A stretch of 38,527 nucleotides of DNA from Verrucomicrobiota bacterium. Its GTDB lineage: Bacteria; Verrucomicrobiota; Verrucomicrobiia; Limisphaerales; SIBE01. The position numbers and the translations under genes were made by a program. Numbering within the stretch: the stretch's first letter is position 1; every line of letters starts with the position of its first letter. Below, in pieces: positions 1-38,527 of this stretch. The stretch covers positions 1 through 38,527 of the forward strand of contig VHCZ01000029.1 in the NCBI GenBank assembly GCA_016871535.1, read 5' to 3'. A model generated the notes under the pieces. That model ran no database searches, had not been told where the DNA came from, and saw only the letters and a program-made list of their open reading frames with translations.

Positions 1-174
1 AAAGGCATAGCGTAGATGCTCCCCGACCAAAGTGACATTGTGAAGGTAGTGATGTTCGTTGATCAAGGCGTCGCACCGTGCGATATCCTTCGGTGAACTC
101 AGCAGTCGAATTTGGCCATGCTCCAAAACATGTTGCTCCTCGGCGGAAAGGTCGCGGCGTTTGTGTTTGCTCAT
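1..174 (-). CDS. DUF4338 / DruA-like protein, N-terminal 58 residues (runs off window)
   Basis: A reading frame starts with ATG at 174 and stays open to the left edge, giving 58 residues. The end of the visible part has the pattern LINEHHYL..VTLVGEHLRYAF. This resembles the opening of the DUF4338 family, which includes DruA of the Druantia anti-phage system and many transposon-associated relatives. The N-terminus (MSKHKRRDLSAEE) is basic and soluble, with no signal peptide. No good ribosome binding site is visible upstream. Only the first part is present, so catalytic residues cannot be judged. It could be a Druantia-like defence protein or a transposon-borne relative; family membership is more secure than function. 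Confidence 0.55.
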   Translation of the reverse strand, partial: MSKHKRRDLSAEEQHVLEHGQIRLLSSPKDIARCDALINEHHYLHNVTLVGEHLRYAF

Positions 175-384
175 GCCGCGAGCGTAAAACAGTGAAAGAG
201 GAATGTTCCGAAAAAAATGCCAACCCTCGTATCTCCAAACGGCTACCGAGGAGGAACGACGCGCCCTACGCTATCCTCACGGTTGGAAGTCGATTGGCCT
301 GCGGCCAAACTCCTCCGAGTCAAACAACGTTCCAGATCTCTAACGCGCAAAGGCCGCCGGGCGTCAACTTCCCATCCAATCCCA

Positions 385-757
385 GCGCCCCAGCCCCTTT
401 GACCAAATTCAATTTGGATTTTCCCGGCGGCACGCCAATCGAACTGGTGCGCGCCATAGAGAAGGCATCCCCAAGCCACTCAACGCCATCGTTCCGCTGG
501 AGTTGAGCAACACACGGCTCCCGGAGTTGCGTATGAAAAACGTGGACGTGGCGCAGTTGTTTCAAGCCCTTGAGTTGGCCAGCCGGAAAACCGTGACTTA
601 CATGTCGGGAAGAATGTCCGACTTCTACGGCGGAAATTTGCCAACGGGAATGGGGCGCGCAATGTATTCGAGCCAGCAGACATCTTTCGGCCTCTTCGAC
701 CGGCGCGGCGCCGCCTGCCAAAACCGGAAGTTATTTTTGCACAGACCCTTAGCGTAG
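385..757 (+). pseudogene. Frameshifted remnant of an exported verrucomicrobial protein (STN-like segment)
   Basis: Two frames together give a plausible protein. The first reads PLTKFNLDFPGGTPIELVRAIEKA up to about 465. The second continues as KPLNAIVPLELSNTR then LPELRMKNVDVAQLFQAL from about 473. A single-base change near 465-475 joins them. The pattern of a short strand, a helix and a 'MKNVDVAQLFQAL' segment recalls STN/secretin-type small domains seen in exported verrucomicrobial proteins, but I cannot name the family with certainty. Downstream coding quality decays after about 690 and the frame closes at 757, just where a palindromic repeat begins. No convincing start codon or signal peptide was found upstream (175-384 holds nothing recognisable). 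Confidence 0.45.
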
Positions 758-890
758 CGCAGAGTTGCACTCTGCTGTATCGCGGAATTGCATTCCGCAG
801 GGGTTCGACAAGTTCCAGGACTCTGAAACTCGCCGACGCGCTGCCGATTGCAAATCGGCGATACGGCAGAGTGCAACTCTGCGCTACGGC
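752..890. repeat. Palindromic repeat family R2, long copy
   Basis: This gap between the pseudogene and the asparagine-synthetase-like gene is a palindromic element. A 22-base perfect inverted repeat occupies 754-775 and 866-887, enclosing two inner small palindromes (GGAATTGCATTCC type and GATTGCAAATC type). Shorter relatives lie at 5843-5898 and 12241-12301, sharing the GATACGGCAGA and TCTGCGCTAC blocks. Such elements could fold into long hairpins in RNA or single-stranded DNA. Confidence 0.85.
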
Positions 891-892
891 GG

Positions 893-2212
893 CTACGAAT
901 AGAGCGATAGAAATTGGCTTCGGAATGCCGTTTCCTGTTCAGGCACCCGCTCCCGCAACTTCTCCTTGGGCAGCGCGCCGTGTTGAAACCGGCGTTTCGG
1001 AAAGACCGGCATTTTAAGGCCGGTCACAGCCTTGATGCCGCGCGAAACGATTTCGCCCTTCAGCGCGTAGAGCTTCTCGGTGTCGTAGTTCGTCAGCGTA
1101 ATGAACGGAATGCCTTCGGCGACTTCGATCACCGCCGGGCGTGTGAACGGGCTGAACCCGTCGAAGCCAAAAAACTTGGCCGGCGCGTAGGTGCGCGTGT
1201 AGCTCCGGCTCAGCCCGCCGCTGTAAGTGAGCGAATGCTTGATTTTGCCGACGCCCCAGCCTTCCTGGTACAACATCAGATTGTTCACGACGCTGCGGAT
1301 CGTCAGCTCCGGGTTTTCCTCGATCGGATAGTCCTTCAAATTCTCGTCCCCGCCGTCGCCATCGATCAAATACTTCCACTGCGGATAACGCCCGCGAATG
1401 CCCCGGCACAGCGCCACGGCCATCGTCGCGGACTCAATGTCGAGCGGCTTGTAGTCCTCGACGATGCGGATGGTTTCAGCGATGTCGAGGCTGGCCGGGT
1501 CGGCTTCAATGGATTCGAGGAACAGGCCCCGGCCGAGTTGCTCAAGAAAGCCGCGGGCTTGCTTCAAGTCCGGGCCGTCGCCGAGCGACAGCGTGAACGC
1601 TTTCAACCGCCCCGGATTCATACCGAGCTTCTGCAGGCAATGATACGTCAGTACGAAAACGGCGCCGCTGTCGATCCCTCCGGAGAAGCAAACGCCGATC
1701 GGTTCGCGTTCCGGCACGTGCCGCAGCCACTGGATGATTTCGCCGGTCAAGGTGGAAACGTAGAGCGACCCGATCTCGTCGAGATCGGCGTTATGAACGT
1801 CACGCGGCGGCGTGAAGTAGCGCGTGTAAGCCGGATCCGGGTCCGGGCAGCCGACGAGCTGAATTTCCACGACGTAATGCGCCGGAACCATCCGCGTGTA
1901 GCTCGGATGGAATTGACCGTCCAGGCCTTCGGACTTGAGCCAGGCGTAAATCGAGTCAATTCGGTCGGCAACGATGAGCGCCGGACCTTCGTGGCGTTTG
2001 GCGAGGAAATAGCGCATGGGACGGTCGAGCGAGCGCGCCATGCGGACGATTTTGCCGTTCTTGGCCAACAGCGCGAAGGAGCCGTCAATCTCCCGCACGG
2101 CCTCGGCCTGGCCGCTGAGAACGCGGTTCCGTGCTGCCTCGGACGACATGTTGAAAATGCGATTCAGTGTTGGATCCAGCAGATCCACGACGCGTTCGAG
2201 ATATTTATCCAT
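893..2212 (-). CDS. Asparagine-synthetase-like ATP-pyrophosphatase protein without the catalytic N-terminal cysteine
   Basis: A 439-residue protein. The ATP-binding PP-loop FSGGIDS is at residues 176-182, and a second nucleotide-site motif, LIDGDGGDENLKDYP, is at 282-296, corresponding to the GEGxDExxxGY region of asparagine synthetases. Residues about 40-90 (EIDGSFALLA..RSLDRPMRYFL) resemble the last strands of a class II glutamine amidotransferase domain. However, the frame begins MDKYLERV, with no Cys2 and without the first ~70-100 residues of that domain. It therefore probably cannot use glutamine as nitrogen donor and may use ammonia, or it may be an amide or beta-lactam-forming relative. 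It follows the sialidase gene by 33 bases and is probably cotranscribed with it. The substrate is unknown. Confidence 0.8.
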   Translation of the reverse strand: MDKYLERVVDLLDPTLNRIFNMSSEAARNRVLSGQAEAVREIDGSFALLAKNGKIVRMARSLDRPMRYFLAKRHEGPALIVADRIDSIYAWLKSEGLDGQFHPSYTRMVPAHYVVEIQLVGCPDPDPAYTRYFTPPRDVHNADLDEIGSLYVSTLTGEIIQWLRHVPEREPIGVCFSGGIDSGAVFVLTYHCLQKLGMNPGRLKAFTLSLGDGPDLKQARGFLEQLGRGLFLESIEADPASLDIAETIRIVEDYKPLDIESATMAVALCRGIRGRYPQWKYLIDGDGGDENLKDYPIEENPELTIRSVVNNLMLYQEGWGVGKIKHSLTYSGGLSRSYTRTYAPAKFFGFDGFSPFTRPAVIEVAEGIPFITLTNYDTEKLYALKGEIVSRGIKAVTGLKMPVFPKRRFQHGALPKEKLRERVPEQETAFRSQFLSLYS

Positions 2213-2245
2213 AGGTCTTGGGACTTGGCGCTTGATCGGTGTCAG

Positions 2246-3682
2246 CTATCTCCACTGCCCTTCGGTCATTTCGCGAAGGTTCAATTTGAAGGGGTCAATC
2301 ACGGCGTGTTTGATCCGCTGGCGTTTCCACGTGTAGGTCACGTGCACCGATCCGTCGTTCGCCTGTATGACGGCCGGGTAGGAAAACTCACCGCCGGGCT
2401 CGAATTCCAGGATTACCGCGGCGAACCACTTCTTGCCTTCGGGCGAAATCGCGACGTTCAACACGCCACGGCCCCGGTCCGTGTGGTTGTAAACCAGCAG
2501 CGCGCGTCCGTCGCGAAGCACCGTGGCGTCGATCCCGCTGTTCGGATTGGGCAGGTCCGTGGCTTTCATGCGGCTCCAGGTATGGCCGCCGTCCTCGGAC
2601 CAGCTTTCCCTGATCTGCCGTTGTTTGGTGCGGCAAAGAATCTGCATTTTGCCGGAGGGATACGCCAGGATCGCCGGTTGAATCGCTCCGAATTCCATCG
2701 CGGCGTTCAGCGGCGGCGTGCGGGACCATTGCTGGCCGAAGCTCCGGGTGCTCTCCATGTGCACACGCCAGCCTGCGTCCTCGGTGCTCGAACCACAGAC
2801 GATTCGGTTGTCATCCAGCTCCACCGGCTTGTTCTTGATCGGGCCGTAAATGTCATTGGGCAAGCGCCGAGGTTTGGACCATGTCCGCCCGCCGTCTTCG
2901 GATTTCATGAGCATTCCCCACCACGAGGACGGTTTTGGCCCCACCTTGTAGAAGAGCAGCAACGGGCCTTTCGACGGCTGGAACAGCACCGGGTTCCAGC
3001 ACGGATAACGAATGTGCTTCTCGTCGTCCGCGCCGTTGATGACCTCGACCGGCTCCGACCACGCGTTGCCCTCGTACCGCGACAGCCAGATGCCGACGTC
3101 GAGCGCGCCTTCGCGTGTGCCGCCGAACCACGCGGCCATCAATCCCTCGCGCGTCTCCACGATGGTCGAGGCATGACACGAACGAAACGGCGCCTGTTCA
3201 AAGATGAATTCGGACTTGAGAAGGCCCGGTTGTGCCGAAGCCGAATCGACGCCTTGGGCACGGGCTGCCATAACGAAAACGATCGGGGCGATCAACGCCG
3301 CGCCACACGAACGCAGCGGTCTGGTCCAATGAGAACGGTGCGCGGACCCGGAACCGAATGGCGCCGGCAGTATCGCGCCAGCGTCTTGGAGTGCGCCAGT
3401 CCTCTGGCGCGTTTGGCCGCGGCCCGGAAAGCGGCAGAGGACTGCCGCAGTCCAAAACCTGGCGGATCTTTTCTGGCCCGGGACGAGGATCGGAAGCGGT
3501 TCGCTTGCCCAAAGGTTCCTGGAGAGTTCCCACAGCTCTCGCACCGTGCGCACGGACCATGAATTGGTAAGGACGCGTTCCACCGCGTCCCTGAAATTGT
3601 CTTTTCGATCGCTGCGTAAAGTCAGGGACGGAGTGGAATCCGTCCCTACCATGTTCATGGGAAAAATGAATGTCCGTTTCAT
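2246..3682 (-). CDS. Exported sialidase (exo-alpha-sialidase / neuraminidase family)
   Basis: The catalytic-type region begins near residue 155. It carries two Asp-box (BNR) motifs, SEDGGRTWS at 261-269 and SEDGGHTWS at 362-370, typical of six-bladed sialidase propellers. These enzymes release terminal sialic acids or act on related glycans. The open frame reaches an ATG at 3682, but the first ~120 residues are an R5 palindrome (3566-3650) plus another repeat-like stretch (about 3360-3480), rich in Arg and unlike the rest. A signal-peptide-like segment, LRSCGAALIAPIVFVMAARA, occurs at residues 123-142, so the real start is probably a non-ATG codon near 3320. The gene lies 3 bases downstream of the sialate O-acetylesterase, which fits glycan breakdown. 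Confidence 0.8.
   Translation of the reverse strand: MKRTFIFPMNMVGTDSTPSLTLRSDRKDNFRDAVERVLTNSWSVRTVRELWELSRNLWASEPLPILVPGQKRSARFWTAAVLCRFPGRGQTRQRTGALQDAGAILPAPFGSGSAHRSHWTRPLRSCGAALIAPIVFVMAARAQGVDSASAQPGLLKSEFIFEQAPFRSCHASTIVETREGLMAAWFGGTREGALDVGIWLSRYEGNAWSEPVEVINGADDEKHIRYPCWNPVLFQPSKGPLLLFYKVGPKPSSWWGMLMKSEDGGRTWSKPRRLPNDIYGPIKNKPVELDDNRIVCGSSTEDAGWRVHMESTRSFGQQWSRTPPLNAAMEFGAIQPAILAYPSGKMQILCRTKQRQIRESWSEDGGHTWSRMKATDLPNPNSGIDATVLRDGRALLVYNHTDRGRGVLNVAISPEGKKWFAAVILEFEPGGEFSYPAVIQANDGSVHVTYTWKRQRIKHAVIDPFKLNLREMTEGQWR
3566..3650. repeat. Palindromic repeat family R5, copy 1
   Basis: An 85-base imperfect palindrome. The left arm contains GGACGCGTTCCACCGCGTCC and the right arm contains GGGACGGAGTGGAATCCGTC, separated by an AT-richer middle (TTTTCGATCGCTGCGTAAAG). 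A second copy lies at 36001-36085. Here it sits at the 5' end of the sialidase frame and contributes a false N-terminus. Confidence 0.85.
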
Positions 3683-3685
3683 GGG

Positions 3686-5170
3686 TCACTTCTTAGGCGC
3701 AGTGGTCATCGGAAAATCGTCCGTCCGAAACGGTGTGGCCGGCAAGCCGTCTTTGTTCCAGAGATTGACCACGGGATAATTCGCCCAACCGTAGCGCACC
3801 GCCACTGGCTTCGGAACTTCCGGACAACTCACAACAACTTTGTCGCCGTCAATCTCCGCTTTCGCCCAAACGAACTTCTTGTCCTCGCCGGCGATGGCGA
3901 ATCCTTTCAGCGCGCCACCGCGCGCTTCCAGGCCGCCGCCCACGTTGTCGAAGCTCAGGATGATCTTGCCTCCGGCGGCTTTCATTTTCTTGTAGGTCGG
4001 CCCGGAGTGCACCAGACGCTTTTCCCCGTAAGCAATTCGGCGCGCCGCCAGGGCCAGTCTCGCCCCGACCGGCTCCTTCTTCCGCGGATGAATGTCGTTT
4101 TCTTCTCCAACATCCGTGATCACCGCCATCCCGACTTTCGGCAGGGCCTTCGTGGCGAGCAGTTGCGCTTCGCGAAGCTCGGCCCAATTGCTCTCGGCCG
4201 GTTGATCGAGGATCTTGGTGAACGGGGCGAGTTGCGCCTCCAGGAAAGTGAAATCGCCTTGATGCCAGTCGCGCCGCCAATTGCGGATCATGTCGGGAAA
4301 CAAGGTGCGGTATTGCTGAGCCCGGCCCGCGTTGGACTCGCCCTGATACCAGATCGCGCCTTGGATCGCGAAGGGCAGCAGCGGCGCGATCATGCCGTTG
4401 TAAAGTTCGGTGGGCTTCCAAAACGGCTTTTGCGGGGGCTTTTTGTCCGAGGTTTTGCCCTGCTTTTTCAATTCCGCTTGTTCGGCCTCGAACTGGGCGA
4501 GCGCGGTTTCATATTTTTTGAGCGACTCCGCATAGCCGTCGAGAATCGCCTGCTTGTAATCGGGATCCGCTTCGAGGACGTCCTGGCTGATCCAGACTTC
4601 GGCGGGCGAACCGCCCCAGGACGTGTGAATCAATCCGACCGGGACGCCGAGGGCCTTCTGCAAATCGCGTCCGAAGAAATACGCCACCGCGGAGAAATTC
4701 GTCACCGTGTGCGGCCCACATTCCTTCCAGCTCGCTTTGACATCCTCGACCGGTTTGTCCGCCTTCAGCTTGGGAACCGTGAAGAGCCGGATCGACGGAT
4801 TGGCCGAGGACGCGATGGCTTTTGCCGGTTCAAACGTCAGCCGCAGCGGCCATTCCATGTTCGACTGCCCGCTGGCCACCCACACTTCACCCACGAGCAC
4901 GTCCTTCAGTTCGATCGTGTTTTGGCCTGCGACCTTCAAGATGTCCGGGCCGCCTGCCTTGAGTCTCGGCAGTTTGACCATCCATTTACCGTCCTTCGCG
5001 GTGGCGCTGACTTTGTGGCCGCGGAATTCGACGGTGACCTTCTCGCCTTCGTCCGCCCAGCCCCAAACGGGGACGGGCTTGCCTTGCTGAAGAACCACTC
5101 CGTCAGAGAAAAGGGCCGGCAAGTTGACGTCCGCCCGGAGGCCGGCGGTTCCGGCGAGGAGGAGCCACAT
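3686..5170 (-). CDS. Sialate O-acetylesterase (SGNH/GDSL esterase)
   Basis: A 494-residue exported esterase that removes O-acetyl groups from sialic acids or similar sugars. I chose the ATG at 5170 because it opens a short signal peptide (MWLLLAGTAGLRA) followed by the usual DVNLPALFSDGVVLQQGKPV start of the family. The open frame extends to 5386, but that extra part is R1 repeat sequence. The nucleophile motif ASGQSNMEW has its Ser at residue 103. The QGES motif is at 276-279, and the Asp/His pair DIHP is at 359-362, so the triad looks intact. A Lys/Glu-rich helical insert at about 215-250 (after the HTSWGGSPAEVW motif) is typical of the family. It is upstream of the sialidase in the same direction. 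Confidence 0.88.
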   Translation of the reverse strand: MWLLLAGTAGLRADVNLPALFSDGVVLQQGKPVPVWGWADEGEKVTVEFRGHKVSATAKDGKWMVKLPRLKAGGPDILKVAGQNTIELKDVLVGEVWVASGQSNMEWPLRLTFEPAKAIASSANPSIRLFTVPKLKADKPVEDVKASWKECGPHTVTNFSAVAYFFGRDLQKALGVPVGLIHTSWGGSPAEVWISQDVLEADPDYKQAILDGYAESLKKYETALAQFEAEQAELKKQGKTSDKKPPQKPFWKPTELYNGMIAPLLPFAIQGAIWYQGESNAGRAQQYRTLFPDMIRNWRRDWHQGDFTFLEAQLAPFTKILDQPAESNWAELREAQLLATKALPKVGMAVITDVGEENDIHPRKKEPVGARLALAARRIAYGEKRLVHSGPTYKKMKAAGGKIILSFDNVGGGLEARGGALKGFAIAGEDKKFVWAKAEIDGDKVVVSCPEVPKPVAVRYGWANYPVVNLWNKDGLPATPFRTDDFPMTTAPKK

Positions 5171-5212
5171 CGTCGCCCCAGCCAAGGCACGCCGCGGCCC
5201 GCGTCTTGAAGT

Positions 5213-5313
5213 GGTAGGGCGAGTCCGTCCCGGCGAGCCGCTCGACGTGCGTGGAACACGTCGGACTAGGCTCGCTGGGGACAGGCTCGCCCTACCGTCT
5301 GGTTCATGGGAAG
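5213..5313. repeat. Palindromic repeat family R1, copy A
   Basis: An imperfect palindrome bounded by GGTAGGGCGAG and CTCGCCCTACC, with a GGTTCATGG tail at the right. Four copies occur: here, 7373-7479, 35361-35465 (inverted) and 37110-37203. The better-preserved copies are framed by CCATGAACC and GGTTCATGG, like short terminal inverted repeats. This copy lies just upstream of the esterase start. The rest of the gap 5171-5547 holds no gene I can support. Confidence 0.9.
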
Positions 5314-5547
5314 CCTCCGCGTGATCCGCGGTTTGATCGGGCGAAGCGGAGAGAAAACGGTTCAGGAAAATGTGGCTCGGTTCCATGCGGATAATCGACT
5401 CGAATCCGCACCGCGCGTCAACGCTGAAAGGATGAAAGGTACGGCAAGCGCGGGCGATTCGAAACTGGGATCAAGGCTCTCTGAGCAGGAGGTAACAGCA
5501 AACGGAGGGATGGAATCCTGTTCAGGCTGGGTCGTGCTGTCGTCTCG

Positions 5548-5862
5548 TCAATTGGTCTGTGCGGCAATTGCGATGGCTTTCTCGGTGTGATCCCAGGAGT
5601 CGGCGTAGTTCTTCATCGCACCGCCGTAATTGCCGGTGGTCACGTCAGCGTCCCCTTGATCCAGGGTCGCTTTGGCGAGGCGGAGCTCTGCGTCCACTTT
5701 GGACTGGTTTGCGGGCAGCAGCGCGATGAGAGCCTGGTTTTCCAGATAGAGCGTTTCCGCAATCAAGATGGGTCCAAGTTCACTCCCCCATTGGCGGTGC
5801 CTCCGTCGTCCTGCGCTTGGGATCGGAAGCTCCGGAACTTGTCGGCGCGCGGCCGATTCCAA
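5548..5862 (-). pseudogene. Gene fragment, helical C-terminal segment of unknown protein
   Basis: Only the last ~70 residues look like a real protein (ETLYLENQALIALLP then a helical hairpin ending NYADSWDHTEKAIAIAAQTN). The start of this 104-residue frame lies in an R2 repeat (5843-5898), so an ancestral gene has probably lost its beginning. The motif GNYGGAMKNYADSWDHTEKA looks like one TPR-like helix pair; no catalytic residue is visible. It could still be expressed as a short protein, but I see no ribosome binding site. Function is not recognised. Confidence 0.35.
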
Positions 5863-5898
5863 ATCGGCGATACGGCAGAGTGCAACTCTGCGCTACGC
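5843..5898. repeat. Palindromic repeat family R2, short copy
   Basis: One arm of the R2 element: GATTCCAAATCGGCGATACG followed by GCAGAGTGCAACTCTGCGC. It is nearly identical to 846-887. It lies between aminopeptidase P and the helical gene fragment and may have truncated the latter. Confidence 0.8.
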
Positions 5899-5957
5899 CT
5901 TCGCGCCTCCCCGGAGCGGCGTCCTCATTCGGAGATGCACCCGGACGCTGTGACGTT

Positions 5958-7244
5958 TCACCGACGCATGATTTTTTCGATTTCGTCAATCTCGATGGGA
6001 ATGCTGGCCATCAAATCCACCGGGCCGGACTCGGTCACGAGCACGTCGTTCTCCAGGCGAACCGCGAAGCCTTCTTCCTTGATATAGATCGCCGGCTCGA
6101 CGGTCATCACCCAGCCAGGCTGCATCGGCTCCGTCGTGAAGCCGACATCATGCACGTCCAACCCCAGCGGATGGCCTAGCCCGTGCATGAAGTATTTCTT
6201 GAAGGCCGGCTTGTCCGGATCCTGCCGCTTGATCGCGCGCGTGCTCAGAAGCCTCAGATCGACGAGCTCTTTCTCGATCATTTGCTCGCCTTCCTTTTGC
6301 CAGTCCTTCGGCTTCTTGCCCGGGACCAGGCCTTTGATCGACTGCCGAAAAACGCGCAGCACAGCTTCATAAACTTGTTTCTGTCGCCGTGTGAAACGGC
6401 CGTTGACCGGAATGGTGCGGGTGAGATCCGAATTGTAGTTCGCGTAGCTGGCCGCGACGTCCAGCAGCAGCAAATCCCCGTTCCGGCATGGCCGGTCGTT
6501 CTGAATGTAGTGCAGCACGCAAGCATTGGCCCCGGAAGCGATGATCGGCGTGTACGCGAAGGCGCCGCGCCGCCGAATGAACTCGTGCGCGAATTCGGCC
6601 TCGACCTCCGTTTCGCTCACGCCCGGCTTCACGAACCGAAGCACGCGGCGGAATCCCGCCTCCGTGAGCGCGCACGCTTTCTTGATGACTTCAACTTCGG
6701 CGTCGGATTTGACGATCCGCAGCCGGTGCATCAGCCGGGCCAGCCGCTGGTAATCGTGCAGCGGATAGCGCCGTATCGTGTCCGCCACGAACCGCGATTC
6801 GCGAGTCTCGACTTCCACGACGGCGCGTTTGTGTTCGTTTGAGTTGAGGTAGACGCGCTCGGACTCGCACAGGAGGCGGTGGAACAGCGGCCGAAGCTCC
6901 GAGAGCCAGTGGATCCGTTCAATGCCGGAGACTTCGCGCGCTTCTTCTTTGGTCAGCTTGTGGCCTTCCCAGGTGACCAGGTGCTCGTTCGTCTCGCGGA
7001 GGAACAGCATTTCGCGCTGCTTGTCGTCGTCGGCGTCCGGAGCGAGCAGAAGGACGCTTTCCTCCTGTTCGACGCCGGTGAGGTAAAAGAGATCGGAGTT
7101 CGGGCAGAGGCGAAGCGTGCCGTCGGCGTTGGTCGGCAGAACGTCGTTGGCATTCACGATGGCCAGCGAGTTCGGAAGCATCAGCTTCTTTAACTGTTGG
7201 CGGTTGGTTTTGAACAGTTGGGGATCAATGGGGGCGTGTCTCAT
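5958..7244 (-). CDS. pepP: Xaa-Pro aminopeptidase (aminopeptidase P, M24B)
   Basis: A 428-residue cytosolic metallopeptidase that removes the N-terminal residue before proline. The N-terminal creatinase-like domain covers about 1-165 and the pita-bread catalytic domain about 175-428. The dinuclear metal ligands are all visible: Asp262 and Asp273 (LLLDVAASYANYNSDLTRT), His358 (HGLGHPLGLDVHD), Glu383 (TVEPAIY) and Glu398 (RLENDV). The catalytic histidines His245 (VLHYIQND), His354 and His365 are also present. The length matches the family (about 430-440). The start ATG at 7244 precedes the typical IDPQLFKTNRQQLKKLM opening. It is probably monocistronic; an inverted tandem array lies just upstream. 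Confidence 0.93.
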   Translation of the reverse strand: MRHAPIDPQLFKTNRQQLKKLMLPNSLAIVNANDVLPTNADGTLRLCPNSDLFYLTGVEQEESVLLLAPDADDDKQREMLFLRETNEHLVTWEGHKLTKEEAREVSGIERIHWLSELRPLFHRLLCESERVYLNSNEHKRAVVEVETRESRFVADTIRRYPLHDYQRLARLMHRLRIVKSDAEVEVIKKACALTEAGFRRVLRFVKPGVSETEVEAEFAHEFIRRRGAFAYTPIIASGANACVLHYIQNDRPCRNGDLLLLDVAASYANYNSDLTRTIPVNGRFTRRQKQVYEAVLRVFRQSIKGLVPGKKPKDWQKEGEQMIEKELVDLRLLSTRAIKRQDPDKPAFKKYFMHGLGHPLGLDVHDVGFTTEPMQPGWVMTVEPAIYIKEEGFAVRLENDVLVTESGPVDLMASIPIEIDEIEKIMRR

Positions 7245-7254
7245 ATCTTCTTGA

Positions 7255-7320
7255 CCACGGATTCTACGGATTTCGCGGATGCGGAAGCGGTCTTATCCGT
7301 GTCATCCGTGTCATCCGTGG
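7255..7320. repeat. Inverted pair of 9-bp degenerate tandem repeats
   Basis: The left arm at 7255-7280 has three units of the type CCACGGATT / CTACGGATT / TCGCGGAT. The right arm at 7295-7320 has the complementary ATCCGTGTC repeated three times and ends CCGTGG. The 14-base loop allows a hairpin of about 26 imperfect pairs. It lies 11 bases upstream of the pepP start. A single related arm occurs at 23689-23722 next to argJ. Confidence 0.8.
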
Positions 7321-7372
7321 TTGCATTAAGGTTCGTGGAAAGTTCCCTTGGTCTCGGAACCATGCACTCTCC

Positions 7373-7479
7373 CCATGAACCCGGTAGGGCGAGTCCGTCC
7401 CGGCGAGCCGCTCGACGTGCGTGGAACACGTCCGACTCGGCTCGCTGGGGACAGGCTCGCCCTACCGTCTGGTTCATGG
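7373..7479. repeat. Palindromic repeat family R1, copy B (complete)
   Basis: The best-preserved R1 copy, bounded by CCATGAACC and GGTTCATGG. Inside, GGTAGGGCGAGTCCGTCCC pairs with the reverse complement of the GGGACAGGCTCGCCCTACC end. Together with the 9-bp array and a small CACCCTCTCCCC...GGGTGAGGGAGAG palindrome (about 7549-7592) it fills the gap 7245-7660, in which I see no gene. Confidence 0.9.
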
Positions 7480-7660
7480 AAAGGGAACATCGTATTCCAG
7501 CGGCCGAGCAGTCACGCGGTTTGAATCTCTGAACGCGCCGCAAACGATTCACCCTCTCCCCTAAGATGAGGGCCAGGGTGAGGGAGAGAGGAGCGAACTG
7601 CTCTTCCACGAACACAAGGTCCTGGCAACGATTTCCCAGAATAGCCATGGCCCGGTCCAT

Positions 7661-10600
7661 CTATCGCTTCGCCTGGGCTCCACTCACAGAAGTTTCGGCC
7701 GTGATCGCGACGAACGTTGGGGCGACGGCGTTGTTGAAGCTTTCCAGCGTGATCCTCTGGATCGGCGCCGGGTTCTTGATTTCGCGGCTGAACGTCCGAA
7801 CCTGCCCGCCCGTGAGCAGATCGGGCACTTGCTTCGACTCCGGACATTCGTGCGTGCTGTTGATGTAATCGACGACATGGACGCCGTTGGTGAGGGTCCA
7901 CAATTCGCTCCGGCCATCCGCGTGCGTCACGGTGATTTTCGCCACCGGCATGCCTTTGGCTTCGTCGCCGCCATACGGCCAGGCCCAACCCCCGACGCCG
8001 CCCAGGAAATGCAAGCGGCTCGCGGAGAGATTGAGGTTGCCGACCTCGACACGTTGCGGGTATTCGCGCGTGATGCCGTTCCGGCCTTTGAGCACGATCA
8101 GGTTGTTTCCATTCAGCGTCTTGGCGGGGGCGACAATCTCGAACGGCACTTCACCCGCCTTGACGACGCCGAATTTCCGGAAGCGCAACGACTCGCGCCA
8201 GCTTTCCCGGTTCGCGTAAATGCCCTTGCTGCTGTCCGCCGTGCACGCGGAGCGCAAATCGACGAACCGGTATTTCGTGTCTTCGCTGGAAATGTAAGCG
8301 AGCAAATCGCGCAAGCCCTCCGCGCCCAGCGTCTCGAATCCTTCGGGCATGAGGGAGAGGTTGGTCGAGCGCCGGCTCTTGATGTCGCGCTGCTGAATCG
8401 TGTAGTCGCCGCTGGCGTTGCGCAGAACCAGCTCGCGCTGATTCTCGCGGGCGATCACGCCGTCGTAAACCAGCTCGTCCTTGGTCTCAATATTGAAGCT
8501 GATGAAATTCGGCTCCACCAGTTTGTTCGGATCGAGGATGTGCACGAGCAATTCGGCGGCGCCGTGCGCGCCCATGCCCGTGAGGTTCGGCGCGAGATCG
8601 CGGCCTTCGTTCTTGAACACGTGGCAACCGGCGCAGTTCAGGAGGAAAAGCTTGTGTCCGTTTTCGAGATTACCCGGCTTCTCCACTTCGGGACGGAACT
8701 TCGCGAGGAGCGCTTCCTTTTCCTTTTGCTCCGGACCGCGCAAGGCGTCGATGGTCTCATTCGCGAATTTAGAGATGGCTTGGTCCGGGTGCGTGCGAAG
8801 GCGATGCGTATCCGAAGGGCCGAATGCTCGGGCGGGGATTTGTTTGTCGGCGAGTGCCTGGACCAAAGCTCGAGTCCACTCCCCGCGCTTCAGCACTTGC
8901 GCGAGCACGGTTTCACGCAAGTCTCCGGAAACCTTCGTGAGGGCTCCAATCAGCGCTTGTCCGGCAGCCAAATCACTGATGGCGCCAAGCGCCTCCGCGA
9001 TGCGCCGCTGGGTGGCGGTTGAACTGGAGGAACCGAGCATCGCCGCGACCTTCGGCACAATCGAGGCGTCCATTTGCCGCACGCCGAGCAGGTTGATGGC
9101 GACCTGGCCGCGCGCCTCGTCGGAAAGAGAAGCGTCGCTCAGTTTGCCGGCAAGGCGGGTGACGAACGGTTTGAGGTCCGCGCTCATGGCTCCGGCTTTG
9201 TCCCAACGCCCAATCAAAGGCAAGGCCGCGCCGGCCACTTCCGGCGTGGGCGATGAAAGCACCGCATTGAAAGCGGCCTGCAAATCCGCGGCCCATTCGG
9301 CGGCGGTGTCGGTTCTCAGATTTGACGCCAGGCTTTCGAGCGCAACTTGCTTTTGTCCATCCGCACTGGCTGGTGCTTTGGCGAGGAGGGCAATCAACTT
9401 CGCTGCCGGCGCCACGTCTCCCTTCAGCGCCAGTTGGCGCACCACGTGGCGAACGAAACTTTCGTGCGCCGCGCCGCGGTTTGCCGCGAGCGCCGCTTCG
9501 ACAAAGAGCAACGGCTCTTTCGCCGCGACGCCGATCGCCGCGGATTGCAGCCAGCCGTCGTCCAGAGACGGCCAGGCTTCGACGATGGCCTGAGCGATTT
9601 CAACGGACGGCTCGAAGGTTCCCAGCGCCATCAACGCCTGAATGCGCGCGCGCGCATCGCCATCGTTCAACTGCGATTTGATGGCGTTGAGTTTGGTCGC
9701 GCCTGAATTGGCTTCGCGGTCCGCCAGGATGCGAAGCGCGTTCTTGCGAACGGCGGGATTTTTGTCCGCCACGGCATTGACCAGGACGTTATCGTCCAGG
9801 CGGCCGAGGGCATTCAACGTGTGAAGCGCCACGACCTGGGCGATCGGCACCATGAGGGGGCTGGCGGCGCGGGCCACCGAATTGAGGATTCCAACCTCCC
9901 GGTCGTTGACTCCCTTTTCGCGCAAAAGCCTGGCGGCTGTGTCACGCACCCAGCCATTCGGATGATCGAGATTCAAAATCAATTGCCCCGGCTCCACTTG
10001 ATGAAGGCGCGGAACGGAAATCCGTTTTGCTTCCTTGTGCTGGACGCGCCAGATGCGCGCGAAATGGTGGTCGCGATCCGGGCGCGTGGCGGCGTTGTGC
10101 GCGCCGTGCCGGGGGCCGCGCGTGTCGTTGTGGATCGCGGCCTGATTGTAGAAGTCCACGACGTAAAGCGCGCCATCCGGGCCGACGCGCGTGTGGATCG
10201 GACGGAACCAGAGATCCGTGCCCGCGATGAACTCGGTCTCCTCGTGGCCGGATTCCTTGCTCGCGGTGAAGGTCGCACCTTTCGGTTTCAAGAATTCGTG
10301 ATGGACGAGATTCACCGTGGGTTCGGAGCTAAAATGCGAGCCGTTAAATCGCTCCGGCCACGCGCCGCCGTTGTAGAGGCACGAACCGGCCGAGGCCGTG
10401 AACATGCCGACCCAATCAATCTGAATGTACGGCGGACGCGTGTGATGCACCGCCGGGAAAACCTTCTGGTGATCCGGCAAAACCGCCGACGCCCGGATGC
10501 CGCCGATGTTGCCGCGCGCCAAAATCTTCTCCGGCATCACGACGTGCAAGAAATGCTCCCCGCATGTCGCCGTGGTGTAAAACGCTTCGCCGTCCGGCGC

Positions 10601-12139
10601 GAAGTCAAAGCCCCAGGTGTTGCACGATCCCGAAGCAACTTGCTCCAACGCCGTGCCGTCCGGCCGAAAGCGGATGATTCCCGCCGTGACGCGGCCAAAA
10701 TTCTTCGAGCCATCGCCGGATCGCGGATTGCCTGCGCTGTAGCCGATCGCGCTGTAAATCCAGCCGTCCAAGCCCCAGCGGAAATTATTGATTACCGCGT
10801 GCGTGTCCCCTGTGCCGAAGCCCGTGTAAAGCACTTCAACTTTGTCAGCTACGCCGTCGCCGTTGGTGTCGCGAATCCAGAGAATGTCCGGGGCTTGCGC
10901 GACAATGACGCCGTCCTTGTGCAAGACGAGCGAAGTGACCAGTTCCAAACCTCCCGGCACGCCGTGATCCAGGTCTGCGAAGATGTGCTTCTTGTCCATG
11001 CGCCCGTCGGCGTCGGTGTCTTCGAGCCAGGAGATGCGGTCGCGCGCGGGGCGATTTTCTTTCTGGCTCTGGAAATTCTCCGGATGGAGCGAGCGCTGCG
11101 GGTTGATGGGAAGGTCGTTCCGGTTGATGGTGCGGCCATTCGGATACTCCGGTGTCTCCGCGACCCAAAGGCGGCCTTGCGGGTCCCAGTCCAGCGAAAT
11201 GACTTTTTCCACCAGCGGCTCGGACGCGACCAGGTTCGCACTGAAATCGGGATGCACCTTGAGTTTTGCGGCCGCTTTCTCCGGCGCCGTCGGGCCGCCT
11301 TCGGGGTATTTGAGCGACGCGATTTCATCCGGTTTGCAGAATGCATCGACATTCTTGCGCCCACCAACCCAGGCGATGCCCCGCAGCAGGAGGGCGCGGT
11401 AGTGAGGCGTGTTGAAGGAAGCGTATTCGTGGCCCGGAAGCGAAACGAACGCGCGATACGGTTTGGTGCCGCCGTCCCAGGTCTTCTCGTAGGTCCAGAT
11501 TTGCGGCGCAATCACGAACACGCTGTGGAAGGACGTGGCCAGCACGTGGACGTCCGGCGCCATGTCCAGGTCGAAGTAAATCTCGTCCTTCCAGTCGAAG
11601 TTGGAGGCGCCGCGCGTGATCGGATGCGTGGGATCGACGAAGTACTCGCCGACTTCGCCCTCGAACCACTTTGTCTTCGTTTCGCCATCCCAACGCCACG
11701 CGCCGCCCTGAACTTTCTTGGCCCACTCGTGCTGATCTCCGCTGACCACGCCGTCGTGGATGACGACGAAGCCGCCGCCGCGCCGGAGGAAATTCTCGAA
11801 ACGCGCGCGTTCTTCACCCACGATTTTCATGCCGTCGTCGGCGAAGATTATCAGCACGTCGGTGTTTTCGAGTTGGGTGGCCGCCGGAAAACTCATCGCG
11901 CCGTCGGCTTGGCAGCCGCGCTCGGCCAGGAGTTTGGTCCAATCCGCGAGGAAGCGCGGATGATCGTGCTGGCCGGGGCCGTGAGTTTTGACGCCGGCGC
12001 GGATGAAGACGCGAAGCGGAGAATCTGCTTGGGCCAGCGTGGACACTGGATTGGCGGCCAGAGCGATGAGCCAGGCCAGCCCTGTCAAAAGCCGGCCAAC
12101 GGACTTGGAAGGTGTGGGAAGGGAACGGGCTTTCATCAT
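7661..12139 (-). CDS. Exported ThuA-like / PVC-type dehydrogenase / HEAT / cytochrome c fusion protein
   Basis: A 1,492-residue protein. I start it at the ATG ending at 12139, which gives MMKARSLP... and a signal peptide (GLAWLIALAANPVSTLAQA). Domains in order: ThuA-like glutamine-amidotransferase fold (about 40-270, with GGGFVVIHDGV and the THPITRG segment); a PVC-type membrane-bound dehydrogenase propeller (about 295-740) with Asp-rich loops such as DTDADGRMD and DTNGDGVADKVE that may bind calcium; HEAT-like alpha repeats (about 750-1120); a c-type haem motif CAGCH at 1169-1173; and a beta-rich C-terminal domain (about 1270-1492) resembling a carbohydrate-binding jelly roll. Such fusions are abundant in Planctomycetota and Verrucomicrobiota and are thought to oxidise sugars or related compounds in the periplasm. 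The substrate is unknown. Confidence 0.88.
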   Translation of the reverse strand: MMKARSLPTPSKSVGRLLTGLAWLIALAANPVSTLAQADSPLRVFIRAGVKTHGPGQHDHPRFLADWTKLLAERGCQADGAMSFPAATQLENTDVLIIFADDGMKIVGEERARFENFLRRGGGFVVIHDGVVSGDQHEWAKKVQGGAWRWDGETKTKWFEGEVGEYFVDPTHPITRGASNFDWKDEIYFDLDMAPDVHVLATSFHSVFVIAPQIWTYEKTWDGGTKPYRAFVSLPGHEYASFNTPHYRALLLRGIAWVGGRKNVDAFCKPDEIASLKYPEGGPTAPEKAAAKLKVHPDFSANLVASEPLVEKVISLDWDPQGRLWVAETPEYPNGRTINRNDLPINPQRSLHPENFQSQKENRPARDRISWLEDTDADGRMDKKHIFADLDHGVPGGLELVTSLVLHKDGVIVAQAPDILWIRDTNGDGVADKVEVLYTGFGTGDTHAVINNFRWGLDGWIYSAIGYSAGNPRSGDGSKNFGRVTAGIIRFRPDGTALEQVASGSCNTWGFDFAPDGEAFYTTATCGEHFLHVVMPEKILARGNIGGIRASAVLPDHQKVFPAVHHTRPPYIQIDWVGMFTASAGSCLYNGGAWPERFNGSHFSSEPTVNLVHHEFLKPKGATFTASKESGHEETEFIAGTDLWFRPIHTRVGPDGALYVVDFYNQAAIHNDTRGPRHGAHNAATRPDRDHHFARIWRVQHKEAKRISVPRLHQVEPGQLILNLDHPNGWVRDTAARLLREKGVNDREVGILNSVARAASPLMVPIAQVVALHTLNALGRLDDNVLVNAVADKNPAVRKNALRILADREANSGATKLNAIKSQLNDGDARARIQALMALGTFEPSVEIAQAIVEAWPSLDDGWLQSAAIGVAAKEPLLFVEAALAANRGAAHESFVRHVVRQLALKGDVAPAAKLIALLAKAPASADGQKQVALESLASNLRTDTAAEWAADLQAAFNAVLSSPTPEVAGAALPLIGRWDKAGAMSADLKPFVTRLAGKLSDASLSDEARGQVAINLLGVRQMDASIVPKVAAMLGSSSSTATQRRIAEALGAISDLAAGQALIGALTKVSGDLRETVLAQVLKRGEWTRALVQALADKQIPARAFGPSDTHRLRTHPDQAISKFANETIDALRGPEQKEKEALLAKFRPEVEKPGNLENGHKLFLLNCAGCHVFKNEGRDLAPNLTGMGAHGAAELLVHILDPNKLVEPNFISFNIETKDELVYDGVIARENQRELVLRNASGDYTIQQRDIKSRRSTNLSLMPEGFETLGAEGLRDLLAYISSEDTKYRFVDLRSACTADSSKGIYANRESWRESLRFRKFGVVKAGEVPFEIVAPAKTLNGNNLIVLKGRNGITREYPQRVEVGNLNLSASRLHFLGGVGGWAWPYGGDEAKGMPVAKITVTHADGRSELWTLTNGVHVVDYINSTHECPESKQVPDLLTGGQVRTFSREIKNPAPIQRITLESFNNAVAPTFVAITAETSVSGAQAKR

Positions 12140-12240
12140 AGGTGGTGACACTCTTAACACTGTTCCGCCAGACTTGGAACTAAGAACAGCACTTGCCACT
12201 TACCAGTAATTCTGCCCATTGACCTGATTACACCCTGGAA

Positions 12241-12301
12241 CTTGTCGAGCCCCTGCGGAATGCAATTCCGCGATACGGCAGATTACAAATCTGCGCTACG
12301 C
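12241..12301. repeat. Palindromic repeat family R2, third copy
   Basis: Contains TGCGGAATGCAATTCCGCGA, then GATACGGCAGA and a GATTACAAATC palindrome ending TCTGCGCTACG. It matches the inner part of the 752-890 copy. It lies upstream of the large fusion gene and directly abuts an R3 element. Confidence 0.8.
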
Positions 12302-12310
12302 GCTCAGGCT

Positions 12311-12460
12311 CAGAGCGTGTTTGGAAAATGGGCTACCAGCCCGTTTTCGGCGGCAACTTGCCGCCGAACATTGCGGCAGGCTGGTAGCCGGCTGGTAGCC
12401 TGCCGCAACAGGCCAGTGGCCTGTTCCACCCAAAAGGCATTTTCAAAACGCGCGCTCAGA
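12311..12460. repeat. Palindromic repeat family R3, copy 1
   Basis: A 150-base element built of nested palindromes: GGGCTACCAGCCC, TTCGGCGGCAACTTGCCGCC, GGCTGGTAGCCGGCTGGTAG and CAGGCCAGTGGCCTG. A second copy in the opposite orientation lies at 37981-38140. The mazG stop codon (12456-12458) lies within the outer edge (GCGCTCAGA) of this copy, so insertion may have replaced the original end of mazG. The gap 12140-12455 contains no gene. Confidence 0.88.
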
Positions 12461-13121
12461 GTCTCTGTCGCTCGCGCCGGCGGTAGAATCGCTCCTTCTT
12501 CTGGGTCTCAGCGCGCAGCAGCGCTTCGGCGGACCAGCCGCGGCGCTGCGCGTAATCCGTCAACGCGAAAAGCTGTTGAGCGACGCCCGTTTTGGTCCGC
12601 CGCCGGGTTGCCCGCCTTGCGCCGGCGGAGAGGCTCAGGCCCGCTTTGCGGGCCTTCTTGACCAGTTTCTCCGCGCGGAGAAGCGCCGGCAAATGCCTGG
12701 GGATGCCATCCAGCGCGGAGGGCCGCGCGTGCCGCGTGCCTTCCTTTTCCGCGCGCTTGATTCTGTCCCATTGCGTCCAGACACCTTCGACGTCTTTGAC
12801 CCGCGCATTGCCGAAAACGTGCGGATGGCGCCGAATCAATTTCTCCACGATGTGGCGCGCAACTTTTTCAAAATCAAACGCGCCGCGCTCGCGGGCAAGC
12901 TGGCAATGGAAGACCACTTGAAGCAGCAGGTCGCCCAGCTCTTCCATCATTTCGTGGTCGTCGCCGGCTTCAATGGCGTCCATCAATTCATAGACTTCCT
13001 CGACCGCGTGAAAGCGGAGGCTCAGGTGGCTTTGCTCGCGATCCCACGGACAGCCGTTGGGCGCGCGGAGCCTGGCCATGACGGCGAGCAAGTCGTCGAT
13101 TGCAGTTTTCTTCTTCATCAC
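12456..13121 (-). CDS. mazG: Nucleoside triphosphate pyrophosphohydrolase MazG
   Basis: A 221-residue house-cleaning enzyme that converts NTPs and dNTPs to monophosphates. The first MazG domain is well preserved: CPWDREQ at 24-30, the metal-binding EEVYE at about 41-45, and EELGDLLLQVVFH at about 60-72. RRHPHVFG follows near 97-104. It is shorter than typical MazG (about 260). The C-terminal half is compressed and Arg-rich (ATRRRTKTG, RFYRRRERQRL), and the stop codon coincides with the edge of an R3 repeat, so the native tail may have been altered. The start may be either of two adjacent ATGs (13121 or 13118). Confidence 0.9.
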   Translation of the reverse strand: MMKKKTAIDDLLAVMARLRAPNGCPWDREQSHLSLRFHAVEEVYELMDAIEAGDDHEMMEELGDLLLQVVFHCQLARERGAFDFEKVARHIVEKLIRRHPHVFGNARVKDVEGVWTQWDRIKRAEKEGTRHARPSALDGIPRHLPALLRAEKLVKKARKAGLSLSAGARRATRRRTKTGVAQQLFALTDYAQRRGWSAEALLRAETQKKERFYRRRERQRL

Positions 13122-13163
13122 AAGTTTTGGGCAAAACGAATTAATCCTGGAAAAGGGAGTTCA

Positions 13164-13287
13164 GCCACAAAGAACGCAGAGATCACAAAGAACAGTAGTT
13201 TTTACGACAGTCCATGCTCTCACCGAGCGATGGGAATCTCTGCTTCGCCAATGCGTTTTCTCTGTGCTCTTTGTGGTCTCTGTGGCC
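13164..13287. repeat. Inverted pair of ~10-bp degenerate tandem repeats
   Basis: The left arm at about 13164-13196 reads GCCACAAAGAACGCAGAGA and TCACAAAGAAC. The right arm at about 13257-13287 reads CTCTGTGCTCTTTGTGG and TCTCTGTGGC, the reverse complement in style. About 60 bases separate them. The element fills most of the gap between mazG and proB. Confidence 0.75.
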
Positions 13288-13357
13288 AATCCATTGCCGT
13301 TTTCGAATTCATCGGCGCGAGGCTCCTCGCCTATCCCCGATAGCCAATCGCCAATCA

Positions 13358-14452
13358 CTACAGAACCACGAGATTGTCGCGGTGGATCACTTCGGCTCGC
13401 GGGAGTTTCCCGGCCTGGATAGCGTCCGAGTCGAAATCGCAAATGCCGCGCGCAAATTCAGTCCCGTCCAAATCGCAAATGCGGACAATGTCTCCGGCGG
13501 CGAACTGGCCCTCACACCGCCTGACGCCGGGAGGCAGCAGACTTTTGCCGGACTCGCGCAAGGCCTTCTTGGCTCCTTCATCCACAAACAGCGCGCCTTT
13601 GGGGTGATGGAAGAACGCGATCCATCGCTTCCGGCTTTTCAATTTGCTGGATTGCGGCACGAAGATCGTTCCTTCCTCCAGCCCGTCCAGAATGCGGGCC
13701 AACACCGCGCTCTTCCGCCCGGACGCGATGACCATGGGGATTCCAGAGCGGACGACCATTTTGGCCGCCTGGATTTTCGAGGCCATCCCACCGACGGACG
13801 TCGCGCTCGCGGTCCCCAGCGCCAGATGTTCGACCGTTTGATCGATTTGCTCGATCAGCGAAAGAATCCTGGAATCCGGCCGGCGGAAGTTTTCCATCAC
13901 GCCTTCCACCGAGGTCAGAACCACCAGCAAATCCGCGGGCAACAGACACGCCACCAGCGCCGACAGCTTGTCATTGTCCCCGAACTTCAATTCGGTGAAG
14001 GAGACGGCGTCGTTTTCGTTGATGATCGGGACGACGCCGCGGCCCAGCAAAGTCACGAGCGTGTTGCGCGCGTTGAGGTGGCGCTCGTGATGCTCGAGAT
14101 CATCGTGAGTCAACAGCACTTGCGCGACGTGGAGTTTGAATTGGGCGAACAGCTTTTCGTAAGCGGCCATGAGGCGGGTCTGGCCGACGGCGGCGCAGGC
14201 TTGCAGTTCCGCCAAGTCGGAGGGCCGTTTCTCGCAGCCCAGCACGCCCATGCCCGCGCCGACCGCGCCGGAAGTGACCAGGACGATTTCGCGTCCGGCC
14301 TGGCGCTGCTGGGCGATCTGCGCGACCAATTGCTCCATTTGCGCGAGATCCGGCTGCTTCCGCGCGTCGGTCAGCACGCCGGTGCCCAGCTTCACGACCA
14401 GCCGGGTCACGTTCTGGAGCAAGTTTTTCCGCACGGCGAAAGGTGGTAGCAA
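13358..14452 (-). CDS. proB: Glutamate 5-kinase with PUA domain
   Basis: A 364-residue enzyme that phosphorylates L-glutamate as the first step of proline synthesis. The amino-acid kinase domain (about 12-265) shows VVKLGTGVLT, the glycine-rich VTSGAVGAGMG, IINENDAVSF and FGDNDKLSALVA motifs. The loop that is usually GTGGMxTK reads TSVGGMASKIQAAK here. A C-terminal PUA domain (about 283-364) is present, as in the long form of ProB, which responds to proline. The length is normal. proA is not in this window. The gene is divergent from argB, and the 199-base gap 14453-14651 probably carries both promoters, though I could not define them. Confidence 0.93.
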   Translation of the reverse strand: MLPPFAVRKNLLQNVTRLVVKLGTGVLTDARKQPDLAQMEQLVAQIAQQRQAGREIVLVTSGAVGAGMGVLGCEKRPSDLAELQACAAVGQTRLMAAYEKLFAQFKLHVAQVLLTHDDLEHHERHLNARNTLVTLLGRGVVPIINENDAVSFTELKFGDNDKLSALVACLLPADLLVVLTSVEGVMENFRRPDSRILSLIEQIDQTVEHLALGTASATSVGGMASKIQAAKMVVRSGIPMVIASGRKSAVLARILDGLEEGTIFVPQSSKLKSRKRWIAFFHHPKGALFVDEGAKKALRESGKSLLPPGVRRCEGQFAAGDIVRICDLDGTEFARGICDFDSDAIQAGKLPRAEVIHRDNLVVL

Positions 14453-14651
14453 AGGGGGGCAACGGTGTCGAGAATCGTTGCGTAAAACGTAATGCGTAAT
14501 CCGTCAGGAGTGATTCGTCGTTCGAGGGCCTTCTGCTTCGCTGCGTCGTGGATTTCACTTTTTCACTCACCCCGTCCCGCTCCCTCAGGGCCCTCAGGGA
14601 GAGGGCTGGGGGCGCCGGTAAAGAGTGTTGCAACGCTGAGGGCAGCCGTCT

Positions 14652-15539
14652 TTGATCTCTGCCGTGCAAGATTTCATTGCCAAAGCTGCGACGCTGCTCG
14701 AAGCGCTGCCGTACATTCAGCGGTTCCGCAGCCAGACGTTCGTCGTGAAATACGGCGGCAGCTTCATGGACTCGCCCGATCCGGAAGTGCGCGACGGCGT
14801 CGCGCGAGACATCGTCTTCCTGGAAGCTGTCGGCATTAACCCGATCGTCGTGCACGGCGGCGGCAAAGCCATCACGCGCGCGATGGATGCCACGGGATTG
14901 AAAGCCCATTTCATCCAGGGCATGCGCGTCACGGATGAAGCGACGGTGAACGTCGTCGAGCAGGTGCTGTCGCGCGAGATCAATCCGGAGATCGTCAAAA
15001 CCATCAACGCGCTCGGCGGCAAAGCGCGCGGATTCTCCGGCGCGGAGATCTTCACCTGCCGCAAGTTGATGCTGAAAAGCCAGGAAGGCCAGGACATCGA
15101 TATTGGTTTCGTCGGGGACGTCACATCCGTGAACACCGAGCCGTTGCGCGAGTGCATTCGCCGAAGCATCACGCCGGTGATCAGCCCGACCGCGCGTGGC
15201 GCAGACGGCAACATTTACAATTGCAACGCGGACGTCGCGGCGGCGCAGGCGGCCATCGCACTCAAGGCCAAACGGCTGGTCTTCATGAGCGACGTGCCCG
15301 GCCTGCTGCGCGATCCCAAGAACGAAAAGTCGCTAATGACCCACTTGCGCATCGATGAGGTGGAAAGCCTCAAGCAAGCCGGCGTCATTGACAAAGGCAT
15401 GATCCCGAAGGTCGATAGTGCCGTGACCGCCCTTGGGGCCGGCGTGGAAAAGGTTTCCTTCGTCGATGGCCGCGTCGATCACGCGATCCTTTTGGAAATA
15501 TTCACGGACGCCGGCGTTGGAACCGAAGTCGTTTGCTGA
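14652..15539 (+). CDS. argB: Acetylglutamate kinase
   Basis: A 295-residue kinase that phosphorylates N-acetyl-L-glutamate in arginine synthesis. The kinase signatures VVKYGGS (Lys33) and VVHGGGKAI (68-73) are present, as are the later blocks INPEIVKTINALGGKARGFSG and NADVAAAQAAIALKA. The length is typical. The start is TTG at 14652, chosen because GAGGGC lies 8 bases upstream (14638-14643), one of the few clear ribosome binding sites in the window. A GTG at 14664 is the alternative. It is the first gene of argB-argD-argF on the plus strand. Confidence 0.95.
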   Translation: MISAVQDFIAKAATLLEALPYIQRFRSQTFVVKYGGSFMDSPDPEVRDGVARDIVFLEAVGINPIVVHGGGKAITRAMDATGLKAHFIQGMRVTDEATVNVVEQVLSREINPEIVKTINALGGKARGFSGAEIFTCRKLMLKSQEGQDIDIGFVGDVTSVNTEPLRECIRRSITPVISPTARGADGNIYNCNADVAAAQAAIALKAKRLVFMSDVPGLLRDPKNEKSLMTHLRIDEVESLKQAGVIDKGMIPKVDSAVTALGAGVEKVSFVDGRVDHAILLEIFTDAGVGTEVVC

Positions 15540-15562
15540 CCGGAACGAGCATCGAGCAGTAT

Positions 15563-15668
15563 CCCTCAGTTAAGCCAGTTAAGGTGGGGCGAGGCTCCTG
15601 CCGAGCCAATGCCATCGAAGAAAAGCTCCGCAGGAGCGTCGCTCCGCCGATCGTTAACTGCGAGGTTA
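15563..15668. repeat. Palindromic repeat family R4, copy 1
   Basis: A ~100-base imperfect palindrome between argB and argD. The left arm is CCCTCAGTTAAG...GGTGGGGCGAGGCTCC and the right arm GCTCCGCAGGAGCGTCGCTCC...GTTAACTGCGAGG. Its central loop reads CCAATGCCATCGAAGAA. Other copies lie at 28507-28607 (complete) and 21712-21773 (partial), with a half-copy at 27687-27717. Confidence 0.88.
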
Positions 15669-15717
15669 CATCGAGCAAAGCATTGAACCCGTTGATCAAA
15701 CCTGCAAAGATCAAGCG

Positions 15718-17010
15718 GTGAATGATTCCAGAGTTATTCCTGCACCACCGCCGATTGTCCGCAACGATGTGGCCGCGATCCAGGCGCTGTTTCAAAAGCA
15801 CGTCATCCCAAGCTACGGGCGCTTCGATCTGGTGCTCAGCCATGGCTCGGGCAGCTACGTCTGGGACGTGACCGGCAAGCGTTATCTCGATCTGGGCGCG
15901 GGCATCGCGGTGTGCGCGCTGGGCCATGCGCACCCGGCCATCACCGAAGCCCTCGTGGAACAGTCGCGCCGCCTCGTCCACGTTTCCAATCTTTACTATC
16001 ACGAACCGCAAGGCCGGTTGGCCGAAGCGATCGTGAAGCTGCTCGCGCCTGGCAAAGTTTTTTTCTGCAACAGCGGAGCGGAAGCCAACGAGGGCCTGTT
16101 CAAGGTCGCCCGCAAGTTTGGACATGCGGAAGGCCGATTCGAAATTCTCACCGCGCAGAACTCCTTTCATGGCCGGACGCTCGCGGGCATCTCCGCGACC
16201 GGCCAGGAGAAAGTGAAGAAAGGGTTCGAGCCGATGGTCCCGGGCTTTCGTCACATTCCCTACAACGATCTGGAAGCCGTGCGCAAAGCGATTTCGCCCG
16301 CCACGGTGGCGGTGCTCATCGAAGGCGTCCAGGGAGAAGGCGGCATCACGCCGGCCACGCCCGATTATCTGTTGAGCCTGCGGGAGCTGTGCAATGAACG
16401 GAAGCTGTTGCTTCTGATGGACGGCGTCCAGGACGGCCATTTTCGGACGGGCCGATTCCAAAGCTTTCAACGGATTCTGGAGGGCGCCGCGAATGGAAAA
16501 CCATTTCTCCCGGACGGACTCTCGATGGCGAAATCGCTGGGGGGCGGCTTTCCCATCGGCGCGTTCTGGGCGCGGGAACCGTATGCCGATGTGCTAGGGC
16601 CCGGCACACACGCGTCAACGTTCGGCGGAACGCCGCTCGGCTGCGCCGTCGCCCTGAAAGTTTTCCAGGTGATCGAACGCGAGCGTCTGGATGAAAACGC
16701 GCGCCGCGTCGGAGACTTTCTGCGGATCGAACTCTCGCGGCTGGTTGAAAAAATCCCCGCCGTGTTCAAATCCGTGCGCGGTCTGGGCCTGATGATCGGC
16801 ATTGAGCTCGCTTTGAACATTCCGGCCTTTGCCAAAGAGGAGAAGGCTGCGTCGCTGCAGTTTGTGAACCGGCTGCACGCGGCGGGGCTCCTGACTATTC
16901 CGGCGGGAACGAATGTCGTTCGCCTGCTGCCTCCGCTGAATCTGAGTCTGAGCGAAGCCGGGGAAGGCGTGCGTGTCATCGAACGCGTCGCGGTCAATCT
17001 GGGGAGTTAA
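15718..17010 (+). CDS. argD: Acetylornithine aminotransferase (class III PLP)
   Basis: A 430-residue PLP enzyme that transfers an amino group from glutamate to N-acetylglutamate semialdehyde. The start is GTG at 15718 (VNDSRVIPAPPP). Visible blocks are YGRFDLVLSHGSGSYVWD, the phosphate-binding FFCNSGAEANEG, NSFHGRTLAG, LIEGVQGEGG and the Schiff-base lysine in MAKSLGGG (Lys272). The usual DEVQ(C/T)G signature reads DGVQDGHFRTGRF: the Asp that contacts the pyridine nitrogen is kept, but Glu is Gly and Cys/Thr is Asp. An insertion after it (QRILEGAANGKPFLPD) appears to be a lineage trait. It lies between argB and argF, separated from argB by an R4 repeat. Confidence 0.92.
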   Translation: MNDSRVIPAPPPIVRNDVAAIQALFQKHVIPSYGRFDLVLSHGSGSYVWDVTGKRYLDLGAGIAVCALGHAHPAITEALVEQSRRLVHVSNLYYHEPQGRLAEAIVKLLAPGKVFFCNSGAEANEGLFKVARKFGHAEGRFEILTAQNSFHGRTLAGISATGQEKVKKGFEPMVPGFRHIPYNDLEAVRKAISPATVAVLIEGVQGEGGITPATPDYLLSLRELCNERKLLLLMDGVQDGHFRTGRFQSFQRILEGAANGKPFLPDGLSMAKSLGGGFPIGAFWAREPYADVLGPGTHASTFGGTPLGCAVALKVFQVIERERLDENARRVGDFLRIELSRLVEKIPAVFKSVRGLGLMIGIELALNIPAFAKEEKAASLQFVNRLHAAGLLTIPAGTNVVRLLPPLNLSLSEAGEGVRVIERVAVNLGS

Positions 17011-17076
17011 TTGCCTTGAGACTTTCCGGGATTTTGTGCCTCTTGTCTGCTTTATGACTCCTTTGGACGGCCGCGT

Positions 17077-17979
17077 ATGAAACATCTGTTGAGCGTCGAG
17101 CAGCTTTCGCGCGACGCGATCGAACGCATTTTGACCGCGGCAACGGCCTGGAAAGCCGAACGTCGCACACCCTCCCGGCAGCCTCTCGCCGGCCAGACCT
17201 GGGCCTTGTTGTTTTCCAAATCCTCGACGCGCACGCGGGTCTCGTTTGAAGTCGGGATTCGCGAACTCGGCGGCCAGAGCCTCTTTCTGAGCGCCAACGA
17301 CATTCAGTTGGGCCGGGGCGAATTGATCAAAGACACCGCGCGCGTGCTGGGCCGGATGATTCACGGCGCCGTCATCCGCACGTTCGCGCAAGCCGATGTC
17401 GAGGAATTCGCCGCGCATTCCGGCATCCCCACGATCAACGCGCTGACGGACGACGAGCATCCGTGCCAGATTCTCACGGACATTTTCACGTTTCAGGAAA
17501 AGCGCGGACCGATCCAGGGCAAGGTGGTGACGTTCATCGGCGACGGCGCGTGCAACGTGCCGGTCTCATGGATTTTCGCGGCGGCGAAGCTGGGTTTCGA
17601 GTTCCGGATTGCGGCGCCCAGAGCTTTCCAGCCCCCGGCTGCCTTGTTGAACCGGGCCAAAGGAAAAATCTCTTGCACGGAAGATCCGCGTGCCGCCGCC
17701 AAAGGCGCAGACCTCCTCTACACCGACGTCTGGGTCTCGATGGGGAAAGAAGCCGAAGCGGCCGAGCGCATCAAGATCTTAGGCGGGTATCAAATCAATC
17801 AGGCGCTCGTGAAACTTGCCAAACCGGACGCCCTGGTGATGCACTGCCTGCCCGCCTACCGCGGCAAAGAGATCGACGAAGCGACCTTCGAGGCCAACGG
17901 CCAGACCATTTTCGATCAGGCAGAGAACCGGCTGCACGTGCAGAAGGCGATCCTGGATTGGATTGCGGCGTCAGGTTGA
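17077..17979 (+). CDS. argF: Ornithine carbamoyltransferase
   Basis: A 300-residue cytosolic enzyme that makes citrulline from ornithine and carbamoyl phosphate. The carbamoyl-phosphate site STRTR is at 50-54, HPCQ at 128-131, DVWVSMG at 217-223 and the ornithine-side HCLPA at 256-260. All key residues are intact and the length is typical. It begins with ATG 66 bases after argD and is the last gene of this arginine block. Confidence 0.95.
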   Translation: MKHLLSVEQLSRDAIERILTAATAWKAERRTPSRQPLAGQTWALLFSKSSTRTRVSFEVGIRELGGQSLFLSANDIQLGRGELIKDTARVLGRMIHGAVIRTFAQADVEEFAAHSGIPTINALTDDEHPCQILTDIFTFQEKRGPIQGKVVTFIGDGACNVPVSWIFAAAKLGFEFRIAAPRAFQPPAALLNRAKGKISCTEDPRAAAKGADLLYTDVWVSMGKEAEAAERIKILGGYQINQALVKLAKPDALVMHCLPAYRGKEIDEATFEANGQTIFDQAENRLHVQKAILDWIAASG

Positions 17980-17989
17980 TGGGTGTCGA

Positions 17990-18125
17990 GACCCTTAATG
18001 AGCTCCTCGAGTTCGTGGTTCATTTCCAGATACGTGCCGACAACCATCGCCTTGAAGCGGTGCGCCCGCAGGCGTCAAAGTTTGTTTTGGAAGTGATGTT
18101 CGGTGAGCTCCGGCAAGTCATCCAT
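17990..18125 (-). pseudogene. Possible small-gene remnant with an internal stop
   Basis: From the ATG at 18125 the minus strand reads MDDLPELTEHHFQNKL, then a TGA at 18075-18077. It continues in the same frame as RLRAHRFKAMVVGTYLEMNH and ELEELIKGLDTHQ toward the argF end. Composition and helix-like periodicity look protein-like on both sides of the stop. I do not recognise a family. It may be a decayed gene or chance. Confidence 0.2.
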
Positions 18126-18175
18126 GCGCGTTTGGTGGAGGTGATTCAATTCAAGCGTTCAAACGGTCCTGAATC

Positions 18176-19831
18176 TCAACTCGCCGGCTTTGCGTCCGAT
18201 CCGGCAACCTCGCCGATGTGCACCGGTTTGTAGCCGCCGATCGCCTTGAAGTACAGGAGGAGGCACAGGTAAACCAGGGCCATCGTCGCGGGGATGAAGG
18301 AATCCGCAACCAGCGTTTTGCGATCCCCGCTGATGCTCGCTTCATAGACTTTGCGTTCTGTGGCCGACAATTTGTCCAGCGCCGCTTTCGGATCTGTGTT
18401 CCCGGTTTTGGCCAATTCCCCGCGCGCGGTATTCAGTTTCCCCTGCACCTCGCCGAGTTTCTTACCGTCCAAACCTGTGGCCTCGCCAAACACCATGGGC
18501 AGGAATCGGCTCGGATTCTCGGCTTTGTATTGAGCAAACACCGCGGCATCCGCCGTGTTCAAGGCCTCGCCCGCAAAACGGTCTTTGGCGTAGCCGAGAC
18601 CCGGAGCGCCGATCAAGCCGGCCGACATCATCCCGATGCCGCCCATGATGGAAATCGCAACCGCGCCCGTGCGCGGGAAACGGTCCGACGCCACCGCGAG
18701 CATCGTGGGCCAGAAGAAGGTCTTCCCCACCGCATAGACCGTCAACGCGAGCATCGCGCCACCGAAGGACGCGATGCCGCTGGTCAGATTCAGCCCGACA
18801 CACGCCAGGATGGCGCAGGTCAGCAAAATCCCCAGAGGCGACAGCCCAATCCGCTTCTCAATGAAGTCCGCGCAGAACCGCAGCGCGAACATGGTGAAGG
18901 ACGTAAACACGAACAACCACTTGCCTTGCTCGGAGGTCAGAATGTTGCCGGTGATGTTTTGAATCCAGTTGTCCGTGCCGAGTTCCACGGCGCCCACCAG
19001 GGCGTGCGCGACAAAGAGCATAAACAACATCCAGTGGCCGATGGCTCCTTTGGTGATGGCGGCCACCGCGATCAACAGGACGGCGCCTATGATAATTGAG
19101 GAGGCGTTGCCCAATCCGAGGATGCCCTGGCAGAACATCACCAGCAGCCCGCACACGATCAATCCGCCCAGGATTCCAACATCCTTGAACATCTCGCCGA
19201 GACTCAGACCCTTTTCCGACGCTTCCGATTTCGGAAAGTGTTGCCCCAAGAACATGATGCCGTAAACCGCGGCCGGAATAAGGAACAGCGCCATCTGAAC
19301 CTTCCAGTGGATCTGGAACTTGTCGTCCAGCACCCAGCCGCAAGCGCTGCCGAGCACCAGGCCGGCGGGCCAACTGGCGTGCAGGATATTCAAAAAGTGC
19401 GTGCGATTGTGGAAAAACAGCGTCGCCACGAGCGGGTTGGCCACGGCTTCCAAGGTGCCGTTGGCATAGGCGAATAGCCAGGAACCCCAGAAGAGCAATT
19501 GCCGGACGGTTTCTTTGTCCATGTTCGGGTTCGGAGCCAGAGTGACAAAGGCGGACAAGATGTGGAGCGCGAAAGCAGCCACCACCAGCTTGCCGTAGCC
19601 GATTTTATCGCAGATCACGCCGCCAATGATGATCCCGAAGCAGAATCCTGTGAATCCCGCGCCGCTGATATTTCCCAATTCTGTGGCCGTGAACCCGAAC
19701 TCAGCGCCCCAGTTGTCCAGAATGCCGCCGCGAATGGAGAAGCCGACGCCGGCGGCGAGGATGGCCATGAAACCGGCCCAGAGGAGTCGTTTGGCATTGG
19801 CCTCAGTTCCGTTTGCGTTTCCGTTGCTCAT
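18176..19831 (-). CDS. MFS transporter with 12-14 membrane segments
   Basis: A 551-residue inner-membrane transporter. The start at 19831 ([18 protein letters not shown]) is preferred, because the longer frame to 20011 adds an Arg/Thr-rich sequence that overlaps a toxin gene. The first helix ([20 protein letters not shown]) and the [20 protein letters not shown] segment with the D-(K/R)-x-G-(Y/R)-(G/R) loop between helices 2 and 3 are typical of the major facilitator superfamily. A charged soluble insert lies near the C-terminus (about 425-510; [19 protein letters not shown]) before the last membrane helix. Arrangement and loop motifs recall sugar:proton symporters of the FHS type, but the substrate cannot be deduced. 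An oxidoreductase gene lies beyond the neighbouring toxin-antitoxin pair. Confidence 0.82.
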
Positions 19832-19893
19832 AGGATTATTGGTGGTTTGGTTGTGGGTTGGTTGGGTTGGTCTTCGGAGGTGATTCCGTGCGC

Positions 19894-20190
19894 TCAGTAA
19901 ACGTCTTCGTGAGTGCCGATGTCTTGAAGCAAAATGAGTTGTTGTCCCGGTTGATCGCCCGGCTCGATGGTGAAAATTGTCCGACAATCGTATCCGCACG
20001 AGCAGGCCCAACAGCCCAGGAGATGCCCGCGCAACGAGTGCGTCTTGCGTTTGGGGTCAAACGGGTCCAGCCGCGGCCGATCGAGAGCGGCCTCCACTCG
20101 CGCCAACCGTTCCAGGTCGGACCCGATGTAGCGGCGATATGCCCGTCGAAAGCGCCCACTCGGAATGACGACCCAGCGCAGTCCATTCAT
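19894..20190 (-). CDS. RelE/YafQ-type mRNA interferase toxin
   Basis: A 98-residue protein starting at ATG 20190 ([20 protein letters not shown]). The C-terminal pattern [18 protein letters not shown] then [12 protein letters not shown] is diagnostic of the RelE/ParE-superfamily YafQ branch, whose members cleave mRNA on the ribosome. The candidate catalytic residues His51, His56, Asp68, Arg70 and His94 are all present, so it may be active. Its start codon overlaps the stop of the antitoxin gene (ATGA at 20187-20190), indicating translational coupling. Longer frames through this region are shadows. Confidence 0.82.
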
Positions 20191-20429
20191 GGTCTGGGCA
20201 GTCGCAGGCTTCTCCGCAACCGCTGTTTCATCTTTTCGTGAGACTCGATTTTGAGACGACCGGCAGCCAAATCCCGACGCGCTTGGGCGATGTCTGCGGC
20301 CAACTCCTTCCGCCACGTTTCTGCGCGGCGCTTACGCAGCACCTCGATTAACATGTCCTGATCCTCGGGGCTCAAGGCCGAAGCCCGATCAAGCACATCG
20401 CCGAAAGGACTTGTTTTCATACCGGCCAA
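20187..20429 (-). CDS. Antitoxin of the RelE/YafQ-type pair
   Basis: An 80-residue protein with the pattern FGDVLDRASALSPEDQDMLI then EVLRKRRAETWRKELAADIA. This is an N-terminal helix pair followed by a long charged helix, as in small antitoxins of type II systems. It is the upstream partner of the toxin and overlaps it by 4 bases. ATG 20429 or the internal ATG 20420 (MKTSPFGD) could be used. No separate DNA-binding domain is obvious. The usual role, by family, is to neutralise the toxin and repress the operon. Confidence 0.75.
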   Translation of the reverse strand: MAGMKTSPFGDVLDRASALSPEDQDMLIEVLRKRRAETWRKELAADIAQARRDLAAGRLKIESHEKMKQRLRRSLRLPRP

Positions 20430-20436
20430 ACTTCGC

Positions 20437-21561
20437 TCAAATCGTGAACGCCGGCAGCTTCACAATCTGGCCGCCTTTCAACGCCGATTGATGCGCGCAC
20501 AGGCCGACACACGTCCAGTTGGCCGATTGTTTCGCGTTTGGGAATGGATCGCGGTCTTTCACCAGCGCGGTCAAGAACTCATGCACCATGTGCGGATGCG
20601 ATCCGCCGTGGCCGGCCCCTTGCGTGAAGCTGAGGTGTGTCTTCTTCGCCAGGTCATAAACGCCCTTGGTTGTGAAGCGCTGGATCGGTTTGGGCAGCAG
20701 CTTCGCGTAGTCGGGCGCTTTGATCTTCTTGGGAATCTTAGGTTCCGGCAGTTTTGCCGTGTGGAGGACGTGCGGCTCGTGTTCGATGAGCGTCCATTCA
20801 AATGTTCGCTTCGAGCCGTAAACGTCGATGCTCTCCCGATACTGCCGCGCTACGTCGAACAGGGACCGGTAAATGCGGGCGCTCAGGTCGGAGTTTTTGA
20901 ACTTGATGTGCGTGGTTTCCACCGCGAACGGGGAGTTGTATTTCTTGATAAGTTCCTTGCGGATCGTGCCGGAACCGAAACACGAAACGTATTCGGCCGT
21001 GGCTCGTGTCAGGCCGCAGACCGGGCCGACGCAATGCGTCGCGTACCACATCGGCGGGAGGCCGGGCCAGTAATTCGGCCAGCCGTCCATGTCTTGCTGG
21101 TGGCTGGCTTGAAGGAACTGAATTTTGCCCAGCGCGCCCTTCTCGTAGAGTTCCTTGATGTAAAGAAACTCGCGGGCATACACGACGGTCTCCATCATCA
21201 TGTATTTGAGGCCGGTCTTTTTTTGGAGCTCCACGATCTTGCGGCAATCCTCGATTGAGGTCGCCATCGGCACGGTGCACGCGACGTGTTTGCCGGCTTT
21301 CAAGCCTTCGATGGACATCCAGGCGTGATCCGGGATGGGCGAGTTGATGTGGACCACGTCCACGTTCGGGTCGTTGAGCAGTTGGCGGTAATCCGTGAAC
21401 CGTTTTTCCACGCCGAACGCGTCGCCGATCGCTTCCAGCTTTTTGGGATTGCGCTGGCAGATGGCGTACATGCTGGCGTTCGGATGCCGCTGGTAAATGG
21501 GAATAAATTCGGCTCCGAAACCAAGCCCGACGATAGCAACGTTAATCTTCCCTTGGCTCAT
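20437..21561 (-). CDS. Gfo/Idh/MocA family oxidoreductase
   Basis: A 374-residue NAD(P)-dependent oxidoreductase. The N-terminal Rossmann fold starts INVAIVGLGFGAEF (GxGxxG) and runs to about 125. The C-terminal alpha/beta domain includes MMMETVVYAREFLYIKELYE, GPVCGLTRA and GGSHPHMVHEFL. The usual EKP dinucleotide motif reads CTVPMA at the corresponding position (about 95-100), so the Lys that often assists catalysis appears to be missing there. Members act on sugars, inositols or related polyols; the exact substrate is not visible. The N-terminus is ordinary, without a Tat signal. Confidence 0.86.
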   Translation of the reverse strand: MSQGKINVAIVGLGFGAEFIPIYQRHPNASMYAICQRNPKKLEAIGDAFGVEKRFTDYRQLLNDPNVDVVHINSPIPDHAWMSIEGLKAGKHVACTVPMATSIEDCRKIVELQKKTGLKYMMMETVVYAREFLYIKELYEKGALGKIQFLQASHQQDMDGWPNYWPGLPPMWYATHCVGPVCGLTRATAEYVSCFGSGTIRKELIKKYNSPFAVETTHIKFKNSDLSARIYRSLFDVARQYRESIDVYGSKRTFEWTLIEHEPHVLHTAKLPEPKIPKKIKAPDYAKLLPKPIQRFTTKGVYDLAKKTHLSFTQGAGHGGSHPHMVHEFLTALVKDRDPFPNAKQSANWTCVGLCAHQSALKGGQIVKLPAFTI

Positions 21562-21711
21562 GATGGTTGAGGCGGTCGAATTCTGGGCACAAAATCGCTT
21601 CCGGTTCGTTCCTGCAGGAACATGGGCAACGGTAATGCGCGGAATGACACCGTTCTATCGCGAAACTGTCAACGGAAAAGTGCCCGTGATGCCGTGATGG
21701 TCCGTGATGGT

Positions 21712-21773
21712 ATGCCCTCTGTTGAGGGTGGGGCGAGACTCCCGCCGAGCCAATGCCATCGCGAAGAAACCCG
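21712..21773. repeat. Palindromic repeat family R4, partial copy
   Basis: Left half of R4: GCCCTCTGTTGAGGGTGGGG, then CGAGACTCCCGCCGAGCCAA and TGCCATCGCGAAGAAA. The right arm is missing. It lies between the oxidoreductase start and the Uma2 remnant. Confidence 0.8.
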
Positions 21774-21837
21774 TGAAGCCGGTGTCATGCCGGCAGCGTC
21801 TTGCCAAAGGATTAGGTTTGGAGGAATACTCGCGAGC

Positions 21838-22036
21838 ATGGAAGCCGTTCAAAACCCGGTGTTCGTCACGGTCGAAGATTATCTTGCGGGCGAACTGCAG
21901 AGTGAGCTTCGCCATGAGCTATACCCAAATCGAGACGCTGGAGGAATACGTCCTGGTCGCGCAGGACAGAATGGAAGTGACCGTGTTCCACCAGATGGGG
22001 TTTTTCAGTTTCTCCCGGAGGGAGATCAGAGAATAG
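21838..22036 (+). pseudogene. Uma2-family nuclease remnant with central deletion
   Basis: The frame from ATG 21838 reads MEAVQNPVFVTVEDYLAGEL then QSELRHEL, the start of a Uma2 (DUF820) protein. In the next frame, from about 21914, SYTQIETLEEYVLVAQDRME VTVFHQ follows, which matches the C-terminal end of the same family. Everything between (about 90-110 residues, including the catalytic Asp and Glu/Lys positions) is gone, so the product cannot be functional. A GGAGG ribosome binding site survives at 21820-21824. The 22037-22224 stretch after it holds small palindromes only (for example CCCAGCCTTTCAAGGCTGGG at 22037-22056). Confidence 0.75.
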
Positions 22037-22056
22037 CCCAGCCTTTCAAGGCTGGG
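22037..22056. repeat. Perfect small hairpin palindrome
   Basis: A perfect 7-bp stem (CCCAGCC / GGCTGGG) with a six-base loop directly after the Uma2 remnant stop. No T-tract follows, so it is not a typical terminator. Two GTCCC...GGGAC mini-palindromes follow at about 22078-22095 and 22188-22201. Confidence 0.6.
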
Positions 22057-22224
22057 AACGAAAGTGCGTGGGCCGAGTCCCGACGGGACGGCTGATTCAG
22101 GGCTGAGTCCTGCCACTTCGCAAGCGGACCGCCGGCGGCCTCAAGGAATTCGATGCCGAAGCCGGTCTCTGTCATGGAGACTCAACCGTCCCTTCGGGAC
22201 TCGAATAAGTCTGCTCTACAATCC

Positions 22225-23676
22225 TCATCCTCCCAAGGCCGCCGGATCGCTCACGTCCCCTTTGTTGAAATCCACGTATGCCTCGGTCAGATCAGCGGCA
22301 TAGATGACCGCACTGGAGGGGCCGAGATTCAAGTGGATGTGGAGGTCGAATTCCTTCGCGGCCACGGCGGCGCAAAGCGCTTTGAATGGCGTCCGCGTGG
22401 GCTGGCCGCGTTCGAGGGAATAAATCAGTTTGCGGCTGCCCGGAGCGCTATAGGCAATATCAACCTTGTCTTCGACCACCGTCGCGGCGCTGTAGCCAAG
22501 GGCATCGATGATGCGGCCCCAATTCGGGTCGCCCCCGTTCCAACTCGTTTTGACGAGGGCGCTGTTGGCGACGGCGCGGGCGGCGGCGGCGGCCTCGGCA
22601 AACGATTTCGCGCCGTTCACACGCACGGTGACGAAGCGGGAGACGCCCTCGCCGTCGCGCACGATCATCTTGGCGAGTTCGAGGCAGACGTGGTTCAGGG
22701 CAGATTGGAAGCACGCCGGGCTGCGCAATTGCGGACTGCGGATTGCGGATTGCGGGCTTTCAGAAATGAGCCTCCTCATGTCGGCGGCTGCGATTCGGGG
22801 ATTTCCGGCCAGGCCGTTCGCCAGCACGAGCACGGTGTCGTTGGTGCTCATGTCGCCATCGACCGTAATGCGGTTGAAACTGTTGGCCACGGCTTCGTTG
22901 AGCGCAAGTTGAAGGGCCTTGGGTTCAATCGCGGCGTCAGTGGTAATGAAACACAGCATCGTGGCATGGAGCGGGACCGCCGCGGGACGCTCGCCCGTCG
23001 CGCTCATCCCGGGTTGAATCATGCCTGCGCCTTTGCACACGCCGGCAATTCGGGCGCTGTGACCGCCGAGTGGGAACTCAACCGCGATTTGCTTGGGCCG
23101 CGTGTCGCTGGTCATGATCGCCTCGGCGACGTGGCACCCACTTTCGCCAGAAGCGCCCAACACCTTCGCCGCCGCCTCAATCCCGCGCTTCACATTGGCC
23201 ATCGGCAGCGTCACGCCGATGCGTCCCGTGGACGCGACGAAGACGTGCGCAACTGGAATCGCACCGCGGCGTTCGTGAGAACGCGGACGTTTTCCGTCGG
23301 AAGAGCGAAGCGACCGCGAACAAACGTTCGCGGCGACGGCTTGAGCCGTTAGCCGGGCCATTTCCTGGGCATCCTTCAAACCTTGTTTGCCGGTGCACGC
23401 ATTCGCGTTGCCAGAATTCACCACAATGGCTTGCGCCGTTCCTTGCTTCACATGTTCGAGGCAAACCTTGACCGGCGCGGCGCAGACCTGGTTTGTGGTG
23501 AACAAACCCGCGACCGTGGCGGGAACTTCCGAGACGATCAAGGCCAGGTCGCGCTTTTTTCCTTTGTTTGAGCCCTTGCCAGTGCCGAGGCGCTTGATGT
23601 CGCAAAACACGCCGCTCGCGAGGAAGCCCTTGGGCGCGGTGATAGAGCCGGAGATTTGTTGGAGTGAACCTTTCAT
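22225..23676 (-). CDS. argJ: Bifunctional ornithine acetyltransferase / N-acetylglutamate synthase with in-frame insertions
   Basis: A 483-residue enzyme that moves acetyl groups from N-acetylornithine to glutamate. I start at ATG 23676 (MKGSLQQISGSITAPKGF); the longer frame to 23751 encodes repeat sequence. Conserved parts: VVNSGNANACTG, VASTGRIG, KGAGMIQPGM, ATMLCFITTDA with the self-cleavage Ala238-Thr239, NSFNRITVDGDMSTNDTVL and TSWNGGDPNWGRI. Three stretches are absent from normal ArgJ: residues about 119-143 (Arg-rich SRSLRSSDGKRPRSHERRG), 225-237 (SATGERPAAVPLH, directly before the cleavage site) and 305-322 (from a 7-bp tandem repeat). The length exceeds the usual ~400. It is upstream of no other gene; argC lies on the same strand, 97 bases further upstream. 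Confidence 0.9.
   Translation of the reverse strand: MKGSLQQISGSITAPKGFLASGVFCDIKRLGTGKGSNKGKKRDLALIVSEVPATVAGLFTTNQVCAAPVKVCLEHVKQGTAQAIVVNSGNANACTGKQGLKDAQEMARLTAQAVAANVCSRSLRSSDGKRPRSHERRGAIPVAHVFVASTGRIGVTLPMANVKRGIEAAAKVLGASGESGCHVAEAIMTSDTRPKQIAVEFPLGGHSARIAGVCKGAGMIQPGMSATGERPAAVPLHATMLCFITTDAAIEPKALQLALNEAVANSFNRITVDGDMSTNDTVLVLANGLAGNPRIAAADMRRLISESPQSAIRSPQLRSPACFQSALNHVCLELAKMIVRDGEGVSRFVTVRVNGAKSFAEAAAAARAVANSALVKTSWNGGDPNWGRIIDALGYSAATVVEDKVDIAYSAPGSRKLIYSLERGQPTRTPFKALCAAVAAKEFDLHIHLNLGPSSAVIYAADLTEAYVDFNKGDVSDPAALGG
22729..22756. repeat. Four 7-bp tandem units inside argJ
   Basis: The plus strand reads TTGCGGA, CTGCGGA, TTGCGGA, TTGCGGG. It encodes the SPQSAIRSPQLRS stretch of ArgJ on the minus strand. 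A heptamer unit changes frame with each copy gained or lost unless three move together. Confidence 0.8.
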
Positions 23677-23773
23677 CAAATTTGATTCTCTATCCGTGCT
23701 TTCCGTGTGATCCGTGGTTGCTCGGTTCCGGCTGCGTCGGGCTGTGTTCATCCGCAGTTTCCCTCGTTCCAGG

Positions 23774-24832
23774 TTAAGTCAAACCCGCTGTTTCCGGATA
23801 TCCGTGCATGATGTTAAAGCATTGGATGGCCTGGCCGCTCGCGCCTTTCACAATGTTGTCCTCGGCGCTCATCACGATCAGCCGGCCCGTGCGTGGATCG
23901 AGGCGCCAGGCGATTTCGATGACGTTCGTTCCGGCGACATTCTTGGTGTCGGGCAGGGCCTTGCCTTCGAGCACACGAACGAACGGTTCGCTCGCGTAAG
24001 CCCGCCGGTAACAAGCCGTGATCGCGGCGTTCAATTCGGCGGTCTTTGCGCCATCAGCGGCGTGCTCGGCCGGCGCCAGGTAAAGCGTCGTGAGAATTCC
24101 GCGATTCACGGGGATCAGGTGCGGCGTGAATTGAATGACGATTTTCTCGCCCGCCGCTGCCGAGAGTTCCTGTTCGATCTCGGAAAGATGCCGGTGCTTG
24201 GGGAGGCCGTAGGGCCGGACGCTCTCGTTGCATTCCACGAACAGGTAATCGAGTTCCGCCTTGCGCCCCGCGCCGCTGACACCGCTCAGGGCATCGGCGA
24301 TGATGCTCGTGGAGCGAATGAGTTTTTGCCGCAGCAACGGAAGCGTGGGGAGCAGAATGCTGGTTGGATAACAGCCCGGGCAAGCCACGAGCGTGGCCGT
24401 CTTGATCGCAGTGCGATTCCATTCGGGCAGGCCATAGACCGCTTCCTTCAGCAATTCCGGCGCGGGATGTTCGTGCGCGTAAAATTCCTGATATACGGCG
24501 GGGTCTTTGACGCGAAAGTCCGCGCTCAGATCGAGCACGCGGCAGCCGAGCTTCAAAAGCGGAACGGCGTATTCCGCCGCGACGCCGTGCGGGAGGGCCA
24601 GAAAAACCGCTTCCGCTTGCCTGGCCAGCACCTCGGCGTTGGGTTCCGCAAACCTCAATTCCCCGGCCCGGGGGTAATGGGCGAATCTTGGGAAAACCTG
24701 GGCGACTGACTGGCCCGCATACTGCCGGGAAGTCAGCGCGACCAACTCGGCCTGCGGATGCAGCAAGAGCAGCCGGACGAGTTCCTCGCCCGTGTATCCG
24801 GACGCGCCGACGATGGCGACTCTAGTTTTCAT
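23774..24832 (-). CDS. argC: N-acetyl-gamma-glutamyl-phosphate reductase
   Basis: A 352-residue NADPH-dependent reductase forming N-acetylglutamate semialdehyde. The nucleotide-binding VGASGYTGEELVRLL is at 8-22, DLSADFR at 101-107, and the catalytic cysteine (Cys154) in CPGCYPT. The late GKALPDTKNVAGTN and SAEDNIVKGASGQAIQ blocks are typical. Length and start (MKTRVAIVGASGYTG) are normal. It precedes argJ on the minus strand, so these two are likely cotranscribed, while argB, argD and argF are in a separate plus-strand block. Confidence 0.95.
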   Translation of the reverse strand: MKTRVAIVGASGYTGEELVRLLLLHPQAELVALTSRQYAGQSVAQVFPRFAHYPRAGELRFAEPNAEVLARQAEAVFLALPHGVAAEYAVPLLKLGCRVLDLSADFRVKDPAVYQEFYAHEHPAPELLKEAVYGLPEWNRTAIKTATLVACPGCYPTSILLPTLPLLRQKLIRSTSIIADALSGVSGAGRKAELDYLFVECNESVRPYGLPKHRHLSEIEQELSAAAGEKIVIQFTPHLIPVNRGILTTLYLAPAEHAADGAKTAELNAAITACYRRAYASEPFVRVLEGKALPDTKNVAGTNVIEIAWRLDPRTGRLIVMSAEDNIVKGASGQAIQCFNIMHGYPETAGLT

Positions 24833-24923
24833 GCGCCGTGTGATAGCCAGTTAAACCTGAAATCCGAAGCACGAAATCCGAAATCCGAAACAAATCCATC
24901 TGAATTCGCTTCGGCCCGGCCAA

Positions 24924-24957
24924 CAAAAAGCCCCGCCGGAGTCAACCAGCGGGGCTC
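24924..24957 (-). terminator. Rho-independent terminator after rpsI
   Basis: On the minus strand, 18 bases after the rpsI stop, AGCCCCGCTGG pairs with CCGGCGGGGCT across a TTGACT loop, followed by TTTTTGTT. This strong GC stem plus T-tract is the clearest terminator in the window and closes the rplM-rpsI operon. Confidence 0.88.
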
Positions 24958-24974
24958 GACAAATTCTGTTCCGT

Positions 24975-25370
24975 TTAGCGTTTGCTGTATTGGAATCGTT
25001 TGCGAGCGCCGGGTTGACCGTACTTCTTGCGTTCGCGCATGCGCGGATCACGCGTCAGCAGGCCTTCGCTGCGCAAGGCCGAACGAAAATTGGCGTCCGA
25101 CGCCAGGAGCGCGCGCGCAATCCCGTGGCGCACGGCGCCGGCTTGCCCGGTCAGCCCGCCGCCGGTCACGTTGACGCGCACGTCGAATTTGGTCGTCGTC
25201 TCCGTGCGCGCCAGCGGCTGCAAAACCATCGTCCGCTGGGCTTCAATCACAAAGTAGCTTTCAAACGGCCGGCCATTGATCGTGATTTTGCCGGAGCCGG
25301 GAGCAAGGCGCACGCGGGCCACGGCGCTCTTGCGCCGGCCGGTGCCGAGGTACTCAGTCGTTTGTGCCAT
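24975..25370 (-). CDS. rpsI: 30S ribosomal protein S9
   Basis: A 131-residue ribosomal protein. [20 protein letters not shown] at the N-terminus and [20 protein letters not shown] then RKRFQYSKR at the C-terminus are the family signatures, including the final KR that reaches the ribosomal P site. It begins 9 bases after the rplM stop and is followed by a terminator at 24924-24957. Confidence 0.97.
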
Positions 25371-25379
25371 AGCTGAATC

Positions 25380-25814
25380 TTAGTTTTGGGCCGCGATCGT
25401 CGTGGGCTTTTGCGCAGAGTGCGGATGCTCGCCGCCGCGATACACTTTGAGCTTGGTCAGCAGCACGCGCCCCAGCCGGTTCTTCGGGATCATGCCTTTG
25501 ACCGCGTGATGGATTAACCGTTCCGGATGGCGCGCCCGAACTTGCTCGACCGTCCGGTATTTCTCGCCGCCCTTCCAGCCGGAGTAGGACATGAACTTCT
25601 TCTTCGTTTCCTTCTTGCCGGTCAGGAGCACTTTCTCCGCGTTGACCACCACCACGAAATCGCCGGCGTCGAGGTGATCGGTGTAAATCGGCTTGGTTCG
25701 ACCGCGCAAAATATTCGAGATCTGGACCGCGAGGCGGCCCAGGACGGCGCCGTTGGCATCGATCAGATACCACTTGCGCTGGTCCAAATTGACTTTGGGC
25801 AGATACGTTTTCAT
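25380..25814 (-). CDS. rplM: 50S ribosomal protein L13
   Basis: A 144-residue ribosomal protein. The start ATG at 25814 (MKTYLPKV) is preferred over the open frame to 25832 because L13 proteins begin this way; a GAAGAG lies 6 bases upstream. WYLIDANGAVLGRLA, the GDFVVVVNAEKVLLTGKK block and AVKGMIPKNRLGR are typical. It is the first gene of the conserved rplM-rpsI pair. Confidence 0.97.
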   Translation of the reverse strand: MKTYLPKVNLDQRKWYLIDANGAVLGRLAVQISNILRGRTKPIYTDHLDAGDFVVVVNAEKVLLTGKKETKKKFMSYSGWKGGEKYRTVEQVRARHPERLIHHAVKGMIPKNRLGRVLLTKLKVYRGGEHPHSAQKPTTIAAQN

Positions 25815-25897
25815 CGAAACTCTTCGTGTCAAAGAGCGCAGAACCTAGCAAACAAGGAAGTGAAGTCAATAGTCATTTCAGGCTCAATTTGGCCCGT

Positions 25898-26056
25898 TCA
25901 CGCCGGCGGTCCTTTGTCGTTTCGTTCGCGCAGGTCCCGGCGCAGTTTCACGATTTCTCGTCCGCCTTTCGCCCCCACGTAAAACAGCAGCGCCGCAAAC
26001 CAGGCAATCGATCCGAAGATCATTGCCGTCCAGAAGAAAACAAAAAAGTAGGTCAT
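25898..26056 (-). CDS. Small single-pass membrane protein overlapping the symporter stop
   Basis: A 52-residue frame starting at ATG 26056 and ending TGA at 25898. The sequence has one hydrophobic segment (MTYFFVFFWTAMIFGSIAWF then AALLFYVGAKGG) and a charged C-terminal tail (EIVKLRRDLRERNDKGPP). Its ATG overlaps the TGA of the symporter gene (ATGA at 26053-26056), a usual sign of translational coupling. Small membrane partners are known for other sodium:solute symporters (for example YhdT with PanF and YjcH with ActP), so a subunit or stabilising role is inferred. I see no sequence match to a named family. Confidence 0.65.
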   Translation of the reverse strand: MTYFFVFFWTAMIFGSIAWFAALLFYVGAKGGREIVKLRRDLRERNDKGPPA

Positions 26057-27558
26057 GAGGAAGCCCTGGCCACGGCGCGGGAGGAACCCAGCCAGGAACC
26101 GGCGAACATCCCGAGAAACGCCAGCGCAAAGGAAGAGGCCCCGGCAATTTCAGGAGCGATTTGATGCGCCGCATCGACCCGCGCATTGACGATCAGGAAG
26201 GTCAGCGGCCCGATCGCGCCCAGGACCAGCGCCGCGCACGCGCCGTATCGATTCGCCCGAGGCCAGTACAACGCGGCCACCAGCAACGTGAACACGCTCG
26301 CCAGATAGATGTTCCCCGTGACCGCCAGATAATCCCAGACGTTCCCTTTCAGTTCGTAGAGCAATCCGTAGAAAACCAGAAACACGCCGATCGCGCAGAC
26401 CAGAAGCCGCGTCAACAGCAGCCGTGTGCGCGGCGCTGGAGGTTTCTTGAAGCACGGCATCAACAAGTCGTTGTAGATCACCGTGGCCCAGGTCAACAGG
26501 TAGCCGCTGTCCGTGGACATCTCCGCCGCCAGCATCGCGGCGATCACCAGGCCGAGAATCCCGGCGGGCAGAATCGCCGCCAGGTAAGCGGGCATGGCCG
26601 TGCGGCTGTCCAGACCGGAAGCCAGGCCGCCGTGACTGGCGAAATACGCAAACGCGGCCGCGCCAAACAGCACCGGCAGAGCGAATCGACCCACGAAATA
26701 AAAGGAAGCGCGGCGGTACATGCTCTTGGCGGTTTCCTCATTTTTGGCGCAGAGCACGCGGGTGATCTGCGTTTGCCAGGTCGTGACCACGGCCACTTGA
26801 AAGAGCGCCTGCCACAGCAGATAGCCCCAGCCCAGGCTGGTCGGGTGAAACGGATTGAACGGATGCGACGCCAGCCTGGCGCCATCCGCTCTCGTGCCGT
26901 CCCAACTCATCCAGAGTTGCCCCATGAGCGTGTTCCAGCCAATGTCGCGAATGACAAGCATCGAGGTGATCACCAGGCCGACGCTCATGATCAAGAACTG
27001 AAGATAATCCGTCACCAAAACCGAAAGCATCCCGCCGAGCACGGTGTAAAGCAGCACGATCGCCAGCAGGCCAATCATAATCAGTTCGAGCCAGTACACC
27101 GGCAACCCGGTGACGTGGACCAGGAATTCGCCGCCCACGCGCAGAAAAACGCCCATGTTCAGCACGCCGCCCAACACGACAAACAAGCCGGCCAGCCAGC
27201 GCACCTGCGTTCCGAATCGCTGCTGAAACAATTCCGGGATGGTCATGACGCCGGAGCGCCGAAGCGGACCGATGACAAATCCGGTGCGGCCCACGAAATA
27301 CATCGCGCCGGCCATCAACACGCCGACGGTCGCTCCCGCGAAGCCTTTTTCGTAGCCCAGTTGAGCGGTGTACATCACGGTGACCAGGCCCAACTCGGTG
27401 GCGGCGAGCGAGGCGATCCCCAGGTTCAGATCCATCTCGCGTCCGGCGACCGCAAAGTCTTCCACGCCCCGCACGAAGCGCCGCATCCAAAGCCCGGCGC
27501 CCATGCACACAAGCAGATAAAGACCGACGATGAGGATGTCGATTAGAGACAAAGTCAC
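26053..27558 (-). CDS. Sodium:solute symporter (SSS family)
   Basis: A 501-residue membrane protein with about 13 hydrophobic segments. It starts MTLSLIDILIVGLYLLVCMG and carries the SSS hallmarks: the AGREMDLNLGIASLAATELG helix 1-2 region, YTVLGGMLSVLVTDYLQFLI (the conserved GG-x-x-(A/S)-V-x-x-D-x-(L/I)-Q motif) and LPAGILGLVIAAMLAAEMST. The last corresponds to the Na+-site helix in this family. The substrate (sugar, amino acid or organic acid) cannot be deduced. Coupled to the 52-residue membrane protein downstream. Divergent from the LysM-like gene, with an inverted tandem array in the 295-base gap 27559-27853. Confidence 0.9.
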   Translation of the reverse strand: MTLSLIDILIVGLYLLVCMGAGLWMRRFVRGVEDFAVAGREMDLNLGIASLAATELGLVTVMYTAQLGYEKGFAGATVGVLMAGAMYFVGRTGFVIGPLRRSGVMTIPELFQQRFGTQVRWLAGLFVVLGGVLNMGVFLRVGGEFLVHVTGLPVYWLELIMIGLLAIVLLYTVLGGMLSVLVTDYLQFLIMSVGLVITSMLVIRDIGWNTLMGQLWMSWDGTRADGARLASHPFNPFHPTSLGWGYLLWQALFQVAVVTTWQTQITRVLCAKNEETAKSMYRRASFYFVGRFALPVLFGAAAFAYFASHGGLASGLDSRTAMPAYLAAILPAGILGLVIAAMLAAEMSTDSGYLLTWATVIYNDLLMPCFKKPPAPRTRLLLTRLLVCAIGVFLVFYGLLYELKGNVWDYLAVTGNIYLASVFTLLVAALYWPRANRYGACAALVLGAIGPLTFLIVNARVDAAHQIAPEIAGASSFALAFLGMFAGSWLGSSRAVARASS

Positions 27559-27617
27559 GGCGATTTAGGACGTTGTCGCCATTGGTTGTTGGCCGCGTTT
27601 GCTGCGGCCTTCTTTTG

Positions 27618-27775
27618 ACACGAATTACACGAATTTTCACGAATTAATTCTCTCCCTTCTCAAATCCGGGCCAAATCAACGTCGGTGGGGCGACGCTCCC
27701 GCGGAGTCTGTCCGCGACTCCTGTCCTTGCCCAATTCTACCCGCCTTAATTCGTGCTAATTCGTGCAATTCGTAT
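27618..27775. repeat. Inverted pair of ~10-bp degenerate tandem repeats
   Basis: The left arm at about 27618-27648 repeats ACACGAATT three times. The right arm at about 27746-27774 repeats the complementary AATTCGTGC. Between them lies a half-copy of R4 (GGTGGGGCGACGCTCCCGCG at about 27687). The arrangement occupies most of the divergent gap between the symporter and the LysM-like gene. Confidence 0.75.
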
Positions 27776-27853
27776 CGTCCGCCCAGGTCCGCCCAGTTCA
27801 AATCCCTTGTTCGCACTTGCGCCTTGGTAGGGCGGCTTCTATTTTTTCGTTTT

Positions 27854-28483
27854 ATGAGACTTTTCCGATTCCTGCTTCTTGCAACCGCCGTGTTGATTTC
27901 CAGCCGATCGCTGGCGCAAAACTCAGCCGCTGAAGCCGCGCTGGAGCGCAAAGCGAACGAGGAACGTTTCGCTCAACTCAATGCCAGAGTCGCATCCATG
28001 ATAGAAACGGAGGGGGTTCTGCGGTCGAAAATCCAGGAATTGGAACAAAGTGTGGCCTCGCTGAGCCGGGAGATCAGGCGGTTGAAGGACGACAACGCCC
28101 ACTCGAACACCCGCCTGGTCACGCGCGAAGAATTCAACACGCTCGTGGAAAAACTGAAGGAGATCGACAAGAAACGGGAAGAGGACAACCGATTGATCGT
28201 CAACAGCATCAACACCCTCAAGGATATTGCCAAGGTTCCGGCGCCGACTCCTTCGCGTCCCAAGCCCTCCACAGACCATACGGAGGCGCTGGAAACTGTC
28301 GATTACAAGATCAAGGAGGGCGATCTGCTCTACAAGATTATCGCGGCCTACAACGACGAATATGCCAGGCAGGGTCGAGGGCGGATCACTCTCGAGCAAG
28401 TCAAAGAAGCGAACCCGGAATTGAATCCCAACCGGATTATTCCCGGCAGAGTGATTCGAATTCCAGTCCCGCCCAAGAAATGA
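27854..28483 (+). CDS. Exported coiled-coil protein with C-terminal LysM-like domain
   Basis: A 209-residue protein. The start at 27854 gives a signal peptide (MRLFRFLLLATAVLISSRSL then AQ). Residues about 25-130 form a long charged coiled coil (ERKANEERFAQLNARVASMI through EKLKEIDKKREEDNRLIVNS). A Pro-rich linker (PAPTPSRPKPSTD) follows. The C-terminal ~55 residues (YKIKEGDLLYKIIAAYN...VKEANPELNPNRIIPGRVIR) fit a LysM fold that binds peptidoglycan, with a longer middle than usual. It probably acts in the periplasm near the cell wall. The next gene is the sigma-54 regulator, separated by an R4 palindrome. Confidence 0.75.
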   Translation: MRLFRFLLLATAVLISSRSLAQNSAAEAALERKANEERFAQLNARVASMIETEGVLRSKIQELEQSVASLSREIRRLKDDNAHSNTRLVTREEFNTLVEKLKEIDKKREEDNRLIVNSINTLKDIAKVPAPTPSRPKPSTDHTEALETVDYKIKEGDLLYKIIAAYNDEYARQGRGRITLEQVKEANPELNPNRIIPGRVIRIPVPPKK

Positions 28484-28506
28484 CCGGCTCCAGGCGAACC
28501 GGATGG

Positions 28507-28607
28507 TATGCCCTCAGTTGAGGGTGGGGCGGGGCTCCCGCCGAGCCAATGCCATCGAAGAAAGGCTCCGCAGGAGCGTCGCCCCACCGTCGGTAACTGA
28601 GGGTTAC
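28507..28607. repeat. Palindromic repeat family R4, complete copy
   Basis: A 101-base imperfect palindrome 23 bases after the LysM-like gene. The outer arms are CCCTCAGTTGAGGG and GTAACTGAGGGTTA; the inner arms are GGTGGGGCGGGGCTCCCGCC and GGAGCGTCGCCCCACC. The centre reads AATGCCATCGAAGAAA. It could cap the upstream transcript as an RNA hairpin. Confidence 0.88.
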
Positions 28608-28692
28608 TCCGGGCCAAATCTCCCGGTTGATTCTCCCCTGGCTTCGGAGTTATGGTGTCCTGGCGTGGACCTGGACCGATGGCTTATCAAGC

Positions 28693-30408
28693 ATGCAAAA
28701 CTCGGATTTGACAGGTTTTAGCATCGTCATCATCGAGGACGATTCGCTGCTCCGGAAACAAATCACGGCGTATCTGGAGCGCCTCGGCGCGGATGTCACC
28801 GGCGTCGATTCCATTCAACGGGCCCGGAAAGTCATCGCGGACCTGAGCTTCGACTTCGCGTTGCTGGACGTGAATTTGCCGGACGGTTTGGGGATCGATT
28901 TGCTCCGGGAGAAATGCTTTTCCAGTTACACGGGCGTCATCGTCATGACGGCAGAAGGCCGCATTGAGGGCGCAATCGAAGCCATCCGCCTGGGCGCCCT
29001 GGAATACCTGGTCAAGCCTTTCGATCCCGCGCAATTGCCGCTGGTCATCAACCGCGCGCGCCGTGCGAAACAAACCGAGCGCCTGACCGAACACCGCCGG
29101 AGCGACGTCACTTCAGGCGGCATTTCGTTCTTCTTCGGCTCGTCGCTGGCTTCGCTCCAATCGCAATTGGAGAAGATTCTCGCTGCCGACCGGCGCCTGG
29201 AAAGCAACCTTCCCCCGGTCCTCATCGAGGGCGAGACCGGCACGGGGAAAACGACGATCGCGCGGTGGATTCACCACCAGGGTCCGCGCGCCGGCCAGCC
29301 GTTAGTCGAAGTCAACTGCTCGGCGTTGCCGGAGACTTTGGCCGAGTCCGAGCTGTTTGGACACGAGCGCGGAGCTTTCACAGATGCACGAACTGCGCGC
29401 ATGGGCCTTTTCGAAGCCGCGAACGGTGGAACGCTGTTCCTGGACGAATTGCCCAGCTTGTCGTTGCCGCTCCAGGCCAAGGTTCTCAAGACGATTGAAG
29501 ACCACAAGATTCGGCGCGTCGGAGGGCATAAAGAAATCGCCATTGACGCCCGCGTGATCGCCGCTACCAACCGCGACTTAAAATCGATCGTCGCCAGCGG
29601 CCAATTCCGGGAGGACTTGTATCACCGGCTGGATTTGTTCCGGGTTTACATTCCGCCTTTGCGCGAGCGCGGGGACGATATCCTGGAACTGACGGAGAAG
29701 CTGCTCGACCAGTTGTCGGCCCGTCATCGCCTGCCGCGCAAACCGATCCATGCGCAAGGCCGGAAGAGTTTGCAGGCTCAACCCTGGCCCGGCAACGTCC
29801 GTGAACTGGCGCACGAACTGGAACGGGCCATTGTCTTTGAAGAAGGCGAGGAACTGAAGTTTGAGCACCTCGGCACAACCGCGCCTGAAAAACCGGCCAC
29901 GCTTGCGGTTGCGGATGACTGGCTTAATCCGGCGTTTCAATTCCCGCCGGAGGGTTTTTCCATGGAGGAAGCGATCAACCGGCTCATCCAGCGGGCTCTC
30001 AAACAGACCTCGAACAACGTTTCGGCCGCGGCGCGCTTGCTCGGGGTTTCAAGAGACTACATTCGCTACCGGCTTTCGGGGCAAAAAACCAGCAGCCTCC
30101 GTTGGGGACTTAAACCCAGTTGCCGTCTGCGAGAGATGGACTTGGGAGACTCTCACCGGAAAACAGTGGCTCGTGCTCCAGCGTTGTTTCGAGCCATCTC
30201 GCGTCTGGGAAACAGGTTAAGATGCGCCTGTGGCCTTGGCACGTTCTCTGCCGCGGAATTGACGAGACGCAAAAGCGGAATTACGGCGTTTTGTATTTTT
30301 GTAGCTATGCACCAACCAACAACAATGACCTATGAAACTAACCAAAACTCTTGCGCTCGTCTCGGGGGTAAGTCTGCTCCTGGTCGCGCTCGCGGCCCAC
30401 GCGGCTGA
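28693..30408 (+). CDS. Sigma-54-dependent response regulator (NtrC family), C-terminal end doubtful
   Basis: Start ATG 28693. The receiver domain (10-122) has Glu15, Asp16, Asp17, phospho-acceptor Asp59, and Lys108 in LVKPFD. The AAA+ domain (about 145-375) has Walker A GETGTGKT at 180-187, the sigma-54 loop GAFTDA at 227-232 (most relatives have GAFTGA), Walker B GGTLFLDE at 245-252 and the arginine-finger region FREDLYHRLD. A Fis-type helix-turn-helix is at 441-461 (NVSAAARLLGVSRDYIRYRL). After Gly463 the frame runs on for 108 residues of unusual, Arg-rich sequence to 30408 and overlaps the next gene. A one-base frame change at the A6 run 30083-30088 would instead end the protein at 30113, close to the usual length. 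Confidence 0.88.
   Translation: MQNSDLTGFSIVIIEDDSLLRKQITAYLERLGADVTGVDSIQRARKVIADLSFDFALLDVNLPDGLGIDLLREKCFSSYTGVIVMTAEGRIEGAIEAIRLGALEYLVKPFDPAQLPLVINRARRAKQTERLTEHRRSDVTSGGISFFFGSSLASLQSQLEKILAADRRLESNLPPVLIEGETGTGKTTIARWIHHQGPRAGQPLVEVNCSALPETLAESELFGHERGAFTDARTARMGLFEAANGGTLFLDELPSLSLPLQAKVLKTIEDHKIRRVGGHKEIAIDARVIAATNRDLKSIVASGQFREDLYHRLDLFRVYIPPLRERGDDILELTEKLLDQLSARHRLPRKPIHAQGRKSLQAQPWPGNVRELAHELERAIVFEEGEELKFEHLGTTAPEKPATLAVADDWLNPAFQFPPEGFSMEEAINRLIQRALKQTSNNVSAAARLLGVSRDYIRYRLSGQKTSSLRWGLKPSCRLREMDLGDSHRKTVARAPALFRAISRLGNRLRCACGLGTFSAAELTRRKSGITAFCIFVAMHQPTTMTYETNQNSCARLGGKSAPGRARGPRG
30237..30251 (+). promoter_or_regulatory. Candidate sigma-54 promoter for the coiled-coil gene
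   Basis: TGGCACGTTCTCTGC matches the -24/-12 consensus TGGCACG-N4-TTGC except for one base in the -12 element (CTGC). The GG and GC dinucleotides are exactly 12 bases apart, as required. It lies 81 bases upstream of the ATG at 30332 and directly downstream of the gene for a sigma-54 activator, suggesting local control. Confidence 0.5.
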
Positions 30409-30970
30409 CACCGCCAAGCCCGGCGAGTTGGATCGATCCAAGAAGCCGGCCACCGCGACCCAGCCTGCGACCCCGGCGAAGACCCTCACGCCGACGACGC
30501 CTGGGGTGCCCGCGAGGAAACCCGAAACGTCGCCCACCACACCTATAACGCTCGGAAACACCGTCGATCCCAAGTTGATCGAATCGACGATCGACAAGGC
30601 TTTGACGGTTAATCGGAACCAGAAACCTGCCCGACCGGATCACAAGGACAAATCCGAACGGTCCGGTCCCTCGGACGACGTCAAAAGGCTCATGGATTTG
30701 TTCAAGGAAACTCGCAACGAATTCCTGGAGCAGGAAAAGGAGTTGAAGCAGAAATACACGGCGGCGAGCAAAGTAGACCGCGAAAAACTCCGCGATCTGA
30801 TCAAGGAAAAGCGCCAGGCGTTTCTCGATCGCCAAAAGGAACTGCGAGACGAGCTTCACAAACGCACGCAAGACGTCCGAGATCAGCTTAAAGACCATCG
30901 CGAAGTCATCGACGCCGCCAAAGATCAGGCCAAGGACGAAGTCAATCGCCGCAAAGGCGGTCGCGACTGA
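30332..30970 (+). CDS. Exported highly charged coiled-coil protein
   Basis: A 212-residue protein with a signal peptide (MKLTKTLALVSGVSLLLVAL then AAHAAD). A Pro/Thr-rich linker (about 35-75; ATATQPATPAKTLTPTTPG) follows. Residues about 105-210 are a Lys/Glu/Asp/Arg-rich helix with coiled-coil spacing (RLMDLFKETRNEFLEQEKEL then KQKYTAASKVDREKLRDLIK). I do not recognise a family. It looks like a periplasmic stress or chaperone-like protein, but that is only inferred from composition. A candidate sigma-54 promoter precedes it and a terminator follows at 31029-31060. Confidence 0.72.
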   Translation: MKLTKTLALVSGVSLLLVALAAHAADTAKPGELDRSKKPATATQPATPAKTLTPTTPGVPARKPETSPTTPITLGNTVDPKLIESTIDKALTVNRNQKPARPDHKDKSERSGPSDDVKRLMDLFKETRNEFLEQEKELKQKYTAASKVDREKLRDLIKEKRQAFLDRQKELRDELHKRTQDVRDQLKDHREVIDAAKDQAKDEVNRRKGGRD

Positions 30971-31028
30971 GACGATGGTTTAGAACGTAGCTGCTGGTTA
31001 GAAACCCGTTCAACGCCAGCAGTCACAC

Positions 31029-31061
31029 CGCCAGGCAGCCAGAGGTTGTCTGGCGTTTTTG
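31029..31061 (+). terminator. Rho-independent terminator after the coiled-coil gene
   Basis: CGCCAG at 31029-31034 pairs with CTGGCG at 31050-31055, across a 15-base loop that can form an inner stem (CAGCC...GGTTG), followed by TTTTTGTTT. It ends the transcript 59 bases after the stop codon. Confidence 0.75.
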
Positions 31062-31363
31062 TTTCATGAGCGCGCGCCCCAGCGAGCGTTTTCATGCGCG
31101 ATTCACTCGAACAAGCTCGCGAACGGTGAAAACCTCAAATTTCTAAGTCCCTTGGAAGAAATGCTGAACCAAGGAGTGAAATGTCTCAACCGCTCGGTCG
31201 CTCGCCGGTAACTGCGAAGACTGCTGGAGCAGCCAAATACGCAGATGCTCGAAATGCGATCCAGGGAAGCGTTGGCAAGCTTACCAATACACCCGCTACC
31301 GATGTCGAGGGAGGCTGCGCGCGCTGGGAACAAAAGCGCTTGGAACCATAGAAATCTGACGTG

Positions 31364-31447
31364 TCATGATTCACCATAGACCTGCCATTGCTCGTCGCGC
31401 GGCAAGCTGTTGAACCCTTCCAAGACAGATTGGGCTTTCGTGCTCAT
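31364..31447 (-). pseudogene. Truncated antitoxin-like fragment
   Basis: A 27-residue frame, MSTKAQSVLEGFNSLPRDEQ then WQVYGES. It resembles only the first helices of small addiction-module antitoxins ('...F..LP..EQ..V...'). The body and any toxin partner are missing. The surrounding 30971-31765 region otherwise contains no gene I can support; a 58-codon plus frame from about 31181 was considered but not accepted. Confidence 0.3.
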
Positions 31448-31765
31448 GCTTTGAACCATATCCGCCCCGCATGAAAACGACAAGCACCCCCATCGGGAAT
31501 GTCGGGAATCTTCCCTTCGATGAGGACTCGCCCACGGTCAAGGAGGCACTGATGCCGCAAGCCGAATCGAACGCCGCTTCGCGATGTCCGGACAAACGTG
31601 CGACTGGAACCGAGTCGTGGCGCTACCGGGCGATCTCACAAATTCGTGTCACATTCTTCGTCTGCGTCTATCTGCGGTTCAACTGCGGAGTTTTGGTTGA
31701 AACTGGCGCACGGCAAGATTGTTTGGTTAGACTTTCCCAAAACGAACCGAACCGAAATTCCTCCC

Positions 31766-32143
31766 ATGAAACACTACGAATTGAACCACGTCGCGATTCA
31801 CGTGCAGGACGTCGAGAAAAGCTGTGAATTTTACCGGAGCGTGCTGATGCTGGAGCCGATTCCCCGTCCGGCCTTCACCTTCCCCGGCGCGTGGTTCCGG
31901 CTGGGAACGATTCAAGAACTCCACTTGATCGGAAACCGCACCGAGCCAGTGTTTGCGGGAAACCGCAGCAACCACTTCGCTTTGCGCGTCGATGATCTGA
32001 CGCCCTGGGAACAACACTTCCAACGGATTGGCGTGTCGTATTTGCCTCGGCGCACGCGGCCCGACGGCGCGCTGCAAATGTACGTCAAAGACCCAGACGG
32101 CCATGTCATTGAGTTGTTCACGCCGCCGGGCGGGGCGGAGTAA
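31766..32143 (+). CDS. VOC-superfamily (glyoxalase/dioxygenase-like) protein
   Basis: A 125-residue single-domain protein. It starts at ATG 31766 (MKHYELNHVAIHVQDVEKSC); the longer open frame to 31598 lacks family similarity. Two beta-alpha-beta-beta-beta modules are visible: LNHVAIHVQDVEKSCEFYRS and NHFALRVDDLTPWEQHF. The candidate metal ligands are His8, His70 and Glu near 117 (DPDGHVIELF). Family members catalyse lyase, isomerase or ring-opening reactions; the substrate is unknown. It converges with the DegT aminotransferase gene across a tandem-repeat hairpin. Confidence 0.82.
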   Translation: MKHYELNHVAIHVQDVEKSCEFYRSVLMLEPIPRPAFTFPGAWFRLGTIQELHLIGNRTEPVFAGNRSNHFALRVDDLTPWEQHFQRIGVSYLPRRTRPDGALQMYVKDPDGHVIELFTPPGGAE

Positions 32144-32163
32144 CGGCGTGGCGGGGGGCGGAG

Positions 32164-32294
32164 GGAGTGGTGGAGTGATGGAGTATTGGAGTATTGGCTT
32201 TCAGCCTGAAGCCGGGTGGTGTAATCCGAGTAAGCTCGAATTCACGCGAATTCACCCACTCCATCACTCCATTACTCCATCACTCCATTACTCC
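32164..32294. repeat. Inverted pair of 8-bp degenerate tandem repeats
   Basis: The left arm at 32164-32197 repeats TGGAGTGA / TGGAGTAT. The right arm at 32256-32294 repeats CACTCCAT and TACTCCAT. The arms can pair over about 30 bases with a ~58-base loop. The right arm contains the last codons and stop of the degT-like gene, so the array has shaped its C-terminus (SNGVME). Confidence 0.8.
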
Positions 32295-33420
32295 GTGCTT
32301 TGAAGAATTCCCGAATCACCGCAGCCACGCGTTCAACCTGCGCCTCAGTCAATTCCGGGTAAATGGGGAGGCAAAGGCACTCGCGCGCGGCTTTCTCGGC
32401 TGCGGGGAAATCTCCGGCTTTGTGGCCAAGCGCGGCGTAACACTTCTGCAGGTGCAAGGGCAAGGGATAATGAAGCGAATACCCGGTGCGGTTCGCTTCG
32501 AGATGCTTTTTCAAATCGTCGCGGCGCGGATGCCGAATCGCGTAGAGATGATACACGCTTTGCGCGTAGCCGGCCTCGCGCGGCAATTTCAGAGGCGTGC
32601 CGCTCAGCGATTCGTGGTAGCAATGCGCAATCCGGCGGCGGGCGGCGTTCCATCGCGCCAGATGCTTCAACTTGACTCCGAGAACCGCGCCTTGAATGCC
32701 TTCCATCCGGTAATTGAACCCCACCTCGTCGTGGAAATAGCGGGCCGTCGAACCGTGATCGCGCAAGGAACGGGCGCGCGCCGCGAGGGTCGGGTCGTCG
32801 GTGACCAGAGCGCCGCCCTCCCCGCACGCGCCGAGGTTTTTCGCCGGATAAAAACTGAAGGCGGCGAGCGAACCGAAAATCCCGACCGTTTTTCCCCGAT
32901 AAGTCGCGCCGTGCGCCTGAGCCGCGTCCTCGATTAATTTCAGGTTGTGCTTCCGGCAGATCTGCAGGAGCGGATCGAGATCGCACGGATGGCCGTAAAG
33001 ATGGACCGGCAAGATTGCTTTCGTGCGAGGCGTGATCGCTTTCTCCACCCGGCCTGGATCCAGATTGAACGTCGCATCGTCGATATCGACATAGACCGGA
33101 CGCGCGCCCACGTAAGAAATGGCCCAGCTCGTCGCCGCAAACGTGAACGGCGTTGTGATGACTTCGTCCCCGGCGCCGATGTTCGATAGAATCATCGCGA
33201 TGTGCAGCGCTGACGTTCCGCTGTTGAGTGCAATCGCGTGGCTGGCCCCGCAAAATCGGGCGAAATCCTGCTCGAACTGGACGACTTCCGGCCCCAGACA
33301 AAACGCGTTCTGATCCAGCACGCGCGCAATCGCGGCGTCGATTTCCTCGCGCAGCGGCCGCATCTGCGCGCTCAAGTCAAGATACGGAATAGCGTCGTCC
33401 ATCAGCTTATGGTGCCCCAC
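32272..33420 (-). CDS. DegT/DnrJ/EryC1/StrS family aminotransferase
   Basis: A 382-residue PLP enzyme of the nucleotide-sugar aminotransferase type. The Schiff-base lysine is Lys194 in FYPAKNLGACGEGGA; EDAAQAHGA at 164-172 contacts the cofactor. NSGTSALHIA near 66-75 and TTPFTFAATSWAI near 89-101 are typical. It could convert a 3- or 4-keto dTDP-sugar to an amino sugar. MDDAIPYLDL (start 33402) is an equally good start. It is last of three minus-strand genes and follows the reductase by 18 bases. The stop lies in a tandem array. Confidence 0.9.
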   Translation of the reverse strand: MGHHKLMDDAIPYLDLSAQMRPLREEIDAAIARVLDQNAFCLGPEVVQFEQDFARFCGASHAIALNSGTSALHIAMILSNIGAGDEVITTPFTFAATSWAISYVGARPVYVDIDDATFNLDPGRVEKAITPRTKAILPVHLYGHPCDLDPLLQICRKHNLKLIEDAAQAHGATYRGKTVGIFGSLAAFSFYPAKNLGACGEGGALVTDDPTLAARARSLRDHGSTARYFHDEVGFNYRMEGIQGAVLGVKLKHLARWNAARRRIAHCYHESLSGTPLKLPREAGYAQSVYHLYAIRHPRRDDLKKHLEANRTGYSLHYPLPLHLQKCYAALGHKAGDFPAAEKAARECLCLPIYPELTEAQVERVAAVIREFFKARSNGVME

Positions 33421-33438
33421 TTAGGAACCCAGGCAACA

Positions 33439-34389
33439 TCAGCTTTCTGCCTTCCAGTTCCTCAGCGCGTGCTCCAGCGCTTCTTCAACCGGTCGCATCT
33501 TCACGCCGGCCCCCAGCAGCTTCCGTGTGTCCATAACGCAGTTGGACCGCGGGGTCCGGGCCGCGAACTGATAGAACTCCTCGTCGCTCGCCCAGAACTC
33601 GAAGGAGCGATTGGGCTGAAGGATCTGCTGAATCATCTCCACCACGCGCCGGGTCGTCGTGAAACCCGGATTCGTCACGTTGTACGTCCCGAACGGCGCG
33701 CGCAGTTTCCATAAATCCAGGCACGCGTGGACGAAGTCCGCGCGGTGCGAAATGGAGTTTGTGTTGTCATAGACCTTTTTGTAGCGCTGCACCTTGCTCA
33801 GGTAGTTTCGGGCATTGTCAAACTCGTCGAACGGGATGCGCAACCGCCAGATGTAACACTGGCCCACGCCGGCGATCGCTTCCTCGGCCAACGCTTTGGT
33901 GCCGCTGTAAAAGCTGCATGGCGGATTCCGGAATGTGAAGTTGGTTTCGTCGGTTTCGGAGAAACCCTGGACGGACTCCGGATGCTGTTCGACGCGCGAG
34001 CGCACCTCGGGCCGGATCAAGTCCTTTTCCACTGCCAGCGACGTTCCGTGTTTTAATTTCGCGCCGTCATAGATGCACCCGGACGACACGTGTCCCCACG
34101 GGATCCCCGTGGCGGCGCAAGCGTGCGCGATCGTTTGCGGAAGGAGCGTGTTCCCCGCGAGCGTGTCGGCGCGGGCTGTCTCGCAGGCATCGACGTTGGG
34201 TTTGCCCGTGTAGCCTGCGGCGTTGATGAGGAAACTCGGCTTTTGCGTCCTCAGGAAATTCAACAGCGTCTCGAACTGCGTGTAATCCACTTCTTTTCGC
34301 GAAAGTCCGATGAAGGGAAGGCCGCGCTGCGTGAGGCTCCGTGCGAAAGCTCGGCCGATATAGCCGGTCGCGCCTAACAAAACGATCAT
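33439..34389 (-). CDS. NAD-dependent sugar-nucleotide reductase/epimerase (RmlD/SDR-like)
   Basis: A 316-residue extended short-chain dehydrogenase. The start at 34389 gives MIVLLGATGYIGRAF with the GxxGxxG nucleotide motif at residues 6-12. INAAGYTGKPNVDACE and HVSSGCIYDG, followed by the YxxxK catalytic pair in FYSGTKALAEE, mark it as related to dTDP-4-dehydrorhamnose reductase and dTDP-sugar epimerases. SISHRADFVHACLDL and the NVTNPGFTTTRRVVEMI region form the substrate-binding half. It follows rfbA by 31 bases. The exact sugar product is not known. Confidence 0.85.
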   Translation of the reverse strand: MIVLLGATGYIGRAFARSLTQRGLPFIGLSRKEVDYTQFETLLNFLRTQKPSFLINAAGYTGKPNVDACETARADTLAGNTLLPQTIAHACAATGIPWGHVSSGCIYDGAKLKHGTSLAVEKDLIRPEVRSRVEQHPESVQGFSETDETNFTFRNPPCSFYSGTKALAEEAIAGVGQCYIWRLRIPFDEFDNARNYLSKVQRYKKVYDNTNSISHRADFVHACLDLWKLRAPFGTYNVTNPGFTTTRRVVEMIQQILQPNRSFEFWASDEEFYQFAARTPRSNCVMDTRKLLGAGVKMRPVEEALEHALRNWKAES

Positions 34390-34420
34390 AAGGTTCAGGA
34401 AAGATGACTTGAGGATTGAA

Positions 34421-35305
34421 TCAACGCCCCTCCGCCAGCCGTCTGGCTTCGGCAACAACTTCGTTCAAGTATTCCCGGTATTCACAATTCGGCATCCGGT
34501 CGGTCAACGCCGCGAGTTGATCCAGCGAAAGAAACCCGCGGAGAAACGCCGCTTCTTCCGGGCAACCGATCTTGATCCCTTGCCGTTTCTCGATGGTCTG
34601 CACAAATGCCGAAGCTTCGTGCAAACTGCTGCTGGTGCCGGCGTCCAGCCAGGCGAAGCCGCGGCTCAACCGATAAACCCGCAACTGCCCGCGCTGGAGA
34701 TATTCCACGTTCACGTCGGTGATTTCGAGTTCGCCCCGCGCGGAGGGTTTCAAGGCTTTGGCCACCGCCACGACGTGATTGTCGTAGAGATAGAGGCCCG
34801 GCACCGCGTAATTGCTCTTGGGCTGCCTGGGTTTCTCCTCGATGGAGATCGCATGACCGTCGGCATCGAATTCCACCACGCCGTATCGTTCCGGGTCGTG
34901 GACGTGGCAGCCAAAGACGCAGGCGCCTTTGCGGAAATCCACGAACGCCTGGCGGAATTCGTTCCCGCCGTAGAAAATGTTGTCGCCCAGGATCAGCACC
35001 ACCGAGCTGTCGCCGATAAACGAATCGGCAATCAGAAACGCCTGCGCGATGCCGCCCGGCCGCGGTTGCTCGCGATACTCAATGGACAAGCCCCACGCGG
35101 CGCCGTCGCCGAGCAACTGGCGGTATCGCGGGAGGTCGTGCGGCGTCGAGATCAGGCACAACTCGCGAACGCCGTTTTCGATCAGCGTGGTCAACGGATA
35201 ATAGACCATCGGCTTGTCGTACACGGGCTGGAGTTGTTTGCTCGCCACCTGCGTCAGCGGATACAACCGCGAGCCGGCGCCCCCGGCCAGGATAATGCCT
35301 TTCAT
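34421..35305 (-). CDS. rfbA: Glucose-1-phosphate thymidylyltransferase
   Basis: A 294-residue enzyme that makes dTDP-glucose from glucose 1-phosphate and dTTP. Start ATG 35305 gives MKGIILAGGAGSRLYPLTQV, the classical nucleotide-binding signature; the longer frame to 35347 has no family sequence. LILGDNIFYG, VVEFDADGHAISIEEKP and ELEITDVNVEYLQRGQL carry the metal and sugar ligands. The length is normal. It is first in the minus-strand set with the reductase and the DegT aminotransferase. A 4,6-dehydratase (rmlB) is not in the window and must be elsewhere. Confidence 0.94.
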   Translation of the reverse strand: MKGIILAGGAGSRLYPLTQVASKQLQPVYDKPMVYYPLTTLIENGVRELCLISTPHDLPRYRQLLGDGAAWGLSIEYREQPRPGGIAQAFLIADSFIGDSSVVLILGDNIFYGGNEFRQAFVDFRKGACVFGCHVHDPERYGVVEFDADGHAISIEEKPRQPKSNYAVPGLYLYDNHVVAVAKALKPSARGELEITDVNVEYLQRGQLRVYRLSRGFAWLDAGTSSSLHEASAFVQTIEKRQGIKIGCPEEAAFLRGFLSLDQLAALTDRMPNCEYREYLNEVVAEARRLAEGR

Positions 35306-35360
35306 TGCGCGGAATCCTAAGAAGCCTGGGAACGTCAGAAAAGCCAAATGCGAGGCTTCC

Positions 35361-35465
35361 CATGAACCTCACGGTAGGGCGAGCCTGTCCCCAGCGAGCC
35401 GGTCTGGACGTGCTCCACTCACATCGAGCGGCTCGCCGGGACGGACTCGCCTTACCGGGTTCATT
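35361..35465. repeat. Palindromic repeat family R1, copy C (inverted)
   Basis: CCATGAACCTCACGGTAGGG at the left and CTCGCCTTACCGGGTTCATT at the right frame this copy, in the opposite orientation to the other three. It lies upstream of rfbA. The remaining part of 35306-35596 contains related CATGGCGCTTTCCATG-like short pieces but no gene. Confidence 0.88.
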
Positions 35466-35596
35466 GGCCATGAGCAGGTCCGATAGGCACAGGGAGCTTT
35501 CCGTGGGGATTCCCAACGGTTCATCAGCCGTGTACAGACCCGAAAGGAACATGGCGCTTTCCATGTCAGGTTCAATTCATTATTCTCCTCGGTGTC

Positions 35597-35824
35597 ATGA
35601 ACACGGAGCGCATTCGTAAAAGGCTGATCAACGGGTTTCGTCCTTTCGCCATTCACCTGTCCAGCGGCCGCAAATTCGTGGTGCCGTATCCGGAGTTCAT
35701 TATGGTCGGCAAAAGCGTCGTTGCAGTCCTGGGGAACGACGATTCCGTGACCACGATCGACGCGCTCCACATCGTGGCTGTCGAGGATTTGCCTCGTAAA
35801 CACCGGAAGCCAACAAAGTCCTGA
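35597..35824 (+). CDS. Small conserved hypothetical protein
   Basis: A 75-residue protein: MNTERIRKRLINGFRPFAIH then LSSGRKFVVPYPEFIMVGKS and VVAVLGNDDSVTTIDALHIV. The regular beta-strand pattern (LSSGRKFVVP / EFIMVGKSVVAVLG / VTTIDALHIVAVED) suggests a small beta-barrel. Similar short proteins of unknown function are, as far as I recall, common in Verrucomicrobiota and Planctomycetota. No ribosome binding site is clear. There is no evident operon partner. Confidence 0.65.
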   Translation: MNTERIRKRLINGFRPFAIHLSSGRKFVVPYPEFIMVGKSVVAVLGNDDSVTTIDALHIVAVEDLPRKHRKPTKS

Positions 35825-35854
35825 TTGCCCACAGTGGCCTGTGTTTGGGTTGGA

Positions 35855-36121
35855 ATGGCAAGCCTGAATAAGCCTGGTTTTCTCGTGTCCGCTTTGCCTC
35901 TCGCTTCCTGTCTCCTGGTGTGTCTGAGTTGCGCGGTCCACGCTGGCGGAACACTGAGAGAATTCTTCGATCGAAACTCGCACATTGCACCCCTGAATCC
36001 GGTAGGGACGCGTTCCACCGCGTTCCACCGCGTCCCTGATATTGTTTTTCGATCGTGGAGTAAAGTCAGGGACGGAGTGGTCCGCGTTTGGCGAAGCGGA
36101 CGTCTTTTCTGGGGAAACTGA
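35855..36121 (+). pseudogene. Orphan signal-peptide 5' fragment interrupted by R5
   Basis: From ATG 35855 the frame gives a good signal peptide (MASLNKPGFLVSALPLASCL then LVCLSCAVHAGG) and a short mature start (TLREFFDRNSHIAPLNP). At 36001 an R5 palindrome begins and the frame becomes Arg/Val-rich repeat translation until the stop at 36121. This looks like the beginning of an exported protein whose remainder was lost or shifted, possibly the original start of the chimeric gene at 36088. Confidence 0.4.
36001..36085. repeat. Palindromic repeat family R5, copy 2 with 10-base duplication
   Basis: Matches 3566-3650, with GGTAGGGACGCG at the left and TCAGGGACGGAGTGG at the right. A 10-base unit, CGTTCCACCG, is duplicated in the left arm. 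It separates an orphan signal peptide from the kinase fusion frame and gives that frame its TTG start. Confidence 0.85.
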
Positions 36122-37107
36122 TCGCGGGGCTTGGGAAAGCCCATCCGTCCGTACCCGGTTCGTGGGGAGGAGGCCTCACGCTCTCACCCGGTTCGAGTCC
36201 TGGAACGCTCCCCGGCCGCAGCCAGACCTGGGAAGGCGGCGGCAATTACGTCTGGGAAATCAACCATGCCGCCGGCACCGCAGGCGCTGATCCCGGCTGG
36301 GACTGGATCAACATCTCCGGCACACTCAGCATCCACTCGACTCCCTCCAACAAATTCAACATCAAGCTGACCACGCTCGCTCCGGACAACTCGGAGGGCG
36401 AAATGCATAATTTCAGCAAGCGCAGGAGTTACACCTGGACAATCGCCACGGCCAGCAGCGGAATATTCGGGTTCTCCGCTGATGCCTTCAACCTGGATGT
36501 GTCGGCATTCCGAAATTCGATGGACGGCGGCGCTTTCGGGATCGAGATCGCGGGCCACGATCTCAACGTGACGTTTTCGCCACGGCCTTCGCCGCAGGCG
36601 CGTTGGTGGGGCGAGTTGATGGTGAACCGCTGGATTCAGGCGGGCCTCGGTTTGGGCGGCCTGACCGTCGTCTTCAGCCTTTTCCTCTGGCGTATGCGCA
36701 CACTTCGCCGCATTCACGCGCTCGAACGGGAAAATGCCTTGAACCAGCAGCGCCACCAGATCGCCCGAGACCTCCATGACGAAATCGGCACCCGGCTCAC
36801 TCAGATTGCCCGCCTCTGCGAAACGGACCAACGAAGCGAGGCCTTGCACAACATCTTGAAACATGCCGAAGCCAGCCTCGTGGAAATGCGTGTGCGTGTG
36901 TCAGGAAGCGCCGTCGAACTTGGCATTCAGGACGACGGAAAAGGATTCGCGTCCGCGACCCTCAAGTCCAACGGCAACGGGTTGGCCAATATGCGCCAGC
37001 GTGTGGCGGAATTGGGCGGAACCTTCGCGCTGGAATCCGAACCTGGCCACGGCACGCATCTGCGCGTGAGCGTGCCTTTGCCGCCGGCTCATGCACGCGT
37101 CCCATGA
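36088..37107 (+). CDS. Chimeric histidine kinase: passenger-type domain, membrane helix, internally deleted kinase core
   Basis: A 339-residue frame (TTG start). Residues 32-165 resemble the final part of autotransporter-associated beta-strand proteins: LSPGSSPGTL, SQTWEGGGNYVWEIN, GWDWINISGTLSI, then DGGAFGIEIAGHDLNVTFSP. A membrane helix follows at about 182-200 (WIQAGLGLGGLTVVFSLFLW). The HisKA_3-type dimerisation helix is QIARDLHDEIGTRLTQIARL with phospho-acceptor His230. Directly after CETDQRS (244-250) comes the N-box ALHNILKHAEAS (Asn255), so about 80-100 residues of the second DHp helix and first ATPase strands appear deleted. The G1 box DDGKGF and G2 box GNGLANM are present. It probably pairs with the regulator at 37281; whether it is active is doubtful. 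Confidence 0.7.
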   Translation: MAKRTSFLGKLIAGLGKAHPSVPGSWGGGLTLSPGSSPGTLPGRSQTWEGGGNYVWEINHAAGTAGADPGWDWINISGTLSIHSTPSNKFNIKLTTLAPDNSEGEMHNFSKRRSYTWTIATASSGIFGFSADAFNLDVSAFRNSMDGGAFGIEIAGHDLNVTFSPRPSPQARWWGELMVNRWIQAGLGLGGLTVVFSLFLWRMRTLRRIHALERENALNQQRHQIARDLHDEIGTRLTQIARLCETDQRSEALHNILKHAEASLVEMRVRVSGSAVELGIQDDGKGFASATLKSNGNGLANMRQRVAELGGTFALESEPGHGTHLRVSVPLPPAHARVP

Positions 37108-37109
37108 AC

Positions 37110-37203
37110 CCCATCGCCGGTAGGGCGAGTCCGTCCCGGCGAGCCGCTCGACGTGCGTGGAACACATCCGACTCGGCTCGCTGGGGACAGGCTCGCCCTA
37201 CCG
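37110..37203. repeat. Palindromic repeat family R1, copy D
   Basis: Begins at CCATGAACCCCATCGCCGG and carries GGTAGGGCGAGTCCGTCCC and GGGACAGGCTCGCCCTACC arms. It starts at or next to the stop codon of the kinase gene and separates it from the response-regulator gene. Confidence 0.88.
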
Positions 37204-37280
37204 CAGGCGAGCGTTGAAGCGGCCGCGCCCATCCGCGCTATCCGCGGTTAAACCGCCAGTCGTACTTTCATCTGATTGCT

Positions 37281-37976
37281 TTGCCTTCTCAATTGGGCCA
37301 CCATGCGTGCGCCTTGAGCAGCATCAATCCAGAGCCACATGCCATCGGCCTGGCCTTTGTGGAGGACCACGCCGAGGAACGCGCCCGTCTGATCAAGCTC
37401 ATCAAAAACTCTCCCGGCCTTGAACTCGTGGCGGCCTGCGCAAGCGCTGAGGAAGCCCTGGCGATAATCCCTCCCCTGCGCCCGGAGGTCATCATCTTGG
37501 ATATTCAACTGCCCGGTCTTTCGGGCATTGATTGTGCCGCCCGGCTCGCGGCCACCTTGCCTTCGGCGCAAATCATGATGCTGACGGTGATCGAGGATCA
37601 CGAACGGCTTTTCCAGGCCCTGGCCGCCGGCGCATCCGGCTACTTGCTCAAGAAAACGCCGGGAACCAAAATCCTCGAAGCCATTCGGGAGTTGCATCAG
37701 GGCGGCGCGCCGATGTCCGGGCAAATCGCCCGGCAAGTCGTGGCGTTCTTTCAACCGCGCAAGACGGAGTATTCTGAAGCCGTCCGGCTTTCGCCCACCG
37801 AGGACACCATCCTCCGCTGCCTTGCCCAGGGACTTCTCTACAAAGAAATCGGCCAGCGGCTTGGCGTCCAGATGAGCACGGTGCGCACGCACATCTGGCA
37901 CATCTACCGCAAACTCCACGCGCGCAACCGGACCGAAGCTGTGCGGAAGGCGTTTCCCAATGGCCTGCCGCCGTAG
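37281..37976 (+). CDS. NarL/LuxR-type response regulator
   Basis: A 231-residue regulator. The receiver domain (about 20-137) has acidic residues Glu28-Asp29, phospho-acceptor Asp74 (IILDIQLPG), Thr102 and Lys124 (YLLKKTPG). The C-terminal LuxR-type helix-turn-helix spans about 169-226 (LSPTEDTILRCLAQGLLYKE then IGQRLGVQMSTVRTHIWHIY). The start is not certain: only TTG codons (37281, 37293, 37314) precede the domain, and the one at 37314 would give the more usual short N-terminus. It is the natural partner of the upstream kinase; this orphan-like pairing is inferred from order and family. An R3 repeat follows 5 bases after the stop. Confidence 0.9.
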   Translation: MPSQLGHHACALSSINPEPHAIGLAFVEDHAEERARLIKLIKNSPGLELVAACASAEEALAIIPPLRPEVIILDIQLPGLSGIDCAARLAATLPSAQIMMLTVIEDHERLFQALAAGASGYLLKKTPGTKILEAIRELHQGGAPMSGQIARQVVAFFQPRKTEYSEAVRLSPTEDTILRCLAQGLLYKEIGQRLGVQMSTVRTHIWHIYRKLHARNRTEAVRKAFPNGLPP

Positions 37977-37980
37977 GGCA

Positions 37981-38140
37981 GACGCTCAAAGCGTGTTTCG
38001 AAAATGCCTCTTGGGTGGAACAGGCCACTGGCCTGTTGTGGCAGGCTACCAGCCGGCTACCAGCCTGCCGCCATCTTCGGCGGCAGGTTGCCGCCGAAAA
38101 CGGGCTGGTAGCCCGTTCCACCCATTTCAAAATACGCCCT
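37981..38140. repeat. Palindromic repeat family R3, copy 2 (inverted)
   Basis: The reverse complement of 12311-12460 at high similarity: GCGTGTTTCGAAAATGCCTC, GGGTGGAACAGGCCACTGGC, GGCTACCAGCCGGCTACCAG and CCGCCGAAAACGGGCTGGTA. It begins a few bases after the response-regulator stop codon. Nothing else is seen in 37977-38187. Confidence 0.88.
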
Positions 38141-38187
38141 ATACGCCCTCAGTTGATTTCCCAATCCGTTTCCGCTACACGTAGCGT

Positions 38188-38496
38188 ATGGAAACAACAG
38201 TGAGCGGCCATGAAACCGCAATTTGGAGCCGCACAATCCAGCCTGAGAAAGGCGGCGTCACAATCAGCGGGGTGATCAGTGGCAGTGGTAACCTGGCTAT
38301 CTCTGGGTCTGACGGTCCCACGCTTTCAGGCAACAATACTTATTCAGGCTCTACTTCCGTTGGTAATGACCAGAACCTGACCGTTGGCCACGCCAATGCC
38401 TTAGAGCGTGTCCGAAAATTGCGCGGGGTCCTGCGGCGAGGGATTTTGGCTGTGGCCAAGGCGGCGAGGTCCGAGCATCCCCAACGCGGGCTGTAA
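38188..38496 (+). pseudogene. Autotransporter-associated beta-strand repeat fragment
   Basis: Residues about 20-70 give the classic repeat of autotransporter-associated surface proteins: GVTISGVISGSGNLAISGSD then GPTLSGNNTYSGSTSVGNDQ and NLTVGHANAL. There is no signal peptide (the N-terminus reads METTVSGHETAIW). After Ala-Leu the frame enters an R3-like edge (AGAGCGTGTCCGAAAAT at 38404) and becomes Arg-rich until the stop at 38496. It is therefore one repeat unit of a once larger surface protein, cut at its 3' end by an insertion. The kinase fusion upstream carries what looks like the tail of the same protein class. Confidence 0.6.
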
Positions 38497-38527
38497 GGAC
38501 CGAGCCAACGCAGGCCACGGACAAAAG

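Follow-up and report, generated by a model that had tools for sequence, protein, structure and literature searches.

In DesK, the structural model of the HisKA_3 histidine kinases, the DHp is the dimerisation domain and the dimer uses both of its helices (PMC5231405). Docking of the response regulator there is mostly to DHp helix 1, with minor contacts to helix 2 of the partner (PMC5231405). Two intact surface proteins are also relevant here, G001:C112 and G002:C570, from genomes of the same genus. Both have a signal-peptide-like N-terminus, beta-strand repeats and a weak PEP-CTERM motif, and the full G001:C112 frame scores 108.6 bits for PATR.

We analysed a window of 38,527 nucleotides that is the entire contig C29 of a draft genome, G000 (6.67 Mb, 460 contigs, 96.8 % complete); several of its relatives with a known name are Verrucomicrobia, which probably places the organism in that group. 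At 36088-37107 on the + strand the window contains a chimeric frame of 339 aa, with reading open from 36064 and no stop inside. A preliminary description of this DNA had proposed that a transmembrane helix and a HisKA_3-type kinase are joined here to the tail of a beta-strand protein, and the matches of the two parts bear this out. The features of the locus are as follows.

36088-37107, + strand: the whole chimeric frame, 339 aa
36019-36170, + strand: copy of a dispersed repeat of ~152 bp, source of the TTG start and of ~27 initial codons; boundaries from blastn against five copies
36169-36594, + strand: tail of a PATR/PEP-CTERM-like beta-strand surface protein, residues 28-169 (58 % to G001:C112, 57 % to G002:C570)
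36595-36837, + strand: join, transmembrane helix, coiled coil and H box, residues 170-250 (45-47 % to G054:C6 from residue 182)
36775-36777, + strand: codon of His230 (H box)
36837-36838: deletion junction, 87 codons gone between residues 250 and 251 (alignment of 20 kinases; H-N spacing in 44 others)
36838-37083, + strand: CA domain (HATPase_c), residues 251-332; strand 1 and the N-terminal half of the N-box helix are lost, the N, G1 and G2 boxes kept (HATPase_c, AF2)
37281-37976, + strand: NarL/LuxR-type response regulator, intact, conserved from 37311 (Response_reg and GerE)
35372-35458, no strand: left arm of an inverted pair of a dispersed repeat, 90 % complementary to 37117-37203
37117-37203, no strand: right arm of the same pair, 90 % complementary to 35372-35458

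Frame start and surface-protein part

The TTG at 36088 is the only upstream start codon of the chimeric frame and sits in the ~152-bp repeat, for which a DNA search of the genome against itself found 40 more places in G000, several of them near full-length at 81-87 %. The homology to the surface proteins starts exactly at the edge of this repeat (36166-36170), and the frame, beginning inside it, has no signal peptide left. Judged by codon usage, the passenger and kinase parts look coding in their native frame, but residues 1-27 do not.

Other dispersed sequences occur nearby. An inverted 87-nt repeat (the pair of arms listed above) flanks the chimeric gene and has further copies on C253, C291 and C109. 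At the contig end (38400-38527) begins an element of ~281 bp with terminal inverted repeats of ~34 bp (CTTAGAGCGTGTCCGAAAATT...), too short for a transposase. This element has 40 nearly full-length matches in G000 at 99-100 % and looks like a recently active MITE; the contig is broken by it. It also cuts a second beta-strand repeat protein fragment (38188-38403), which is ~50 % identical to the repeats of G002:C570 and has a PATR/TIGR02601 score below threshold.

The passenger part matches G001:C112 with 58 % identity over 142 aa, and no Pfam family was found in residues 28-170 of the chimera. Residues 28-169 are the sole match to the passenger surface protein anywhere in G000. The signal peptide and PATR repeats of that protein are absent from the genome, where no TIGR02601 match lies above threshold. 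A passenger gene adjoining a kinase-regulator pair, an arrangement that would allow fusion by one deletion, was not seen in the retrieved stretches of the relatives. The beta-helical ectodomain suggested in the preliminary description is a weak reading, because the domain is without an export signal and the PATR repeats are gone.

The kinase part and its missing segment

HATPase_c is recognized in the chimera with 45.8 bits (Pfam, profile positions 11-110 of 111), while HisKA_3 reaches a sub-threshold 22.7 bits (cut-off 24) when the frame is searched and 24.4 bits in the genome search. The boxes named in the preliminary description hold up: His230 of the H box and Asn255 of the N box both fall in invariant columns of an alignment with 8 intact kinases, and G1 and G2 are visible and intact. 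CETDQRS (residues 244-250) does run directly into EALHNILKHAEAS (251-263), and the missing stretch, previously estimated at 80-100 residues, measures 87 against G054:C6. The distance from H to N is 25 in the chimera and 112 in G054:C6, so that 87 residues (261 bp) are gone. Across 44 other distinct kinases, from a scan of the retrieved loci, this spacing is 103-114 and none is near 25; the value in the chimera lies far beyond chance variation.

What is lost is DHp helix 2, including the conserved (E)IVWAxNPxxDTLE motif, along with CA strand 1 and the initial half of the N-box helix; this segment is present and can be aligned in 20 of 20 comparison kinases. Measured against what defines a HisKA_3 kinase, the chimera has an H box with its phosphoacceptor His and, in its HATPase_c domain, the N, G1 and G2 boxes; it has neither a two-helix DHp nor an H-N spacing of ~100-115 residues. 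Candidates for compact kinases elsewhere were rejected. Two ungapped matches spanning the deletion (G002:C750 and G023:C24) begin at residues that do not form an H box, and those at G131:C32, G136:C191, G264:C456 and G277:C77 come from normal kinases with the 112-residue spacing.

An AF2 model of the chimera, built from a small alignment, has one helix (169-247) that covers both the membrane segment and the H box, an N-box helix of only residues 252-259 and four CA strands, with no DHp helix 2 and no CA strand 1. The model scores pLDDT 60 and pTM 0.32, and its passenger part, mostly at pLDDT 31-46, is unreliable. In an intact control kinase (L043), modelled at pLDDT 84, DHp helix 2 and CA strand 1 are present and the N-box helix has 20 residues. 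Foldseek matched the catalytic domains of DesK and VraS over ~80 columns only, and structural relatives beyond the CA were not obtained, the comparison recovering only CA domains (DesK, VraS, DosS, CheA and similar).

The closest kinase to the chimera by tree is L127 (G096:C131, 1996-3585), which carries Ser for the N-box Asn (EALHSVLKHAEA) and has a spacing of 97. Its frame begins mid-propeller, and for that reason this kinase may also be decaying or frame-shifted.

Origin and fate of the locus

The best full-length match of the kinase part is G054:C6, to which homology begins at about residue 182 of the chimera. It is a frame of 1063 aa with 11 Reg_prop repeats, Y_Y_Y, HisKA_3 and HATPase_c. 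The downstream regulator, described earlier as intact, is indeed so (Response_reg 72 bits, GerE 55.5 bits), and its best relative among 97 genomes (G054:C6:8644-9273, 59 %) is the gene right after the G054:C6 kinase, where the same pair is kept intact. Kinase and regulator trees both group the window with G054 and G096, the placement in the regulator tree being weakly supported. Since the closest relative of the regulator follows the G054:C6 kinase and the two trees agree, sequence comparison indicates that the window locus derives from an ordinary kinase-regulator pair.

A parent-like copy of the kinase is not present in G000, which holds other dead kinase fragments (C236, C303, C352 and C79). 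The one on C236 (L122, 2846-3844, - strand) is a defunct propeller/HisKA_3 kinase that shows several internal deletions and changes of frame; within 1 kb, and in three different frames, lie pieces that match G054 residues 3-122, 515-563, 837-877 and 883-976, and after NIVLAINK it passes into unrelated sequence. C303 and C352 carry isolated degraded CA pieces, C79 a scrap of Y_Y_Y, and the frame of a kinase on C291 stops without a CA domain. Neither C236 nor C291 is the missing half of the chimeric gene, each having its own TM/H-box region. The preliminary description had also suggested looking for orthologues with the same junctions. None emerged: neither junction was found among the matches listed in 58 relatives and 320 genomes of the order (query residues 148-286), a match having to span the passenger end and the kinase in the manner of the same join. 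A literature search for fusions of this type gave nothing relevant.

These observations establish the anatomy of the chimera, its parents, the parts it misses and their absence elsewhere in G000. They suggest, with a probability of about 0.72, that the frame, a chimera of two genes, decayed recently and is now a pseudogene next to an intact but orphaned regulator. Between the compact sensor and the decaying gene of two parents offered by the preliminary description, we favour the second because of three truncations or joins, the lost signal peptide, the loss of a segment that every comparison kinase has, the junctions unmatched in the 320 order genomes and the other dead kinases of G000. Conserved functional segments have been lost relative to intact orthologues, as in a pseudogene.

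We hypothesize that the ancestor was a propeller/Y_Y_Y HisKA_3 kinase gene ahead of its NarL-type regulator. Deletions would have taken the signal peptide, propeller and Y_Y_Y and left the remainder fused, in frame, with the end of a surface-protein gene that had itself decayed. Another in-frame deletion, of 261 bp, would have cost the kinase DHp helix 2, (E)IVWAxNPxxDTLE, CA strand 1 and one half of its N-box helix. The dispersed repeat at the 5' border furnishes the only upstream start codon. The product, if made, is predicted not to be exported as a sensor, form a DHp dimer bundle or autophosphorylate normally, which probably leaves the regulator orphaned or dependent on another kinase. The loss of function, the order of these events and the fate of the regulator are what we infer.

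One alternative explanation, which we consider unlikely, is that the contig wrongly combines parts of two genes or omits 261 bp, the real genome having an intact kinase. The draft is in 460 contigs, the locus has dispersed repeats on its borders and the near-identical 281-bp element lies at the contig end, but the sequence at both junctions lies outside detected repeats and a loss of 87 residues at a non-repeated site is untypical of assembler errors. Moreover, the missing half of the passenger gene is nowhere in the 96.8 %-complete assembly, and other fragments with the missing kinase segment exist only in different genes with their own TM/H-box (C236, C291). The frame itself is real, but we find no support for a novel type of sensor.

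We compared the identities of kinase and regulator in 13 other pairs and found them correlated (r = 0.79), the window having a mean residual of -0.001 (sd 0.036). The retained kinase residues have thus evolved no faster than expected from the regulator; therefore the lesions are recent, or some constraint or residual function persists. This lack of acceleration, together with both joins being in frame (chance ~1/9), intact catalytic boxes and an intact adjoining regulator, could speak for a working compact sensor in which the beta-strand domain serves as a novel ectodomain, DHp and CA being fused into a minimal kinase. The in-frame state of the joins does not decide between decay and function, and the intact boxes, kept frame, lack of an internal stop, absent acceleration and normal kinase codon usage would fit a young pseudogene or retained function equally. 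The compact sensor is nevertheless very unlikely: the frame lacks a signal peptide as well as DHp helix 2 and CA strand 1, no orthologue has the same joins, the model is poor, and DesK has a two-helix DHp dimer with both helices touched by the regulator (PMC5231405). That the H-box helix passes straight into a shortened N-box helix in a functional minimal kinase, with the beta-strand tail replacing the sensor, is extremely improbable. Finally, a residual cytoplasmic product from the ATG at 36619 (162 aa: TM, H box and partial CA), acting as a decoy or phosphatase-like modulator of the regulator, would have a purine-rich stretch (GGTGGGGCGAG) ahead of its ATG and the helix that is the main regulator contact in the DesK complex (PMC5231405), but it has no orthologue and helix 1 would be unlikely to offer the docking surface in the absence of helix 2, making it very improbable indeed.

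If the chimera is decayed, as we favour, it provides a tidy case of sensor loss by in-frame deletions in repeat-rich Verrucomicrobia-like genomes, with the regulator kept. It would also be a caution that open frames with every catalytic motif can be non-functional. Were the chimera active, it would contradict the rule that a histidine kinase requires a DHp helical hairpin.

Comparison with known systems

Residues 28-169 of the chimera correspond to the C-terminal domain of the PATR/TIGR02601 surface proteins (57-58 %). Unlike these proteins the chimera has no signal peptide and no repeats, and a kinase helix replaces the anchor. With the Reg_prop/Y_Y_Y/HisKA_3/HATPase_c kinases typified by G054:C6 it shares the TM helix, H box, CA and neighbouring regulator, whereas the signal peptide, propeller repeats, Y_Y_Y and 87 residues of the kinase core are missing. 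The C236 pseudogene of the same genome belongs to the same kinase class and also has several internal deletions, but differs in being frame-shifted as well and without a CA domain, and is clearly dead. Compared to the solved HisKA_3 kinases DesK, VraS and DevS, the chimera has a similar CA domain from the N box on, while it is without their DHp hairpin and the first part of their CA.
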